Below are positions 1 through 64,000 of a stretch of 64,000 nucleotides of DNA, piece after piece. Within the stretch, counting starts at the first letter, position 1. The number at the start of each line of letters is the position of its first letter. Under the pieces are notes generated by a model, which was not told where the DNA came from, did not search any database, and worked only from the letters and a program-made list of their open reading frames with translations. Source of the stretch: Bacillota bacterium (GTDB lineage Bacteria > Bacillota > Sulfobacillia > JAIMAT01); NCBI GenBank assembly GCA_029960955.1, contig JASBVS010000037.1, positions 1 through 64,000 of the forward strand, in the 5' to 3' direction. The position numbers and the translations under genes were made by a program.

Positions 1-723
<723 letters not shown>

Positions 724-727
<4 letters not shown>

Positions 728-2550
728 GCGCTCTCACCCCCGCTCAGCTCGGCCTCCGGCGCGCCCAGGTAGGCCTCGATCACGCGCGGGTCGGCCTGCA
801 CCGCGGCAGGCGTCCCCTCGGCGATCAGCCGCCCCTGGTCGAGGCAGATCACCCTGTCGGAGACGTTCATCACCACGGACATGTCGTGCTCGATGAGGAT
901 CAGGGTGATGCCCGCCTCGCGGATCTGCCGCAGCTCTTCCATCAACTCGGCGCTCTCCTGCTCGTTCAGCCCGGCCGCCGGCTCGTCGAGCACCAGCAGG
1001 GCCGGCTCCGCCGCCAGCGCCCGGGCGATCTCCAGTCGCCGCTGCGCCCCGTAGGGAAGGTTCCTCGCCAGCTCCTCCTCCCAACGCTCCAGCCCCATCA
1101 GGGCCAGGTAGCGCCGCGCCAGGGCGACCTGGCGCGCCTCCGCAGCCCGGGTGCGCCGCGGCCGGAGGAGCACCCGCCAGAAGCTCTTCTCGCTGAAACG
1201 GTGACGTCCAGCCAGGACGTTCTCGAGGACGGTCAGGCGCGGGAAGAGGCGGATGGTCTGAAAGGTCCGCGAGACGCCGAGCGCCGCCACGCGGTAGGCG
1301 GGCAGGCCGGCCACCGGGCGCCCGGCCAGACGGATGCTCCCGCTGTCGGGCCGGTTGAAGCCGGTGATCAGGTTGAAGAGCGTCGTCTTGCCGGCACCGT
1401 TGGGGCCGATCAGGCCGAGGATCTCGCCCCGGCGGAGGCGGAAGCTGACCCCGTCCACCGCCAGCACCCCGCCGAAGGCCTTGCCCACGCCCTCCACGGC
1501 GAGGAGCTCCTCGCCCGCTGCCGGTCTCCTTCCTCCCGGGTCGCCGGCTCCCGCCACCGGGGCCAACCGCCGGTCGCCGGGCACCTCGGCCGCGGGGCCG
1601 CGGAAGCGCCAGGGCCGCGCCGGCCAGATACCCTGCGGGCGGAAGATCATCATCACCACCATCGCCGCCCCGAAGACCACCATCCGGTACTGGGCGAAGT
1701 CGCGGAAGAACTCCGGCAGGATCTGCATCCCGGCTGCGCCCACCACCAGCCCCGGCAGGGAGCCGGGACCGCCGAGGATGACGATGGCGAACAGGACCGT
1801 CGACTCCCAGAAGGTGAAGCTGTCGGGGGCGACGATGGTCAGCTTGCCGGCGAAGAGCGCGCCGGCCAGCCCGGCCACGCCCGCCCCGGCCGCCACCGCC
1901 AGCAGCTTGGCGCGACCCGGGTCGACGCCCATGGCCGTCGCCGCCTCCTCGTCCTCGCGCACCATCCGCCACATCCGTCCCAGGGGCGAGTCGACGACGC
2001 GTCGCCAGAAGAGCATGACCAGCACGGTTCCGGCCAGGACGAGCCAGTAGTACTGGCCGGGCGTCGCCAGCACCCGGCCCATCACCTGCGGCTGGGGGAC
2101 GCCCGGAATGCCGTTGGCGCCGCCGGTCAGCCCGAAGGGGTTGTTGACCGCCGCGATCCGGAAGATCTCGCCGATGCCCACCGTCACGATCAGCAGGTAG
2201 TCGCCGCGCAGGTGGATGGCCGGCCAGGTGGCGAGCGCCGCCAGGCCCGCCGCCACCGCCACCGCGACCGGGACCGTCCAGAGGACGGGGACGCCCAGCC
2301 GGGTGGAGAGGATGGCGGCCGCATAGGCGCCCAGGCCGTAGAAGGCGGCCTGGCCGAAGTTGTAGACGCCCGCCTGGCCGACCATCAGGTCGAGGCCGAC
2401 GGCCGCCATCAGGTAGAGGAGGAAGACGTCGACCACGTCGATCCAGTACGCGTTGAGGAGGAAGGGGAGCACCAGCGCCAGCAGGGCCGCCGGCAGCCAG
2501 AGCCAGCCCTCCAGCCTCCCCCGGGGGACGGCCGCCCACGCCCGCCTCAC
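724..2550 (-). CDS. Fused branched-chain amino acid permease LivM and ATPase LivG
   Basis: A single 608-residue protein carries both a permease subunit and an ATPase subunit of the liv importer. Residues about 15-305 are a hydrophobic LivM permease domain. A Pro/Gly/Arg-rich linker (about 315-345) leads to a LivG ATPase domain with Walker A GPNGAGKTT at 382-390 and Walker B LLVLDEPAAG. I chose the GTG at 2550 because it overlaps the livH stop (GTGA) and sits at the usual LivM N-terminus; the open frame runs further upstream but inside livH. LivM-LivG fusions are known in other bacteria, so this is probably a true gene structure. It works with LivH, LivF and LivK next to it. Confidence 0.93.
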
Positions 2551-3455
2551 AGCTTGCTCACCACCCGCTCGCCCAGGAGGCCGGTGGGCCGGACGACCAG
2601 GATCAGGATCAGCACCAGGAAGGTGATGGCGCCCTGCCAGGCGGAGGAGACGTACCCGGCACCCAGCGCCTCGAGAACGCCCAGGAGCAGCCCCCCGACC
2701 ATGGCGCCCGGGATGTTGCCGATCCCGCCGATGATGGCCGCCGTGAACGCCTTGAGGCCGTATCCCCATCCCATCTGGAAGCTGATCTGGCCGTAGTAGC
2801 TGCCGACCATCAGGCCCGCCGCGCCGCCCAGCGCCGGGCCGACCAGGAAGACGAGCAGGATGATGCGGTCGACGTCGATGCCCATCAGGCGCGCCGTGTC
2901 GTGGTCGAGTGCCACCGCCCGGATGGCGGCGCCGACCGTCGTCCGCTGCACGAAGAGGTAGAGCGCCACCATCAGGGCGAGGGAGACCAGGATGATCAGG
3001 AGCTGCACCAGCGCCAGGTGGACGCCCGCCCCCAGCGACCAGACGACCTGGGGCAGGAAGCCGTGCGGAAAGACCCGGTAGTCCGGTCCGTAGACGAGCA
3101 TGATCGCGTTCTCAAGGAAGACCGAGACCCCCAGGGCCGAGACGACCGGCGCCAGGCGCGAGGAGTGCCGGAGCGGCCGGTAGGCCACCCGTTCCGTGAG
3201 CGCCCCCGCCAGCGCGACGAAGAGCATCTCCAGCAGGAGGACCGCCAGGAGCCCCGCGGGGCCGGCGAGGCGGCCGGCCAGCGTCCTGGCGGTCAGGAAG
3301 GAGAACGCCAGGTAGGCGCCCAGCGCGAAGAGGTCGCCATGGGCGAAGTTGATCAGGCGGAGCACGCCGTAGACCATGGTGTAGCCCAGCGCCACCAGCG
3401 CGTAGACCGAGCCCAGCGTCACCCCGTTGAGCAGCAGCTCCAGAAACCCGCTCAT
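2547..3455 (-). CDS. livH: Branched-chain amino acid ABC transporter permease LivH
   Basis: A 302-residue integral membrane permease that pairs with the LivM half of the fused neighbour to form the translocation path. The N-terminus LNGVTLGSVYALVALGYTMV and the following INFAHGD motif are typical of LivH, and several hydrophobic segments span the whole length. It lies 21 bp downstream of livK and overlaps livMG by 4 bp. Length matches the family. Substrate range within branched-chain or other hydrophobic amino acids cannot be told from sequence. Confidence 0.95.
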   Translation of the reverse strand: MSGFLELLLNGVTLGSVYALVALGYTMVYGVLRLINFAHGDLFALGAYLAFSFLTARTLAGRLAGPAGLLAVLLLEMLFVALAGALTERVAYRPLRHSSRLAPVVSALGVSVFLENAIMLVYGPDYRVFPHGFLPQVVWSLGAGVHLALVQLLIILVSLALMVALYLFVQRTTVGAAIRAVALDHDTARLMGIDVDRIILLVFLVGPALGGAAGLMVGSYYGQISFQMGWGYGLKAFTAAIIGGIGNIPGAMVGGLLLGVLEALGAGYVSSAWQGAITFLVLILILVVRPTGLLGERVVSKL

Positions 3456-3476
3456 CGCTTCCCTGCCCCGGCTCGA

Positions 3477-4661
3477 TCACTCGCTGGGCTGCCTGTCGTA
3501 GAGGACGAACTGCCCGTCCTTCACGATGTACGCCTTGTGCAGCGCCCCCTCCCGGTCCCCGTTCGGCGCGAAGGTGACCGGCCCCGTGAAACCGGGGAAG
3601 TCCTTCAGCTGATGGAGGTAGGCGGCCAGCTTCTCCGCGTCGGTCGAATGCGTCTTCTCGACGGCGTCGACGATGACACGGAAGGCGTCAGCCGCCGAGA
3701 TCGTCCAGACGCTCGGCGGCATTTCGCCGTACTTCTGCCGGTACTGCTGCACGAACTTCTCCGCCTCCGGCGTCTTCAGGTCCTGGGGCTGCGGCGGCGT
3801 CGTCACCATGAAGCCTTCGGCCGCCGGACCCGCGACCTGGATCAGCTGCGGGTTGTTGTTGGCGTCGCCGCCGATCCACTGCGTCTTCAGACCGATGGCC
3901 TGGCTCTGCTTGAGGAGCAGCCCCGCGTCGGAGAAGTAGCCGGTGAAGTAGACCGCCTCGGGGGCCTTCGCCTTCAGCCGCGTCAGGACGGCGCCGAAGT
4001 CGTTGGAACCCGGCACGATCGCGTCGAAGAAGACCACCTGCCCGCCGTCCGCCTTGACGGCCTGCTCCGTCGCCTGCGCGAGGCCCAGCGCGTAGGTGGA
4101 GTTGTCGTGGAGCAGCGCGATCTGGCGGAAGCCCAGCGTCTTCACCATCAGGTCGGCGGCGAACTTCCCCTGCGCGCTGTCCAGGGTGGCGGTGCGGAAG
4201 AAGTACTTGTAGCCCTTCTGGCTCAGCTGGACGGCCGTGGAGGCCGGCGTCACCTGGAGCACCTTGTTCTGGTTGTAGATGGGCTGGGCGGCCTCCGTGG
4301 CGGTGGAGTTGTATCCGCCGACGACCGCCACCACGCCCTCGGTGACCAGCCTCTGCGCGGCGACGGCCGCCTGCTGCGCCGTCCCCTGGTCGTCCTCGGC
4401 GACGATCTGGATCGTGTGGCCGTCGATGCCGCCCCTGGCGTTGATCTGGTCGGCCAGGAGCTGGATCGCCCTCTGGAAGCCCTGGCCCTCGAGCGCGTAG
4501 TCGCGCGTGAGGGGCGCCTGGATGCCGATCTTGATCGGCCCCGGGGGAATGCCCCCCTGCGCCGAGCCGCCACCCGCAGGCGCCGTCCCCCCGCAGGCGG
4601 CCGCCCCCGCCAGCGCCAGAGCCAGCGGTCCGACGAGGGCGATCTTGCGGATCCCGTTCAA
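3477..4661 (-). CDS. livK: Branched-chain amino acid ABC transporter substrate-binding lipoprotein LivK
   Basis: Extracytoplasmic receptor that captures the amino acid and delivers it to LivH/LivM. The 394-residue protein begins at TTG 4661 behind a GGGAG ribosome binding site. It has a signal peptide ending at AGAAACGG, so Cys23 is the likely lipidated residue. A type I periplasmic-binding fold follows (IKIGIQAPLTRDYALEGQGF; VVGGYNSTATEAAQPIYNQN), usual for the LivJ/LivK family. It is the first gene of the liv operon. The divergent ornithine cyclodeaminase-like gene starts 165 bp away, so the gap should hold promoters for both. Confidence 0.92.
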   Translation of the reverse strand: MNGIRKIALVGPLALALAGAAACGGTAPAGGGSAQGGIPPGPIKIGIQAPLTRDYALEGQGFQRAIQLLADQINARGGIDGHTIQIVAEDDQGTAQQAAVAAQRLVTEGVVAVVGGYNSTATEAAQPIYNQNKVLQVTPASTAVQLSQKGYKYFFRTATLDSAQGKFAADLMVKTLGFRQIALLHDNSTYALGLAQATEQAVKADGGQVVFFDAIVPGSNDFGAVLTRLKAKAPEAVYFTGYFSDAGLLLKQSQAIGLKTQWIGGDANNNPQLIQVAGPAAEGFMVTTPPQPQDLKTPEAEKFVQQYRQKYGEMPPSVWTISAADAFRVIVDAVEKTHSTDAEKLAAYLHQLKDFPGFTGPVTFAPNGDREGALHKAYIVKDGQFVLYDRQPSE

Positions 4662-4826
4662 TCGCTCCCGCTCCCTTCCTAATCGAATCGAAGTGTCACC
4701 GGATGGCTACAGCTTTTTCGTGGCCACGCCCTTCTCCTCTCGGGCCAAGCAAGGTGCGGCAGGAGAATGGCTTGCCGGCCGCCAAGCGGGGCCTCTGGCA
4801 GGGAGACGGCTCCGGGGGTAACCGTG

Positions 4827-5837
4827 ATGGAGGTGCTCTGGCTGGACGCGGAGGCCGTGCGGGAGGCGCTTCCTCCGGCCGCCGCGGTGGAGGCGGCCGC
4901 CCGGGCGCTGGTCGAGGCCTGGCGGGGGAGCGTGGAGGTGCCCCTGCGGCAGAACCTCGGCCTCTCGGGCGGCGGGCGCGCCCTGGTGATGCCGGCGTCG
5001 GGCCCCGACCTGGCGGTCAAGGTCGTCAGCGTCGTGCCGGAGAACGCCGGGCGAGGCCTTCCGGGCACGCTGGGCCTGGTCCTCCTGGTCGACGGCGGCA
5101 CCGGGAGGCCGCGCGCCCTCCTCGACGGGACCGTGCTGACCGGGCTGCGCACCGGGGGTGCGGCCGCGGCCGCGGCGCGCGCCCTGGCGCCGCGCGGGAC
5201 GCGCGCCCTGGCCGTGATCGGAAGCGGCACGCAGGCCGCCTTTCAGGTCGCCTGTGCGCTCGCCGTCGTGGAGCTGGAGGAGGTCCGTCTCTGGAGCCCC
5301 CACCGCGAGCACGCGGAAAGCCTGCGCGCCCGCGTGGAACGGCTCCTGCCTTCCGGCGCGCTGGACGGCGTCGCCTGGCGGCTCGCCCCGAGCGCGGAGG
5401 AAGCCGTCCGGGGTGCGGGGCTCGTCACATGCGCCACCTCCGCCCTCCGCCCGGTCCTGGAGGACGCGTGGCTGGAGCGCGAGGTGCACGTCAACGGCAT
5501 CGGCAGCTTCACGCCCGCCATGCGCGAGCTGCCGCGGGAGCTGGTGGTGCGCGCCGCCCGGGAGGACGGGCTCTGGGTGGAGAAGCCGGAAGCCGCGCTG
5601 GCCGAAGCGGGCGAGCTGATCGACGCCGTGGAGGGCCGGCTCCTGGAGCGGGAGGCGATCCGCCCCCTGGGCGAGCTCCTGGCGGGCGGCGGGCCGCGGC
5701 GCCGGCGCGGGGCGGGCGCCAGCCTCTTCAAGAGCGTCGGCGTCGCCGAGCTCGACCTCTTCGCCGCGCAGGCGGCGGTCGAGGCCGCCGGGGAGCGCGG
5801 TCTCGGCCGGCGGCTCGAATGGCCCCTGGAACGGTGA
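4827..5837 (+). CDS. Ornithine cyclodeaminase / mu-crystallin family protein
   Basis: The 336-residue protein belongs to the NAD(P)-dependent ornithine cyclodeaminase/mu-crystallin family. Members convert ornithine to proline, or act as alanine dehydrogenases or ketimine reductases. Visible signs are GLRTGGAAAAAARALAP, the Rossmann dinucleotide site ALAVIGSGTQAAFQ and HVNGIGSFTPAMRELP. I took ATG 4827, preceded by a GGGGG ribosome binding site, rather than the in-frame ATG 60 bp upstream. Divergence from the liv operon suggests a role in amino acid catabolism, but the exact substrate is not determined by sequence. Confidence 0.85.
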   Translation: MEVLWLDAEAVREALPPAAAVEAAARALVEAWRGSVEVPLRQNLGLSGGGRALVMPASGPDLAVKVVSVVPENAGRGLPGTLGLVLLVDGGTGRPRALLDGTVLTGLRTGGAAAAAARALAPRGTRALAVIGSGTQAAFQVACALAVVELEEVRLWSPHREHAESLRARVERLLPSGALDGVAWRLAPSAEEAVRGAGLVTCATSALRPVLEDAWLEREVHVNGIGSFTPAMRELPRELVVRAAREDGLWVEKPEAALAEAGELIDAVEGRLLEREAIRPLGELLAGGGPRRRRGAGASLFKSVGVAELDLFAAQAAVEAAGERGLGRRLEWPLER

Positions 5838-5889
5838 ATGGCGAGCGAGCAGGGTCCGCGGCGGCCGCCGGGCTCCGCGGGGCGCACCC

Positions 5890-6591
5890 TCAGGCGAGGT
5901 CGGCCAGCGCCTCCGCCAGCGGCTTCCTCACGCCGAGGATGAAGGGGACGTCGAGCTTGGCGTAGCGCCGCGCCTCCGCCTCGCGCAGGCGGCGGATCAG
6001 GTCGACGAACTGGGAGAAGTCGTCGGTCTCGAAGGAGAGGATCCACTCGTAGTCGCCCAGGCCGAAGGCCTGGACGTTGTTGGTGTAGACCTGCGGGAAC
6101 TCGGCGCCCAGGCGGCCGTGCTCGCGCAGGAGCCGTGCCCTCTCCTCGGTCGGAAGCAGGTACCATTCCGGGGTGCGCACGAAGGGATAGACCTGGACGT
6201 ACCGTTTCGGCTCGATCCCCCGCTGGAAGGCGGCCAAGTGGTCGCCTACGAATTCCGGAGGCCGCGCCACGCCCAGGAAGGACCAGCTCATCTCGCACCC
6301 CCGCCCGAAGGCGGTCCGGCGGAGCGCCACCACGGTGCGCTGGAGCGTCTCGGGATCCGGGGCCAGCAGCCAGAAGAGGATGTCGGCGTCGGGGCGGAAC
6401 CCGACCGTCGAGTAGACCCCGCGCACCGCCAGCTGGGGCTCCGACTGCAACGCGGCCGCCACCTCGTCGGCCAGCCGCTCCCGCTCCCCGCGGACGGCTG
6501 TCTCCCAGTTCGCGCCGCGCCGCCAGACCGCATGGAGCGTATAGATCTCCCGTCGCTTCCCGGCTTCCGGGCTGCCACCTTCCACGCTCAC
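5890..6591 (-). CDS. chdC: Coproheme decarboxylase (HemQ, chlorite dismutase family)
   Basis: Last enzyme of the coproporphyrin-dependent heme route of Gram-positive bacteria: it decarboxylates two propionates of coproheme III to give heme b. The 233-residue protein has the dimeric alpha-beta barrel sequence of the chlorite dismutase superfamily. Visible blocks are KRYVQVYPFVRTPEWYLL, with the Tyr expected to be catalytic, REHGRLGAEFP with the likely proximal His, and QAFGLGDYEWILSFE. The start is GTG 6591 behind GGGAGGGGG; a TACAAT -10-like element lies at 6638-6643. It is convergent with the cyclodeaminase gene. It would supply heme to the cytochrome bd oxidase encoded at 12793-15166. Confidence 0.92.
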   Translation of the reverse strand: MSVEGGSPEAGKRREIYTLHAVWRRGANWETAVRGERERLADEVAAALQSEPQLAVRGVYSTVGFRPDADILFWLLAPDPETLQRTVVALRRTAFGRGCEMSWSFLGVARPPEFVGDHLAAFQRGIEPKRYVQVYPFVRTPEWYLLPTEERARLLREHGRLGAEFPQVYTNNVQAFGLGDYEWILSFETDDFSQFVDLIRRLREAEARRYAKLDVPFILGVRKPLAEALADLA

Positions 6592-6746
6592 GGCTCTTGC
6601 CCCCTCCCGCCCTTTACGCGCTCACGCGCGCGGAGATATTGTACCGGAGTCCCCGTCGCGGTCCTGCCCGCGCGCCGGCGGACGGGCGAAGAGGCCGGAT
6701 GCGAGAATCGCCCTGGTCTGCAGGGTTCGAGGGCGCCGGGACGAAT

Positions 6747-8384
6747 ATGGCTCAATCCGCATTCGAAAGGGCAGGGGTGGCTACGTCGACGACGGGCAAG
6801 AGCTCCACCGCAGGGGCTACGGCGATGGCACCCTCGCAGCTCCGGCGCGAGGTGAGCGTCTGGGGCTCGTACATGTGGGGCTTCTCCGACGTGGGCGCCG
6901 ACATCTTCGCCGGCCTCGGCCTGGTGACGGTGGCGGCGCAGGGGGCGGCGCCCATTGCCTTCGCGCTGGCGGGACTCGTCTACATCCTCATCGGGCTGGC
7001 CTATACCGAGCTCGCATCCGCCTACCCGGTGGCGGGGGGCGGGCAGTACTTCGCCACGCGCGGCCTGGGCGACCTCTGGGGATTCATCACCGGCAGCGCT
7101 CTGCTGCTCGACTACACGATCGACATCGCCCTCTTCGCCGTCTCCTCGACCGGCTACCTGAACGCGCTGATCGCCTTCTTCAGCGGCGTCGACCTGACGG
7201 CGGTCAAGGTGCCCTTCCTGGGCCTCCACGTCCAGGTGATCTGGCTCCTCGAGGCGCTCGCTCTCATCGTCGCCCTGATGTGGATCAACATCCGGGGCAT
7301 GCGCGAGTCGAACCTGTTCAACCAGGTGGTCGGCGTCGCGACGATGGTCATCAAGATGGTCATCCTTCTGCTCGGCTTCGTCACCGTCTGGTCGCCCGGG
7401 CTCTTCGGCCTCCAGCTCGTCCATCAGATGCCTTCGCTGAACCAGTTCATGTACGGCTCCTCGCTGGCGATCATCTCCTTCGTGGGGCTGGAGTCGATCT
7501 CGCAGGCCGCCCAGGAGACGCGCCACCCGTCGCGGATCCTCCCGCGCAGCACGCTCACCCTCATCTTCACGATCTTCATCACCAGCATCGCCTACGCCGT
7601 CCTGGCCAACGGCACCCTGCCCTGGCACGCCTTCGCCGGGCACGAGCAGGACTCGGTCACGCTCCTGGCGCGCCGGATGCCCTTCATCGGCACCATCGCC
7701 GCGCCCCTGACGGCGGCCATGGGGACGGCCATCCTGGCCATATCGGCCAACTCGGGCGTGATGAGCGTCTCCCGGCTCACCTACTCGATGAGCCACCACC
7801 ACCTGCTCTCGGGCTGGTTCGACTACGTCGACCCGCGCCGCTTCACCCCGGCGCGGACCATCCTCTTCTTCTCCGGCATCGGCCTCGTCTGGACGCTCGT
7901 CGCCTTCGCCACGCCGAGCGTCATGGACACGCTGGGCAACATGTACGCCTTCGGCGCCACGCTGGGGTACGTGGTCGTCTTCCTGGCGCTGGTCGCGCTG
8001 CGCAGGAAGGAGCCGGAGGTTCCGCGCCCCTTCCTCGTCCCCGTCAACCTCCGGCTGAGGAACCGGGAGGGGCGCACCTACCTCTTCCCGGTGCTGGGCG
8101 CCGTCGGCTTCGTGGGCGTGCTGGTCGTCCTCTTCGAGGTGCTCTACACCCACGCCGTCGGCCGGATCTTCGGCCCGGTCTGGGTGCTGGGCTGGCTCGC
8201 CTACTTCGCCTACTACCGGAAACGGTCGGGGCTGGGGCTGCGTACGCTGCCGCGGGACTGGGTGAAGGAACAGAAGGAGATCCTCGCCTCCGCCGAGGAG
8301 TACCAGATGCTGGCCCAGTACGAGCAGGCCGTGGCCGTGGCGGCCAACGGCCGCCTGGAGCAAGCGGAGGGCGCCGAGAGATGA
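6747..8384 (+). CDS. APC-superfamily permease (amino acid or KimA-like potassium uptake)
   Basis: An integral membrane transporter of about 545 residues with around 12 hydrophobic segments. APC-family hallmarks are ELASAYPVAGGGQYFATRG, GSALLLDYTIDIALF and GLESISQAAQETRHPSRILP. By hand alignment these match the transmembrane core of the Bacillus potassium importer KimA, including Asp in FSDVGAD, the DY pair and the Glu in GLES. The same motifs occur in amino acid permeases, so the substrate is open. It overlaps the next gene by 4 bp (ATGA), a membrane-anchored Usp-like protein, and two TrkA-N genes follow. The start is uncertain: ATG 6699, 6747 and 6825 are in frame, the last behind AGGGG. Confidence 0.8.
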   Translation: MAQSAFERAGVATSTTGKSSTAGATAMAPSQLRREVSVWGSYMWGFSDVGADIFAGLGLVTVAAQGAAPIAFALAGLVYILIGLAYTELASAYPVAGGGQYFATRGLGDLWGFITGSALLLDYTIDIALFAVSSTGYLNALIAFFSGVDLTAVKVPFLGLHVQVIWLLEALALIVALMWINIRGMRESNLFNQVVGVATMVIKMVILLLGFVTVWSPGLFGLQLVHQMPSLNQFMYGSSLAIISFVGLESISQAAQETRHPSRILPRSTLTLIFTIFITSIAYAVLANGTLPWHAFAGHEQDSVTLLARRMPFIGTIAAPLTAAMGTAILAISANSGVMSVSRLTYSMSHHHLLSGWFDYVDPRRFTPARTILFFSGIGLVWTLVAFATPSVMDTLGNMYAFGATLGYVVVFLALVALRRKEPEVPRPFLVPVNLRLRNREGRTYLFPVLGAVGFVGVLVVLFEVLYTHAVGRIFGPVWVLGWLAYFAYYRKRSGLGLRTLPRDWVKEQKEILASAEEYQMLAQYEQAVAVAANGRLEQAEGAER

Positions 8385-8980
8385 GCTTCCTCGAGGAGCA
8401 CCTGGCCGGCATCCTGATCGCCCTCGCCATCGGCCTCCTGACCACCCTCAACTTCGTCTGGATGAGCCGGGTGCCCAGGCCGATCCCGCGCGCGCTGGCG
8501 GAGGCGGAGGGCCGCGTGGGAGGAAGCCGCCGCATCGTGGTCTTCCTCGATCCGTACCGGCCCGAGCCCAGCGCCGTCGCCGTCGCCCACCGCCTGGCCG
8601 CCGCCACGGAGGCCGAGATCGTCCTGGCCGCGCTGGTCCGCATCCCTTTCACCCGCTCGCTCAGCGTCCCCCCCGCCCAGCAGGAGACGATCGAGCGCGG
8701 GCTGCTGGCCGAGCTGGCCGAGGGGCTCCGCTCCCTGGAGCTGCGGCCGGCCACCCGGGTGGTCCCCTCGCGCCAGTACTGGGACGGGGCGAAAGAGTTC
8801 GCCCGGCGGCTGGGCGCCGACATCGCCGTCATCGGCGTGGGCGAGGAGTCGGCCTTCGAGCGGGGCGAGGTGCTGGAAGGTCTCCTGCGGGAGTTGCCCC
8901 TCGTGGGATGCGAAGTTATCATCATTCGGCCGCGGGCAACCGAGCGGTCGCGGGAGCAGCAGGAGGCGGAGGTGCTCTGA
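8381..8980 (+). CDS. Membrane-anchored universal stress protein-like domain protein
   Basis: A 199-residue protein with one N-terminal membrane helix (residues about 9-28, AGILIALAIGLLTTLNFVW). A cytosolic Usp-like alpha/beta domain runs from about residue 48 (RRIVVFLDPY) to VGCEVIIIRPR. Its start overlaps the permease stop (ATGA), so the two are translationally coupled and the protein probably sits on the transporter. In KimA a comparable cytosolic domain is part of the transporter chain. A split version of that layout is my inference. I do not see a clear ATP-binding GXXXG pattern. Confidence 0.75.
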   Translation: MSFLEEHLAGILIALAIGLLTTLNFVWMSRVPRPIPRALAEAEGRVGGSRRIVVFLDPYRPEPSAVAVAHRLAAATEAEIVLAALVRIPFTRSLSVPPAQQETIERGLLAELAEGLRSLELRPATRVVPSRQYWDGAKEFARRLGADIAVIGVGEESAFERGEVLEGLLRELPLVGCEVIIIRPRATERSREQQEAEVL

Positions 8981-8984
8981 GCTC

Positions 8985-9416
8985 ATGCGGATCGTCGTCG
9001 TCGGATGCGGGCGGATCGGCCGGCGCCTGGCGCGCGCCTTCGCGGAGCGCGGCGACGAGGTGACCGTCGTCGACCGCCGGACCGCGTCGCTGGACCAGCT
9101 GGCCGAGCTGCCCGGCGTCCACGTGGTGGCGGGGCTGGGCTTCGATCGCGACGTGCTGCGCAAGGCCGGCGCCGCCGAGGCCGACCTGCTTCTGGCCGCC
9201 ACCGAGAACGACAACGCCAACCTGATGATCGCCGACGTGGCGCATCTCCTCCTCGGCACCCGTCGCGTGGTCCTGATCGTCAACGACGCCGAGGGCAGCG
9301 AGGTCTACCAGCGTTTCGGCTACGACGTGATCGTCCCGGTCGAGCTGGGGGTCCAGAAGGCGCTGCTCTGCGCCGGTCGGGACGGCGGCGCCGAGCGCGA
9401 CTCCGAAGCGCATTGA
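8985..9416 (+). CDS. TrkA-N (RCK N-domain) nucleotide-binding protein, first copy
   Basis: A 143-residue Rossmann-fold protein with the dinucleotide motif VVVGCGRIGRRLA at the very N-terminus and acidic VVDRR after beta-2, as in TrkA/KtrA proteins that gate potassium channels and transporters through NAD(H) or adenine nucleotides. No TrkA-C domain follows. It starts 4 bp after the Usp-like gene and is followed 12 bp later by a second TrkA-N gene. Together they most likely form a regulatory ring for the upstream permease. Confidence 0.85.
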   Translation: MRIVVVGCGRIGRRLARAFAERGDEVTVVDRRTASLDQLAELPGVHVVAGLGFDRDVLRKAGAAEADLLLAATENDNANLMIADVAHLLLGTRRVVLIVNDAEGSEVYQRFGYDVIVPVELGVQKALLCAGRDGGAERDSEAH

Positions 9417-9428
9417 GGGGGCGGCCTC

Positions 9429-9830
9429 ATGTACCTGCTGGTGGTGGGCGGCGGCAAGGTGGGTTTCGCGCTGGCCCGTGACCTGATCCAGAACGGCCAC
9501 GAGGTGACGCTGATCGAGAGGCAGCCCGAGCGCGCCCAGTGGCTGGCGCGGCTGCTGGGCGGCGCGGTGCTGGTGGGCGACGGCACCAACCCGGAGACGC
9601 TCCGCGAGGGCGGCATTGAGCGGGCCGACGTGGTCATCGCGGTCAGCGGCCACGACGAGGACAACTACGCCATCTCGCGGATCGCCACCGCCTTCAAGAC
9701 GGGCACCCACGTCATCGCCCGGATCAACGACCCGCGCAACGAGGAGATCTTCCGCCGCATCGGCGTGCGGACGGTCAGCTCGACGCGGACCATCGCCGAG
9801 ATGATCGAGGAGAGCGTGCCGCAGCCCTGA
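9429..9830 (+). CDS. TrkA-N (RCK N-domain) nucleotide-binding protein, second copy
   Basis: A 133-residue TrkA-N protein with LLVVGGGKVGFALARDL at the N-terminus, LIERQPERAQWLARLLGG after beta-2 and VIARINDPRNEEIFRRIGV. It is similar to but clearly diverged from the preceding TrkA-N protein, so the pair could form a heteromer. It lacks a TrkA-C ligand domain. It is the last gene of the permease-Usp-TrkA-N-TrkA-N unit and is convergent with the DUF503 gene. Confidence 0.87.
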   Translation: MYLLVVGGGKVGFALARDLIQNGHEVTLIERQPERAQWLARLLGGAVLVGDGTNPETLREGGIERADVVIAVSGHDEDNYAISRIATAFKTGTHVIARINDPRNEEIFRRIGVRTVSSTRTIAEMIEESVPQP

Positions 9831-9836
9831 CGCCGC

Positions 9837-10133
9837 CTAGCGGAGCCCGGTCTCCACGCGCAGCACCTCGGCGCGGCCGTCCAGCTCGACGCTCGTCTCC
9901 AGGAAGTGGACCACCTCGTCGAGCACCCGGCGGGCCACCGACGGCTCGCCGCTGACCACGGCGATGCCGATCTCGGCCAGGTGGTGGACGTCCTGGGCGC
10001 CGACCTCGGCCGCCGAGACGTTGAAGCGCCCCCGCAGGCGGTCGAGGAGCGCCCGCAGGACGGCGCGTTTCTCCTTCAGGCTGCGCGAGGCCGGCAGGCC
10101 GATCCGGACCCGCGCCACCGCCACCGGTGGCAT
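9837..10133 (-). CDS. DUF503 (YlxP-like) protein
   Basis: A 98-residue protein with the DUF503 pattern: a beta strand (VARVRIGLP), then SLKEKRAVLRALLDRLRGRF, FNVSAAEVGAQD and a C-terminal helix-strand. In many Bacillota the homologue ylxP lies between infB and rbfA; here it stands alone. The function of the family is not established. ATG 10133 has a strong GGGGGAGG ribosome binding site. Confidence 0.85.
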   Translation of the reverse strand: MPPVAVARVRIGLPASRSLKEKRAVLRALLDRLRGRFNVSAAEVGAQDVHHLAEIGIAVVSGEPSVARRVLDEVVHFLETSVELDGRAEVLRVETGLR

Positions 10134-10154
10134 CCCGTTCCTCCCCCCGTTCCG

Positions 10155-11075
10155 TCAAGGCCGAGCCGCCGCGCAAGTGAAGACGGGCGGCCGCGCGAGC
10201 CACTCGTCCAGCGGTCTCCGCCCCTGGAACTCGACCAGCCAGAGCCAGAGCCGGTATGGCCGCCGCACCGCCTCCAGCGCGGGCCAGGGCAGCCGGCGCA
10301 GGTAGGCGTCGAGGAAGGCCCGCGCCTCGGCGGGCGGGAGAAGCGTCTCCCAGCCCACCAGGTCCAGCTCGCGCGGCGCGATGGCCAGAGCGTCCAGGTC
10401 GACGACGCCGGTGATCCTCCCCGCCTCGACGAGGAGCTGGCTGTGGTCCCAGTCGAGGAGGACGGGCGCCATCCAGCCGGGCACCGGCAGGGCGCCCAGG
10501 GCGCTCTCGGCCCGGGCCAGCTCTTCCTCCAGCCCCGGCTCGTCCGCGAACAGGCGCCGGGACTGGCGGCGCATCACCTCCGCCAGGCGCGGATGGAAGG
10601 TGGCCGGTGGCCGTTCGCGACCGCCGGGGACGCCCCATCCGGACCTCCGCTCCCCGTGCAGGCGGGCCACCAGGCTGCCCAGCAGCGCGCCGAGGCCGTC
10701 GAACGAGGTCGCCATCCGCCCGGGCAGCCATTCGACCACCAGGTGCGGCCGCGGCCGCAGGGCCAGGCTGAGCGGACGGGGCACGGGCACGCCCTCCAGG
10801 CCGGAGAGCCAGCGGTAGCCCTCCGCCACCGTCGCCACCGCCCCGGGCCGGAGGCCGAAGAGACGGCCTACGCCCTGCCAGAAGGCGGTGCTGCCCGCCA
10901 CCCGGCTCGCCCGGCGCCGGGGCAGCCGCACCACCACCCGGCGCGAGGGCGTACGCACGCTCCAGAGGCGGTTGGTGTGCTCGGGGTAGTCGGGATCGAG
11001 CCGCTCCCAGGCGAGGACCGGCTCGCCCAGGACCGCCTCCAGCCAGGCCCTGCTCCCCGCCCGGGGCGTCTTCAA
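10155..11075 (-). CDS. Aminoglycoside phosphotransferase/choline kinase-fold protein with altered catalytic loop
   Basis: About 306 residues from TTG 11075, which overlaps the preceding stop (TTGA). The layout is that of protein kinase-like small-molecule kinases: an N-lobe with VVVRLPRRRAS, a hinge PHLVVEWLPGR, then VLLDWDHSQLLV and ITGVVDLDALAIAPRELDL. The usual HGDxxxxN loop reads LLDxxxxQ, so His and Asn are missing while both Asp residues remain. It may phosphorylate an unknown small metabolite or may be inactive. It is coupled to the uracil-DNA glycosylase gene. No substrate can be assigned. Confidence 0.65.
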   Translation of the reverse strand: MKTPRAGSRAWLEAVLGEPVLAWERLDPDYPEHTNRLWSVRTPSRRVVVRLPRRRASRVAGSTAFWQGVGRLFGLRPGAVATVAEGYRWLSGLEGVPVPRPLSLALRPRPHLVVEWLPGRMATSFDGLGALLGSLVARLHGERRSGWGVPGGRERPPATFHPRLAEVMRRQSRRLFADEPGLEEELARAESALGALPVPGWMAPVLLDWDHSQLLVEAGRITGVVDLDALAIAPRELDLVGWETLLPPAEARAFLDAYLRRLPWPALEAVRRPYRLWLWLVEFQGRRPLDEWLARPPVFTCAAARP

Positions 11076-11803
11076 GCGCTCCCGCCCGCCACCCGTCCGG
11101 GCTCCTCGCGCGCCAGCCGCAGCGCCAGCGCCAGCGCCTGGTCGAACATGACGGCCGTCAAGCGCCCGGTCCGGGTGTTCTGCCGGCTCGGGTGGTAGCT
11201 GGCCACCACCGCCGGCCCGCCCGCGGGCAGGGCCACCCGGCCGTGGGCGAAGGCTGGCCAGTCGCCGGGTGCCATCCGCGAGCCCCACTCCTCCCTCGCC
11301 ACCTCCCAGGCCACCCGGCCCAGCGCCAGCACCGCGCGCACCCGGGGCAGGAGCGCCAGCTCCCGGCGCAGGTGCGGCCGGCAGGCCTGGATCTCGGCAC
11401 GGGTGGGGCGATTGCCGGGCGGGGCGCAGCGGACCGGCGCCGTCAGGAAGCAGTCCGCCAGGCGGAGCCCGTCCCCGGCGGAGCGGCTGAAGGGCTGGCT
11501 GGCCAGGCCGGCGCGGTGGAGCGCCGCGATCAGGAAGTCTCCCGAGTCGTCTCCGGTGAACATCCGCCCCGTCCGGTTGGCGCCGTGCGCGCCGGGTGCC
11601 AGCCCGAGAAGGAGGAGGCGGGCCCGCCGGTCGCCGAAGCCGGGCACCGGTCGCCCCCAGTAGTTCTGGTCGCGGAAGCGGCGCACCTTGGTCCGCGCCA
11701 CTTCCTCCCGCCAGGCGACCAGCCTGGGGCAGAGACGGCAGCCGATCACCGCCTCCACGTGGGCCTGCCAGGCCCGTTCGCCCGCCTCAGCGCTCCCCGC
11801 CAC
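11072..11803 (-). CDS. Family 5 uracil-DNA glycosylase (UdgB-like, iron-sulfur)
   Basis: Base-excision repair enzyme removing uracil, and in family 5 also hypoxanthine or other deaminated bases, from DNA. The 243-residue protein has the motif GLAPGAHGANRTGRMFTGD and the late SYHPSRQN block. Cys residues in GCRLCPRL, ADCFLTAPVRC and QACRPHL are placed to hold a 4Fe-4S cluster. Start GTG 11803 has an AGGGGGG ribosome binding site and overlaps the end of the hydrolase gene by 17 bp. A role against cytosine deamination fits a very GC-rich, possibly thermophilic genome. Confidence 0.9.
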   Translation of the reverse strand: MAGSAEAGERAWQAHVEAVIGCRLCPRLVAWREEVARTKVRRFRDQNYWGRPVPGFGDRRARLLLLGLAPGAHGANRTGRMFTGDDSGDFLIAALHRAGLASQPFSRSAGDGLRLADCFLTAPVRCAPPGNRPTRAEIQACRPHLRRELALLPRVRAVLALGRVAWEVAREEWGSRMAPGDWPAFAHGRVALPAGGPAVVASYHPSRQNTRTGRLTAVMFDQALALALRLAREEPGRVAGGSA

Positions 11804-12605
11804 CGGCCTGCCCCCCTCCCGCCGGCGCCGCCCGGCCGCCGGCCAGCACCTCCTCCAGAAAGCTTCGCACCGCCCGCCGGAACTCCCCCGCGCGCTCGAG
11901 ATGGAGCAGGTGGCCGCTGCCCGGCCCGCGGAAGAAGAGCCGGCGCGCACCCGGCAGGCCGTCCGCCAGCTGCCGGCTGTAGCGGGCGGGAATCATGCGG
12001 TCCTGCTCGCCGGCCACCACCAGCACGGGGACCGGCGGCAGCGCTCCCGGCTCCACCGCTCCGGGCTCCAGCTCCAGGTAGGCCAGGAGCGCCTCGCGCG
12101 GCGGTCCCAGCGGAGGCCGCCAGGCCGCGGCCAGGCGTTCCAGCCGCTCCTCGTCTTCGGCCAGCTCGCGCGAACCGAGGAACCAGGCGAGCACGCGCGC
12201 GTAGACGGGCTCGGGCGCCCAGCGGACCATCTCGGTCACCGCCCGCCGCCGCTCCCGCAGGTCGCCGTCCTCGGCCAGCCAGGGGTGGACCAGCACCATC
12301 GCCGCCAGCCGGCCGGCCGCGCGGGCGGCCAGCGAGAGCGCCGCGCGGCTGCCCAGGCTGAGGCCGACCAGGACCAGCGGACCCTCGCCCGCCTCCTCCA
12401 GGAGCGGGGCGTAGGCGGAGAGGAGCTGCTCCCAGGTCGCCGGCGGCGGTCCGGGGCTGCGGCCGGTCCCGGGCGGGTCGGGCGCCAGGACGCGCCAGGT
12501 GCGGCCCCAGTCGGCCGTCTCCGCCCCCCAGGAGCGGTGGTCGGCACCCGCCCCGGGGAGCAGAAGGAGCGCGGGGCTCCCCGGCGGCGCGCCGGCGGGC
12601 TCCAC
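11787..12605 (-). CDS. Alpha/beta hydrolase
   Basis: A roughly 272-residue alpha/beta-hydrolase-fold protein. It shows the oxyanion region LLLLPGAGADHRSWG, DPPGTGRSPGP, the nucleophile elbow VGLSLGSRAAL with Ser in GLSLG, the acid region VVAGEQDRMIP and a late His in GSGHLLHLE. This forms a plausible Ser-Asp-His triad. Substrate is unknown; esterase, lactonase and thioesterase members all look alike. The start is uncertain; I used GTG 12605, and a TTG lies further upstream. It is transcribed away from cydA. Confidence 0.75.
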   Translation of the reverse strand: MEPAGAPPGSPALLLLPGAGADHRSWGAETADWGRTWRVLAPDPPGTGRSPGPPPATWEQLLSAYAPLLEEAGEGPLVLVGLSLGSRAALSLAARAAGRLAAMVLVHPWLAEDGDLRERRRAVTEMVRWAPEPVYARVLAWFLGSRELAEDEERLERLAAAWRPPLGPPREALLAYLELEPGAVEPGALPPVPVLVVAGEQDRMIPARYSRQLADGLPGARRLFFRGPGSGHLLHLERAGEFRRAVRSFLEEVLAGGRAAPAGGGQAGGGER

Positions 12606-12676
12606 CTTCTGGACGTGGAGCCGGGATGGGGAAGCTTCCTGTGAAGGCGATGGCAAGCCTCGCGCCTCCCGTGGCG

Positions 12677-12699
12677 GGACGGCTTCCCGGGAGCCGTCC
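12677..12699. repeat. Perfect inverted repeat in the hydrolase-cydA divergent region
   Basis: GGACGGCT and AGCCGTCC flank a 7-base spacer in the 187-bp gap between the divergent hydrolase and cydA genes. It could be an operator or an RNA hairpin in either transcript. I see no convincing promoter next to it, so its role is open. Confidence 0.35.
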
Positions 12700-12792
12700 G
12701 CGGTCCCAGCCTTCCAGTGTAGCGGCCGGGGCGCGCCGCGGAAGCGCGCTCGCCGGATCGCGGGGAAGACTAGCCCGCGGGAGGCGAGGCCG

Positions 12793-14148
12793 CTGAGCGA
12801 CCTTCTCGCCGCGCGTTGGCAGATGGGCATCTCCCTCGGCTGGCACATGCTCTTCGCCGCCTTCGGCGTCACGCTCCCGCTCCTCATGGTGCTCGCCGAG
12901 GGGGTGGGCCTCCTGCGCCGTTCGCCGCTCCACCTGGAGCTCGCCCGCCGCTGGTCGGGGGCGGCGGCCGTCCTCTTCGCCATCGGAGCGGTCAGCGGCA
13001 CGGCGCTCTCCTTCGAGCTGGGCCTCCTCTGGCCGCGCCTGATGGGCCTGGCCGGGCCGGTCCTGGGCATGGCCTTCTTCCTCGAAGGTTTCGCCTTCTT
13101 CGTCGAGGCCATCTTCCTCGGGCTCTACCTGTACGGTTGGGAGCGGCTGCCGGCGTGGGGCCACTGGTTGAGCGGCCTGCTCGTGGCGGTGGCGGGCTCC
13201 GCCTCCAGCGTGCTGGTGACGGGCGCCAACGCCTGGATGCAGCTCCCCCGGGAAGGGCTCGGCGCCCTTCGCGATCCCCTGCGCGCGGTCCTGGGCAACC
13301 CCGTCTGGCCGCCCATGGCGCTGCACGGCACGCTGGCCGCCTGGACGGCCGCCGCCTTCGCCGTGGCCGGGGGCGAGGCCTGGTCGCTCCTCCGCCGTCC
13401 GGACGAGGCGCGCCGCGCCCGACACCTGGCCGGCCTGCGGCTGGCCATGCTGGTCGCGCTGGTCGGCGCGCTGGCCATGCCGCTCTCGGGCGACGCCAGC
13501 GCACGCACGGTGGCCGCCCGCGAGCCGGTCAAGCTGGCCGCCATGGAGGGGCAGTTCGCCAGCCAGGCGGGGGCGCCGTTGCGCATCGGCGGCATCCCGG
13601 ACGTCGCCCGCCGCACGGTCGACTGGGCGCTGGAGATCCCGCGCGGGCTGAGCTGGCTCGCCTTTCGAAGGCCGGGGGCGATCGTGCGCGGTCTCGAGGC
13701 CGTGCCGCCGTCGCTCTGGCCGAACGTCACCGCCACCCACCTGGGTTTCCAGATCATGGTGGGCAGCAGCCTGCCGCTGCTCGCGGCCGCCCTGCTCTAC
13801 GCCTTCCACGCGGGGCAGAGCCGGCCGCCGCGCTGGCTCCTCCGCCTCCTGGTGGCCGTCTCGCCCCTGGGCTTCCTGGCGCTGGAGACCGGCTGGCTCG
13901 TCACCGAGTTCGGCCGCCAGCCCTGGGCGCTCTCCGGCCTCATGCCCACCGCCCGGGCGGTCACCCCGGCCGGCGGCCTCGCCTGGAGCCTGCTCGGCTT
14001 CGTCCTGCTCTACGCCGGGCTGACCGCCACCGTCGTCCACTTCCTCCGGCGGCTGGAGGCGGCGCCGGGCGAGGGCGACGGCGGAGACGGGGAGGCCGGG
14101 CGGCGGGAGGAAGCCTTCCCTGCGGAGGTGCTCGACCATGCCCCCTGA
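12793..14148 (+). CDS. cydA: Cytochrome bd ubiquinol/menaquinol oxidase subunit I
   Basis: Membrane subunit of the bd-type terminal oxidase, which oxidises quinol and reduces oxygen with high affinity. The protein starts SDLLAARWQMGISLGWHMLF, with the conserved His of the first helix, and has ANAWMQLP, ALHGTLAAW, HLGFQIMVGSS and EFGRQPWALSG. At about 451 residues it is the short Q-loop type. The only start at the family position is CTG 12793, preceded by GGGAGG with 8-base spacing; no ATG, GTG or TTG lies nearby in frame. cydB follows with an 11-bp overlap. Confidence 0.92.
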   Translation: MSDLLAARWQMGISLGWHMLFAAFGVTLPLLMVLAEGVGLLRRSPLHLELARRWSGAAAVLFAIGAVSGTALSFELGLLWPRLMGLAGPVLGMAFFLEGFAFFVEAIFLGLYLYGWERLPAWGHWLSGLLVAVAGSASSVLVTGANAWMQLPREGLGALRDPLRAVLGNPVWPPMALHGTLAAWTAAAFAVAGGEAWSLLRRPDEARRARHLAGLRLAMLVALVGALAMPLSGDASARTVAAREPVKLAAMEGQFASQAGAPLRIGGIPDVARRTVDWALEIPRGLSWLAFRRPGAIVRGLEAVPPSLWPNVTATHLGFQIMVGSSLPLLAAALLYAFHAGQSRPPRWLLRLLVAVSPLGFLALETGWLVTEFGRQPWALSGLMPTARAVTPAGGLAWSLLGFVLLYAGLTATVVHFLRRLEAAPGEGDGGDGEAGRREEAFPAEVLDHAP

Positions 14149-15166
14149 GCCCGCCGCTCCCCTTCCACTCCCGGCCGCCGGCGCGGGGGGAGCGGTACGG
14201 GCGGCCGCGCTGCTCCTGGCGGTGGTGCTCGGCGTCTACGCCCTCTTCGGCCTGGCCGACTTCGGCGCCGGCCTCTGGGACCTGACGGCGCGCGGCGACC
14301 GGGCGCAGGCCGTGCGGCAGGCGGTGGCCCGCGGCATGGGCCCGGTCTGGGAGGCCAACCACGTCTGGCTGATCTTCGCGCTGGTCCTCCTCTTCACGGC
14401 CTTCCCCGCCGCCTTCGCCCGCCTGGGGACGGCGCTCTTCGTCCCGCTCCACCTGGCGCTGGGCGGCATCATCCTGCGCGGCGCGGCCTTCGTCTTCCGC
14501 GCCCACGGGCGCCAGGCGAGCCGGGCGGCCGGCCCCGCGCCGGACCGCTGGGGCGCCGTCTTCGGCGCGGGCAGCCTGGTCGCGCCCTTCTTCCTCGGCC
14601 TCTCCCTGGCGGCCACGGCGCAGCCGGGACTCGCCTGGTGGTCGCCCTTCGCCCTCCTGGTCGGCCTCTCGACGGTGGCGGCCGGCGCGCTGGAGGCGGC
14701 GGTCTACCTGGCGGCGGAGAACCGGGGCGAACTGCGGCGGCGCTTCCTCGCCGGGGCCGGGGCGAGCCTGGCGGCGCTGGCGCTCCTGGCCCTCCCCACC
14801 CTGGCGGTCGCCGCGACCGCCGCCCCCTGGCTCGGGCCGCGCCTCCTGCGCGGCCCCGCGCTGCCCTTCGTCCTGCTCGCCGCGGCGGCGGCCCTCCTGG
14901 ACGCGCGCGCCCTGGCGCGGGCGCTGCCGGAGGCGGCCCGCCTCTGGACGGCCGCCCTCGTCCTCCTCCTCTGGGCCGGCTGGGCCACCGCGGCCTGGCC
15001 GTGGCTCGTCTCCGGCGAGCTGACCGCGGCGGCCGCGGCCGCTCCCGCCGCCTCGCTCCGCCAGGTTCTGCTGCTCCTGCCCTGGGGCCTCCTCCTGCTC
15101 GTGCCGGCGCTGGGCCTCCTCTTCGCCGTCTTCAAGGGCCGCAACCCGGCGGTCGGCCCGGAGTGA
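14138..15166 (+). CDS. cydB: Cytochrome bd oxidase subunit II
   Basis: Second membrane subunit of the bd oxidase, 342 residues. YALFGLADFGAGLWDLTA and GPVWEANHVWLIFALVLLF are the standard CydB blocks, with Trp-Glu-Ala-Asn-His-Val-Trp near residue 70, and about eight hydrophobic helices follow. ATG 14138 lies inside the end of cydA, so the two are translationally coupled. No cydCD or cydX-like gene is seen here. Expression probably responds to oxygen, but no Rex or ResD site is evident. Confidence 0.95.
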   Translation: MPPEPAAPLPLPAAGAGGAVRAAALLLAVVLGVYALFGLADFGAGLWDLTARGDRAQAVRQAVARGMGPVWEANHVWLIFALVLLFTAFPAAFARLGTALFVPLHLALGGIILRGAAFVFRAHGRQASRAAGPAPDRWGAVFGAGSLVAPFFLGLSLAATAQPGLAWWSPFALLVGLSTVAAGALEAAVYLAAENRGELRRRFLAGAGASLAALALLALPTLAVAATAAPWLGPRLLRGPALPFVLLAAAAALLDARALARALPEAARLWTAALVLLLWAGWATAAWPWLVSGELTAAAAAAPAASLRQVLLLLPWGLLLLVPALGLLFAVFKGRNPAVGPE

Positions 15167-15212
15167 GGTCGTCGCGGAAGGGCCTCGAGCCGGGCCGCCG
15201 CGGAGCGGCGCG

Positions 15213-15998
15213 TCAGGAAGGCCTTCCGGGGCCCTCCCGCCGCCCGACCTCCACCGTCAGGCCGCTCCGCGCCCGGCGCGTCGGGCCGCCGAAGGCCTCG
15301 CGCGCCTGGCGCTCCAGCTGCTCCAGGTCGCCGTAGTGCGGCAGGTGGGTGATGAGAAGCTCGCCCACGCCGGCGCGCCGGGCCATCTCGCCCGCCTCGG
15401 GCGCGGTCAGGTGACCGGCGCGGGACCCGTCCTCGCCGGCGTAGAGAGAGGCCTCGGCCAGGAGCAGGTCCGCGCCCGCGGCCAGCGCCTCCACCTCGCC
15501 GCTGGGGGCCGTGTCGCCCGTGTAGGCCAGCCGCCGCCCGCCGCTCTCCAGGCGCAGGGCGAGCGCCGGCACCGGGTGGCGCGCCGGCGCCACCTCGACG
15601 CGGAAGGGGCCGGCGGCGACGCTCCGGCCGGGGCGCAGGGGGCGGAGCTCGATCCAGGGGTCGCCGGCGAGGTAGAAGCGGGCGCGTTCCAGCGCTTCCT
15701 CCGGGACGTAGACCGGCAGGGGCGCACGCGCGAAGCCGTGGTAGGACTCGACCACCAGGGCCTGGGAGAGGACGCCCAGGTCGGCGGCGTGGTCGTGGTG
15801 GAGGTGCGAGAGGAAGACCGCCTCCAGCCGCCGGAGACCCTCCAGGCCGCGGCTCTCCAGCAGGCGGCCGAGGACGCCCGAGCCGCAGTCCAGGAGCAGC
15901 TCGCCCTCCCCCGTCGCTTCCTCGCGCAGCAGGTAACCGGCGCTGGCCCCGTCCGGGCCCGGGTAGCCGCCCCAGAAGCCGAGCACCTCCAGCCGCAC
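15213..15998 (-). CDS. Metallo-beta-lactamase-fold hydrolase (YhfI/RNase Z-like)
   Basis: A 261-residue MBL-fold protein with SHLHHDHAADL (metal-binding HxHxDH), APARHPVPALALRLES, AYTGDTAPSGE and THLPHYGD. This resembles small YhfI-like or RNase Z-related hydrolases. Expected to bind two zinc ions; the substrate is unknown. I chose GTG 15998, which has GGGAGG at 8-base spacing, over the ATG 18 bp upstream. It is divergent from the VIT1-family transporter and convergent with cydB. Confidence 0.8.
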   Translation of the reverse strand: MRLEVLGFWGGYPGPDGASAGYLLREEATGEGELLLDCGSGVLGRLLESRGLEGLRRLEAVFLSHLHHDHAADLGVLSQALVVESYHGFARAPLPVYVPEEALERARFYLAGDPWIELRPLRPGRSVAAGPFRVEVAPARHPVPALALRLESGGRRLAYTGDTAPSGEVEALAAGADLLLAEASLYAGEDGSRAGHLTAPEAGEMARRAGVGELLITHLPHYGDLEQLERQAREAFGGPTRRARSGLTVEVGRREGPGRPS

Positions 15999-16063
15999 GT
16001 CGAACACCTCCCGCATCTCGTCGGGGCGGGCGGCCGGCGCCGCCCGCGCCGCTCTCCGTAGGT

Positions 16064-16086
16064 TATCATCCTCCTCGTGGAGGAGG
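16064..16086 (+). promoter_or_regulatory. -10-like box and hairpin covering the VIT1 gene ribosome binding site
   Basis: TATCAT at 16064-16069 could be a -10 box. Just after it CCTCCTC (16070-16076) and GAGGAGG (16080-16086) form a 7-bp inverted repeat with a 3-base loop. The right arm is the Shine-Dalgarno sequence for GTG 16094. If transcribed in full, the hairpin would hide the ribosome binding site. If the -10 call is right, transcription would start inside it, so only one of the two readings can hold. Confidence 0.35.
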
Positions 16087-16093
16087 TGGCCGG

Positions 16094-16807
16094 GTGTCGA
16101 AGCCGGCGGAGCAGGAGCACCTCGAGCAGCACTTCACGGGCGGCGCCTGGATCCGTGACGTCATCCTCGGCATGTCGGACGGGCTGACGGTCCCCTTCGC
16201 CCTGGCCGCCGGGATCTCGGGCGCGGTGGCGCAGAACTTCCTCGTCGTCATCGCCGGCTTCGCCGAGCTGGCGGCGGGCGCCATCAGCATGGGCCTGGGC
16301 GGCTACCTGGCGGCCCGGAGCGAGCTGGACACCTACCGGAGCGAGCTGGCGCGCGAGCGGCGCGAGGTGGTGGAGCTGCCGGACGTCGAGCGCCAGGAAG
16401 TGCGCGAGATCTTCGAACGTTACGGCCTCCGCGGGGCCACGCTGGAGCAGGCGGTCGGCGCCATCGCCTCCGACCGCGAGGCCTGGGTCCGCTTCATGAT
16501 GCGCGAGGAGCTGGGGCTCGAGGAGCCCGAGCCGGCGCGCGCCCTCCGCTCCGGGCTGACCATCGGCGCCAGCTACGTGGCAGGCGGGATCGTCCCGCTG
16601 GCGCCCTATCTCCTGCCGGTACCCGTCCGCAGCGCCCTGCTCATCTCGGCGGTCGTCACCCTCGCCGCGCTCCTCCTCTTCGGCTGGCTGAAAGGAAGCT
16701 TCACCGGCCTCCGGCCCTGGCGCTCGGCGCTCCAGACGGCGCTGGTCGGCGGGATCGCCGCGGGCGTCGCCTACGCCCTGGCGCGCGCCATCTCCGCCGT
16801 CGGCTGA
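16094..16807 (+). CDS. VIT1/CCC1 family iron/manganese transporter
   Basis: A 237-residue membrane protein of the vacuolar iron transporter family, which exports or sequesters Fe2+ or Mn2+. The block DGLTVPFALAAGISGAVAQN near the start is typical, followed by helices, a charged cytosolic stretch (about 75-150, YRSELARERREVVELPDVER) that in the family binds metal, and two or three C-terminal helices. Start GTG 16094 has a perfect AGGAGG ribosome binding site at 7-base spacing. It stands alone between the MBL hydrolase and a lipoprotein gene. Confidence 0.87.
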   Translation: MSKPAEQEHLEQHFTGGAWIRDVILGMSDGLTVPFALAAGISGAVAQNFLVVIAGFAELAAGAISMGLGGYLAARSELDTYRSELARERREVVELPDVERQEVREIFERYGLRGATLEQAVGAIASDREAWVRFMMREELGLEEPEPARALRSGLTIGASYVAGGIVPLAPYLLPVPVRSALLISAVVTLAALLLFGWLKGSFTGLRPWRSALQTALVGGIAAGVAYALARAISAVG

Positions 16808-16871
16808 CCGCCCCGGCCGCCCCGTTCTTCCGCCCCATTCTTCCCCACCGCGCAAGCCGATCGCGGCCCCT

Positions 16872-16918
16872 CCTTCCGGGAATACTAGGCGGCGGCATCC
16901 CAAGTGCCGCCCGGAAGG
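16872..16918. repeat. Two-part inverted repeat before the lipoprotein gene
   Basis: CCTTCCGG (16872-16879) pairs with CCGGAAGG (16911-16918). Inside it GGCGGCA (16891-16897) pairs with TGCCGCC (16905-16911), sharing one base at the junction. The structure lies between the VIT1 gene stop and the lipoprotein ribosome binding site. It could terminate the former or act as a leader of the latter. There is no T-run. Confidence 0.4.
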
Positions 16919-16960
16919 CTTCCCAATCCGCGCCGACCGGGCCGGAGGGGAGTGGAAGCC

Positions 16961-18028
16961 GTGATAGGCAAGATCCGTCAACGAGCTCTGGGGCTCCTGC
17001 CGCTCTTTCTGTCGGGGGCGCTGGCCGCCTCGGCCTGCGCCGCCCCCGGCGGGAGCGCCCGCCGCCCCGCCCCGCCGGGCGCCACCGGCACCAGCCGGGG
17101 CCAGCTGGCGCCGCGCGGGACGATGGGAGCCGTCATGCTGCCGGCCAGCCTCTTCGATCCCACGGCGCTCAGCCGTCCCGTCGCCTGGAGCGCGCTGGTG
17201 CGGGGCAACCCCAAGCTGGCGGCCTACGTGGCCCAGCCGAGCAACGATCCCCGGGCCGCCCGCGTCTACACGCCCAAGAACGACGTCGCCGCCCTCCAGT
17301 TCCTGGTCGACCGCGCCGGCAACGTCGTCGCCGTCCGGGCGCGCATTCCGGCCTCGGCGGGCCGCCAGCCCTGGTTCGACGGGGGTACCGCGGGGAGCGC
17401 GACCGGGACGAGCTGGTACACCCAGACGCTCTACCTGATCCCGCCCGCCGGGCGCGCGGCGGGAACGGCGCCGGCGGCTACGCCCCGCACGGGCACCGGC
17501 ACCACCGGTACCACCGCCACCACGCCGCCGGCCACCACCCCGGGGACCTCCCCGGCACCCGCCACCCCGGGGACGGGCACCGCCCCGGCCGCGCCGGGGA
17601 CCGCCCCCGCCCCCGCGGCCCCCGGCAGCGCGATGCCGGGCACGCCGCCACCGCCGGGCGCTCCGGGGACCGCCTGGCCGGGCACGGGCGGAGCCGCGCC
17701 GACGGCGACCACCGGGGCGACCTACGGGCTGGCCAGCCTCTCCACCCTGCTCCGCTACAACCCCAGGCTGGGCACGCTGCAGAAGATGGGACCCTACGTG
17801 CCCGGCATGGGCCAGCACTACGGCCATCCGGGACCCGGCATCGTGCTGATGACGGACAGGGCGGGCCACGTGGTCGCCGTGGCGGGTACCTTCCCGGCGG
17901 ACCAGAGCGGCAACGGCTGGCAGGGTTTCTACGACCAGGAGCCCAACATGCCGGGCTACGATCCCACGCTGGGCCGCTTCATCTGGTCGCAGCACGTCTA
18001 CTTCGTCAATCCGGCGGTGATCCGCTGA
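16961..18028 (+). CDS. Lipoprotein with two similar domains joined by a Pro/Thr/Ala/Gly-rich linker
   Basis: No family recognised. The 355-residue protein begins at GTG 16961 behind GGAGGGG and has a signal peptide ending at ALAASACAAP, so Cys is probably lipidated and the protein is anchored outside the membrane. Two related domains follow. Domain 1 (about residues 50-165) has ALVRGNPKLAAYV, VDRAGNVVAVRARIPAS and TSWYTQTLYLIPP. Domain 2 (about 250-355) has TLLRYNPRLGTL, TDRAGHVVAVAGTFPAD and IWSQHVYFVNP. The roughly 80-residue linker is low complexity. The shared pattern points to an internal duplication. A surface or cell-wall role is only a guess. Confidence 0.75.
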   Translation: MIGKIRQRALGLLPLFLSGALAASACAAPGGSARRPAPPGATGTSRGQLAPRGTMGAVMLPASLFDPTALSRPVAWSALVRGNPKLAAYVAQPSNDPRAARVYTPKNDVAALQFLVDRAGNVVAVRARIPASAGRQPWFDGGTAGSATGTSWYTQTLYLIPPAGRAAGTAPAATPRTGTGTTGTTATTPPATTPGTSPAPATPGTGTAPAAPGTAPAPAAPGSAMPGTPPPPGAPGTAWPGTGGAAPTATTGATYGLASLSTLLRYNPRLGTLQKMGPYVPGMGQHYGHPGPGIVLMTDRAGHVVAVAGTFPADQSGNGWQGFYDQEPNMPGYDPTLGRFIWSQHVYFVNPAVIR

Positions 18029-18077
18029 GCGGAGCGCGGAAGGGCCGCCTGGGACCCTGCGGCGGGCGCCCCCGGGG

Positions 18078-18093
18078 CGGGGCGCTCGCCCCG
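18078..18093. terminator. Possible terminator hairpin between convergent lipoprotein and recG genes
   Basis: CGGGGC and GCCCCG flank a 4-base loop in the short gap between the convergent genes. It could stop transcription in both directions. There is no real T-run, so this is weak. Confidence 0.3.
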
Positions 18094-18104
18094 TTCCGCC
18101 CCGC

Positions 18105-20567
18105 CTAGCCGACGAAGAAGAGGTCCAGCTGCGGGAAGCGCCGCGCCAGCTCCCGCCGGAGGAAGCGGTGTTCCGGCCGCTCCAGACGCGGATCGCCCTC
18201 CAGCAGGCGCTCGCTCTCCCGGCGCGCCAGCTCCAGCAGCTCCCGGTCGCCGGCCGGATCGGCCACGCGCAGCTCGGGCAACCCGTGCTGCCGCTTGCCC
18301 AGGAACTCCCCCGGACCCCGCAGCGCCAGGTCGGCTTCGGCCAGGGCGAATCCGTCCCGGGTCCGCGCCAGCGTCTCGAGCCTCTCCCAGCCGGGCCCCT
18401 GGTCGCGGGAGGCCAGCAGCAGGCACTCCGAGGCGAAGGGGCCGCGCCCCACCCGGCCCCTCAGCTGGTGGAGCTGCGCCAGCCCGAAGCTGTCGGCCCC
18501 CTCGATCAGGATGGCGGTGGCCTCGGGCACGTCGACGCCCACCTCGACGACCGTGGTGGCCACCAGCACCTGCACCTCGCCGCGCGCGAAAGCCTCCATC
18601 ACGCTCGCCTTCTCGCGCACGGGCAGGCGCCCGTGCAGCAGCCCGATCCGCCATCCGGGGTGGCGGCGCGCCAGCTCCCGGGCCAGCGGTACCGCCCCCG
18701 GCAGCGTCTCCCCCGCCCGCCCTTCCGGCGCCTCTTCCTCCTCGTCGCCCTCGCCGATCCGCGGGCAGACCACGTAGGCGCGGTGACCGGCGCGCAGGTG
18801 CGCCTCCAGCCGCCCGTAGGCCGCCTCCCGCGCGGCCGGCGGGAAGAGCCGCGTCCGCACCGGCCCCCGGCCCGGGGGCATGTCGCGCAGCAGGGAGAGG
18901 TCGAGGTCCCCGTAGAGCGTCAGCGCCAGCGTCCGCGGGATGGGCGTGGCCGTCATCACCAGCACGTCCGGCCGGGCGCCCATGCGCGCCGCCTTCTGCT
19001 GGAGCGCCGCCCGCTGCTCGACGCCGAAGCGGTGCTGCTCGTCGATCACCACCGAGCCCAGGCGCGCGAAGCGGACGTCCTCCTCCAGGAGCGCGTGCGT
19101 TCCCACCACCGCGGGCAGCCCTCCCGTCGCCAGCCGCTCCAGGAGCGCCTGCCGCTCGGCGGCGGCCATGCCGCCGCGCAGCAGCCCCATCTCCACGCCC
19201 ACTTCGCGGAAGCGCGGGGCCAGGCCGAGCCAGTGCTGCTCGGCCAGGATCTCGGTGGGCGCCATCAGGGCGCCCTGGTAGCCGGAGTCGACGCTCTTCA
19301 GGATCGTCATCGCCGCCAGCACCGTCTTGCCGGAGCCGACGTCGCCCTGGAGGAGCCGGTTCATGCTGAGCGGCCCCTCCATGTCCGCCTCGATCTCGCG
19401 CCAGGCCGCCTCCTGGCCCGCGGTCAACCGGTAGGGAAGCGCCTCCCGGAAGCGGCGTACCCGCTCCCCGCCGGGGGCGTGGCGCACGCCCGGCAGCCCC
19501 TCCCGCGCCCGGCGCCGCAGCAGGCCGAGCCCCAGCTCCAGCAGCCAGAGCTCCTCGAAGGCGAGGCTGCGACGGCCCAGCTCCGCCTCCTCCGGCGTCC
19601 GCGGCAGGTGGACGGCCCGCCAGGCCTCGCCCAGCGCCAGGAAGCCGTGGCGCCGCCGGGCTTCCTCCGGCACCGACCCGGTCTCGCCGGCGGTCCGCTC
19701 CACCGCCTGGCGGTACCAGCGCCGCAGCAGGCCCTGGGAGAGCCCCTGCCCCGCCGGGTAGACGGGCACCAGGCGCCCCACGCGCCCGTCCGGCTCGTCC
19801 AGGTTCTCCACCTCGGGACTCTGCATCATCCAGCGTCCCTGGAACTGCTCGACCCGTCCGAAGGCGGCCAGGCGCTGGCCCGGCGCCAGCTGGCGCTCGC
19901 GAAAGGGCTGGTTGAACCAGCGCAGGACGAGCGTGCCGCTGGCGTCGCGCAGGACGGCGTCCACCATCTCCAGCCCGCGCCGCGCCTGCCAGCGGCGGAC
20001 CGCCGTCACGACGCCGGCCGCCAGCTGCTCCGACCCCGCCTGCAGGCGGGCGATGGGGACCGGCTCCCGCCAGTCCTCGTAGCGCAAGGGGAGGCGGAAG
20101 AGGAGGTCGGCCACGGTCCGGATCTCCAGGCGGCCCAGGGCGGCCGCCTGGCGGCCGCCCACGCCGCGCAGCCGCGTCACCGGCTCCGCGGGCTCCAGCG
20201 TCTGCTCCGCCCCCGCGCCCTTCCTTCGAGCCGGGGCTTCCGCCCCGGACTCCCGGCCGCCCTCCGCGCCGGCGCCCGCCCGCCGCTCGATCTCCCCCAG
20301 CCGCTCCAGGAGCGCCTCGGCCAGGCTGCGCCGGCGGTCGGGCGACGCCTCCGCGTAGGCGCGCAGCCGCCGGCTCACGTCGGCCAGCCAGGTGCCCTCC
20401 CGCGCCGTCCCCGCCTGCTCCGACCGGGCGAGGAGTGGTTCCAGCCGCTGGCGCACGTAGGCTTCGACGCCGCCGACCACCGTCCGGTCGCGGAAGCCGT
20501 CGCGCCCCTCCTGGCGAAGAATGGCCCGCAGCTCGCGGGCCACCTGCTCGATCCCGGGCGGCTCCAT
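18105..20567 (-). CDS. recG: ATP-dependent DNA helicase RecG
   Basis: Branch-migration helicase that remodels stalled forks and Holliday junctions. The 820-residue protein has an N-terminal wedge/OB region (TRLRGVGGRQAAALGRL; PLRYEDWREPVPIARL), Walker A LLQGDVGSGKTVLA, the DExH box VVIDEQHRFGVEQ, VMTATPIPRTLALTLYGDLD, and the C-terminal QLHQLRGRVGRG and GPGEFLGKRQHGLPEL. The N-terminal extension of over 100 residues before the wedge is longer than in E. coli. It is the last gene of the conserved minus-strand block, 22 bp after fakA. Confidence 0.97.
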   Translation of the reverse strand: MEPPGIEQVARELRAILRQEGRDGFRDRTVVGGVEAYVRQRLEPLLARSEQAGTAREGTWLADVSRRLRAYAEASPDRRRSLAEALLERLGEIERRAGAGAEGGRESGAEAPARRKGAGAEQTLEPAEPVTRLRGVGGRQAAALGRLEIRTVADLLFRLPLRYEDWREPVPIARLQAGSEQLAAGVVTAVRRWQARRGLEMVDAVLRDASGTLVLRWFNQPFRERQLAPGQRLAAFGRVEQFQGRWMMQSPEVENLDEPDGRVGRLVPVYPAGQGLSQGLLRRWYRQAVERTAGETGSVPEEARRRHGFLALGEAWRAVHLPRTPEEAELGRRSLAFEELWLLELGLGLLRRRAREGLPGVRHAPGGERVRRFREALPYRLTAGQEAAWREIEADMEGPLSMNRLLQGDVGSGKTVLAAMTILKSVDSGYQGALMAPTEILAEQHWLGLAPRFREVGVEMGLLRGGMAAAERQALLERLATGGLPAVVGTHALLEEDVRFARLGSVVIDEQHRFGVEQRAALQQKAARMGARPDVLVMTATPIPRTLALTLYGDLDLSLLRDMPPGRGPVRTRLFPPAAREAAYGRLEAHLRAGHRAYVVCPRIGEGDEEEEAPEGRAGETLPGAVPLARELARRHPGWRIGLLHGRLPVREKASVMEAFARGEVQVLVATTVVEVGVDVPEATAILIEGADSFGLAQLHQLRGRVGRGPFASECLLLASRDQGPGWERLETLARTRDGFALAEADLALRGPGEFLGKRQHGLPELRVADPAGDRELLELARRESERLLEGDPRLERPEHRFLRRELARRFPQLDLFFVG

Positions 20568-20589
20568 GACGATCCGACCCGCTCGCCGC

Positions 20590-22281
20590 CTACTCGACGG
20601 CCACGAGGTAGGGGTAGAAGGGCTGGTCGCCCCGCTCCAGCTGCACCTCGCACTCCGGCTTCAGCTCCTCGACGCGGCCGGCCAGCGCCCGCGCCTCGGC
20701 CTCTTCCACCCCTTCGCCGTAGATCAGCGTGATGACGCGCGCGCCCTCCGCAGCCAGCCTCTCCACCAGGGCCAGGGTGGTCTCGTCCAGGGCGGAGCCG
20801 GCGTGGACAAGCTCCTCGCCGCGGAGCGCCAGGAAGTCGCCCTCCCGCACCCGCACCCCGTCCAGCACCGCGTCGCGCGCCGCCCGCGTCACCATCCCCG
20901 TGCGCACGCCCGACAGCGCTTCCTTCATCCGCGCCACCTCGGCCTCGAGCCCGCCCTGGGGCACGAAGTTCATCAGCGCGGCGATCCCCTCGGCCATGTC
21001 CGAGGTGGGCACCACCTCCACCCGCCGGTCGGCCATGCGGGCCGCCTGCTGAGCCGCCATCAGGACGTTGCCGTGGTTGGGCAGGAGGATGACCGCCTCG
21101 CCGGGGGCCGAGCGGATCGCGGCCAGGATCTCCTCGGTGCTCGGGTTCATGGTCGCCCCGCCGCGGACGAGGGTGGTGGCCCCCAGGGAGCGGTAGATCC
21201 GCTCCATCCCCTCCCCCTGGACGACGGCCACCACCGCCACCCGCGGCGCCTCGCCGGGCGCCTGGCCGGGCGCCGCCGGGACGGAAGGGTCGCCGTGCGC
21301 GTACGCCTCGCCCTGCCGGCGCAGGTTGACCACGCTCACGTCGCGCAGCTCGCCGCGGGCGACCGCCCAGCTGAGCACCCGTCCGGGATCGGCGGTGTGG
21401 ATGTGGACCCGGGCCAGCCGATCACCCTCCACCACCACCAGGCTCGAGCCCATGGCGGCCAGCTCCTCGCGCCAGCGGGCGAAGTCGGGCGTCGCCTCGG
21501 CGACCAGGAAGAACTCCGTCTCGTAGGGGTGCTCCAGCTGCCGCAACGCCTCCCGGCGGTAGCTCGCCAGCTCGTCGCCCCCCGCTGGCACCGCCCCGCC
21601 CGCCGCCACGACCTGCACCTCCGCCGGCCGGGCGGCGGGCGCGAAGAGCTCCGCCTCGCGGGCGCGCCCGGTCCCGATGCGCTCGCTCGCTCCCTCCAGG
21701 AGGTAGACCAGCCCCTGGCCCCCGGAGTCGACGACGCCCGCGCGGGCCAGCACCTCCAGCTGCCGGGGCGTCTCGGCCAGCGCCTCGCGGGCCCCGCGCA
21801 GCGCCTGGCGCAGGACGGCCGCCAGGCTTGCGCCGGCTCCCGCCGCCGCCTCCGCCGCCTCGGCGGCCCGCCGGGCCACGGTCAGAATCGTCCCCTCGAC
21901 GGGCCTCATCACCGCCTTGTAGGCCGTCTCGACGCCGCGCTGCATAGCGGCCGCCACCTCCGCGGCGCCCGCCCGCTCCCGGCCGCGGAGCGCCTCGGCG
22001 AAGCCGCGCAGAAGCTGGGAGAGGATGACGCCGGAGTTTCCCCGGGCGCCCATCAGCGCCCCTTGGGCCAGGGCGCGCGCCACCTCGCCCAGCGAGGAGC
22101 CGCCGCGGTGCGCCTCGCGCAGCGCGCTCTGCACCGTCTGGCTCATGTTGTTGCCCGTGTCGCCGTCAGGCACCGGGAAGACGTTGAGCGCGTTGACCTC
22201 GGCCTCGTGCAGGGCCAGCCGCTCCGCCCCCGCCTCGACGGCCGAGAGCAGGCCTGGCCCGTCCAGCTCGCGCAACTCCAA
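20590..22281 (-). CDS. fakA: DAK2-domain fatty acid kinase FakA (YloV)
   Basis: Kinase subunit that phosphorylates exogenous fatty acids held by a FakB (DegV) partner, feeding acyl-phosphate to phospholipid synthesis. About 563 residues: an N-terminal DAK2 nucleotide domain with ALNVFPVPDGDTGNNM and GALMGARGNSGVILSQLLRG, VDSGGQGLVYLLEG, and a C-terminal domain with ILLPNHGNVLMAAQQAA. I took TTG 22281, preceded by GGGGGG; an in-frame ATG at 22332 lacks a well-spaced site. It follows the Asp23-family gene as in Bacillus. No fakB is in the window. Confidence 0.9.
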   Translation of the reverse strand: MELRELDGPGLLSAVEAGAERLALHEAEVNALNVFPVPDGDTGNNMSQTVQSALREAHRGGSSLGEVARALAQGALMGARGNSGVILSQLLRGFAEALRGRERAGAAEVAAAMQRGVETAYKAVMRPVEGTILTVARRAAEAAEAAAGAGASLAAVLRQALRGAREALAETPRQLEVLARAGVVDSGGQGLVYLLEGASERIGTGRAREAELFAPAARPAEVQVVAAGGAVPAGGDELASYRREALRQLEHPYETEFFLVAEATPDFARWREELAAMGSSLVVVEGDRLARVHIHTADPGRVLSWAVARGELRDVSVVNLRRQGEAYAHGDPSVPAAPGQAPGEAPRVAVVAVVQGEGMERIYRSLGATTLVRGGATMNPSTEEILAAIRSAPGEAVILLPNHGNVLMAAQQAARMADRRVEVVPTSDMAEGIAALMNFVPQGGLEAEVARMKEALSGVRTGMVTRAARDAVLDGVRVREGDFLALRGEELVHAGSALDETTLALVERLAAEGARVITLIYGEGVEEAEARALAGRVEELKPECEVQLERGDQPFYPYLVAVE

Positions 22282-22297
22282 CTCGATCCCCCCGCGC

Positions 22298-22687
22298 TCA
22301 GCGCCGACCCTTGGCGCCGCGGCCCCGGCCATCCAGCTGGATGCCCGCCACCTCCACGGTCACCTGGTCCACCTTCAGCCCCGTCGCCTGCTCGACGCCG
22401 TAGCGGATCTGCTCGCGCGCGTTCTGGGCGACCTCCGAGATGCGGGTGCCGTAGCCGACGACGATCGCCACCTCGATGGAGAGGCGCTGGTCGTCCAGGT
22501 GCACGGTGACGCCCCGCCCGGGAGCGCCGATGCCCAGGACGCCGACCAGCCCTTCCAGCCCGCGGCTGGCCACGCCGGTCACGCCGTAGCACCGCTCCAG
22601 GGCGTGCGCGGCCAGCGTGGCCACCACATCCTCGCTGATGCTGACCGTGCCGAGAGCGGTCTCGATCTCGCGGCCCATCCGGCTCAC
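22298..22687 (-). CDS. Asp23/Gls24 family envelope stress protein (YloU)
   Basis: A 129-residue Asp23-family protein (GTVSISEDVVATLAAHALER; RLSIEVAIVVGYGTRISEVA). Family members bind the membrane or take part in alkaline and envelope stress. Start taken at GTG 22687 behind GGAGGG; ATG 22678 is also possible. It precedes fakA as yloU does in Bacillus and is divergent from rpmB. The gap between them holds promoters for both directions. Confidence 0.87.
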   Translation of the reverse strand: MSRMGREIETALGTVSISEDVVATLAAHALERCYGVTGVASRGLEGLVGVLGIGAPGRGVTVHLDDQRLSIEVAIVVGYGTRISEVAQNAREQIRYGVEQATGLKVDQVTVEVAGIQLDGRGRGAKGRR

Positions 22688-22786
22688 CCACCCTTGCCCT
22701 CCTGGCTCCACCGCGCAGCCGTCGCACGACGCAGAAATGATAGCATAGGCCCGCTCCCCGGGCCGGAACCGGCCGCACGGGCGACG

Positions 22787-22817
22787 GTTGCGGCCGGTTC
22801 GAGGCGGATGGTAGCAT
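22787..22817 (+). promoter_or_regulatory. Candidate rpmB promoter
   Basis: TTGCGG (22787-22792) and TAGCAT are separated by about 18 bases, ending near 22817. This is a moderate match to a sigma A promoter reading toward rpmB, just upstream of the direct repeats. Other elements could serve equally well. Confidence 0.35.
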
Positions 22818-22827
22818 GCCGGTGCCC

Positions 22828-22901
22828 GGGTCGTCTCCAGCGGGTCGTCCGGGCTGGATCATCTCCGCCGGATCATCTCCATTGGCCGGGTCATCTCCAT
22901 G
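22828..22901 (+). repeat. Five degenerate 14-bp direct repeats in the rpmB leader
   Basis: Units start at 22828, 22842, 22856, 22870 and 22888 and follow the pattern GGRTCRTCTCC plus three bases. The first four are exactly 14 bp apart, and a GGCC insert precedes the fifth. The second unit is the most diverged. Because 14 is not a multiple of 3 and no protein family matches, the array looks non-coding. It ends just before the rpmB ribosome binding site, and the CTCC core is complementary to GGAG of that site. Confidence 0.8.
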
Positions 22902-22922
22902 GGAGGAAAGGAAGCGATCGCC

Positions 22923-23114
22923 GTGGCCAGACGTTGCGAGATCTGCGGGCGCGAGGTCGCCTTCGGCCATACCGTCAGCCATTCCAACCGCAAGAGCAAC
23001 CGGCTCTGGCGGCCCAACCTGCAGACGGTGCGGGTCGAGCGGGAGGACGGCAGGCGGCGGATCCGCGTCTGCACCCGCTGCCTCCGCTCCGGGCGCGTCG
23101 CGCGGGCCGTCTAG
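22923..23114 (+). CDS. rpmB: 50S ribosomal protein L28
   Basis: Large-subunit ribosomal protein of 63 residues. RRCEICGREVAFGHTVSHS and RVCTRCLRSGRV provide two CxxC pairs, the zinc-binding form of L28. GTG 22923 gives the usual length; an ATG 24 bp upstream lacks a good site, while GGAGGAAAGGA precedes the GTG. It lies on the opposite strand to its neighbours, as in Bacillus. Its stop codon overlaps the hslO stop (TAG at 23112-23114 against 23111-23113). A 14-bp repeat array lies in its leader. Confidence 0.95.
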   Translation: MARRCEICGREVAFGHTVSHSNRKSNRLWRPNLQTVRVEREDGRRRIRVCTRCLRSGRVARAV

Positions 23115-24013
23115 GACCCGCGCCTGCCCGCCGGCCCCCCGGCCAGCGCCGCGAGGCGGCGCAGCTCGTCGCGCGTGAAGGTGTAGACGGCGTTGCAGAA
23201 GTGGCAGCGCACCTCGGCGCGGCCGTCGCCTTCCAGCCGGCGGAGCTCCTCGGGGCCGAGGGCAACGAGCGTCGCCTCGACCTTCTCCCGCGAGCAGGCG
23301 CAACGGAAGGCCAGGGGCAGGCGCCCACCCTCCAGCCGCCAGTCGCAGCCTTTCAGCGCCTCGCCGGCCAGCTCCTCCGGGCGGGCCCCGGCCTCGATGA
23401 GGCGGCTGATGCTGCCGATGGCCCCCAGGTTGGCCTCGACCGTCTCCGCCAGCTCGTCCACCGCGGAGGGCAGCAGCTCCACCAGCAGCCCGCCTGCGGC
23501 GCGCACCTCGGCGTCCGGGCCGACCAGGACGCCCACGCCGACCACGGCCGGGCGCTGCGCCGAGCGGCGGAAGAACTCGGTCAGGTCGTCGCCCACCTCG
23601 CCTGTGACCAGCGGCACCGAACCCGTGTAGGCGCGCCCGCTCTCGGGCTGGTAGGTGACGTAGAGGAAGCCGCGGCGGCCGACGGCGCCGCCCACGTCCA
23701 GCTTGCCCGCCCCGTTGAGCGGCAGGTCGACGTGCGGTTCGCCGACGTAGCCGCGCAGGCGGCCGTCCGCCTCGCCGACCGCCACCGCCCCGCGGAGCGG
23801 GCCTTCTCCGGCCAGCCGGACGGTGACCGAGCCGTGCTTGGCGTCGGCCGCGAGGAAGGCGGTGGCCGTCAGGAGGCGGCCCAGGGCGGCGGTGGCCGTC
23901 GGCCACGTGCCGTGGCGCCGTGCGGCCTCGCGGACCACCGCCGAGGCGTCGGCCGCCATCACCCGCAGCCGGCCGTCCGCGCCCACCGCGTGCACGAGAT
24001 AGGACGGACCCAC
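23111..24013 (-). CDS. hslO: Redox-regulated chaperone Hsp33
   Basis: Cytosolic holdase chaperone switched on by oxidation. The 300-residue protein has LGRLLTATAFLAADAKHGSV in the N-terminal domain and the zinc-binding cysteines FRCACS and VRCHFCN (CxC and CxxC) near the C-terminus. GTG 24013 is the start. It is inserted between spoVM and rpmB, a place where Bacillus has no such gene. It lies 66 bp downstream of spoVM, so the two may be co-transcribed. Its stop is interleaved with that of the convergent rpmB. Confidence 0.95.
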   Translation of the reverse strand: MGPSYLVHAVGADGRLRVMAADASAVVREAARRHGTWPTATAALGRLLTATAFLAADAKHGSVTVRLAGEGPLRGAVAVGEADGRLRGYVGEPHVDLPLNGAGKLDVGGAVGRRGFLYVTYQPESGRAYTGSVPLVTGEVGDDLTEFFRRSAQRPAVVGVGVLVGPDAEVRAAGGLLVELLPSAVDELAETVEANLGAIGSISRLIEAGARPEELAGEALKGCDWRLEGGRLPLAFRCACSREKVEATLVALGPEELRRLEGDGRAEVRCHFCNAVYTFTRDELRRLAALAGGPAGRRGS

Positions 24014-24079
24014 GCTCCCTCTTCAGCCTCCCGCCCGCGGAGCGCCCGCGCCGGCGCCACGCCGCCGCCGGGCCGCCGC

Positions 24080-24145
24080 TCAGCCGGCCAGACGGCGGAG
24101 GAGCGGCCGCAGCCAGGCCGGCAGTCGAATGACGATGAAGCGCAT
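24080..24145 (-). CDS. spoVM: Stage V sporulation protein SpoVM, 21-residue micropeptide
   Basis: A tiny gene encoding a peptide that starts MRFIVIRLPAWLRP and ends LLRRLAG. Bacillus SpoVM (26 residues) starts MKFYTIKLPKFLGG, so the Met-basic-Phe, Ile-basic-Leu-Pro and aromatic-Leu positions all agree, including Pro9, important for curvature sensing there. SpoVM is an amphipathic helix that marks the convex forespore membrane and anchors SpoIVA for coat assembly. ATG 24145 has AAGGGGGG at 8-base spacing. Synteny supports the call: Bacillus spoVM lies between rpe/thiN and rpmB. The peptide is five residues shorter at the C-terminus. Confidence 0.87.
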   Translation of the reverse strand: MRFIVIRLPAWLRPLLRRLAG

Positions 24146-24158
24146 GACGCGCACCCCC

Positions 24159-24187
24159 CTTCGCCCCGGCTCCGGGCCGGGGCGAAG
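24159..24187 (-). terminator. Perfect 11-bp hairpin upstream of spoVM
   Basis: CTTCGCCCCGG (24159-24169) and CCGGGGCGAAG (24177-24187) pair perfectly across a 7-base loop. It lies between the MgtE-N/CBS gene and spoVM. Its inner edge touches the first two bases of the spoVM ribosome binding site, AAGGGGGG (24154-24161). No T-run follows on the minus strand, so it may be a leader structure rather than a terminator. Confidence 0.5.
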
Positions 24188-24240
24188 GTCACTCTATGTA
24201 GCGCACCCGCCGCAGGGTTCCGGCGCGCCGCCAGGGCCGC

Positions 24241-25506
24241 TCAGTCGCGGGCTCGCAGGCGTCGCTTCCAGCCGCCCCGCTCCAGGACCACGTCCATCAC
24301 GTCGTCGTAGGTGATGATGCCCTGGAGGCGGCCCTGCTCGTCGACGACGGGAAGGGCGAGGAAGTCGTAGCGCGCCATCACGTCGACCACCGTCTCCTCG
24401 TCCGCCTCCAGCGGCACGGAGACGACGCGGCGGTGCATGACGGCGCTCAGCGGCCGGTCGGGCGGGGCGACGATCAGGTCGCGGAGCGAGAGCGTCCCGA
24501 CCAGCCGGCCGTCCTCGGAGACGACGTAGAGGTAGTAGATGGTCTCGGCGTCGGGCGCGAGGACGCGGAGGCGGTCGATGGCTTCCTGGGCCGTCAGCCG
24601 CTCGGGGAAGGCGATGAAGTCGGTGGTCATCAGGCCGCCCGCCGAGTGCGGCCCGTAGCGCATGAGCCGCTCCACGTCCGAGCGTTCGGCCCGTTCCATG
24701 CCGCCCACGATGGCTTCCTGGTCGTCGCGGGGCAGCTCGGCCAGCACGTCGGCGGCGTCGTCGGGCGCCATCTGCTCCAGGATGTCGGAGGCGAGGCCGG
24801 TCGGCAGCCGCTCCAGGAGCGACCGCCGCAGCGGCGGCTCCTCGATGCGCGAGATCACCTCGGCCGCGTCGCGCAGCTCCAGCGAGCGCAGGAGCGCGAC
24901 CTGCTCCTCCGGGTCGAGGTCGGGCAACAGCGCCGCCAAGTCGGCCGGATGGTAGCCGCGCAGCTTGTTCCAGGCGATGGAGAGCTTGAGCGGCGAGGCG
25001 GGCGAGCCCAGCGGCTCCACCAGCGCCCAGGGGATCAGCCGCTCGCGCGGGCCCAGCCCCAGCCGGCGCAGCACGGCGGTCAGCCAGCCCAGTCCCAGCC
25101 GCTGCAGGAAGCCGGTCCAGCCCACGTCGACCGCCACGATGCGGAGCGTCTCGCCCGCCCAGGCCACCTGGACGTCGTTGACGCGCACCACCTTCCGCCC
25201 CATGATGTCGATCACCTGCTTGTCCAGGACGTCGAGGCCCAGGCGGATGGTGCGCGCCTCGGGCAGGAAGAGCCGGATGGAGCGTTGCGGCGAGCGGACG
25301 ACCAGGCGGCCGTCGGCGTCGGGGGCCAGCTGCCCGCTGGGCACCCAGAAGGCGTCCCCCCGCCGGCCGCGCAGGATGAAGCCGCGCGCCAGCGGGTTGG
25401 ACTGCCCGGCCTGGATGACCACGTCCTCCAGGCGCCCCAGCACGATGGAGCCCTCCGACTCCAGCGCGTAGACCCTGCTTCCCAGGAGCTGGCTCAGGAA
25501 GAGCAC
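24241..25506 (-). CDS. PRC-barrel, MgtE N-terminal and CBS-pair protein without a channel domain
   Basis: A 421-residue cytosolic protein. Residues 1-160 look like one or two PRC-barrel units (SRVYALESEGSIVLGRLEDV; MGRKVVRVNDVQVAW). About 190-300 is an MgtE_N superhelix (LLPDLDPEEQVALLRSLELR; LEQMAPDDAADVLAELPRDD). About 300-410 is a CBS pair ending GIITYDDVMDVV. MgtE is a Mg2+ channel whose gate uses MgtE_N and CBS domains, but here no transmembrane domain follows. Such proteins often accompany NRAMP-type transporters; none is near. It occupies the place of thiN in the Bacillus order. A Mg2+ or nucleotide sensor is possible. Confidence 0.82.
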   Translation of the reverse strand: MLFLSQLLGSRVYALESEGSIVLGRLEDVVIQAGQSNPLARGFILRGRRGDAFWVPSGQLAPDADGRLVVRSPQRSIRLFLPEARTIRLGLDVLDKQVIDIMGRKVVRVNDVQVAWAGETLRIVAVDVGWTGFLQRLGLGWLTAVLRRLGLGPRERLIPWALVEPLGSPASPLKLSIAWNKLRGYHPADLAALLPDLDPEEQVALLRSLELRDAAEVISRIEEPPLRRSLLERLPTGLASDILEQMAPDDAADVLAELPRDDQEAIVGGMERAERSDVERLMRYGPHSAGGLMTTDFIAFPERLTAQEAIDRLRVLAPDAETIYYLYVVSEDGRLVGTLSLRDLIVAPPDRPLSAVMHRRVVSVPLEADEETVVDVMARYDFLALPVVDEQGRLQGIITYDDVMDVVLERGGWKRRLRARD

Positions 25507-25531
25507 CCCGTCACCCCCCTCCCCGGCTCCG

Positions 25532-26254
25532 TTATTCTAGGCCCTTCTCGGCCTCTCGCGCGCCCGCGGCGGTGCGCGCGCCCGGCCGCTCCCCCGCGGC
25601 CGCCCGCCCGGCCAGCTCCTCCAGGCGGCGCAAGGCGGCAGCCGGATCGGCCGCCCCCGCGACGGCGGCGCCCGCCACCAGCACCTCCGCGCCCGCAGCC
25701 ACCGCCTCGGCCACCGTCGCCTCGCCGATCCCGCCGTCCACCGCCAGCTCGCCCGGCCAGCCGGCAGGCGCCTCCCGGGCCAGCAGCCGGAGCTTCTCCA
25801 GCGCCAGCGGGAGGAAGCGCTGCCCACCCCACCCGGGGTTGACGCTCATGACCAGGATCTGGTCGAGGAGCGGCCAGAGCCAGCGCACCGCCTCCGTCCC
25901 GGTGGCGGGGTTGAGCGCCAGCCCCGCGCGGAAGCCGCGCTCCCGCACCCCGGCAAGGAGGCGGTGGAGGTGGCGGCTGCTCTCGGCGTGGACGACCAGC
26001 GTCGCCGGCTGGGCGCCCCGCAGGGCGTCGATCCACGCCTCCGGCTGGTCGACCATCAGGTGGACGTCGAAGGGCAGCCCCGTGTGGCGGCGCAGCGACT
26101 CGACGACGGGCGGACCGAAGGTGAGGCTGGGCACGAAGTGGCCGTCCATCACGTCCAGGTGGAGGCGGCGCGCACCCGCCCGCTCCATGCGGGCGGCGAA
26201 GCCGGCCAGGTCGGCCAGGTCCGCGGAGAGTACCGAAGGTGCGACGATCGGCAT
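25532..26254 (-). CDS. rpe: Ribulose-phosphate 3-epimerase
   Basis: Pentose phosphate pathway enzyme interconverting ribulose 5-phosphate and xylulose 5-phosphate. The TIM-barrel signatures are APSVLSADLADL, HLDVMDGHFVPSLTFG, DVHLMV, MSVNPGWGGQRF and AVDGGI, with the metal and catalytic His/Asp residues in place. Start ATG 26254 behind GGAGG; a GTG directly before it is also possible. A C-terminal Ala/Arg-rich tail of about 20 residues extends past the usual end. It is downstream of rsgA as in Bacillus. Confidence 0.95.
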   Translation of the reverse strand: MPIVAPSVLSADLADLAGFAARMERAGARRLHLDVMDGHFVPSLTFGPPVVESLRRHTGLPFDVHLMVDQPEAWIDALRGAQPATLVVHAESSRHLHRLLAGVRERGFRAGLALNPATGTEAVRWLWPLLDQILVMSVNPGWGGQRFLPLALEKLRLLAREAPAGWPGELAVDGGIGEATVAEAVAAGAEVLVAGAAVAGAADPAAALRRLEELAGRAAAGERPGARTAAGAREAEKGLE

Positions 26255-26307
26255 CACGCTCGAGCCTCCTCGACGGGGGCGCCCCCGCTCCCGCGGGTCG
26301 CCCTTCC

Positions 26308-27204
26308 TCAGCGGCGCTCCGCCGCCTGCCGAACCTCCTGCAGCAGCGTCCGGTAGCGGGCGTACCGCCCGCCGTCGATCTCGCCCCGGGCGACCGCCTC
26401 GGCGACCGCGCAGCCCGGCTCGTCGACGTGCAGGCAGTCGCGGAAGCGGCAGGAGGCGGCCGGCTCCTCGAACTCGGGGAAGTAGTGCCGCAGCTCCCCG
26501 GCCTCGTCCAGCTCCGGCGGGTCGAGGCGGACGAAGCCGGGCGTGTCGGCCACCCAGCCGCCGCCGGGCAGGGCCAGCAGCTCGACGTGGCGCGTGGTGT
26601 GCGTGCCGCGCTCCGCCCGGCTGAGCGCGCCCGTGCGCAGCCGGGCACCGGGCGCGAGCGCGTTGAGCAGGCTCGACTTGCCGACGCCGCTGGCACCCGC
26701 CAGCACCACCAGCCCGCCTTCCAGCAGCGCGCGCAGCTCCTCCACCCCGGTCCCGTCGCGGGCCGAGGTGAAGAGCGCAGGATAGCCCGCACGGCGGTAG
26801 GCTGCGAGGAAGCGGCGCGCCTCGTCCAGAAGCTCGGGCCGGCCCGCGATCCGGTCGAGTTTGTTGACCACCAGCGCCGCCGGGATGCGCCGCCGCTCCG
26901 CCTCCACCAGCGCCCGGTCCACCAGCTCCGGCACGATCTCGGGTTCGCGCCAGGAAGCGACGACCAGCAGGCGGTCGACGTTGGCCACCGGCGGTCGTTC
27001 CAGCCGGTTCCGCCGCGGAAGCACCCGCTCGATGCGCGCCGTTCCGTCGGGGGCCGGCAGCACCTCCACCAGGTCGCCGGCCACGGGCGTCCCCTGGTCG
27101 CCCCGCCGCAGCCGGCCCCGGGGCCGCGCCGCCACGATCCCCTCGCCCGTCTCCACCCGGTACCACTGGTTGAGGACCTTGACGACCCGCCCCGTCAGGC
27201 TCAA
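26308..27204 (-). CDS. rsgA: Small-ribosomal-subunit maturation GTPase RsgA
   Basis: Circularly permuted GTPase that checks 30S subunit maturation. The 298-residue protein has an OB fold, NKLD (G4) before GASGVGKSSLLNAL (G1) and DTPG (G3), and a C-terminal zinc module with CRFRDCLHVDEPGC. TTG 27204 overlaps the pknB stop (TTGA) and has an AAGGGAGG ribosome binding site. The order prpC-pknB-rsgA-rpe matches Bacillus. There PrkC phosphorylates RsgA, so the coupling is meaningful. Confidence 0.96.
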   Translation of the reverse strand: MSLTGRVVKVLNQWYRVETGEGIVAARPRGRLRRGDQGTPVAGDLVEVLPAPDGTARIERVLPRRNRLERPPVANVDRLLVVASWREPEIVPELVDRALVEAERRRIPAALVVNKLDRIAGRPELLDEARRFLAAYRRAGYPALFTSARDGTGVEELRALLEGGLVVLAGASGVGKSSLLNALAPGARLRTGALSRAERGTHTTRHVELLALPGGGWVADTPGFVRLDPPELDEAGELRHYFPEFEEPAASCRFRDCLHVDEPGCAVAEAVARGEIDGGRYARYRTLLQEVRQAAERR

Positions 27205-29120
27205 GGCGCGCCTCCCTTCAGGAGATCTCCGTCCGGAGGGTTGATCAGGGTGTCGTTCTCATAGATCTTCAGGTGCGCGTCACCGGCGCCCCAGCAGGCG
27301 TCCACCTGGAAGGTGTCACCGGGGGTGTGCGCCGCCTGGTAGATCGTCCGGGTGCCGGAGGCGTCCGTCAAGTCGACGCGGACCTGGACGGGTTGGCTTC
27401 CTTGGCCCTGGACGGTGACGGTGGGCTGGGCCTGGTTGATGCAGCCCTGGCTGATCACCAGGTCGACCGCGCTGCCCGGCGCCACCATCTGGCCCGCGGC
27501 GGGCGAGGTGGAGACCACGGTGCCCGCCGGGTAACCGGCGAGCTGGTAGCTCATCTTGCCGGGCACGAGCTGGTTCGAGCGCAGCTGGTTGAGGGCGTCG
27601 TCGACGCCCAGCCCGACGAGCGCGGGGACCACCACCTGGTTGACGCTCGGCCCCTGGCTGACCGTCAGGGTGACGGTGCTCCCCTGGGCCAGCGGCGAGC
27701 CCGCGGCCGGCGACTGGTCGATGACGTAGCCGCTGGCGACGGAGTCGCTGTACTCCTGGACCACGCGCACCCTGAGGCCCCGCGCCCCGAGGAGCGTCTC
27801 GGCGGTGCTCTGGGGCATGTTGGTCACCGCCGGCACGGTGACCTGCTCGGGGCCCTGGGAGACGACCACCCGCACCGGCTGGCCGGCCTTCACCGCCTCG
27901 CCCGGAGGCGGGTCCTGGGAGATGATCACGTTGGCCGGGTAGCGCTGGCTGTACCGCTGGTCGGCCACGCTCAGGATCAGCTGGGCCTGCTGGAGGGTGC
28001 GCGTGGCGTCGCTCAGGGTGAGCCCGACCACTTTGGGCACGCGCACCGTGGGGACGTCGAACCACCCTGCCAGCCTCCAGGCGCCGTAGCCGCCCGCACC
28101 GAGCAGGAGGAGCAGGGCGCCCAGGAGCGCCCAGAGCCAGGGCCGCCTGCGGCGCTCCCGTCCCTGCGGCCGGGCGCTCCCGTCCGGGCGCTCCGCGGCG
28201 GCCGCGCCGGCGGCGGCCGGTGCCCGCCCGGCGACCCGCCCCAGGTCGAGGGTCGCCTCGCCGTCGGCCGGGGCTTCCTCCTCCTCCACGTGCGGCAGCG
28301 GGCGGCCCGCCAGGCAGGCGCGCAGGTCCTCGGCCATGGCGCCGGCCGTCGGGTAGCGGCGGCCCGGCTGGCGCGCCATCGCCTTCCTCACCACGCGGGC
28401 GAGGGCGACGGGCACCTGCGGGGCCAGGGCCGAGAGGTCGGGCGGCTCCTCCTGGAAGCGCTTCAGCGCCACCTCCACCGGGCTCTCGCCGTCGTAGGGA
28501 AGCTCCCCGCTCAGCAACTGGAAGAGGAGGACACCCACCGAGTAGAGGTCCGAACGGCCGTCCAGCGGGCTCCCCCGCGCCTGCTCGGGCGAGATGTAGT
28601 GGGCCGATCCGAGGATGGCGCCGGTGGGGACCAGGGTGGCCTGGCTGGCGGCGCGGGCGATGCCGAAGTCGGCCACCTTCACGCGCTCGTCGCGGGTGAG
28701 GAGGATGTTGTCCGGCTTGACGTCGCGGTGGATGACGCCGTGGTGGTGGGCTTCCTCGAGCGCGTCCAGGATCTGGATGGCGATGCGGGCTGCGCGTTCG
28801 GGCGGGAGGGCCCCCTCCTCGTCCAGCACCTGCCGGAGGCTCCGCCCTTCCACGTACTCCATGACGATGTAGTGGAGCCCCCCGTCGTCGCCCACGTCGT
28901 AGACGTTGACGATGTTGGGGTGCGAGAGCATGGCCGCCGCCTGCGCCTCGCGCCGGAAGCGGCGGACGAACTCCGGGTCCGTGGCGTACTGCTCGCGCAG
29001 GATCTTGACGGCCACGGGGCGGTAGAGCAGCCGGTCGAGCGCCTTGTAGACGACGGCCATGCCGCCGCCACCCAGGCGGCTGAGGATCTCGTAGCGCCCA
29101 CCCAGAAGCCGGCCGATCAC
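27201..29120 (-). CDS. prkC: PASTA-domain Ser/Thr protein kinase (PrkC/PknB family)
   Basis: Membrane receptor kinase sensing cell-wall fragments. It has 639 residues from GTG 29120. The kinase domain covers about 1-270, with glycine loop LGGGGMAVVYK, HRDVKPDN at 131-138 and DFG at 151-153. A membrane helix is at about 328-348. Three extracellular PASTA repeats follow (VPKVVGLTLSDA; VPAVTNMPQSTA; VPALVGLGVDDA), then a roughly 95-residue C-terminal module resembling the Ig-like end of PrkC. It is overlapped on both sides by 4 bp (prpC and rsgA), forming a kinase-phosphatase-substrate operon. Confidence 0.96.
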   Translation of the reverse strand: MIGRLLGGRYEILSRLGGGGMAVVYKALDRLLYRPVAVKILREQYATDPEFVRRFRREAQAAAMLSHPNIVNVYDVGDDGGLHYIVMEYVEGRSLRQVLDEEGALPPERAARIAIQILDALEEAHHHGVIHRDVKPDNILLTRDERVKVADFGIARAASQATLVPTGAILGSAHYISPEQARGSPLDGRSDLYSVGVLLFQLLSGELPYDGESPVEVALKRFQEEPPDLSALAPQVPVALARVVRKAMARQPGRRYPTAGAMAEDLRACLAGRPLPHVEEEEAPADGEATLDLGRVAGRAPAAAGAAAAERPDGSARPQGRERRRRPWLWALLGALLLLLGAGGYGAWRLAGWFDVPTVRVPKVVGLTLSDATRTLQQAQLILSVADQRYSQRYPANVIISQDPPPGEAVKAGQPVRVVVSQGPEQVTVPAVTNMPQSTAETLLGARGLRVRVVQEYSDSVASGYVIDQSPAAGSPLAQGSTVTLTVSQGPSVNQVVVPALVGLGVDDALNQLRSNQLVPGKMSYQLAGYPAGTVVSTSPAAGQMVAPGSAVDLVISQGCINQAQPTVTVQGQGSQPVQVRVDLTDASGTRTIYQAAHTPGDTFQVDACWGAGDAHLKIYENDTLINPPDGDLLKGGAP

Positions 29121-29884
29121 CCGAGACCACCCGAGGCCACGCCGGCCTCGTCCTTTCTCTCGTCGCCGAGCTCCACGTCGGCGATCAGGACCGTCACGTT
29201 GTCGGGAGCGCCCCCCCGGTTGGCCGCCTCGACGAGACGCCGTGCCGGGTGCTCGCCGCCCTCGGCCAGGAGCGCGGCCACCTGCTCCTTGCTCAGCGCC
29301 GCCGCCAGCCCGTCGGTCGCCAGGAGCAGCCGGTCTCCCTGCTCCAGCCGGAGCTCGACGATGTCGACGTCCACCTCGGGGGCCGTCCCCACCGCCCGGG
29401 TGAGGATATGCCGCTCGGGCACGCGCTCGGCCTCCTCCTCGCTGAGCGCGCCCTGCTCGACCAGCGCGCGCACCAGCGAGTGGTCGGCGGTGAGCTGGCG
29501 CAGGGCGCCGCCGCGCCAGAGGTAGGCGCGGCTGTCGCCGACGTGGGCGACGGTCAGCTCCGCGCCGTCGACCAGGGCGGCGGTCAGCGTCGTCCCCATG
29601 CCGCGCCACTCGGCCCGCCCCTGGGCGGCCTGCCAGACGGCCTCGTTGGCCCGGCGGAAGGCCTCCGCCAGCCGTTCGCGCCGCCCGGCGGGCCCGTCGC
29701 CGCCCGCGCCGAGCGCCTCCGCCAGCACCCTCAGCGCCATCCGGCTGGCCACGTCGCCGGCCTGGTGGCCGCCCAGCCCGTCCGCCACCGCCAGGAGCTC
29801 CACCTCCCCGATGCGGCGCCAGGCCCAGGCGTCCTCGTTGCGCGGCCGCACCTTCCCTACGTCGCTGGCGGCGTCGACACGCAT
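29117..29884 (-). CDS. prpC: PP2C-type protein phosphatase PrpC/Stp
   Basis: Dephosphorylates PrkC and its targets. The 255-residue PPM/PP2C phosphatase has DVGKVRPRNEDAW, VADGLGGHQAGDVAS, GMGTTLTAALV, VAHVGDSRAYLW and GAPDNVTVLIADV, giving all metal-binding Asp residues. I chose ATG 29884 (GGGAGGG ribosome binding site, standard N-terminus MRVDAASDVG) over an ATG 45 bp upstream. Its stop overlaps the kinase start (GTGA). Confidence 0.95.
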   Translation of the reverse strand: MRVDAASDVGKVRPRNEDAWAWRRIGEVELLAVADGLGGHQAGDVASRMALRVLAEALGAGGDGPAGRRERLAEAFRRANEAVWQAAQGRAEWRGMGTTLTAALVDGAELTVAHVGDSRAYLWRGGALRQLTADHSLVRALVEQGALSEEEAERVPERHILTRAVGTAPEVDVDIVELRLEQGDRLLLATDGLAAALSKEQVAALLAEGGEHPARRLVEAANRGGAPDNVTVLIADVELGDERKDEAGVASGGLG

Positions 29885-29978
29885 GCCGCTCCCTCCCGCC
29901 GGCCGCTTGCCACCGGATTCGGCCTCCACCCGACCCGTCGCCCCCGCGAGCCCCGCCCCCGGCGCGACGCCGGCCCGG

Positions 29979-31073
29979 CTAGCCCGGCAGCGGGGCGGGA
30001 GACCGCTCCGGAGCCTCCGCCTCGCGCCGTCGCAGCTGGCCGCAAGCCGCGTCGATCCGGCGCCCCAGGGACCGGCGGACCGTCACTTCCACGCCGCTCC
30101 GCTCCAGCACCTGCCGGAAGGCCTCGATCCGCCCGGGCGGCGAGCTGCGGAGCCCGCGGCCGGATTCGTTCAGCGGAATCAGGTTGACGTGGCCGGGCAG
30201 ACCGCGCAGGAGCGTCGCCAGCTCGCGCGCCTGCTCCGGCTCGTCGTTGACGCGGTCGATCATCACGTACTCGAAGGTGAGCCGCCGGCCGGTCCGCGCC
30301 GCGTAGGTCCGCGCCGCCTCCATCAGCCGCGCCAGCGGGTAGCGGTTGTCCATCGGGACCAGCCGCCGGCGCAGCTCGTCGTTGGGCGCGTGGAGCGAGA
30401 CGGCCAGCGTCACCGGGAGCCCTTCCTCCGCCAGGCGCTCGATGGCCGGCGCCAGCCCCGAGGTGGAGAGGGTCATGCGGCGGTAGGAGATCGCCATCCC
30501 CTCCGGCTCGTGCGCCAGCCTCAGGAAGCGGAGCGTCTCCGCGTAGTTCTCCAGCGGCTCCCCCATCCCCATCAGCACCAGGCGGGAGAGGCGCTCGCCA
30601 TGGGGCAGGAGTTCGCGCTGGACCGCCAGCGCCTGCTCGGCCATCTCGCCCGCCGTCAGGTCGCGCCGCTTGCCCCCCAGCGTCGAGGCGCAGAAGCGGC
30701 AGCCCACGTTGCAGCCGACCTGGGTGGAGATGCAGGCGCTGTAGCCGTAGCGGTAGCGCATGCGCACGGTCTCCACCAGCTCGCCGTCGCGCAGGCGGAG
30801 AAGGAGCTTGACCGTGCCGTCCTCCGGATCGACCTGCCGGCGGACCACCTCCGCGGGCGCCAGGGGGAGGCGGCTCTTCAGGCTCGCCCGCCAGGCGGCC
30901 GGCAGGTCGGTCATGGCGTCGAAGTCGGCGACCGCCCGGCCCTGGATCCAGCGCAGCAGCTGGCGGCCCCGGTAGGCCGGCTGGCCCTCGCCGCGCGCGA
31001 AGGCCTCCAGCTCCGCCCGGTTCATGCCGCGCAGGTCGGGCGCCTCGCCCGCCGCCTGCCCCTCCTCCGCCAT
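29979..31073 (-). CDS. rlmN: 23S rRNA (adenine2503-C2)/tRNA (A37) methyltransferase RlmN
   Basis: Radical SAM enzyme that methylates C2 of A2503 in 23S rRNA and A37 of some tRNAs. The 364-residue protein has CNVGCRFCAS (CxxxCxxC cluster site), LVLMGMGEPLENY and HVNLIPLNE. A late Cys in DAACGQL is the probable methyl-carrying residue. It is 3 bp downstream of rsmB. The C-terminus carries a Pro/Ala-rich tail. Confidence 0.96.
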   Translation of the reverse strand: MAEEGQAAGEAPDLRGMNRAELEAFARGEGQPAYRGRQLLRWIQGRAVADFDAMTDLPAAWRASLKSRLPLAPAEVVRRQVDPEDGTVKLLLRLRDGELVETVRMRYRYGYSACISTQVGCNVGCRFCASTLGGKRRDLTAGEMAEQALAVQRELLPHGERLSRLVLMGMGEPLENYAETLRFLRLAHEPEGMAISYRRMTLSTSGLAPAIERLAEEGLPVTLAVSLHAPNDELRRRLVPMDNRYPLARLMEAARTYAARTGRRLTFEYVMIDRVNDEPEQARELATLLRGLPGHVNLIPLNESGRGLRSSPPGRIEAFRQVLERSGVEVTVRRSLGRRIDAACGQLRRREAEAPERSPAPLPG

Positions 31074-31076
31074 CGC

Positions 31077-32456
31077 TCACGCCCCCCTGACCAGGCGGGC
31101 GATGTAATGGCCGTCCAGCCCGTCGCGCTGCGGCAGGAAGAGGATCTCGCCCTCCCGCTCCACCCTGCCCGCCAGCCCTTCCGGCAGGAAGGGCGCCAGC
31201 GCGTCGCGCCGGAAGGCCGGCCATCGCCCCAGGAAGCTCTCCACCGTCCGCTCGTTCTCCTCCGGCTCGAGTGTACACGTCGAGTAGACCAGCGTCCCCC
31301 CGGGACGGACCAGCGGCGCCACCCCGTCCAGGATCTCGGCCTGCAGCCGGGCGGCCGCCGCCACGTCCCGCGGCCGCTTCCTCCAGCGCGCCTCGGGCCG
31401 GCGGTTGAGGACGCCCGTGCCCGTGCAGGGCGCGTCGACCAGCACGCGGTCGAAGGAGGCGGGCTCCAGAAGCGCGGCCAGGCGGCGCGCGTCCTCGGCC
31501 AGCAGGCGGACGGAGCGGAGGCCGAGGCGGCGGGCGTTCTCCTCCACGCGGCGCAGGCGCTCGGCGTCCACGTCGACCGCCAGCACCAGCCCCCGGTCCC
31601 CCGTCTGCTCGGCCAGGTGGGTGGTCTTGCCACCCGGGGCCGCGGCCACGTCCAGCACCCGCTCGCCGGGCCGCGCCCCGACACTCTGGCCGACGAGGAC
31701 GGAGGCCTCCGACTGGACCTGGTACCAGCCCTCCGCCCAGCCGGGCAGCTCGGGCGGAGAGACGCCGCGGACGCGGAGCGCCTGCGGGCTGTACGCTCCC
31801 GCCTCGGCCTCCAGCCCGGCCGCGCGCAGCCGCTCCAGCGCCTCCTCCGGGCGGGCGCGCAGGCGGTTGACCCGCACCGTCAGGGGCGGCGGCGCGTTCA
31901 TGCAGCGCATCAGCCGCTCGGCCTCCTCGCCCCCGTAGCGTTCCACCCAGCGGCGCGCGAGCCAGTCGGGGAAGGAGTGGCGGACGGCCAGCGCCTCCGC
32001 GCTCGACCCCGCGGGCCAGCTCCACTCGCTGCGGCGGCGCAGCGCCTGGCGCAGGACCGCGTTGGCGTAGCCCACGGCCGCCCCCGCGCCGGCGGCGCGG
32101 AGCGCCTCCAGCGTCTCGTGGACGGCCGCGTGTTCGGGCGTGGCCATCTCGCTCAGCTGGAAGAGCGCCAGGCGGAGCGCCCAGCGCAGCGGCGGCTCGA
32201 GGCGCTCCGGCGGCCGGCGAGAGTAGCGGGCCAGCAGGTGGTCCAGGCGCCGGACCAGCCGGACCGTCCCGTAGACCAGCTCGGTGGCCAGGTGGCGGTC
32301 CGCCGGGCGGAGCCCCTCCGCCCGCGCCAGCTCCGCCTCCAGCGCCTCCCGGCTCCGCCGTCCCCGTTCCACCGCCAGGCAGGCGCGGAGCGCCGCCTCG
32401 CGCGCTCCCCCCGCCCCCGGCCGGCCCCGCCCGGGGCCGGCCGCCGCCTCAGCCAA
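31077..32456 (-). CDS. rsmB: 16S rRNA (cytosine967-C5)-methyltransferase RsmB
   Basis: m5C methyltransferase for 16S rRNA C967. The 459-residue protein has an N-terminal NusB-like domain ([20 protein letters not shown]) followed by a Rossmann methyltransferase with [15 protein letters not shown], the Cys of [18 protein letters not shown] and the Cys of [12 protein letters not shown]. The two cysteines are the family pair for catalysis and product release. It overlaps the def-fmt gene by 8 bp. Confidence 0.95.
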
Positions 32457-33969
32457 GCCTTTCGCCCCGTTCGAGCGGGTTGCCGCGCAGGAAGTCGGCC
32501 ATCGACATGCGCCGCCGGCCCGCCGGCTGCACCTCCAGGAGCCGGATCCGCTGGCCTCCGTCCGGCCCGCAGGCGACCACGGCCGAGCGGGCGTCGACCG
32601 CCACCACCTCGCCGGGGGCGGCGCCCGCCGTCCCGCCCGCCGCGGGCCCGCCGGCCGCCTCCGCCGCCGCTGCCGCCTCGGCGCGGAAGACCTTCAGCCG
32701 CTCGCCCCGGCGCAGCGTGTAGGCTCCGGGCCGCGGGCTGAGCGCGCGGATCCGGTTGACCAGCTCGACAGCGGGCCGGCTCCAGTCGAGCCGTTCCTCC
32801 TCCGGCCGGATCTTGGGCGCGCGCGTGGCCAGCGCCTCGTCCTGCGGGGTGGCGACCACCTCCTCGCCGGTGGCGAAGCGGTGGAGCACCTCGATCAGCA
32901 GCTCGGCGCCCGCCGCGGCCAGCTTCGCGCCCAGCGAGCCCGCGTCGTCGTCCTCCTCGACCCGGACGGCCCGCTGCGCCAGCACCTCGCCGGCGTCCAC
33001 CCGCTCCGACATGCGGATGATGCTCACCCCGGTCTCCCTCTCGCCGGCCATCAGCGCGCGCTCGATGGGCGCCGGGCCGCGATAGCGCGGCAGCAGCGAG
33101 GGGTGCACGTTGAGGGCGGCCACCCCGGGCACGGCCAGCACCTCGGGCGGAAGGATGAAGCCGTAGGCCGCGGTGACGATCACGTCCGGGCGGAGCTCGC
33201 GCAGCCGCTCGACGAAGGCCGGATCGCGCGGGTTCTCCGGCTCCAGGACGGTCACGCCGTACTCCTGCGCCTGGCGCTTGACCGGCGAGGGCAGCAGCGC
33301 CTGCCCGCGGCCCCGCCGGCGGTCGGGCTGGGTGACCACCGCGCTCAGCTTGAAGCCGTGGCGCGCCAGGCGACGCAGGACGGTCACCCCGAACTCGGGC
33401 GTGCCCATGAAGACGAGCCGGTAGGCGGTCTCCGGAGGAAGCCGGACCACGTGCTGCGCCTTGTCCACGTAGAGGACGCCGTCCAGGTGGTCCAGCTCGT
33501 GCTGGAAGGCCCGCGCCTTGAAGTCCTCGGCGTCCACCCAGAGGCGCCGCCCCTCGCGGTCGAGGCCGGTCACGCGGACGTGGCGCGCCCGGGTCACCTC
33601 GCCGACGTAGCCGGGTACGCTCAGGCAGCCCTCGTAGCCGGTCTGCTCGCCCTCGGCTTTGAGCAGCTCGGGGTTGATCATCTCGATCAGGCCGTCGCCC
33701 ACGTCGACCACGATCACGCGCAGGTCGACGCCGATCTGGGGCGCCGCCAGGCCGACTCCGTCCGCGTCGTACATGGTGACGGCCATGTCGTCCAGAAGCT
33801 TCCAGATCTGGCGCGTGATCCGCCGCACGGGGCGCGCCTTGCGCCGCACCTCCGGGCGCGTGCTGTCCAGGATGGGCCGGATCGACCCGCCCTCGCGCCG
33901 CCCGCGGTGCGCCGGCGAGGGCCCCTTCGCCTCCTCCTCGCGCTTCGTCTCCATGCCCTGCCCACCCAT
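32449..33969 (-). CDS. Fused peptide deformylase and methionyl-tRNA formyltransferase
   Basis: One 506-residue frame carries two whole enzymes that act at opposite ends of formyl-Met use. Residues about 28-180 are peptide deformylase, with GVGLAAPQ (71-78), EGCLS (113-117) and HELDH (157-161). Residues about 184-506 are Fmt, starting [12 protein letters not shown], with [17 protein letters not shown] (catalytic Asn and His), RVDAGEVL (catalytic Asp) and the C-terminal OB domain. The junction is only 10-15 residues, with no stop or frame change. In most Bacillota def and fmt are adjacent but separate. Start ATG 33969 or 33954. Confidence 0.93.
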
Positions 33970-34006
33970 CTCCTTCCCCGGCCGGGTCCGGCCGCGTTCA
34001 TCGTAC

Positions 34007-36253
34007 CTAGAGCAGCGAGAGCGGATCGACGTCGACGGCGAGCCGTGCGCCCGCCGCCTCGCGGCCCGCCCGGGCGGCCGCCTCCAGCGCCGCGTCGCGC
34101 AGCGGGCCGACGCGCTCGCCGCTGAGCAGGAGGTGCCAGCGGGCCTGCCCCTTCAGCCTGCCCAGCGGCGCCTCGCTCGGCCCGACCAGCCGCGCCCCGG
34201 CCGGCAGCCGCCGCGCCAGCTCGCCCGCCGCCGCCCGGGCGACCCGCTCCGCCTCCTCCGGCGAGGAAGCCAGGACCAGGAGGCGCACCAGCCTGCGGAA
34301 GGGCGGATACCCCAGCTCCCGGCGGATCGGCAGCTCGACGCGGGCGAAGGCCTCGGGGTCCATGCGCAGCGCCGCCTGGATGGCATAGTGCTCCGGCGCG
34401 TAACTCTGGATGAGCACCCGGCCCGGCCGCTCGCCCCGCCCCGCCCGGCCGGCCGCCTGGGTGAGCAGCTGGAAGGTGCGCTCGGCCGCCCGGAAGTCGG
34501 GCAGGTTGAGCGCCGTGTCGGCGTTGACCACCCCCACCAGCGTGACGCCGCCCACGTCCCACCCCTTGGCCACCATCTGCGTCCCCACCAGGACGTCCGC
34601 CTCGCCGCGCAGGAAGCGCCGGTAGATCGCCTCGTGGGAGCCCTTCCTGACGGTGCTGTCGGCGTCCATGCGCAGCACCCGCGCCGCGGGCCAGCGCCGG
34701 GCCAGCTCCTCCTCCACGCGCTGCGTGCCGGACCCATGGTAGCCGAGCGCGCTCCCCCCGCAGGCGGGGCAGCGGCTGGGCGGCCGCTCCGCCCAGCCGC
34801 AGTAGTGGCAGCGGAGGAGCGCCTGGTCGGCGTGGTAGGCGAGCGAGACCGCGCACTTCGGGCAGCGCAGGACGTGGCCGCACTCCCGGCAGAGGACGAA
34901 GGTGTGGAAGCCGCGCCGGTTGAGCAGGAGCACCGCCTGCTCGCGGCGCGCCAGCACCTCGTCCAGCGCCTCGGCCAGCCGGCGGCTGAAGAGCGAGCGG
35001 TTCCCCTCGGCCAGCTCCCGGCGCATGTCCACCGCCTCGGCGGCCGGCAGCGGCCTCCCGCCCACCCGCTCGGGCAGGCGGAGGAGCCGGTAGCGGCCGC
35101 GCTGCGCCTCGGCCAGCGACTCCAGGGCGGGCGTCGCGCTGCCCAGGAGGACCGGGCAGCCCGCCCTCCGCGCCCGCTCCAGGGCGACCGAGCGGGCGTG
35201 GTAGCGGGGCGTCTCCTCCTGCTTGTAGCTGGCTTCCTGCTCCTCGTCGACCACGATCAGGCCGAGGCGCCGGCAGGGCGCGAAGACGGCCGAGCGCGCC
35301 CCCACCACCAGGTCCGCCTCGCCCCGGCGGACGCGCCACCACTCGTCGTACCGCTCGCCGTCGCCCAGGCCGCTGTGGAAGACCGCCACCCGGTCGCCGA
35401 AGCGCGCGCGGAAGCGGGCCACCGTCTGGGGCGTCAACGCGATCTCGGGCACCAGCACGATCGCCTGCCGCCCCGCCGCCAGGACCGCCTCGAGCGCGCG
35501 CAGGTAGACCTCGGTCTTGCCGCTCCCGGTCACGCCCTGCAGAAGGAAGACGGCGGGCGAACCGCTCTCCACCGCCTCGCGCACCGCCTGCACCGCCCGC
35601 TCCTGCGCGGGGGTGAGCGGCGGCCGCCGGTCGGCCTCGGCCGGCTCCGACCAGGGGCTCCTCTCCAGCGCGCGCCGCTCGACGGCCAGGAGGCCGGCAC
35701 GCACCATGGCCCGCAGGGTGGCCGCGCTCACCCCGGCGGCCCGCTCCAGCTCCCGCCGGCGCCAGGGGCCGGGCGAGCGCCGCAAGAGCTCCAGGACGCG
35801 GCGTCGCGCGGGCGCCGCGGCGTGCTCCGCTTCCTGCTCCGGGGAGGGGAAGGCGGGGCCGGGAGCGAGCATCTCCTCCGTCCGCCGGCGGATCCGGTCG
35901 CCGCGCAGGCCCGCGGGCAGCATCACGCGGAGAGCCTGGACCAGCGTCGTACCGTAGGCGTGCGCGCACCACCGCGCCAGCTCCAGCGCCTCCGGGGTGA
36001 GCGCGGGCACCGGGTCCAGGACGGCCGCGATGGGCCGGACGCGCTCGGGCGGCACCGAGGGCTCGCGGCGCAGCTCGATGACGAAGCCCTCGCGCCAGCT
36101 GCGGCCGAAGGGGACGCGCACCCGCCAGCCGGGCCGGAGGCGGCCGATCCACTCGGGCGGTATCCAGTAGTCGAAGAGGCGGTCGGTGGCGGCCGCGGCG
36201 ATGTCGACGGCGACGGCCGCCGTGCGCGGCGCCTCGCCCGCCCCGGGGTTCAC
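34007..36253 (-). CDS. priA: Primosomal protein N' (replication restart helicase PriA)
   Basis: DEAH-type helicase that reloads the replisome at repaired forks. The 748-residue protein has an N-terminal DNA-binding domain ([12 protein letters not shown]), Walker [12 protein letters not shown], motif [16 protein letters not shown] and a zinc-binding insert with [13 protein letters not shown] and [27 protein letters not shown] and a C-terminal domain ending VDVDPLSLL follow. Motif II reads DEEQ where DEEH is usual. GTG 36253 overlaps the rpoZ stop (GTGA). coaBC, which lies between these genes in Bacillus, is absent. Confidence 0.96.
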
Positions 36254-36459
36254 TCGGTCCCGCTCACCTCGTAGGTGACCTTGCCCTCGGCGATCTCCTT
36301 CAGCGCGATCACCACGGGCTTGGAGCCCGGCTTGGCCACCGCCGGGGCCGCCCCCTCCAGCAGCTGGCGGGCGCGCTGCGCGGCCACGTTGACGACCGCG
36401 TACTTGCGCGGCATGGCGGCCAGCACCTCTTCCAGCGTCGGATCCAGTCGACTCTCCAA
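36250..36459 (-). CDS. rpoZ: RNA polymerase omega subunit
   Basis: Small assembly subunit of RNA polymerase, 69 residues, with KYAVVNVAAQRARQLLEG and PVVIALKEIAEGKVTYE. Start TTG 36459 with AGGAG 9 bases upstream. It lies between gmk (7 bp upstream) and priA (4-bp overlap), the standard Bacillota order. Confidence 0.95.
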   Translation of the reverse strand: MESRLDPTLEEVLAAMPRKYAVVNVAAQRARQLLEGAAPAVAKPGSKPVVIALKEIAEGKVTYEVSGTE

Positions 36460-36465
36460 TCCGTC

Positions 36466-37167
36466 TCACTCCTCTCCCAGCGGTCGAAGCGGCGCGGAGA
36501 GCGCCTCGCCCGCCGGCTCCTCCCCGGGGAGCGGCGGGGAGCCGCCGGCGAGCCGGCGCCAGGCGCGGCAGTGCTCGGCGCGCCGGATCACCTCCAGCAG
36601 CTCGGCCGCCCGCTCGACCTCGTCGTTGACCAGCGCGTAGTCGTACTCGCCGATGTAGCCCGGCTCGCGGGCCGCGTCGGCCAGGCGCATCTCCCGCCTC
36701 TCCGGGCTCCCGCTGCCGCGCAGGATCATGCGCCGGCGGAGCTCCCGGGACGAGGGAGGAAGGATGAAGACGAAGACCGCCTCGGGATAGGCGGCCTTCA
36801 GGCTCATGGCGCCCTGGACGTCCTTCTCGACCACGACGTCGACGCCCCGCCCCAGCCACTCCTCCATGGGCTGGCGCGGCGTGCCGTAGGCGTGGTCGCC
36901 GACGCGCGCCCACTCCGCCAGCTCCCCCGAGCGCCGCCTGGCCTCGAACGCCTCCTCCTCCAGGAAGACGTAGTCGACCCCCGCGCGTTCGCCGGCTCGC
37001 GGCGCACGCGTCGTCACCGAGGGCGCGAAGCGCACCTCCGGATGGCGGGCCAGCCACGCCTTCCGCACCGATCCCTTCCCGGCTCCGCTCGGTCCCGAAA
37101 GAACGAAGAGCAGCCCCGGAAAACGGGGCCTGGGAGAAGCGCCCGCCGGACCGGCCGCCGCGCTCAC
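36466..37167 (-). CDS. gmk: Guanylate kinase
   Basis: Converts GMP to GDP. The 233-residue protein has the P-loop [28 protein letters not shown] (GMP binding), [15 protein letters not shown] and the lid [11 protein letters not shown]. The usual EIDVQGA reads EKDVQGA here. The C-terminal 35 residues ([19 protein letters not shown]) extend past the normal end. GTG 37167 overlaps the remA stop. Confidence 0.94.
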
Positions 37168-37478
37168 TGCTCCCGATCCACCTCCATCAGCTCTTCGGGC
37201 GTCGAGTTGGCCGCCGCCTCCCGCTCGACGGCGCCCTCGTGGGTCAACATGCGGTGGGCCACCGTCTCCGGCTGGATGGCGGAGAGCACCACGTGCTCGC
37301 TGTCGGTGATGATCACCGCCCGCGTCCGCCGGCCGTAGGTGGCGTCGATCAGCCGCCCGGCATCCCTCGCCTCCTGCACCACCCGCTTGATCGGCGCGGA
37401 CTCGGGGCTGACGATGGCGATCACGCGGTTGGCCGAGATGATGTTGCCGAAGCCGATGTTGATGAGCTTGATCTCCAC
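37164..37478 (-). CDS. remA: RemA/DUF370 family DNA-binding regulator
   Basis: A 104-residue RemA-type protein ([40 protein letters not shown]). In Bacillus RemA forms arc-shaped oligomers that bind DNA and activate biofilm matrix and osmoprotection genes. Its position before gmk-rpoZ matches Bacillus ylzA/remA. ATG 37478 has GGGGAGAGG ahead. About 15 residues longer at the C-terminus than the Bacillus protein. Confidence 0.93.
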
Positions 37479-37539
37479 CGAACCTCTCCCCTTCGTTGGC
37501 TGAATGATACGTCCGGACGGTCCGCCGTTCCAGGCGCCG

Positions 37540-38808
37540 TCACGGCCGGACGCTCACCGCCACGGTCCTTTCCAGCGCCTCCGGCAGGAGGCGCTCCCAG
37601 TCGATCCGCGCCTCGGCCCCCTCCACTTCAGCCAGCCGCGGCCGGGTCGCCGGGTGGGCGGGGACGAAGAGGCTGCAGCAGTCGGCGTAGGGAAGGATGG
37701 AGGTCTCGTAGGTGCCGATCCGCCTGGCTTCCTCGATGATCTGGCTCTTGTCCATGGTGATCAGGGGGCGGAGGACGGGCAGGGTGGTGACCCGGTTGAT
37801 CACGCCCATGCTCTCCAGCGTCTGGCTGGCCACCTGGCCGACGTTCTCGCCGGTCACCGTCCCCAGCGCGCCCCGCCGCCGCGCCAGCTCCTCCGCCAGG
37901 CGGAACATCGCCCGCCGCATCAGGATGACGCCCAGCTCGGCCGGAGCCTCCCGGTAGATGGCGGTCTGGATGTCGGTGAAGTGGACCACGTGGACGGTCA
38001 TCTCGCCGCTCCAGCCGGCCAGGATGCGCGCCAGCTCCAGCACCTTCTCCCGCGCCTGCTCGCTGGTGTACGGGAAGCTCTCGAAGTGGACGGCCTCGAT
38101 CTCGATGCCCCGGCGCATGGCCATCCAGCCGGCCACCGGGCTGTCGATGCCGCCGGAGAGGAGGAGCACGGCGCGCCCGCTGGAGCCCAGCGGCAGCCCG
38201 CCCGGACCGGGGAGGGTCAGGGCGAAGGCGTACGCCTCCCGCTCCCGGACCTCCACCTGCACCCGCACGTCCGGCGCGTGCACGTCGACGCCCAGCTCCG
38301 GATGGGCGCGATGGAGGAAGCCGCCCAGGCGCGCGTTCATCTCCAGCGAGCCCAGCGGGAAGCGCTTGTCCACGCGCCGCGCCTCCACCTTGAAGGTGCG
38401 CGCGGGGCGGCCGCGCGAGGCGGCCTCCGCCAGCGCCTCCTCCAGGGCCGCCAGCGCCGCCCCCTCGATCGCCTCCGGCGCGGGCGGCACGCCCCAGACG
38501 GGGCTGAGGGAGACGATGCCGAAGACGCGGCCGAGGGCGCGCTCGACCGCCGCCCGCGCCTCCTCCTCCGCGGGCGACCCCACCAGGAGCCGCCCGTTCC
38601 GCCAGGCCACCTCCACGTCGCCGAAGCCCGCCCGCGCCAGGGCCTCCTCCACCCGCAGGCGCAGCTGCCGCTCGAAGCCCGGCCGGTTCTTCCCCTTGAG
38701 GCCGATCTCGCCGTAGCGGAGGAGGAGCAGCCGGCGGGCGCCCGGCACCGGCCCGGCGGCCGCCGGCCCGGACGACCGCGCGGCGGACGAGGGCAGCCGC
38801 TCGCTCAC
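37540..38808 (-). CDS. thiI: tRNA 4-thiouridine synthase ThiI
   Basis: Uses persulfide sulfur from a cysteine desulfurase to make s4U8 in tRNA. The 422-residue protein from GTG 38808 has [19 protein letters not shown], a THUMP domain, the PP-loop [20 protein letters not shown] and PADCCSLF-type cysteines ([13 protein letters not shown]). There is no rhodanese domain, as in other Bacillota. It overlaps the desulfurase stop (GTGA), so sulfur donor and acceptor are made together. Confidence 0.95.
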
Positions 38809-40010
38809 CGGCCCGCGCCCCCCGCGCGCACCAGCCCGCCGAGGGCCCGCCGGAAGGCCGCTAGGGCGGCCTCCACCTCTTCCTCGCGCGTCGCCCAGGG
38901 CGAGAGGCTGATGCGGACCGCCCCCTCGGCCCGGGCCCGCTCCAGGCCCGCGGCCAGCAGGACGTGACTGGGATCCGGGCGTCGCGCCGTGCAGGCGGAG
39001 CCGGTCGAGACGAAGACCCCCTCGGCCTCCAGCGCGTGCATGACCGTCTCGCCGCGCAGGCCGGGGAAGCTGACGTTGACGATGTGCGGGGCGGCGCCCT
39101 CCAGCCGCTCGCCGTCGCTGGAGTCGCGCGGGCCGTTCAGCTCCCCGCCCAGCTCCTCCAGCCCCTCGATCAGGCGCCTGCGCCAGGCGGCGAGGCGCGG
39201 CACGGCCTCCGCCCGTTCCCCCTCGGCCAGCTCCGCCACCCGCCCGAAGGCGGCGATCCCGGGGGTGTTCTCGGTCCCCGAGCGCAGCCCCCGCTCCTGC
39301 CCGCCTCCGAGGAGGAGCGGCTCCACGCGCGCCTCCCTGGCCAGCCAGAGCGCCCCCACCCCCTTGGGGCCGCCCAGCTTGTGCGCGCTGAGCGCCATGG
39401 AGCCGACGCCCCAGGCCCGCGGCCGCAGGCGCAGCTTGCCCGGCGCCTGGACGGCGTCGACGTGCAGGAGCGGGCGCCGCGCGGGCGCCAGGTGGCCGAA
39501 GCGGCGGGCGAGGAGGGCGCCGATACGGTCGACGGGCTCCACCGTGCCCAGCTCGTTGTTGACCAGCATCACCGCCACCACGGCCACCCGCTCGTCCAGC
39601 ACCTCCTCCAGCCGGTCGAGGCGGACCCGCCCCTCGCCGTCGACGGGCAGCCGCTCCACCTCCCAGCCCTCGCGCTCCAGGCGCGCGGCCGGCTCGAGGA
39701 CGGCCTCGTGCTCGACGGCGCTGACCAGGATGCGCCGGCCCCAGCCCCGCCGGGCCGCGGCGCCGCCCAGGAGCGCCAGGTTGTCGGACTCGGTGGCGCC
39801 GGAGGTGAAGAAGATCTCGCGCGGCTCCGCGTCGAGCACCGCGGCCAGGCGACGGCGCGCCTCCTCCAGCGCGCGCTCGGCCTCCAGCCCCTTCCTGTGC
39901 GCCGAGGAAGGGTTCCCCCACGTCTCCTCCATCATCTGCCGCATCAGCTCCACCGCCTCGGGGCGGACCGGGGAGGTGGCGGCATGGTCCAGGTAGATCT
40001 CGCCCTTCAT
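38805..40010 (-). CDS. Cysteine desulfurase (NifS/IscS family)
   Basis: PLP enzyme that takes sulfur from cysteine and forms a persulfide. The 401-residue protein has YLDHAATSPVRPEAVELM, TSGATESDNLALLGG, HVDAVQAPGKLRL, the PLP lysine in SAHKLGGPKGVGAL and the active-site Cys in STGSACTARRPDPSHVL. ATG 40010 overlaps the aminotransferase stop (ATGA). Its partner is ThiI, immediately downstream; the pair resembles NifZ-ThiI of Bacillus. Confidence 0.94.
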   Translation of the reverse strand: MKGEIYLDHAATSPVRPEAVELMRQMMEETWGNPSSAHRKGLEAERALEEARRRLAAVLDAEPREIFFTSGATESDNLALLGGAAARRGWGRRILVSAVEHEAVLEPAARLEREGWEVERLPVDGEGRVRLDRLEEVLDERVAVVAVMLVNNELGTVEPVDRIGALLARRFGHLAPARRPLLHVDAVQAPGKLRLRPRAWGVGSMALSAHKLGGPKGVGALWLAREARVEPLLLGGGQERGLRSGTENTPGIAAFGRVAELAEGERAEAVPRLAAWRRRLIEGLEELGGELNGPRDSSDGERLEGAAPHIVNVSFPGLRGETVMHALEAEGVFVSTGSACTARRPDPSHVLLAAGLERARAEGAVRISLSPWATREEEVEAALAAFRRALGGLVRAGGAGR

Positions 40011-41176
40011 GGCCGGAAGCCTTCCTCGATGCGCCGCATCGCTTCCTCGAGACGGTCGTCGGGCACGGTCAGCGAGATGCGGAAGAAGCCCTCGCCCTTC
40101 GCCCCGTACGCGCTCCCGGGCGCCACCAGCACGCCCGTCTCGCGGAAGAGGCGGGCGGCGAAGGCGGCCGCCGGCTCGCCCCCCGGCGTCGGCACCCAGA
40201 GATAGAAGCTCCCCCGGCTCGGCTCGACCGCCAGCCCGGCGCGGACCAGCGCCGCCACCGCCCGGTCCCGCCGGCGGCGGTAGATCTCGTTCATCCGGGC
40301 GACGAAGGGCTCGCCCACCTCCTCCAGCGCGGCCACCGCCGCCTCCTGGACGGCGGTGAACTGGCCGGAGTCGAGGTTGGTCTTCACCCGGCCGAGGGCG
40401 GCCAGCGCCTCGGCGTTCCCCACCGCGGCGGCGATCCGCCAGCCGGTCATGTTGAAGGGCTTGGAGAGCGAGTAGAACTCGACGGCGCAATCCGTCGCGC
40501 CCGGCACCTGGAGGACGCTGGGCGCCCGGAAGCCGTCGAAGGTGTTCTCCACGTAGGCCGCGTCGGAGACGAGCAGGACGTCGTGCTCGCGCGCCCAGGC
40601 GACCGCCTCCTCCCAGAAGTCGAGGCCGGCTACCGCCGCCGTCGGGTTGTTCGGGTAGTTCAGGAAGAGGAGCTTCGCCCGCCGCGCCACCTCCGCCGGC
40701 ACCGCCTCCAGATCGGGCAGGAAGCCGCGCCCCCGCTCCAGGGGGAGCGTCCACGGCTCCGCCCCGGCCAGCAGCGTCTGGACGCGGTAGACCGGGTAGG
40801 CCGGGTCGGGCACCAGGACCGCGTCGCCCGGTCCCGCATAGGCCCAGATCAGGTGCGCCAGCCCTTCCTTGGAGCCGATGAGGGCCATCACCTGGCGCGC
40901 CGGGTCCAGCTCCACGCCGAAGCGGCGCCGGTACCAGCCGGCGACCGCCCGGCGGAAGCGGGGCGAGCCCTCGTAGCTCGGGTAGCGGTGGGCGGCCGGG
41001 TCGCGCGCCGCCTCGGCCAGCCGCTCGACCACGCGCGGCGGCGCGGGGTCGACCGGGTCGCCGATCCCCAGGTCGATCACGTCCACGCCGCGGGCCACCG
41101 CCTCCTGGCGCTGGCGGTCCAGTTCGGCGAAGAGATAGGGCGGGATCTGCTCGAGTCGTGAGGCGACCTTGGGCAA
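40007..41176 (-). CDS. LL-diaminopimelate aminotransferase-type class I/II aminotransferase
   Basis: A 389-residue fold-type I PLP enzyme. The N-terminus RLEQIPPYLFAELDRQRQEA, then DLGIGDPVDPAPPRVVERL and HRYPSYEGSPRFRRAV, resemble DapL, which makes LL-diaminopimelate directly from tetrahydrodipicolinate for lysine and cell-wall synthesis. FLNYPNNPTAAV, DAAYVENTFDGF and the PLP lysine in YSLSKPFNMTGWR are present. Placement directly after dapF supports the lysine role. A more general aspartate-type aminotransferase cannot be excluded. TTG 41176 is the start. Confidence 0.88.
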   Translation of the reverse strand: MPKVASRLEQIPPYLFAELDRQRQEAVARGVDVIDLGIGDPVDPAPPRVVERLAEAARDPAAHRYPSYEGSPRFRRAVAGWYRRRFGVELDPARQVMALIGSKEGLAHLIWAYAGPGDAVLVPDPAYPVYRVQTLLAGAEPWTLPLERGRGFLPDLEAVPAEVARRAKLLFLNYPNNPTAAVAGLDFWEEAVAWAREHDVLLVSDAAYVENTFDGFRAPSVLQVPGATDCAVEFYSLSKPFNMTGWRIAAAVGNAEALAALGRVKTNLDSGQFTAVQEAAVAALEEVGEPFVARMNEIYRRRRDRAVAALVRAGLAVEPSRGSFYLWVPTPGGEPAAAFAARLFRETGVLVAPGSAYGAKGEGFFRISLTVPDDRLEEAMRRIEEGFRP

Positions 41177-41192
41177 TGGCTTCGACCTCGCT

Positions 41193-42032
41193 TCAGAACG
41201 GGATGGGATACTCGCCGCGGAAGACCTCCTCGGCCGGCCCCGTCATCCAGACGCGGCCGTCCTCGGCCCATTCGACCTCGAGCCGCCCGCCGGGCAGGTC
41301 GACCGCCAGGCGGCGGCCGGCCCGTCCCTCGTGGGCGGCCGCCACCGCGCTGGCGCAGGCGCCGGTCCCGCAGGCCAGGGTGGCGCCCGAGCCGCGCTCC
41401 CAGACGCGCACGGTCAGGCGGTCGGGCGCGTCGACGCGCACGAACTCGACGTTGGTCCGCCCCGGGAAGGCCGGGTGACGCTCGATCGCCGGCCCCACGC
41501 GGGAGAGGTCGACCGCGCCGGGGTCGTCGACGAAGACGACGGCGTGGGGATTCCCCATGGAGACGGGGCGGTAGCGCCAGCGGCGGCCGGCCGCCTCCAA
41601 CTCGCGCGCCTCCTCGATGGCCCGCGGCGGCCCCATGTCCACCCGCACCTGGCGGCTCCGCCGGTCGCCCTCCCCCACCTCGGTGCGGATCAGGCCGGCG
41701 CGCGTCTCCACGACGAAGGCGGCCTCGCGGGCGTACCCCTCGTCGAAGAGGTACTTGGCCACGCAGCGGATGCCGTTTCCGCACATCTCGCCCTCGCTGC
41801 CGTCGGCGTTGAAGATGCGCATGCGGAAGGGCGCCGCCTCGCCGCGCAGCATGAGGATCAGCCCGTCGCCCCCGACGCCGCGATGGCGATCGGCGACGGC
41901 CGCGGCCAGGCGCCGGAGCCGTTCCTCCGGCCAGCCGGCCAGCTCGGGTTCGCAGGCGGGCGCCGTGCCGCCGAGGATGGCGTCGACGAAGACGTAGTCG
42001 TTGCCCAGACCGTGCATCTTGACGAACCGCAT
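41193..42032 (-). CDS. dapF: Diaminopimelate epimerase
   Basis: Converts LL- to meso-diaminopimelate for lysine and peptidoglycan. The 279-residue protein has KMHGLGNDYVFVD, MRIFNADGSEGEMCGNGIRC with the first catalytic Cys, GNPHAVVFVDD and LACGTGACASAVAA with the second Cys. It precedes the DapL-type aminotransferase by 16 bp. Confidence 0.96.
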   Translation of the reverse strand: MRFVKMHGLGNDYVFVDAILGGTAPACEPELAGWPEERLRRLAAAVADRHRGVGGDGLILMLRGEAAPFRMRIFNADGSEGEMCGNGIRCVAKYLFDEGYAREAAFVVETRAGLIRTEVGEGDRRSRQVRVDMGPPRAIEEARELEAAGRRWRYRPVSMGNPHAVVFVDDPGAVDLSRVGPAIERHPAFPGRTNVEFVRVDAPDRLTVRVWERGSGATLACGTGACASAVAAAHEGRAGRRLAVDLPGGRLEVEWAEDGRVWMTGPAEEVFRGEYPIPF

Positions 42033-42063
42033 CCCGCCCGCCCTCCGTCAGATATTTCTTATC

Positions 42064-44859
42064 TTACCGGATCGGCCGGCGGCGGGTGAAAGGCGGCCGC
42101 CGGCGCCCGCGGCCGCGCCGGCGCACCATCTGGTCGACGGCCGCCAGCGCCAGGGCGGCCAGGCAGGCGAGCGCCACGGGCAGCCAGTCGGCCGGGCCGG
42201 GCGCCACCAGCTCGAAGGCGCGCGCCGCCCAGGGGAGGTAGACGACGAGCAGCAGGGCGGCGAAGGAGGAGGCGTTGGCGGCGACCAGCGCCGGATTGCC
42301 GCCCGGTCCCGGCTCCCAGAAGGGCCGGTGCTCCGCGCGCACCTCGAGGGCGTGGATGAGCTGGGTGAGCACCAGGGTGGCGGTGGCCAGCGTCCGGGCG
42401 AGCGCCAGGTCGCGGCGCTGCCACCAGACGGCGGCGAAGACGGCCAGGGTGGCCAGGCCGATGAAGAAGCCCCGCTCGAGCACGCGGCGCCCGAGGCCAC
42501 GCGCGAAGAGGCTCTCGCGGGGCGGCCGGGGCGGGCGGCGCATCACGTCTTCCTCCGGCGGTTCGAGGCTGAGCGCGATGGCGGGGAGGCCGTCGGTGAC
42601 CAGGTTGACGAAGAGGATCTGCGCCGCGGTCAGCGGCAGCGGCAGCGCCAGCAGCGTGCCGCCGAACATGGCCAGGAGCTCGCCGGTGTTGCAGGCCAGG
42701 AGGTAGCGGATCGAGCGGCGGACGTTGTCGTAGATGGCCCGGCCCTCGCGGACGGCCGCCACGATGGTGGCGAAGTCGTCGTCGGTCAGCACCAGGTCGG
42801 CCGCCTCGCGCGTCACCTCCGTCCCCGAGCGGCCCATGGCGACGCCGATGTCGGCCTGCTTGACGGCCGGCGCGTCGTTCACCCCGTCGCCCGTCATGGC
42901 CACCACCTCGCCCAGCCGCTGCAAGGCGCGCACCACGCGCAGCTTGTGCGCCGGGCTGACGCGGGCGAAGACCCGCGCCTCCCCCAGGCGGCGTTCCAGG
43001 GCCCGGTCCGTGAGGCCCTCCAGCTCCCGGCCCAGCACCACCTGCTCGGGGCGGTCGGCGATCCCCACCTCCCGCGCCACCGCCAGGGCGGTGGCCGGGT
43101 GGTCGCCGGTGATCATGGTCACGCGGATGCCCGCCTCGCGGCACTGGGCGACGGCGCCGGCCGACTCGGGGCGCGGCGGGTCGATCATGCCGACCAGGCC
43201 GAGGAAGACCAGCCCTTCCTCGTCCTCGGGCCGCACCTCGCCCGCGGCCCGCGCCGGCCGGTAGGCGAGGGCGAGGACGCGGAGCGCGCGGGCCGCCATC
43301 TCGTCCGCCTCGCGGGCGAGGCGCTCGCGCGCCTCGGGCGTCAGCGGGCGGGGTCGCCCGCCCTCCAGGAGGTGGAGCGAGCTCTCGAGCAGGCGGTCGG
43401 GCGCCCCCTTCGTCACCAGGATCGCCTCCGCGGCGGGCGCGCCGGCCGCCGCCGGCCAGACCGCCTCCGCTTCGCCGGCCGGCGCGCGCACCAGGACGCT
43501 CATCGCCCGCCTCTCGGGTTCGAAGGGAAGCTCCGCCAGGCGGCGCCAGGCGGCGCGGCTTCCCTCCGGGTCGAGCCCGGCGCGCCCGGCCAGCGCCACC
43601 AGGGCGCCCTCGGTGGGGTCGCCCTCGACGCTCCAGCCGTCCCGTCGCCGGCGCAGCCGCGCGTCGCTGGCGAGGAGCGCCGCCAGGGCCAGCCGGCGGA
43701 GCGCCGCCCCGCCGCCCGCGCCCTCCAGCCGGAGCCGGGCCGCCCGGGGGTCCGGGTCGTAGCCCACGCCCTCCACCAGGCAGCGGCCCCCGGGCCAGCG
43801 CACCTCGCGGACGCTCATCTCGTTCCGCGTCAGCGTCCCCGTCTTGTCGCTGCAGATGACGGTGGCGGTGCCCAGCGTCTCCACCGCCGGCAGGTGGCGG
43901 ACGACGGCGTTGCGGCGGATCATCCGCTGCACGCCCAGCGCCAGGGTGATGGTGACCACCGCCGGCAGTCCCTCCGGGATGGCGGCCACCGCCAGGCCCA
44001 CGCCGGCCAGGAACATCTCGTAGGGCGCGTAGCCGCGCGCGATGCCGAGCAGCGTTGTGGCCGCGGCGATCGCCAGGCAGGCCGCGACGATCCACCGCCC
44101 CAGGCGGTCGAGCCGCTCCTCCAGCGGCGTCCTCGGCTCCTCCGACCCGGTCATGAGACCGGCGATGGCGCCGATCTCGGTGGCCAGACCGGTCGCCACC
44201 ACCACCGCCCGCCCGCGGCCGCGCGTGATCACCGTCCCCTGGTAGACCATGTCCGAGCGCTCGCCCAGCGGCGTCTCCTCCGGCAGCCCGGCCTCGGCCC
44301 GCTTGGGGACGGGCTGGCTCTCGCCGGTCAGCGCCGACTCGTCCGCCTCCAGCGCCGACGCCGCGAGGAGCCGCGCGTCGGCGCCCACCCGGTCCCCCGC
44401 CTCCAGCAGGAGCAGGTCGCCGGGGACCACCTCCTCCGCGGGGAGCGTCCGCTCGCGGCCCTGGCGGAGCACCCGCACCCGGGGAGCGGTCAGCGCCTTG
44501 AGGAGCGAGAGCGAGCGCTCGGCGCGCGCTTCCTGGAAGGTGCCCAGGAGCGCGTTGAGCAGGAGGATGGCCAGGATGACGGCGGCGTCGGACGTCTCGC
44601 CCAGCAGGAGCGAGACGCCGGTCGCGGCCAGCAGCAGGAGGACCATGAAGTCCTGGAACTGGGCGAGGAAGATCCGCCACCAGGAGGGAGGGGGCTCCTC
44701 GGGCAGGCGGTTGGGGCCGAAGCGGCCGAGGCGGGCGGCCGCCTCGGCCTCGCTCAGCCCCTGCTCCGGGTCGGTCCCCCAGGCGGCCAGCACCTCCGCC
44801 AGCGGCCGGGCGTGCCAAGCGGCCCCGGCCGCCCGGCCGGATCGCGTCTCCGTCCGCAT
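42064..44859 (-). CDS. P-type cation-transporting ATPase (calcium/P2A type)
   Basis: A 931-residue P-type ATPase. N-terminal cation ATPase domain with TGES in the actuator domain, M4 AAIPEGLPAVVTITLALGVQ, the phosphorylated Asp in ICSDKTGTLTRNEMSV, TGDGVNDAPAVKQADIG in the hinge and M6 NLVTDGLPAIALSLEPPE. M4 and M6 fit the Ca2+ site of SERCA/PMR1-type pumps rather than heavy-metal pumps, and no N-terminal metal-binding domain is seen. Likely role is calcium efflux. It lies 31 bp downstream of dapF on the map and is read toward it. Confidence 0.93.
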   Translation of the reverse strand: MRTETRSGRAAGAAWHARPLAEVLAAWGTDPEQGLSEAEAAARLGRFGPNRLPEEPPPSWWRIFLAQFQDFMVLLLLAATGVSLLLGETSDAAVILAILLLNALLGTFQEARAERSLSLLKALTAPRVRVLRQGRERTLPAEEVVPGDLLLLEAGDRVGADARLLAASALEADESALTGESQPVPKRAEAGLPEETPLGERSDMVYQGTVITRGRGRAVVVATGLATEIGAIAGLMTGSEEPRTPLEERLDRLGRWIVAACLAIAAATTLLGIARGYAPYEMFLAGVGLAVAAIPEGLPAVVTITLALGVQRMIRRNAVVRHLPAVETLGTATVICSDKTGTLTRNEMSVREVRWPGGRCLVEGVGYDPDPRAARLRLEGAGGGAALRRLALAALLASDARLRRRRDGWSVEGDPTEGALVALAGRAGLDPEGSRAAWRRLAELPFEPERRAMSVLVRAPAGEAEAVWPAAAGAPAAEAILVTKGAPDRLLESSLHLLEGGRPRPLTPEARERLAREADEMAARALRVLALAYRPARAAGEVRPEDEEGLVFLGLVGMIDPPRPESAGAVAQCREAGIRVTMITGDHPATALAVAREVGIADRPEQVVLGRELEGLTDRALERRLGEARVFARVSPAHKLRVVRALQRLGEVVAMTGDGVNDAPAVKQADIGVAMGRSGTEVTREAADLVLTDDDFATIVAAVREGRAIYDNVRRSIRYLLACNTGELLAMFGGTLLALPLPLTAAQILFVNLVTDGLPAIALSLEPPEEDVMRRPPRPPRESLFARGLGRRVLERGFFIGLATLAVFAAVWWQRRDLALARTLATATLVLTQLIHALEVRAEHRPFWEPGPGGNPALVAANASSFAALLLVVYLPWAARAFELVAPGPADWLPVALACLAALALAAVDQMVRRRGRGRRRPPFTRRRPIR

Positions 44860-44880
44860 CGCTCAACCTCCGTCCCAGGG

Positions 44881-45747
44881 CTATGACTCCTGGGACGGGC
44901 GTAGACCGGCGCGGGCGAAGACCTCCCCCAGCCAGCGGTGGACGGCGGGCGCGGCGGCGAGCACCGTTCCCCCGTCCAGGCGGAAGGGCTCCCCGCCGGC
45001 GCCGCTGACGCGGCCGCCCGCCTCGCGCACCAGGAGGACCCCGGCCGCCAGGTCCCAGGGCGCCAGGTGGAGCTCCCAGAAGGCCTCCAGCCGGCCGGCC
45101 GCCACGTAGGCGAGCGAGAGCGCGGCCGAGCCGAGCGCACGGACGTTCTGCACGCGGTCGGCGACGAGGGCCAGCCGGTCGAGGTTGCGCCGGTGGCCCC
45201 GGCGGTCGAAGGGGAAGCCCGTCGCCACCAGAGCGAAGGGGATCTCCGCCACCCGGCTCACGTGGAGGGGCCGGCCGTCCAGCCAGGCCCCCCCGCCCTC
45301 CCGGGCCTCGAAGCGCTCGCCCCGCACGGGGTCCAGCGTCAGGCCGTAGCGCAGGCGCCCCTCCTCCAGGAGCGCCAGCGAGACGGCGAAGAAGGGGATG
45401 CCGTGCAGGTAGTTGTTCGTCCCGTCCAGGGGGTCGACCACCCAGCACCAGCCCCGCTCCCAGGGCCGTGCACCGGCCTCTCGCGGCCGCTCGCCGCCCC
45501 CGGTGCCGCCCTCCTCCCCGAGGAAGGTGTCCCGGGGAAAGCGGGCGCGCACCCGGGAGCGGATGGCTTCCTCCGAGCGGCGGTCGACCTCGCTCACCAG
45601 GTCCGCCGGCGAGCTCTTCACCTCCACCTGGTGGACGGCGCCCAGCCCTTCCATGAGGAGGGCGGCCGCCTCCGCCGCCGCCTCCCGCGCCAGTTCGATC
45701 CTCGCCTCGAGCCCTGCCTGGGCCTCCTCGCCCGGCTCGCGCTCCAC
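44881..45747 (-). CDS. Inositol monophosphatase family protein
   Basis: A 288-residue Mg2+-dependent phosphatase of the IMPase/SuhB/FBPase IV family. Metal-site motifs LVSEVDRRSE, FLGEEGG, WVVDPLDGTNNYLHG and LAPWDLAAGVLLV are all present. Substrates may include inositol phosphate, fructose 1,6-bisphosphate or others; sequence does not decide. GTG 45747 with GGAGG is the start. It is divergent from the NFACT gene; the 60-bp gap has a TATGGTAT element at about 45766. Confidence 0.9.
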   Translation of the reverse strand: MEREPGEEAQAGLEARIELAREAAAEAAALLMEGLGAVHQVEVKSSPADLVSEVDRRSEEAIRSRVRARFPRDTFLGEEGGTGGGERPREAGARPWERGWCWVVDPLDGTNNYLHGIPFFAVSLALLEEGRLRYGLTLDPVRGERFEAREGGGAWLDGRPLHVSRVAEIPFALVATGFPFDRRGHRRNLDRLALVADRVQNVRALGSAALSLAYVAAGRLEAFWELHLAPWDLAAGVLLVREAGGRVSGAGGEPFRLDGGTVLAAAPAVHRWLGEVFARAGLRPSQES

Positions 45748-45807
45748 CCTCCCACCTCCGGCCCCTATGGTATCTTCCCCCGGGAGAGAGGAAGGGAGGG
45801 AGGCCGG

Positions 45808-47679
45808 CTGCCGGACGGAATCCTGCTGCGCGCCCTGGCCGAGGAGCTGACGGCGGCGCTGGCCGGCGCGCGGCTCGAGAAGATCGTCGCGCCGGGCGAG
45901 CGGACGTTCCGGCTCCGCTTCCGCGCGGCCGCCGGCGGGACGCGCTGGCTGGAGATCTCGCTCGACCCCGAGGCCGACCGGATCCTCCTCGACCCGCCGG
46001 CCGCGCCCGGTGCCGCCGGGGAGGGCGAGGGAGCCGGCTTCTGGCTGGCCCAGCTTCGCCGCCACCTGGCCGGCGCGCGCCTGGAGGAGGCGAGCCAGCC
46101 GGGGTGGGAGCGCCTGCTCCGGCTCCGCTTCCTGGGGCGGAACGCCCTCGGCGACCCCGCCCGCTACGAGCTGGTCGCCGAGCTGATGGGCGCCCGCTCC
46201 AACCTTCTCCTGCTGGAGGCCGGCGGCCGCGTCGTCGACGCGCTGCGCCGCGCCAGCCCCGACGAGAACCCGGCGCGCCCGGTGCTGCCGGGCCTCGCCT
46301 ACCTGCCCCCGCCGCCGCCGCGCGAGCCGCGCTGGCGCCCGGAGGAGGGGCCGGCGGCGCTGGGGGCGCGGCTCGCCTCCGCGGCCGGGCGCGGCCGGAC
46401 GCCGGCCAGGGCGCTGGCCGCGACGGTGGCCGGGATGGGGCCGGCCCACGCGCTTCTCGCGCTGGAGGCGGCCGGCCTCGGCGAGGCGGAGAGCCTTCCC
46501 GCGGGCGGTGAAGCGCTCGCCCGCCTGGCGCGCCGGGTGGCCGAGATGCTGGAGGCGGCCGCGGCCGGTCGCTGGCAGCCGGCGGTGCTGGAGGGGCCGG
46601 GCGAGGCGGAGGCGGTGGCGGTCCTGCCGCCGGACCTGCCCCGCGGGCGGCTGGCGCTCCGCCCGGCCTCCTCCCCCTCCGCGGCCGTGGCGGCCGCCAT
46701 GGGCCGGCGGCTCGGGCGCCTCCAGCTGGAGCGGAGGCGGCGCGCCCTGGCGGCGCCGGTCCGGTCCGAGCTGGAGAGGCTCCGGCGTCGCCTGGAGACG
46801 CAGCGCCGGGAGCTGGCCGAGGTGGAGGGGGTGGAGGAGTGGCGGCGCGAGGGCGAGCTCCTCCTCGCCCACGCCTCCGCCTTCCGGCCCGGCCAGCGCC
46901 GGCTGGAGGTGCCCGACTACTTCGATCCCGGGCTGCGGCCCCGCCGGCTGGAGCTGGAGGCGGGGGAGACGCCCGTCCGGCGGGCGCAGCGCCTCTTCCG
47001 CGCCTACCGGAAGGCGCTCCGCCGCCGCGAGCTGCTCGAGCCCGCCGTGGAAGAGGGCGAGCGGCGCGCCCACTACCTGGAGTCGGTCCTCCTGGAGCTG
47101 GAGCAGGCGGCGAGCCTCGCCGAGCTGGCCGAGGTGGAGGCGGAGATGGAGGCCGAGGGCCTGCTGCCCGCCTCCCGGGAGGCCGGAGCGCGCGGCGGGC
47201 GCGGCGGACGGGCGGGGCGGAGGCCGCCGGCCGAGGGAGGCCGGCCGGCCGCCGGGCCCCTCCGCCTCCTCTCCCGGGACGGCTGGGAGATCTGGCTCGG
47301 CCGGAACAACCGCCAGAACGACGAGCTGACCATGCGCCTGGCGCGCCCCCGCGACCTCTGGTTCCACGCGCGCGGCGTGCCCGGCGCCCACGTCCTCCTG
47401 CCGGTGCGGGGCCGCGAGGAGCCGCCCGAGCGGGCGCGGCTCGAGGCGGCGGCGCTGGCCGCGCTGCACTCGCGCGCCCGGGCCGCGGCGCAGGTCGAGG
47501 TCGACTGGACGGAGCGGCAGAACGTCTGGAAGCCCCGCGGCGCCCCGCCCGGCTTCGTCCTCTACCGGAACGAGCGGACCCTGGCGGTCCGGCCCGATCC
47601 GGCGCTGGAGGCCGAGCTCCTGGCGCGCACCGCCTCAGCGGCCCCCGGTGCCGGGACGACCGGCGGGGCCGCCGAGTGA
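45808..47679 (+). CDS. rqcH: NFACT family ribosome quality control protein RqcH
   Basis: Binds stalled 50S subunits with peptidyl-tRNA and directs C-terminal Ala tailing. The roughly 623-residue protein has an NFACT-N domain beginning LPDGILLRALAEEL, VAELMGARSNLLLLEA, a central HhH/coiled-coil region (about 300-450) and an NFACT-R domain with GRNNRQNDELTMRLARPRDL and WFHARGVPGAHVLL. The Asp-Arg pair needed in Bacillus RqcH aligns with Glu-Arg (WERLL). The only start at the family position is CTG 45808, behind GGGAGGGAGG. Its end overlaps the convergent deacetylase gene by 45 bp. Confidence 0.9.
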   Translation: MPDGILLRALAEELTAALAGARLEKIVAPGERTFRLRFRAAAGGTRWLEISLDPEADRILLDPPAAPGAAGEGEGAGFWLAQLRRHLAGARLEEASQPGWERLLRLRFLGRNALGDPARYELVAELMGARSNLLLLEAGGRVVDALRRASPDENPARPVLPGLAYLPPPPPREPRWRPEEGPAALGARLASAAGRGRTPARALAATVAGMGPAHALLALEAAGLGEAESLPAGGEALARLARRVAEMLEAAAAGRWQPAVLEGPGEAEAVAVLPPDLPRGRLALRPASSPSAAVAAAMGRRLGRLQLERRRRALAAPVRSELERLRRRLETQRRELAEVEGVEEWRREGELLLAHASAFRPGQRRLEVPDYFDPGLRPRRLELEAGETPVRRAQRLFRAYRKALRRRELLEPAVEEGERRAHYLESVLLELEQAASLAELAEVEAEMEAEGLLPASREAGARGGRGGRAGRRPPAEGGRPAAGPLRLLSRDGWEIWLGRNNRQNDELTMRLARPRDLWFHARGVPGAHVLLPVRGREEPPERARLEAAALAALHSRARAAAQVEVDWTERQNVWKPRGAPPGFVLYRNERTLAVRPDPALEAELLARTASAAPGAGTTGGAAE

Positions 47680-48861
47680 GCCGGCGTCCAGGCCGAGGAG
47701 CCGGTCGACCGTGCGCCGGTTGAGCGCCTCGATGGCCGGGCGCCGGGGGATGGGGGGAAAGGCGCCTTCCTCGCCGGGGAGCGGATCGAGGAAGCGCGCG
47801 GGCAGCGGGACGGGGCTGAGCGGCTGCCAGCGCTCCAGCCAGCTGCCGGGGATCCGCTCGGGGAGCGGCCGGCCGCTCATCTCCGACCAGAGGAGCGCCC
47901 AGACCCGCGGCACCACCTCCCAGACGGCGTAGCCGCCGCCCCCGAGGGCGAGCCACCTGCCGTCGCAGAGCTCGTGCGCCAGGCGATGGAGCGACTCGCC
48001 CGCCGCCCGGTAGCTCTCCGTGGTGAGCGCCAGGTGCGTCAGCGGGTCGAGCCGGTGCCCGTCCGCGCCGTGCTGGCTGACCAGCACGTCGGGCGCGAAG
48101 CGCTCCAGCAGCGGCGGCACCACCCTGCGGAAGGCCTCGATCCAGGAAGCGTCCTCCGTGTAGGCGTCCAGCGGCACGTTCCACGTGCGGCCCGCGCCGG
48201 CGCCCCGCCCCCGCTCGTCGATGGAGCCCGTCCCCGGAAAGAGGTAGCGGCCCGTCTCGTGGAGCGAGACCACCAGCACGTCGGCCGCCTCGTAGAAGGC
48301 GGCCTGGACGCCGTCGGCGTGGTGGGCGTCGATGTCGACGTAGGCCACCCGCATCCCCCAGCGGCGGCGGAGCCGCTCCACGGCCAGCACCGCGTCGTTG
48401 ACCAGGCAGAAGCCGGAGGCGCGCCCGCGCTGCGCGTGGTGGAGCCCCCCCGCCGGGTGGAAGACGTGGAGGAAGCGGCCGCCGCCCACCGCGTCGGCTG
48501 CCTCCAGCGCGCCCCCCGCCACCCAGGCGGCGGCCTGCGCCATCCCCGGGAAGACGGGGTTGTCCTCCGTCCCCAGGCCGAACCGCTCCGCCGCCCCCGG
48601 CTCGCCCTCGCCGGAGCGGCTCATCCGCTCCAGCGCCTCCAGGTAGGCCGACTCGTGCGCCACCCGCAGCTCCTCCGCGCTCGCCTCGCGCGGCGGCAGG
48701 AGGTCGTGCGGCCGGAGGAGTCCGGCGCTCTCCAGCAGGTCGACGAGCAGCTCCAGGCGCCGCGAGTCGAAGGGGTGGTCGGGGCCGAAGCGGTAGGAGA
48801 GGAGATCGCGGCTCCAGACGAGAGCCACCCGGTCGCTGTCCCAGTGCCCGCTCCAGGCCAC
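47635..48861 (-). CDS. acuC: AcuC-like class I histone deacetylase family protein
   Basis: Zinc-dependent deacetylase or deacylase of the arginase fold, probably acting on acetyl-lysine or on acetylated amines. The 408-residue protein has FGPDHPFDSRRLELLVDLLE, HPAGGLHHAQRGRASGFCLVN, VDIDAHHADGVQAAFY (zinc Asp and His) and VSQHGADGHRLDPLTHL. In Bacillus AcuC deacetylates acetyl-CoA synthetase; no acs gene is here. It follows the class III aminotransferase by 14 bp, so a role on acetylated polyamines is also possible. GTG 48861 start. Confidence 0.9.
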   Translation of the reverse strand: MAWSGHWDSDRVALVWSRDLLSYRFGPDHPFDSRRLELLVDLLESAGLLRPHDLLPPREASAEELRVAHESAYLEALERMSRSGEGEPGAAERFGLGTEDNPVFPGMAQAAAWVAGGALEAADAVGGGRFLHVFHPAGGLHHAQRGRASGFCLVNDAVLAVERLRRRWGMRVAYVDIDAHHADGVQAAFYEAADVLVVSLHETGRYLFPGTGSIDERGRGAGAGRTWNVPLDAYTEDASWIEAFRRVVPPLLERFAPDVLVSQHGADGHRLDPLTHLALTTESYRAAGESLHRLAHELCDGRWLALGGGGYAVWEVVPRVWALLWSEMSGRPLPERIPGSWLERWQPLSPVPLPARFLDPLPGEEGAFPPIPRRPAIEALNRRTVDRLLGLDAGSLGGPAGRPGTGGR

Positions 48862-48875
48862 GGCAACCGCCCGCC

Positions 48876-50266
48876 TCAACCGCGCCGCAGGCGCTCGCCC
48901 AGGACGCTGCGCACCGTGCCGGCCGCCAGGCTGAAGAAGCTCCGGTGCTCCTCCAGGACCGCCCGCAGGGCGTTGAGCGTCCGCCGGACCTGCTCCTCGC
49001 TGACGACCAGCGGCGGCTCGAAGCGGATGACGTTGGGGTTGTTGAGCGTGTAGGCCGTGATGATCCGGTAGCGGTCGAGCAGGTGGGCGGCGACCAGCGC
49101 GCCGCCGAACTCGGCCGCGGCCCGGTTGATCAGGCCGCCGGTCAGCCTCTCGGCCAGGCCCCGCGTCGGCTTCTCGAACTCGACGCCGATCAGCAGGCCG
49201 CGCCCGCGCACGTCCCGGATCATGGAGGGGAACTGGCGCTGCAGGGCGCGCAGGCCGGCCAGCGCCTGCTCGCCGCGCCGCCGCGCCCGTTCGGCCAGGT
49301 CCTCCTCCACCACCACCTGGATGGAGGCCAGCGCCACGGCCATCGCCCGCGCGTTGCCGCCGAAGGTGGAGGTGTGGAGAAGCGCCCGCTCCATGCCGCC
49401 GTAGGCACGGTCCCAGACCTGGGGCGTGGTGACGAAGGCGCCGACGGGCATCACCCCGCCGCCCAGCGACTTGGCCAGGCAGAGGATGTCGGGCGTCACG
49501 CCCTCCCACTCGCAGGCGAAGAGCTTGCCCGTGCGGCCGAAGCCGGTCTGGACCTCGTCCAGGACGAGAAGCGCGTCGTATCGCCGGCAGAGCTCCTGCA
49601 CGCCCCGCAGGTAGCCCTCGGGCGGCACGATCACCCCGCCTTCGCCCTGGATCGGCTCCAGGATGACCGCCGCCACATCGCGCCGGCGGAGCGCCGACTC
49701 CATGGCATCGAGGTCGCCGTAAGGAAGGGCGTACGTCTCCGGCAGCAGCGGCCGGAAAGGTTCCTGGTACCTGCTTCGCCCGGTGACGGAGAGCGCGCCG
49801 AAGCTCTTCCCGTGAAAGGAACCCTCGGCGTAGAGGATGCGGCGCTTGCGCGTCGCCGCCCGGGCGAGCTTGAGGGCGCCCTCCACCGCCTCGGCGCCGC
49901 TGTTGCAGAAGAAGCTGCGGCTCAGCTCCCCCGGCGTGATCTGGGCCAGGTTGTGCGCCACCGCCGCCACCAGCGGCGAGAGCGCCGCCTGCAGGAGGTT
50001 GGGCGCCTCGCGGACCGCCTCCAGCGCGGCCACGATGCGCGGGTGGTTGTGGCCCTGGTTGACGGCGCCGTACCCTCCCAGGAAGTCCCAGTACTCGTTC
50101 CCCTCCGCGTCCCAGACCGAGACCCCGCTGGCGCGGACGTAGCGGCGGTCGAAGCCGACGCTGCCGAGAAGCGCGGCCATGCCGGGGTTGACGTAGCGCC
50201 GGTAGAGATCCCGCGTCTCCCCCCGGCCCAGGAAGAGCGCCTGCTCCAGGCTGATGAGCGGCTCCA

Positions 50267-50267
<1 letters not shown>
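48876..50267 (-). CDS. Class III PLP aminotransferase (putrescine/ornithine type)
   Basis: A 463-residue class III aminotransferase, close in length and motifs to putrescine or ornithine aminotransferases: [72 protein letters not shown] and the PLP Lys in [15 protein letters not shown] long C-terminal tail includes [14 protein letters not shown]. The start is ATG 50267 or TTG 50270, both overlapping the pyrR stop. It is paired with acuC. The amine substrate is not fixed by sequence. Confidence 0.88.
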
Positions 50268-52352
<2,085 letters not shown>

Positions 52353-52446
52353 CCCGCCCCCTCCTCGACCGCGCTATTCTAGCACGGCCGGGCGGAAGCG
52401 CCTCCCAGGCCCGGCCCCCGGCCCGAGGCGACCGGGCCGGCGGCCG

Positions 52447-53052
52447 TCAACCGCCGGCCTGCGGCGGCTCCTCCTGGCCCTCGAAGCCGCCCAGCCGGCC
52501 GTGCTCCGCCATCTGCGGATCGTCCTGGGGCGTGTCGGAGGTGCCGTAGCGGGCGACGTCGTGCCAGGCTTCCTCCGCGTCGTAGAGGCGGTCCGCGCCG
52601 CCCGCGCGGACGGGGCTCTCCCCGAAGGGCGGCTCCAGCCGCTCCTCCTCCACGGGCCGGAGGCGTCCGTGGAGGCGTCCGGGGCGGGCCCCGGCCTCGA
52701 CCCCCCGCTGGCAGTGGGCGCAGAGCCGCGCCTCGGGCGCCGCCTCGAGGCGGCCGATCTCGATCGGCCTCCCGCAGCGCTGGCAGTAGCCGTACGTCCC
52801 TTCCTCCATCCTGCGCAGGGCGGCCTCGAGATCCTCCAGGCGCCGCTCCCAGCGGTTGCGATAGGCCACGTCCTGGCTGCGCTGGAAGGTCTCGTCACCG
52901 ATGTCGGCCGGGTGGTTGTCGCGGATCGACAGCTCGCCCAGCGAGTCGGACTGGCTGCGGCCCAGCCCCGCCTCGACGTGCTCGAGCCGCCGCCGCAGCG
53001 ACTCCATCTCCCGCTCGATGCGGCGGCGGAGCTCCTCGGCCAGCGGATACAA
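52447..53052 (-). CDS. TraR/DksA-type zinc finger protein (YlyA-like)
   Basis: A 201-residue protein with a coiled-coil N-terminus (LAEELRRRIEREMESLRRRL), DNHPADIGDETFQRSQD and a DksA-type zinc finger CQRCGRPI...LCAHC. In Bacillus YlyA binds RNA polymerase and enhances sigma G-dependent genes. The acidic C-terminal half is variable. TTG 53052 has GGGGAGGG at 7-base spacing and is preferred to an ATG 48 bp upstream. Position between ileS/bcp and lspA matches ylyA. Confidence 0.87.
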   Translation of the reverse strand: MYPLAEELRRRIEREMESLRRRLEHVEAGLGRSQSDSLGELSIRDNHPADIGDETFQRSQDVAYRNRWERRLEDLEAALRRMEEGTYGYCQRCGRPIEIGRLEAAPEARLCAHCQRGVEAGARPGRLHGRLRPVEEERLEPPFGESPVRAGGADRLYDAEEAWHDVARYGTSDTPQDDPQMAEHGRLGGFEGQEEPPQAGG

Positions 53053-53122
53053 GAAGACTCCCTCCCCGGCGCTAGCCTCTCCGGAGAGGAAGCCTCCCAA
53101 TCCCCGGGCGGCGGAGGCGCCG

Positions 53123-53590
53123 CTAGCCCTGGCCGCCGGCCCCGGCGTTGATGGCGTCCAGCTGGGCCAGGAGCTCCTCGGTCGACGGCATGCCGCGCCT
53201 GGCGTAGCGGACGACGCCCTCCGCGTCGATCAGGTAGACGGTCCGCTGGATGCTGGTCCCGTTCTCCTTGAGGGCGTCGTAGGCGGCGGCCACCGAGCGG
53301 TCGGCGTCGACCGCGATGGGGAAGGGGAAGCCTTCCTTCTCGCTCCATCGCTGGTGCGAGGCGAGGCTTCCCGGGTTGACCGCCAGGACGGCCGTCCTCC
53401 GCCGGCGGTACTCCTCGAAGGCGTCGCGCGCGGCGCTCAGCTGCCTCTGGCAGCCGGGCGTGTTGTCCTTGGGGTAGAAGATCAGGTAGACGTTCTGCCC
53501 CCGGAAGTCCGAGAGCGAGACCTCGCCGACCCGGGTGGCCGGCAGGCGGAAGTCGGGGGCCGGTCGGCCGACTTCGATCACGGGTTCCAT
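53123..53590 (-). CDS. Peroxiredoxin of the AhpC/BCP family
   Basis: Thiol peroxidase of 155 residues: FRLPATRVGEVSLSDFRGQN, then FYPKDNTPGCQRQLSAARD with the peroxidatic Cys. The Cys five residues later that serves as resolving Cys in E. coli BCP is absent, so it is a 1-Cys type or relies on another thiol. ATG 53590 lies inside the end of ileS and has AAGGGGAGGG upstream. It is an extra gene compared with the Bacillus ileS-ylyA-lspA order. Confidence 0.9.
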   Translation of the reverse strand: MEPVIEVGRPAPDFRLPATRVGEVSLSDFRGQNVYLIFYPKDNTPGCQRQLSAARDAFEEYRRRRTAVLAVNPGSLASHQRWSEKEGFPFPIAVDADRSVAAAYDALKENGTSIQRTVYLIDAEGVVRYARRGMPSTEELLAQLDAINAGAGGQG

Positions 53591-56403
53591 CCCTCCCCTT
53601 CCTGCCCCGCGCCGTCCTGGGCCTTGGCGGTCGCCCGCCGCGGCGGCACCTGCATGGCGCGCAGGACCTCGGCGCAGCGCCCGCAGATCCCCGGGTACTC
53701 GGGATCCCGGCCGACGTCGGGGCGGACGTTCCAGCAGCGGTCGCACTTCGCCCCCGCGGCCGGCTCCACCTCGAACCGCTCCTCGCCGTCGGCCCTCTCC
53801 AGCTCCACCCGGGCCACCCGGTAGAGCTCGGGCAGAAGGTCGCCCACGCTCTCCAGGAGCGACCGGCGCGCCTCCGTGGTGCGGATGCGCAGGAGCGCCT
53901 CCTGGGAGCGCTGGATCCGCCGGGCCTGGCGGGCCTGCTCCAGCGCCCGCGCCGCCTCCTGGCCGACGGCGAAGAGCTCGCGCCAGCGGGCGAGGAGCTC
54001 GGGATCCTGCCAGCGGTCGAGCTCCTCCGGCCACTCCGCCAGCTGGACCGAGGCCGGTTCGCCCCCTCTCTTCGGCAGGTGCTGCCAGGCCTCCTCGGCG
54101 GTATGCGGGATGAAGACGGAGAGGATCCGCGCCAGGGCGGAGGCCGTCGTCCAGATCGCCGCCTGCGCCGAGCGCCGCCGCGGCGCGCCGGGTGCCAGCG
54201 TGTAGAGCCGGTCCTTGCTGACGTCCAGGTAGAAGGCGCTCAGGTCGTTGACGCAGAACGTGTGGAGCTCGCCGAAACCGGCGCGGAAGTCGAAGCGGTC
54301 CATGGCCCGCCGCGCCCGCTCCGCCACCTGCGCCAAGCGGGCCAGCAGCCAGCGGTCCAGCTCGTCCCGCACCTCGCCCTCGCCCGGCTCGTAGTCGTAC
54401 AGGTTGCCCAGCAGGAAGCGGAGCGTGTTCCGCACCTTGCGGTAGGCGTCGGCGGCCTGCTCCAGGATGGCGTCGGAGATGCGCATGTCCTCGCGGTAGT
54501 CGGAGCTGGCCACCCAGACGCGCAGCACGTCGGCTCCGTAGCGGTCGACCACCTCCTCCGGCGCCACCACGTTGCCCAGCGACTTGTGCATCGCCCGCCC
54601 CTCGCCGTCCAGCACCCATCCGTGGGCGACCACCGTGCGGTAGGGGGCGCTCTCGTAGACGGCCACGGCGGTCAGGAGCGAGGACTGGAACCAGCCGCGG
54701 AACTGGTCGCCGCCCTCCAGGTAGACGTCGGCCGGCCAGCCCAGCTCCTGCCGCTCGCGCAGGACGGCGGCGTGGCTGGAACCGGAGTCGAACCAGACGT
54801 CCATGATGTCGGTCTCCTTCCGCCACGACTCGGCCCCGCAGGAAGGGCAGCGGGTGCCCGGCGGCAGGATCTCCTCCGCCTCGCGCCGCCACCAGGCGTC
54901 CGATCCCTCGCGGCGGAAGAGCTCCGCCACCGCCGCCACCGACTCGGCGGTGAGCAGGACGCGGCCGCAGTTCCGGCAGTAGAAGGCGGGGATGGGGACG
55001 CCCCAGACGCGCTGCCGCGAGATGCACCAGTCGGAGCGGCCCTCCACCATCGCCCGCATCCGCTCCCGCCCCCAGGCGGGAAGCCACTCCACCTCTTCCA
55101 CCGCCCGGAGCGCCTGCTGGCGGAAGTGGTCCACCGAGGCGAACCACTGCTCCGTCGCCCTCCAGATGACCGGATTCTTGCAGCGCCAGCAGTGGGCGTA
55201 GCTGTGCTCCACCGTCCCCTGGGCGAGAAGCGCGCCGGCGCGGTCGAGCGCGCCGATGATGCGGGGGTTGGCTTCCTGGTAGAAGAGGCCGGTGAAGGGC
55301 GAGCCTTCCGCGGTGTAGCGGCCGCGCCCGTCCAGCGGCACCAGCACCGGCAGGCCGTAGCGCTGGCCGACCTCGAAGTCCTCCTCGCCGTGGCCGGGCG
55401 CGGTGTGGACGATGCCCGTCCCTTCCTCCATGGTGACGTGCTCGCCCAGCACCACCGGCACCTTGCGCTCCGGGTAGAGCGGGTGGACGAAGCGCGCTCC
55501 CTCCAGGTCGACGCCGCGGAAGCTGGCCAGGATCCGCGGCTCGCCCTGGCCGCCGTGCCCGTCGGCGCCCATCCCCATGGCGCGGAGCGCCTCCGCCGCC
55601 CGCGGGCGGGCGAGGAGCAGCGGTCCGCGCCCGGTATCGCAGACCAGGTACTCCCCCTCGGGGTGGACGGCCAGCGCCTCGTTGGCCGGCACCGTCCAGG
55701 GCGTGGTCGTCCAGATGACCGCCCGGCTGCCGGCGGGAAGCTTCCCCTCTCCCGGCGCCGGGTCGAAGGCGACGTAGATGGAGGGGGAGACGATCTCGCG
55801 GAACTCGATCTCGGCGTCGGCCAGGGCTGTCTCGCAGACCGGGCACCAGTAGACGGGCTTGAGTCCCTTGTAGATGTAACCCTTGCGCGCCATCTCGCCG
55901 AAGAGCTCGACCTGGCGCGCCTCGTACTCGGGCTCGAGCGTGGCGTAGGGGTGCTCCCAGTCGCCCAGGACGCCGAGCCGGCGGCACTGCTCGGTCATCA
56001 CGGCGATGAAGCGGCGGGCGAACTCCTCGCAGCGGTGCCGGAGCTCCAGCGGCTCCAGGTCGTCCCGCCCGAGCCCCAGCGCCTCCAGGGCGCGGTGCTC
56101 GATGGGCATGCCGTGCGTATCCCAGCCGGGCACGTAGGGCGCGTCCCGCCCGCGCAGGCTGGCGTAGCGGACCACGAAGTCCTTCAGGATCTTGTTCATG
56201 GCGGTGCCGATGTGGATCTGGCCGTTGGCGTAGGGAGGGCCGTCGTGGAGGACGAAACGCGGGCGGCCGCTCCGTTGCGAGCGAAGGCGCTCGTAGAGCC
56301 GCTCCCGCTGCCAGCGCTCCTGCATGGCCGGTTCCCGCTCCGGCAGGCGGGCTCGCATGGGGAAGTCGGTCCTCGGCAGGTTGAGCGTATCGCTCCAGTC
56401 CAT
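53578..56403 (-). CDS. ileS: Isoleucyl-tRNA synthetase
   Basis: Class I synthetase of 941 residues. DGPPYANGQIHIGTAMNKIL carries a HIGH box read as HIGT, WTTTPWTVPANEA belongs to the editing domain, and GRAMHKSLGNVV is the KMSKS loop in an AMHKS form. CDRCWNVRP and CGRC near the C-terminus form the zinc site. The HIGT and AMHKS forms are, as I recall, shared with other clostridial IleS proteins. It is preceded by a 150-bp leader with its own promoter and an intrinsic terminator, so it is probably controlled by attenuation. Confidence 0.96.
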   Translation of the reverse strand: MDWSDTLNLPRTDFPMRARLPEREPAMQERWQRERLYERLRSQRSGRPRFVLHDGPPYANGQIHIGTAMNKILKDFVVRYASLRGRDAPYVPGWDTHGMPIEHRALEALGLGRDDLEPLELRHRCEEFARRFIAVMTEQCRRLGVLGDWEHPYATLEPEYEARQVELFGEMARKGYIYKGLKPVYWCPVCETALADAEIEFREIVSPSIYVAFDPAPGEGKLPAGSRAVIWTTTPWTVPANEALAVHPEGEYLVCDTGRGPLLLARPRAAEALRAMGMGADGHGGQGEPRILASFRGVDLEGARFVHPLYPERKVPVVLGEHVTMEEGTGIVHTAPGHGEEDFEVGQRYGLPVLVPLDGRGRYTAEGSPFTGLFYQEANPRIIGALDRAGALLAQGTVEHSYAHCWRCKNPVIWRATEQWFASVDHFRQQALRAVEEVEWLPAWGRERMRAMVEGRSDWCISRQRVWGVPIPAFYCRNCGRVLLTAESVAAVAELFRREGSDAWWRREAEEILPPGTRCPSCGAESWRKETDIMDVWFDSGSSHAAVLRERQELGWPADVYLEGGDQFRGWFQSSLLTAVAVYESAPYRTVVAHGWVLDGEGRAMHKSLGNVVAPEEVVDRYGADVLRVWVASSDYREDMRISDAILEQAADAYRKVRNTLRFLLGNLYDYEPGEGEVRDELDRWLLARLAQVAERARRAMDRFDFRAGFGELHTFCVNDLSAFYLDVSKDRLYTLAPGAPRRRSAQAAIWTTASALARILSVFIPHTAEEAWQHLPKRGGEPASVQLAEWPEELDRWQDPELLARWRELFAVGQEAARALEQARQARRIQRSQEALLRIRTTEARRSLLESVGDLLPELYRVARVELERADGEERFEVEPAAGAKCDRCWNVRPDVGRDPEYPGICGRCAEVLRAMQVPPRRATAKAQDGAGQEGEGWNP

Positions 56404-56430
56404 GGATCACCTTTCCCTTCGACCAGGGAC

Positions 56431-56460
56431 AAAAAAACCGCCCCGCCGACATGCGGGGCG
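56431..56460 (-). terminator. Intrinsic terminator in the ileS leader
   Basis: On the minus strand CGCCCCGC and GCGGGGCG form an 8-bp stem with a 6-base loop, followed at once by GG and seven T residues (56431-56437). It lies 28 bp before the ileS start and downstream of a strong promoter. It will stop both readthrough from divIVA and, unless relieved, transcripts starting at the ileS promoter. Confidence 0.85.
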
Positions 56461-56521
56461 CACCGTCGCGCGGGCGGCTACCTCCCGACCGCCTGACCGC
56501 CCGGCCAGCGGCGCCACCCCT

Positions 56522-56537
56522 CCCGCCTCTCGGCGGG
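56522..56537 (-). promoter_or_regulatory. GNRA-capped hairpin at the start of the ileS leader
   Basis: CCCGCC and GGCGGG pair around a GAGA tetraloop on the minus strand, about 15 bases after the predicted transcription start. It may protect the RNA 5' end or be part of an attenuation fold. No T-box specifier loop could be found around it. Confidence 0.5.
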
Positions 56538-56551
56538 CTCCCGGGTTGGCG

Positions 56552-56583
56552 TCACTATAGTGAGCCGCTCTCTCGCTTGTCAA
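56552..56583 (-). promoter_or_regulatory. Strong sigma A promoter for ileS with overlapping palindrome
   Basis: TTGACA (56578-56583) and TATAGT (56554-56559) are separated by 18 bases, the best promoter match in the window. The -10 overlaps the divIVA stop codon. The perfect 12-bp palindrome TCACTATAGTGA (56552-56563) covers the -10 box and could be an operator. Confidence 0.82.
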
Positions 56584-57088
56584 CAATCGCCGCGGTGGTC
56601 GCGGCGGCCTCGCGCTCGGCCTGGGACTCCTCCCGCCAGGGGTGCCCCCAGTCGCCGTTGAGGATGGCCAGCTCGCTCTCCAGCAGGCTGCGCACGCGCG
56701 CCCGGAAGGCTTCCAGGTCGTGGTCGAGCTCCTCCAGGCGACGGCGCCGCTCGGCCACCTCCTCGTCCGCGCGCCGGATCCGTTCCCGCGCCTCCTGCTC
56801 GGCCTCGCGGACGATCATCTCCGCTTCGCGGCGGGCGTTCTCCCGCATCTCCTCGGCGGTCTTCTGCGCCATGACCAGCGTGTTGCGAAGCGTCTCCTCG
56901 AGGTCCTCGTACTGCTTGACGCGCGCGGTCAGGCGCGCCACCTGCTCGCGGAGCGCGTTGGCCTCGCGCAGCGCCGCCTCGTAGTCGCGGTTGATCTCGT
57001 CCAGGAACTCGTCCACCTGGTCGATGCTGTAGCCGCGGAAGGCGCGATCGAACTCCTTGTTGTGAATGTCGAGCGGAGTGAGTGGCAC
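56555..57088 (-). CDS. divIVA: Cell division and polar scaffold protein DivIVA
   Basis: Membrane-curvature-binding coiled-coil protein at septa and poles. The 177-residue protein has the N-terminal domain PLTPLDIHNKEFDRAFRGYS and VDEFLDEINRDYEAAL, then long heptad-rich helices (about 30-150). GTG 57088 start. It follows yggT and sepF as in other Bacillota; ylmH, which lies between yggT and divIVA in Bacillus, is absent. The ileS promoter lies in its last codons. Confidence 0.95.
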   Translation of the reverse strand: MPLTPLDIHNKEFDRAFRGYSIDQVDEFLDEINRDYEAALREANALREQVARLTARVKQYEDLEETLRNTLVMAQKTAEEMRENARREAEMIVREAEQEARERIRRADEEVAERRRRLEELDHDLEAFRARVRSLLESELAILNGDWGHPWREESQAEREAAATTAAIVDKRESGSL

Positions 57089-57170
57089 CCCCGATCACCC
57101 CCCTCTCCTATCGGCCCGTCTGCGGCCCCCGCTTAGACCGTGCCGGAGCCGCCCGCCCTCTCCGCCCCGC

Positions 57171-57500
57171 TCAGAGGACGCGTGCCAGCATCTCGATCAA
57201 GGGCCGCCAGAGGTACTGCTGGACGACCATCAGCGCCAGGAGGACGACCAGGGGCGAGAGGTCGAAGATCCCCACCGGGCGCATCCAGCTCCGCACGGGC
57301 GCCAGGACCGGCTCGGTCAGGAGGTAGACCAGCCGCTGCAGCTGGTAGAACCAGGAGCGGTAGCCGGGAGGCTCGAACCAGCTCAGCAGCGCCCGCACCA
57401 CGATCAGGATCTCGAGGACCGTGATGAAAAGGTTGACCGTCCGGTCCAGGATCTCGACGACCAGGGAAACCGCAGCCACCCCTCTCCGACGCGGGAGCAC
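57171..57500 (-). CDS. YggT family membrane protein (YlmG)
   Basis: A 109-residue protein with two hydrophobic helix pairs (NLFITVLEILIVVRALLSWF; LSPLVVLLALMVVQQYLW), a central LTEPVLAPVRSWMRP and a PVGIFDLSP turn, typical of YggT/YlmG. The family is linked to division and to organisation of membranes and nucleoids in other organisms. GTG 57500 has GGGAG at 7-base spacing. It lies 16 bp after sepF. Confidence 0.93.
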   Translation of the reverse strand: MLPRRRGVAAVSLVVEILDRTVNLFITVLEILIVVRALLSWFEPPGYRSWFYQLQRLVYLLTEPVLAPVRSWMRPVGIFDLSPLVVLLALMVVQQYLWRPLIEMLARVL

Positions 57501-57516
57501 GAAGCCGCTCCCGTCC

Positions 57517-58005
57517 CTACCGCTCCGGCACCCAGGGCTCCGCCTGCCCCACCACTTCCACGCTCGCCGGCGTCACCAGGAAGACCGTCGGTCCGATGCG
57601 GAAGATCTCTCCCTCGACCGCATAGACGATGCCGCTGAGGAAGTTGAGGATCCGCCGGGAGGCGTCCGGCTCGCTGGCCTCCAGGTTGACGACGCAGACC
57701 CGCCCGCTCTTCAGCTCGTCCGCGATGGGTTGCACGTCGTCGAAGAGCCTGGGTCGGAAGACGCCGAGCCGCGAGAGACGCGGCTCGCCGACGGGAAGCG
57801 TGACCAGGGCGCCGGGCTTCCCGTTCCGCCTGGAGGAAGCGCGCCCGTCGACGGCCGCCCGCCTCGGCTCGCGCCGGGCCTCGGCGCGAGCCTCGCCTCG
57901 CGCCTCCGCCGGCCGCGGGCCGTAGGCGCGGACCTCCTCGTCGCCCGCGGCCTCCTCGCCCACCTCGAAGCCCATGAAGTCGAGGATCCGCGCCCACCAT
58001 GCCAT
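57517..58005 (-). CDS. sepF: Cell division protein SepF
   Basis: Aligns FtsZ filaments at the septum and binds the membrane with its N-terminal helix. The 162-residue protein has MAWWARILDFMGFE as membrane helix, an Arg/Ala-rich linker (about 20-70) and the DUF552 core FDDVQPIADELKSGRVCVVN and ILNFLSGIVYAVEGEIFRIG. ATG 58005 has GGAGG at 8-base spacing and is preferred to an upstream ATG. Confidence 0.95.
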   Translation of the reverse strand: MAWWARILDFMGFEVGEEAAGDEEVRAYGPRPAEARGEARAEARREPRRAAVDGRASSRRNGKPGALVTLPVGEPRLSRLGVFRPRLFDDVQPIADELKSGRVCVVNLEASEPDASRRILNFLSGIVYAVEGEIFRIGPTVFLVTPASVEVVGQAEPWVPER

Positions 58006-58126
58006 GCGCCCCACCTCCGCCGGCCGCCCGCGAGCAGGTCGCGGCGGCTCGACCGGGTTCACCTGCGTATTCTAACCCCGCCCGCCGTCCGCCTGCTCAC
58101 TCCTGCCCGACTTGGGCCCTTTCCCG

Positions 58127-58993
58127 CTACGCCTGCGGGAAGGGACGGAAGCCGGCGGCCGCGGCCATGTGGCCGCTCCGCCCCTGGCCGCGGTAGGAGT
58201 AGAAAAGCTCGAGGTGGCAGCGGCTGCAGAGGCCCGCCACGCGGACCGCTTCCTCCGGCAGGCCCGCCTCCACCAGCGCCCTCCGGTTGGCCTCCCAGAG
58301 GTCGGCGTGGTCGCGCCCGGGCGCCTCCACGCGCAGCGGCGCGCCCGGATAGGCCGCCGCCAGCGCCTCGAAGACCTCCTCTCCCACCTCGTAGCAGCAG
58401 GGCCCGATGGAGGGGCCGACCGCCGCGCGTCCCGCCTCCGGTCGGCCGCCCGCCTCGCGCATCGCCTCCACCAGGGCCCCCGCCACCCGGGCCGCAGTGC
58501 CGCGCCAGCCGGCGTGCGCGGCGCCGACCAGGAGCCCGTCCGGCGAGGGCATGGCCACCAGGACCGGGACGCAGTCGGCCACCAGGATGCCCAGCAGCCG
58601 GCCGGCCTCCCGGGTCCAGTGCGCGTCGGCCTCGGGCGTAGCCCCCGCGCCGGCGGTCGCCTCCACGACGCGGGAGCCGTGCACCTGCGAGAGCCAGGCC
58701 GGCCGCCAGCCGCCCCCGAGCGCGGCCAGCCAGCGGCGGCGGTTCTCTTCCACGGCCTCGGGGCGATCGCCGCTGGAACGGCTGAAGTTGAGGCTCGCGT
58801 AGGGGCCCTGGCTGACGCCGCCCAGCCGCGTGGAGAAGGCCGCGGTCGCACCCATCTCTTCCAGGGCGGTGGCACGCAGGAGGAGAAGGCCGCCCCTCGC
58901 CTGCCAGGCGAAGCCCGGAGGCAGGGCGGGAAGCCTCTTCTCAGGGATGGGGAAAGCCTCCGCGCCGATGGGGATCGCCTCCCGCACGGGCAT
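58127..58993 (-). CDS. pgeF: YfiH/PgeF family purine nucleoside phosphorylase-like protein (YlmD)
   Basis: A 288-residue YfiH-family protein. Members were first called polyphenol oxidases or laccases and are now linked to purine nucleoside phosphorylase/adenosine deaminase activity and peptidoglycan editing. Motifs: AWLSQVHGSRVV, ILVADCVPVLV, GAAHAGWRGTAARV and VGPSIGPCCYEVG give the His/Cys zinc-site residues. It starts at ATG 58993 inside the end of the ylmC-like gene (53-bp overlap). Its place as ylmD before sepF matches Bacillus; ylmE is missing. Confidence 0.92.
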   Translation of the reverse strand: MPVREAIPIGAEAFPIPEKRLPALPPGFAWQARGGLLLLRATALEEMGATAAFSTRLGGVSQGPYASLNFSRSSGDRPEAVEENRRRWLAALGGGWRPAWLSQVHGSRVVEATAGAGATPEADAHWTREAGRLLGILVADCVPVLVAMPSPDGLLVGAAHAGWRGTAARVAGALVEAMREAGGRPEAGRAAVGPSIGPCCYEVGEEVFEALAAAYPGAPLRVEAPGRDHADLWEANRRALVEAGLPEEAVRVAGLCSRCHLELFYSYRGQGRSGHMAAAAGFRPFPQA

Positions 58994-59282
58994 CCGCTTC
59001 GGGGTTGCCCCAGAGGCCTTCCTTTCCCTCTTCGCCCGCCGCCACCTGCTCGCCGCGGACCAGGATGGCGTCCTCGCCGACCACCTGGACGGCCGACCAG
59101 GGGATGCGCAGCTCCTTCCCCCCGCCGAGGAGCCCGAGGAGCCGCCGCTCGCCCGGGATGATCAGGGCGCGCACGCGGCCCGCCTCCACGTCGATGTCCA
59201 GATCCTCCACGTTGCCCAGCCGCCGGCCGGTGAGAACGTCGATCACGTCGCGTTCCCGCATGTCCGAGGTTCGCAGGCGCAC
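58941..59282 (-). CDS. YlmC/YmxH family PRC-barrel sporulation protein
   Basis: A small PRC-barrel protein with MRERDVIDVLTGRRLGNVED, LDIDVEAGRVRALIIPGER and IPWSAVQVVGEDAILVR, as in YlmC/YmxH. Function unknown; it is usually found near sigG or spoIIR. GTG 59282 with GGGAGG gives 113 residues; ATG 59261 is possible. The C-terminal 30 residues, unusual for the family, come from the stretch that overlaps pgeF. Confidence 0.85.
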   Translation of the reverse strand: MRLRTSDMRERDVIDVLTGRRLGNVEDLDIDVEAGRVRALIIPGERRLLGLLGGGKELRIPWSAVQVVGEDAILVRGEQVAAGEEGKEGLWGNPEADARAGGDPHRRGGFPHP

Positions 59283-59420
59283 GCGGCCTCCCTCCCGCGG
59301 AAGCCTATGCGGCGGCTCGGCCGGATTGAACCGGCCGGCCGGCGGGCACCTCGCCTCGGCCCGGGAGGGACCCGCGGCGGCTCGGCCCGGCCGCGGCCGC
59401 AAGGCGCTCCGCCGCGCCGC

Positions 59421-60266
59421 TTACGGTTCCGCCAGCAGGAAGCGACCCCGCTGCAACCCGCGCGCGAGCTGCGGCGCCACCTCGCGGAACCAGTCCCAGA
59501 CCGCAAGCCGGAAGCGCGGCGCCTCTTCCTGCCGGCTCAGCTGCAGCGTGCCGCCGTTGAGGCGGAAGGCGACCTCGGCGTCGGCCGCGCCGCCGCTCGC
59601 CGCCGCCGGGTCGGCGGGCGCGAGGGCGATCGTGGAGCGGGAGCCCGCCCCGCTGGCCGGGCGGGCGGCGGGAGCCTGGCGGGCGCTGGCCAGCGGCAGA
59701 CAGAGCTGCGGGAAGAGGAGGCACCACCAGTTGTGCCCCTGCGCCGCTCCCAGCCGGACCTCCACGGCCGGGTAGACCCCGGCCGGCAGCCAGAGCGAGC
59801 CGGTCCGCTTGGCCGGGTAGGGGAACCGGCCGACGGCCACCTGCACCTGTTCGTCCGATCCGGCGCGGCGGAGAACCTGCCGGGCGGCCGCGGCCCAGCC
59901 GGAGCTCCGTTCCCGGGCCCGCTCCAGCAGCAGATCCGTGCCCTGGCGACCCGGCGGGAGACCGGGCCGGGAGAGGTCGCGGACGATGACGGGCAGGAGG
60001 GCGCGCACCACCGCCTGCTTCAGGCGCTGGTCGGCCGGGGCGTCGCTGGCAGCCCGGAAGTGGAGCTGGACGAGGCCGGCGGGACCGCCGCGCGAGGCGA
60101 CCAGCGCCTCCCCCGCCGCCACTCCCCGCAGCGGGCCGGCCAGGAGCGCCCCCGTCGCCACCAGGAGCGCCAGCGCCAGCACCGTCTCGCCGAGGCGTCG
60201 CCCCCGCAGCCGGGGGCCGATCCGTCGCCGGAGAGCACCTGCTCCGTTCGTGCCCAGCCGAATCAC
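59421..60266 (-). CDS. spoIIR: Stage II sporulation protein R (SpoIIR)
   Basis: Forespore-made secreted signal that turns on the SpoIIGA protease so that pro-sigma E is cut in the mother cell. The 281-residue protein has an N-terminal membrane or signal helix (ETVLALALLVATGALLAG) and the SpoIIR core VQLHFRAASDAPADQRLKQA, VAVGRFPYPAKRTGSLWLPA and LGAAQGHNWWCLLFPQLCLP. GTG 60266 behind GAGGAAGG; 34 bp after sigG. A roughly 90-residue C-terminal region is extra. In Bacillus the gene lies elsewhere; here it sits with its pathway partners. Confidence 0.9.
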   Translation of the reverse strand: MIRLGTNGAGALRRRIGPRLRGRRLGETVLALALLVATGALLAGPLRGVAAGEALVASRGGPAGLVQLHFRAASDAPADQRLKQAVVRALLPVIVRDLSRPGLPPGRQGTDLLLERARERSSGWAAAARQVLRRAGSDEQVQVAVGRFPYPAKRTGSLWLPAGVYPAVEVRLGAAQGHNWWCLLFPQLCLPLASARQAPAARPASGAGSRSTIALAPADPAAASGGAADAEVAFRLNGGTLQLSRQEEAPRFRLAVWDWFREVAPQLARGLQRGRFLLAEP

Positions 60267-60300
60267 CGCCTTCCTCGGGGGGTGGATGACCGGGAGCCGT

Positions 60301-61071
60301 TCACATGTGCCGCCGCATCTGGAGGAGCGCCGCCTTCTCCAGCCGCGAGACCTGGGCCTGGGAGATGCCGATCTCCTCGGCCACCTCCATCTGGGTCTTG
60401 CCGGCGAAGAAACGGAGGTTGAGGATCTGCCGCTCGCGGCGGCCCAGCTTCTCCATCGCCTCGCGCAGGGCCAGGCTCTCCAGCCAGCGCGCATCCGACT
60501 GGCTCTCGTCGCTCACCTGGTCCATGACGAAGATGGGGTCGCCGCCGTCGTCGTAGATGGGCTCGAAGAGCGAGATGGGCTCCTGGATCGCCTCCAGGGC
60601 GAGCGCCACCTCGTCCACGGGGACGCCCAGCTCGCGGGCGATCTCCTCCACCGACGGCTCCCGCCCGTTCCGGTGCGTCAGCTGGTCGCGGACCTGCATG
60701 GCCCTGTAGGCGACGTCGCGCAGCGAGCGGCTCACCCGGATGGCGTTGTTGTCGCGCAGGTAGCGCCGGATCTCGCCGATGATCATCGGCACCGCATAGG
60801 TGGAGAAGCGCACATTCTGCGAAAGGTCGAAATTGTCGATCGCTTTCATCAAGCCGATGCAGCCGACCTGGAAGAGGTCGTCCACCGGCTCGCCGCGGTT
60901 GTTGAAGCGCTGGATGACGCTGAGGACGAGCCGGAGGTTCCCCTGGATCAGCTCCGACCGGGCCTTCCGGTCGCCCTTCTGCATGCGTTCGAAGAGCTGT
61001 CGCATCTGCTCGTTGGTGAGCACGGTCAGCTCGGAAGTGTTGACACCGCAGATCTCCACTTTGTTCGCCAC
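60301..61071 (-). CDS. sigG: RNA polymerase sigma factor G
   Basis: Late forespore sigma factor, 256 residues. It starts NKVEICGVNTSELTVLTNEQ and has region 2 DLFQVGCIGLMKAIDNFDLS and FSTYAVPMIIGEIRRYLRDN, then region 4 GKTQMEVAEEIGISQAQVSR. It is nearly colinear with Bacillus sigma G. GTG 61071 behind GGGGGG. A terminator and a sigma F-like promoter separate it from sigE, so it can be switched on in the forespore independently. Confidence 0.97.
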   Translation of the reverse strand: MANKVEICGVNTSELTVLTNEQMRQLFERMQKGDRKARSELIQGNLRLVLSVIQRFNNRGEPVDDLFQVGCIGLMKAIDNFDLSQNVRFSTYAVPMIIGEIRRYLRDNNAIRVSRSLRDVAYRAMQVRDQLTHRNGREPSVEEIARELGVPVDEVALALEAIQEPISLFEPIYDDGGDPIFVMDQVSDESQSDARWLESLALREAMEKLGRRERQILNLRFFAGKTQMEVAEEIGISQAQVSRLEKAALLQMRRHM

Positions 61072-61166
61072 GGTCGGGCCCCCCAGGCGGGCGTCTCCTC
61101 TTCCCGCGTCGCGGGGAGGGGGAGCGCCCGGCGTCGAGGCGACGGACTTCCTGATCCAGGCCCGAG

Positions 61167-61193
61167 CTTGTACCAGATTCTTGCGTTTTATAC
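61167..61193 (-). promoter_or_regulatory. Candidate sigma F-type promoter for sigG-spoIIR
   Basis: GTATA (61189-61193) fits the sigma F/G -35 box. After 14 bases GGTACAAG (61167-61174) partly fits the sigma F -10 GGnnAnAnT. In Bacillus spoIIIG (sigG) and spoIIR both depend on sigma F. The element lies just after the terminator following sigE, about 95 bp before the sigG start. Confidence 0.5.
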
Positions 61194-61199
61194 GTGCGC

Positions 61200-61232
61200 A
61201 AAAGAGCCGGCCCGCGCTTCGCGCGGACCGGC
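61200..61232 (-). terminator. Intrinsic terminator after sigE
   Basis: On the minus strand GCCGGTCCGCGC and GCGCGGGCCGGC pair over 12 bp (one G-T) around a GAA loop, followed by TCTTTT. It lies directly after sigE, ending the spoIIGA-sigE unit before sigG. Confidence 0.85.
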
Positions 61233-61259
61233 CCGGCGTGCGGGGCGGCTGCGACCGGT

Positions 61260-61994
61260 TCACTCCATGGCGAGGATCTCCCTTCGGAGCCGGCGCATGA
61301 TCCGCTTCTCCAGGCGGGAGATGTAGGATTGCGAGATGCCCAGCAGGTCGGCCACCTGCTTCTGCGTGTACTCCACGCCGTCGCGGAGGCCGAAGCGCAA
61401 CTCGATGATCTTCCGCTCGCGGCCGTTGAGGCGGGCGAGCGCCCGCCGCAGCAGCGCGCGGTCGACCTCCTCCTCGACGCTCTGGTAGATCATGTCCTGA
61501 TCGGTGCCGTGGACGTCGGCGAGGAGGAGCTCGTTGCCGTCCCAGTCGACATTGAGCGGCTGGTCGAAGGAGACCTCGCTCCGCGTCTTGGCGCTGCGAC
61601 GAAGGTACATCAGAATCTCGTTCTCGATGCACTTGGAGGCATAGGTGGCCAGTTTGATCCGCTTGCCGGGGTCGAAGCTGCGCACGGCTTTGATCAGTCC
61701 GATGCTGCCGATGGAGACCAGGTCCTCCACTCCCACCCCGGTGTTGTCGAACTTGCGCGCGATGTAGACCACCAGGCGGAGATTCCGCTCGATGAGCGGC
61801 GTCCGTGCCGAGTCGTCGCCGCGTTCCAGGCGGTGGATCAGCTCCGCTTCCTCGTCGCGGCTGAGCGGCGGGGGCAGGCTCTCGCTGCCGCTCAGGTAGC
61901 CGAGCAGCTCGCGCCCGCCCAGGGCCGCCCAGAGCCGAGCCCATCCGCCCGCCCATCCCGGCCACGCGCGCCGCACGCGCTGCCAGAGGTTCAC
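61260..61994 (-). CDS. sigE: RNA polymerase sigma factor E (pro-sigma E)
   Basis: First mother-cell sigma factor, made as an inactive membrane-bound precursor. The 244-residue protein has an N-terminal pro-sequence rich in Trp and Arg ([14 protein letters not shown]), then [20 protein letters not shown]. Region 2 ([38 protein letters not shown]) and region 4 ([19 protein letters not shown]) follow. GTG 61994 overlaps the stop of spoIIGA, its processing protease. Confidence 0.97.
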
Positions 61995-62842
61995 CGCATC
62001 ACCCTCCTCCCCGCCAACGCCGCCGCGGGCACCAGCGCCTGCACGCCCCGGCCCGGTGCCGGAGGCGCCGGCACCACCGCCACCACCAGCTCCGCCTCGA
62101 CGCGCTCGTCTCCCAGCCGGATCTCCGCCCGTTGCGGGCGCCAGCCGGGCAGGAGTCCGCCCTCGGTCGGCCCCTGGTAAGGCAGCCAGCAGAGCGAGGG
62201 GGCGAGCGCTTCCGGCGGCTCGACGCCCCGCCGCCAGCCGAGGAAGAAGTCCCTCCCCCGCCGCCCGAAGAGCCTCTCCAGAGCCCCCGCCCAGACGACC
62301 GCGGCCGGCCGGCCGCTCAGGGGATCGACCAGGGTGTCGCCGGAGTCGACGAGCGCGTCCAGCGTGAGGCTGCGATCGCCTTCCACCAGGACGAGCTGGC
62401 AGGCCCAGCGCTCCAGCGCCCATTGGCGACGGCCGCCCCGGGTCAGCCTCTCCAGCGCCAGGGCGCCCGCCGCCAGGGCGACCAGGAGGGCCAGCCAGCT
62501 CCGGCCGCCCGCGCCCGGGCCGGTCGGAAGGGCCAGGGCAACGCCGGCCACGATGGCGCCCGAGGCGTAGAGGTAGCCGGCCTGCCGGGCGAGGGCGGCC
62601 GGCCCGCGCCAGCCGTGGGCGACAGGCAGCATGACCAGCGAGACGAGGAGCAGCCAGGGCGCCCGCAGCGGGCGCAGGAGGGGCAGGAGCTCGCCCGCCA
62701 CGGCCAGCGTCGCCCCCAGAGCGGCGGCGGAGAGCACCCGCCCCGGACGCGGGCGCAGACCCGCCAGCCGGCCGGCGACCACGAGGAGCACCGTGTCGAC
62801 GGCGGCGTTGACCAGCCAGTAGACGTCCAGGTAGACGACCAT
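61991..62842 (-). CDS. spoIIGA: Sigma E factor processing protease SpoIIGA
   Basis: Septal aspartic protease that cuts the pro-sequence from sigma E. The 283-residue protein has about five N-terminal membrane helices (about 1-140, beginning [20 protein letters not shown]) and a C-terminal pepsin-like half-domain with the catalytic Asp in [22 protein letters not shown] 62842 has GGAGGGG upstream. It is 200 bp downstream of ftsZ, as in Bacillus, and needs SpoIIR for activation. Confidence 0.95.
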
Positions 62843-62918
62843 GGGGCCCCTCCGGAACATCGGATGCATATGGCGGCGCCCGTGAACCGATGCCATCGGG
62901 CCCGGGCCGAAGATAGCG

Positions 62919-62954
62919 GGAGCCCCGGGGCGACCGCTGTCACCCCGGGGCTCC
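62919..62954. terminator. Perfect 12-bp inverted repeat between ftsZ and spoIIGA
   Basis: GGAGCCCCGGGG (62919-62930) and CCCCGGGGCTCC (62943-62954) flank a 12-base loop. It lies 89 bp after the ftsZ stop on the minus strand. It probably marks the end of the ftsZ transcript although only a weak pyrimidine tract follows. The rest of the 200-bp gap shows no clear Spo0A box. Confidence 0.55.
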
Positions 62955-63042
62955 GGCAGCTTCCGGCAAGGGTTCTTCTTCGATCGGTCTCGCCAGCGCC
63001 TGCCGCCCGCCCCCACCCGCGCCGGAGGCGCGCCCGGGGCGG

Positions 63043-64000
63043 TCAGGGCAGCTGGCTGCGCCGTCGCAGGAAGGCGGGGATGTCGAGGTCCGCCCGCGCG
63101 AAGGGCTTGATGTCCAGCTCCTCGAGGGGCGCCTCCGGCTTGGGCCGGCTGGTGTCGAAGCCGGTGGCGATGACGGTGACGCGGATCTCGTCGTGGAGCG
63201 ATTCGTCGATCACCGCGCCGAAGATGATGTTGGCCTCGGGGTCGACGGCCTGCTGGATGATGGCGGCCGCCTCGTTCACTTCGTAAAGACCGAGGTTGGC
63301 GTCGCCGGTGATGTTGAGGAGGACGCCGCGGGCGCCCTCGATCGAGGTCTCCAGGAGCGGGCTGGAGATGGCGGTGCGCGCCGCCTCCACCGCGCGGTTC
63401 TCGCCGGAGGCGACGCCGATCCCCATCAGGGCCGAGCCGGTCTCCGTCATCACCGTGCGCACGTCGGCGAAGTCCAGGTTGATCAGCCCGGGCACCGTGA
63501 TCAGGTCGGAGATGCCCTGGACGCCCTGCCGGAGCACGTCGTCGGCGACCCGGAAGGCTTCGAGCATCGAGGTCTTCTTGTCGACCACCTGCAGCAGGCG
63601 GTCGTTGGGGATGATGATCAGCGTGTCCACCTGCTCGCGCAGCGCGCGGGTGCCCGCCTCCGCCGCCGCCGCCCGCGGCTTCCCTTCGAACGAGAAGGGC
63701 CGCGTCACCACCCCCACCGTCAGCGCACCCAGCTCCTTGGCGATGGAGGCGATCACGGGCGAGGCGCCGGTTCCGGTCCCGCCGCCCATGCCGGCGGTGA
63801 TGAAGACCATGTCCGCACCCTTGAGCGCCTCGGCGATCTGGTCCCGCGACTCCTCGGCCGCCCGCTTGCCGATCTCCGGGTTGGCGCCCGCTCCCAGTCC
63901 CTTGGTCAGCTTCTGGCCGATCTGGATCTTCTCGGTCGCCTCGGAGAGGCCGAGCGCTTGCGCGTCGGTGTTGACCGCGATGAAGTCGACCCCGTGCAGG
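63043..64000 (-). CDS. ftsZ: Cell division GTPase FtsZ (5' end cut by window edge)
   Basis: Tubulin-like GTPase that forms the division ring. The visible part begins [16 protein letters not shown] at base 64000, so roughly the first 35 residues are missing. It contains the GTP loop [15 protein letters not shown], the T7/synergy region [14 protein letters not shown] and a C-terminal tail ending [15 protein letters not shown], the conserved peptide that binds SepF and FtsA. Placement ahead of spoIIGA-sigE-sigG is the standard Bacillota order. Confidence 0.97.

Follow-up and report, generated by a model that had tools for sequence, protein, structure and literature searches.

A predicted K+ uptake operon combining an APC-fold carrier with a pair of RCK proteins

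We describe a four-gene operon that, in our judgement, fairly probably encodes a K+ uptake complex, predicted to consist of an APC-fold carrier and a ring of RCK subunits. It lies in a stretch of 64,000 nucleotides from a Bacillota bacterium (contig JASBVS010000037.1, positions 1 to 64,000), the whole of which is called the window here. The operon is probably a K+ uptake system of bacteria that seemingly lack the known ones; our searches of open-licence PMC papers found no account of it.

Results

Organisation of the operon

The four genes run head to tail on the + strand. The first (6747–8384) encodes a 545-residue permease of the APC fold with 12 transmembrane (TM) helices, the candidate K+ carrier (Pfam AA_permease_2, 120.5 bits). 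It is followed by a gene for a 199-residue Usp-like protein with one N-terminal TM helix (8381–8980; Pfam Usp, 26.9 bits) and by two short genes. RCK1 (8985–9416; 143 aa; TrkA_N, 91.9 bits) has a TrkA-N domain only and is the counterpart of TM1088A, and RCK2 (9429–9830; 133 aa; TrkA_N, 102.7 bits) has a TrkA-N domain and is the counterpart of TM1088B. An ATGA overlap joins the permease stop to the Usp start, and the next intergenic gaps are 4 bp and then 12 bp. ORF positions, Pfam domains and gap lengths all agree with the four-gene arrangement and the coordinates given in an earlier note on this DNA. The permease has an alternative start, the ATG at 6825; residues 1–31 have a pLDDT under 50 in the AlphaFold model. 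The operon flanks are unrelated, with a chlorite dismutase-family protein upstream and a DUF503 protein downstream, both on the − strand. Elsewhere in the window, 12499–15163 encodes subunits I and II of a cytochrome bd oxidase.

Conservation of the gene order

Scanning contigs from one genome per species gave 30 permease loci, with 48–58% identity in the best segment, and further loci were added by searching the window's own class. Gene order was counted in 37 of the 40 loci, L053, L054 and L069 being excluded because the contig end cuts the permease; L028 and L065 are one locus and were counted once. Of the 37, 27 show the full series permease, Usp, RCK1, RCK2, which marks it as a conserved unit, and the association is, for that reason, not a matter of chance. 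By record titles, the complete loci span at least seven phyla (Bacillota, Chloroflexi, Zixibacteria, Nitrospirae, Deltaproteobacteria, WOR-3 and Acidobacteria). The ten incomplete loci comprise four in which the contig runs out (L026, L027, L042, L043), two with Usp present but without RCK genes (L050, L064), and four in which the permease is alone, with no partner genes downstream (L044, L045, L066, L067); the last four count against a joint complex. RCK1 and RCK2 are fused into one protein in L047, L048, L049 and L055, the L048 fusion having the domain order TrkA_N-TrkA_N-TrkA_C.

Two loci from Zixibacteria (L032:5853–9116 and L035:4151–7539) have two tandem permease genes and then a single Usp-RCK1-RCK2 set, with a riboswitch before the first permease copy. 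At the locus of Moorella thermoacetica DSM 21394 (L051:5977–7190) the permease frame is broken and its middle stretch is absent from both pieces, which reflects either a disrupted gene or an assembly error; the riboswitch, Usp and both RCK genes are still present there.

The Usp assignment of the window copy is marginal, its score lying little above the PF00582 gathering cut-off of 24 bits, and the Usp proteins of two relatives score 64.9 and 79.5 bits. An N-terminal membrane segment is common to the whole Usp family of these loci. Between permease and Usp, 28 of the 37 loci carry a gene for a small protein with two hydrophobic stretches (e.g. L040:6983–7183), which is 63–84 aa long where a start was called and often overlaps the permease stop; the two copies scanned had no Pfam match. 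This protein is probably a conserved fifth subunit of the unit, a putative two-helix membrane protein. It is missing in the window and in two congeners, where the permease overlaps Usp directly. Because both the small protein and the TrkA-C domain of RCK2 are missing in the window's genus, the window seems to hold a pared-down form of what is elsewhere a five-gene unit.

The RCK pair

RCK1 of the window matched TM1088A (3l4b_A) with an E value of 7.6e-13, and RCK2 of a relative (L034) matched TM1088B (3l4b_C) with an E value of 7.3e-29. Both also matched TrkA, and Kef-type RCK proteins were among the weaker matches of RCK1. According to PMC4380455, TM1088A and TM1088B of T. maritima serve the TrkH protein TM1089; their crystal structure is an octamer containing four copies of each, and AMP is bound to TM1088A. 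Because the pair in the operon is homologous to this solved two-subunit ring, a heteromeric RCK1/RCK2 ring, which the earlier note had proposed, can be considered well founded by homology. We infer that the ring docks on the permease.

Pfam searches found no TrkA-C domain in RCK1 or RCK2 of the window, and a TrkA-C domain on RCK2 of all three relatives scanned that have a separate RCK2. The previous statement that the pair lacks TrkA-C is therefore correct for the window's genus only and wrong for RCK2 of the relatives, while its second half, the lack of a Trk/Ktr pore, holds: neither TrkH nor KtrB was found in the window's genome, nor in two congeners. TrkA-type RCK subunits, a feature of Trk/Ktr systems, are present in the operon by Pfam and by homology, and RCK1 and RCK2 are the only strong TrkA_N matches in the window's genome. 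In the window's genus, RCK1 reads LIVNDA at a place where the stretch in most relatives includes an Arg (e.g. xRVYDP); this conserved Arg, lost in the genus, is perhaps a nucleotide contact.

Fold and phylogeny of the permease

The AlphaFold model of the permease (mean pLDDT 86.4) has the APC fold. GkApcT was the best Foldseek match (E 1.3e-16), CAT and other amino acid carriers led the list, and KimA came 34th (E 6.4e-11). VIA-align gave a Z of 39.8 for KimA (394 residues, 2.4 Å) and 39.0 for GkApcT (426 residues, 2.3 Å), a tie, and fold comparison was set aside as an arbiter between KimA and CAT. The nearest neighbours by sequence are GkApcT (E 4e-26) and CAT proteins (about 1e-26); the match to KimA is distant (E 0.0013), which counts against K+ as the substrate. 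The score against the CAT-type model TIGR00909, 188.4 bits, is below its cut-off of 556.8. In a tree of 66 rows, for which the tool warned of long branches, the 38 permeases of the module group together (89/96), and 18 KimA-like rows (100/100) and 10 other APC rows lie outside this clade. On this sequence evidence the permease is placed in a clade of its own, nearer to cationic amino acid transporters and outside the KimA family, and it should not be filed as KimA.

Unlike KimA, the permease has no C-terminal cytosolic domain: the last long helix (470–493) is followed by only two short helices up to residue 545. The Usp protein was considered as the detached domain of a split KimA, and this was rejected, as the Usp profile matched the C-terminal cytosolic domain of KimA with an hhalign probability of 0.05%. 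The earlier note had likened the operon to a split KimA; the separate clade, the CAT-type nearest neighbours and the dissimilar Usp do not bear this out. Of the two findings that together would have told against the note's transporter complex, a permease clustering with an amino acid carrier family and an unconserved gene order, the second is not seen. The surroundings of 15 KimA-like genes, in 14 loci of which several are short contigs, showed no RCK genes.

Residues of the predicted transport site

In amino acid carriers of this fold the GxG motif of TM1 holds the amino acid carboxylate. At this position the module permeases have G-A-D in 37 of 38 cases and G-A-N in the remaining one, so that GxG is lost. 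D52 is kept in 37/38, and four residues are invariant in all 38: D48 (codon 6888–6890), D122 (7110–7112), E249 (7491–7493) and Y400 (7944–7946), all on the + strand. In KimA, D36, Y43, T121 and Y377 are residues of the K+ site, Y377 being the K+ gate, and E233 serves H+ coupling (PMC6994465). Profile comparison, which does not reach TM1, aligns D122-Y123 with KimA D117-Y118, E249 with E233 and Y400 with Y377. Tyr is found at position 400 in 14/18 KimA-like rows (the other four have Phe) and in 0/10 other APC rows; Y400, which the earlier note does not name, is a better shared mark than E249, since the 10 other APC rows all have Glu or Asp at 249 and never Tyr at 400.

The alignments of TM1 disagree. 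By sequence, KimA Y43 stands opposite D48; two structure alignments to KimA have an offset of 12 (42..30 and 34..22) and a third (6s3k) an offset of 10. An offset of 12 would put D48 at KimA D36, a placement derived from the range ends only and in conflict with the sequence alignment. An earlier hand alignment to KimA is upheld by the profile for the DY pair (D122, Y123) and for the Glu (E249), and for the Asp in TM1 it meets this conflict. Other differences from KimA count against K+ as the substrate: T121 corresponds to Asp126 in the permease, S125 and T230 are replaced, and Y43 is not clearly kept.

A c-di-AMP riboswitch in relatives

In 9 of the 40 distinct loci scanned (L028, L031, L032, L034, L035, L036, L038, L051 and L052), an RF00379 riboswitch precedes the permease ORF by 16–150 bp, with scores of 81–98 bits against a cut-off of 38; three of the loci scanned, L029, L030 and L045, offer little sequence on the upstream side. 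The window lacks the riboswitch, which counts against K+ uptake as the function, and a search there for a degenerate copy gave only unrelated sub-threshold matches. A diadenylate cyclase domain is encoded in the window's genome. In B. subtilis, according to the accessible text of PMC7288161, the c-di-AMP riboswitch controls KimA and KtrAB and normally turns K+ importers off.

Other K+ importers in permease-bearing genomes

Among 39 distinct genomes with the permease (L028 and G036 being one genome), TrkH/KtrB was found in 10, KdpA in 7, Kup in 1 and KimA in 6. All four were absent from 23 genomes; the other 16 do have another K+ importer, which counts against K+ uptake as the function. The window's genome (93% complete), its two congeners (96%) and one further genome (G005, 96%) had none of TrkH/KtrB, KdpA, Kup, KimA and Ion_trans_2.

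A matched comparison was made within the window's class only, using 154 genomes (taken as G000–G060 and G091–G183), most of them MAGs. Both TrkH and KdpA were missing in 6 of the 19 genomes with the permease and in 9 of the 135 without it (Fisher p 0.004), a test that ignores kinship (three of the six are one genus) and covers TrkH and KdpA only. The link between the permease and missing K+ importers is moderate. A small sample (51/51) had suggested that TrkH or KdpA is always present in class genomes that lack the permease; this was rejected, the figure to use being that for the whole class, 126/135. The nine class genomes with neither TrkH, KdpA nor the permease, which weigh against the K+ uptake reading, are G094, G095, G099, G131, G159, G166, G169, G171 and G183. 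Together with the riboswitch in relatives, the missing importers in 23 of the 39 genomes support the K+-related role that had been proposed.

Discussion

A K+ uptake complex could work as follows. The permease would be a LeuT-fold carrier of the APC superfamily in which the change from GxG to G-A-D in TM1, the invariant Asp four residues earlier, and a TM10 Tyr matching the K+-gating Tyr377 of KimA have made a cation site out of an amino acid site; K+ transport would be coupled to H+. RCK1 and RCK2 are predicted to form a hetero-octameric ring like that of TM1088A/B, docking under the membrane, through which adenine nucleotides would set carrier activity, perhaps with c-di-AMP acting too in relatives with TrkA-C. 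Usp, anchored in the membrane through its helix, may aid assembly or sensing, as may the two-helix protein in relatives. In some relatives the riboswitch would cut expression at high K+.

The main alternative, which we regard as unlikely but in need of serious consideration, is a transporter of amino acids or osmolytes (e.g. glutamate, a cationic amino acid or a betaine-like compound) whose activity and expression would follow K+ or turgor, relayed by the RCK pair, by Usp and by c-di-AMP, with K+ as signal and not cargo. Amino acid carriers are indeed the closest relatives of the permease by sequence and by fold, and osmolyte transporters are also under c-di-AMP control, as far as the accessible text of PMC10284832 describes it. 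However, the loss of GxG and the positions of D48, D52 (37/38), D122 and E249 place several acidic residues near the site, which suits a cation, and an amino acid or osmolyte cargo would leave the window's genome and two congeners with no member of the five families of K+ entry proteins that were looked for.

The transporters known to work with RCK rings are channels and antiporters of the Kef/Kht type, and the RCK-controlled carriers known are mainly antiporters. This background, and the Kef-type proteins among the weaker matches of RCK1, would suit a system that exports K+, or a safety valve of the K+/H+ antiport type, with RCK proteins in control as in KefC or KhtTU. We consider such an exporter very improbable, as the KUP/KimA relatives of the same fold are uptake symporters, the c-di-AMP riboswitch normally turns off K+ importers (PMC7288161, accessible text), and the genomes without importers would be left unexplained. 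Slightly less probable again is that the RCK pair and Usp act on a different channel, unlinked or unknown, with an ordinary permease merely encoded alongside: the homology of the pair to the Trk ring and the four loci with the permease alone fit this, but the order complete in 27/37 loci from at least seven phyla, the absence of TrkH from 29 of the 39 permease genomes and the lack of an Ion_trans_2 channel in the window's genome argue against it.

The predicted K+ uptake complex resembles several known systems in part. It shares with TM1088A/TM1088B (PDB 3l4b; PMC4380455, accessible text) short TrkA-N and TrkA-N/TrkA-C proteins encoded side by side; unlike that system, with its TrkH pore TM1089, it has an APC-fold carrier as the membrane partner, plus Usp and the two-helix protein. 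With the KUP/KimA K+/H+ symporters (PMC6994465, accessible text) it has in common the LeuT/APC fold and the aligned DY, Glu and Tyr, and with kimA the c-di-AMP riboswitch (PMC7288161), here only in relatives; it differs from KimA in its separate clade, in lacking a fused cytosolic domain and in having Asp in place of Thr121. GkApcT and CAT (PDB 5oqt, 6f34) are nearest by sequence and Foldseek, yet have GxG where the permease has G-A-D, and the permease has the extra Asp 48, Tyr 400 and regulatory genes alongside. AA_permease_2 is also combined with Usp in archaea, where an amino acid permease carries two Usp domains as a fusion (PMC3673472); in our operon these are separate genes, and the accessible text of that paper mentions no RCK pair for the archaeal fusion.

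In M. tuberculosis, CeoB and CeoC are two TrkA proteins for K+ uptake, and the adjacent Rv2690c shares their transposon phenotype (PMC12216072 and PMC13163235, accessible text). This two-subunit TrkA pair beside another gene is a possible parallel to the operon. Rv2690c is a putative APC/KimA-like permease.

The chances seem to us evenly balanced that bacteria have, in addition to Trk/Ktr, Kdp, Kup and KimA, another class of K+ uptake system, represented by this operon, in which an RCK ring of two subunits operates an APC-fold carrier together with a membrane Usp and a two-helix subunit, and on which some bacteria rely as their sole K+ importer. If the K+ uptake reading is true, with a LeuT-fold carrier under the control of an RCK ring, a single nucleotide-sensing module would prove to have been adapted to transporters of unrelated mechanics. 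The finding would also make APC proteins the place to look for the membrane partner of CeoB/CeoC in mycobacteria, and would answer how bacteria that seemingly have none of the known K+ importers obtain K+.

Follow-up and report, generated by a model that had tools for sequence, protein, structure and literature searches.

The def-fmt gene lies on the minus strand of the 64,000-nucleotide stretch of DNA that we analyzed (the window), between priA upstream and rsmB downstream (Table 1), and it is predicted to encode, on one polypeptide, two enzymes, one that puts the formyl group on the starting methionine and one that takes it off again. The gene order is gmk–rpoZ–priA–[def-fmt]–rsmB–rlmN, and the same strand also carries genes for a PP2C phosphatase and a PASTA kinase. 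In Bacillota, def and fmt usually belong to an operon of the order priA-def-fmt-rsmB. In this phylum coaBC is often found between rpoZ and priA; no coaBC was found here between gmk and priA (36214-36470), where there is only an ORF resembling the omega subunit. Given its listed TTG start, rsmB shares 8 bases with the 3′ end of the fusion gene.

Table 1. Positions in the window of the fusion gene, its parts and its neighbors
Feature	Positions	Strand	Remarks
rlmN	29979..31073	-	Radical_SAM, RlmN_N
rsmB, downstream neighbor	31077..32456	-	NusB and Methyltr_RsmB-F
def-fmt fusion gene	32449..33969	-	longest ORF, 506 aa
Fmt C-terminal domain (PF02911), residues 386-497	32479..32814	-	Pfam
Fmt catalytic domain (PF00551), residues 185-362	32884..33417	-	Pfam; R221 loop, N287, H289, D325
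Junction, residues 174-184	33418..33450	-	7-residue linker with PPE[ST] motif inside
Codon TAC (Tyr183) where a separate fmt would start	33421..33423	-	all three genus genomes
Peptide deformylase domain (PF01327), residues 31-173	33451..33879	-	Pfam and NCBIfam
priA, upstream neighbor	34007..36250, start approximate	-	PriA_3primeBD, Zn_ribbon_PriA, PriA_C
Omega-like ORF	36250-36459	-	69 codons, TTG start; rpoZ by eye
gmk (guanylate kinase)	36466-37167	-	
RemA-like gene	37164–37478	-	

An earlier reading made from the letters of the sequence only had described one uninterrupted frame of 506 codons holding all three peptide deformylase (PDF) motifs, followed after 10-15 residues by a complete methionyl-tRNA formyltransferase (Fmt) with its catalytic Asn, His and Asp, and each part of this description was borne out. 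The minus-strand ORF has zero internal stops. The PDF motifs are GxGLAAxQ (residues 71-78), EGCLS (113-117) and HExDH (157-161), contributing Q78, E113-G-C115-L-S and H157-E158-L-D-H161; the catalytic residues of Fmt are N287, H289 and D325, and 11 residues separate the Pfam domains of the two enzymes. As for the start, the ORF has its first ATG immediately beside a GGAAGGAG (33954-33969). Since this ATG, at 33969, is absent from both G001 and G002, the other genomes of the genus, whereas an ATG at 33954 is present in all three, the true start is probably the second ATG, which would give a protein of 501 aa.

Pfam matched Pep_deformylase with 156.1 bits against a cut-off of 22.8, Formyl_trans_N with 146.6 bits and Formyl_trans_C with 85 bits, the latter two (PF00551 and PF02911) at nearly full length. 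The NCBIfam models gave 145.1 bits for TIGR00079 (pept_deformyl; cut-off 103.95) and 272.7 bits for TIGR00460 (fmt; equivalog cut-off 201.5), and enzymes of the ArnA, PurN and PurU types were ruled out by scores far under their respective cut-offs. Residues Q78, E113, C115, H157, E158 and H161 of the deformylase and, in Fmt, N287, H289, D325 and R221 of the basic loop by the acceptor stem are invariant in 71/71 aligned fused proteins, a pattern expected only with both activities under selection, suggesting that both would be working in the fusion protein. The AlphaFold2 model (mean pLDDT 89.3, pTM 0.65) has two well-folded domains, with most of both above 90, and a less confident stretch joining them (about 74-85). 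Its closest solved fold is the Fmt of B. anthracis (4iqf; TM 0.94 over the target), onto which the Fmt half superposes. The structure alignment of the domains included in-frame read-through def/fmt pairs, as an alignment aid only.

In this genome (2.26 Mb, about 93% complete), PF01327 matches once and full-length Fmt also once, in each case within def-fmt; the fusion is likewise the sole PDF of G001 and G002 (96% complete), with one PF01327 match each. We consider it very probable, from sequence and domain content, that the product of the gene is a single house-keeping enzyme with two activities, PDF and Fmt. The C-terminal half would act as an ordinary Fmt, transferring formyl from 10-formyl-THF onto initiator Met-tRNA, and the N-terminal half would be an ordinary metallo-deformylase, with Cys115, His157 and His161 as metal ligands and Glu158 as the catalytic residue, deformylating nascent chains after initiation, once off the ribosome. 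Because no other PDF or Fmt was found in the genome, the fusion would carry the whole formylation/deformylation cycle of this organism. The main consequence would be that the two activities are necessarily synthesized 1:1; a fixed ratio of synthesis can fairly be expected from one open frame, and we infer that the 1:1 ratio also holds in the cell and that proteolytic separation of the halves is absent. Because the two steps belong to different stages and have different substrates, channeling is not expected. The suggestion of the sequence-only reading that the fusion places the deformylase beside initiation complexes finds no support here, in view of the less confident junction and the pTM of the model and of the varying junction lengths described below.

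Distribution and origin of the fused frame

Searching for this domain order and mapping its lineage, we found the fusion spread across much of this class, a high-GC one within Bacillota. Our collection held 154 genomes of the class, from 48 families and 88 genera, and whole-genome matches with ORF analysis of the loci placed the fused frame in 72 genomes, 48 genera and 25/48 families, one of which (f47) is doubtful, being represented by one bin that is 7% contaminated and has a second fmt. Among the loci examined, fused and separate genes are never mixed within a family, f47 excepted; f23 is one of the fused families, f7 and f22 are unfused. In the bin of that family (G149), the fused def-fmt is on contig C12 and the separate fmt on contig C39, and the contamination suggests a mixed bin. 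In G017 the deformylase part of the fusion is split over two frames (L154), probably through an assembly frameshift or in a broken gene.

In 53/62 fused genomes tested, no further PDF accompanies the fusion, whose occurrence in this class is widespread and probably obligate. Extra PDFs among the fused genomes are mainly in family f5, where G006, G092, G047, G084, G076 and G031 carry a second, separate PDF beside the fused def-fmt, as Exiguobacterium does; this second PDF is possibly an accessory deformylase lineage.

Outside the class, we found no stop-free def–fmt match over both domains among the matches listed for a 399-genome sample of the phylum; fusions whose long linkers break the alignment into two pieces could escape this test. 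Of 400 Bacilli surveyed, one family (f192) was fused; this is presumably Exiguobacterium, a positive control for the published fusion. A scan of named genomes, a biased sample, returned only separate or unpaired def and fmt among at least 80 loci listed. In relatives outside the class, def and fmt are mostly 3–27 bases apart, often in frame, with a stop between them, so the statement made at first reading that they are usually adjacent but separate genes holds for most relatives. A published survey found def and fmt co-localized in 58% of species (PMC12690207).

With def and fmt often in frame and only a stop between them, the loss of one stop codon is enough for fusion, and because the fusion occupies the usual def–fmt operon position, it most simply and most likely arose when def, in the priA-def-fmt-rsmB operon, lost its stop codon. 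The start codon of fmt would then have decayed, to Leu, Tyr or another residue. How often this happened was addressed with a two-domain tree, which has 9-11 label changes in the class on a weak backbone. When the class fusions were forced into one clade, the likelihood was 2.4 units better than that of the free tree (AU p 0.53), and both one origin followed by splits and several origins are allowed. In the best tree the class fusions and the Exiguobacterium fusion stand apart; a joint clade of the two was 8.1 units worse and was not rejected (AU p 0.44), so that a common origin is allowed. A wider reading would make def-fmt an ancient, obligate enzyme of single origin that runs the full formyl cycle of a large part of the class, is both sole PDF and sole Fmt in most fused families, has a conserved junction in one subset, and was kept for coupling or dosage and not by drift; we regard this as conceivable and, on present data, doubtful.

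The junction and alternative readings

The 7-residue junction of this gene is common to about a dozen families, this one included, mostly as PPE[ST]xL[RK]. Junction lengths across the class run from 5 to 67 residues (besides 7, they are 5, 9-20 or 26-67), and some of these others are acidic or of low complexity. Because the length varies in this way, a fixed geometry of the two active sites is not general in def-fmt fusions. Acidic, low-complexity stretches are also present in unfused Def proteins of families f35 and f22 (L172, L182, L185 and L189), as C-terminal tails of 66-88 residues past HExxH that end beside fmt.

A physical function beyond the ratio, either Fmt tethered to ribosomes via the deformylase or formylation coupled to deformylation by an interface of the two domains, would be compatible with one bifunctional house-keeping enzyme, as an addition to it. 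The conservation of the short linker in one set of families and the presence of fusions in at least two separate lineages argue for such a function, but the variation of the linker across the class argues against it, and the model, with two confident domains at its pTM, gives no sign of a fixed interface. E. coli PDF docks on ribosomal L22 through a C-terminal helix (PMC8712518), whereas the PDF domain of the fusion has no free tail for such a helix, since Fmt begins there; unfused relatives in other classes are also short-tailed, with 13-28 residues past HExxH. Taking both sides into account, we judge a function of this kind unlikely.

The chain could also be cleaved into two ordinary enzymes once it has been made, in which case the fusion would matter for expression only. 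The lower model confidence of the junction is consistent with cleavage, as are the junctions of 20-67 residues in some families, which are of low complexity and hence probably exposed. However, a junction of only 7 residues, as found here and in the other families that share it, leaves little room for a flexible cut site, and we consider cleavage improbable.

Translation of the one chain together with a separate Fmt made from an internal start is, in our view, very improbable. Many fused members, this gene included, have a GGAG 6 nt ahead of the former Fmt start position, and four genomes (G059 and G031 of f5, G083 and G098 of f25) keep an ATG exactly there. In this genus, however, the former start codon is TAC in 3/3 genomes, so an Fmt start at its usual place would not be possible, and an internal start at this canonical position was rejected. 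The next in-frame ATG, Met188, is within the first beta strand (VFMGTPEF), and a protein beginning there would lack part of the fold. Across the class, the former start codon is ATG, GTG or TTG in just 9 of the 72 fused genes, the commonest replacement being Leu (CTG/CTC). The GGAG itself has gone in G002 (CCCGAG), G022 and G090 through synonymous changes that keep the encoded Pro-Glu, which argues that it is not conserved as a ribosome-binding site; on the same grounds, the PPE motif as a retained Shine-Dalgarno sequence was rejected. In one f5 genome (G031, locus L143), the whole GGAG-6nt-ATG arrangement is intact at the old Fmt start, and this genome might make the fusion plus a free Fmt.

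A false joining of two genes, through sequencing error or misassembly, is practically excluded: a single wrong codon would suffice, but the other two genomes of the genus carry the same fused frame at 82–85% identity, dozens of others have it too, single-contig ones included, no genome of the genus has a stop or frameshift near 33415-33430, the place where the sequence-only reading had pointed to a possible break, and the former start codon has decayed, unlike the outcome of a recent error.

Known systems and the meaning of the fusion

A fusion of def and fmt is an already known kind of gene. PMC12690207 describes it from the four reference genomes of Exiguobacterium, calls it unusual in a set of 5,042 genomes, and records a further PDF in each of the four. 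Complementation was done with the fusion of Exiguobacterium alkaliphilum, which restores normal growth of E. coli Δdef-fmt (PMC12690207, Mol Biol Evol 2025 msaf311). As in our gene, PDF precedes Fmt in one CDS; in contrast, the junction is unlike (TDKLVEQEKPRVVFMG against a different stretch of 21 protein letters), the Exiguobacterium fusion is grouped among Bacilli in the best tree and not with this class, and the second PDF of that genus has no counterpart in this genome, G001 or G002, which have one PF01327 match each. What is new relative to PMC12690207 is therefore the class-wide spread, the different junction and the status of sole deformylase. In the literature searchable to us, which leaves subscription journals and automatic annotations outside, we found no other report of a def-fmt fusion, Thermaerobacter included.

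Compared with the stand-alone enzymes, the N-terminal half matches the PDF models (PF01327, TIGR00079) and the C-terminal half the Fmt model (TIGR00460), each with all catalytic residues kept, but here the two form one polypeptide, and Fmt lacks its own start codon. ArnA-type fusions (PDB 1z7e) also have a Formyl_trans fold within a bifunctional chain; their partner, order and pathway are different, and the ArnA model scored 172 against a cut-off of 777.

Formylation and deformylation of the initiator Met are near-universal steps in bacteria, and PDF is an antibiotic target (actinonin). Loss of fmt is the common route to tolerance of PDF inhibitors in other bacteria. The finding of the def-fmt fusion is modest and not transforming, yet it means that a large lineage appears to depend on the fusion alone, whereas the published case is one genus with a spare PDF. 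It offers natural systems where PDF and Fmt would be synthesized in a fixed ratio, so that the importance of that ratio becomes testable. It also raises the question of whether the PDF domain functions when no Fmt follows it, and the answer would decide whether the fmt-loss route to PDF-inhibitor tolerance is open to these species.
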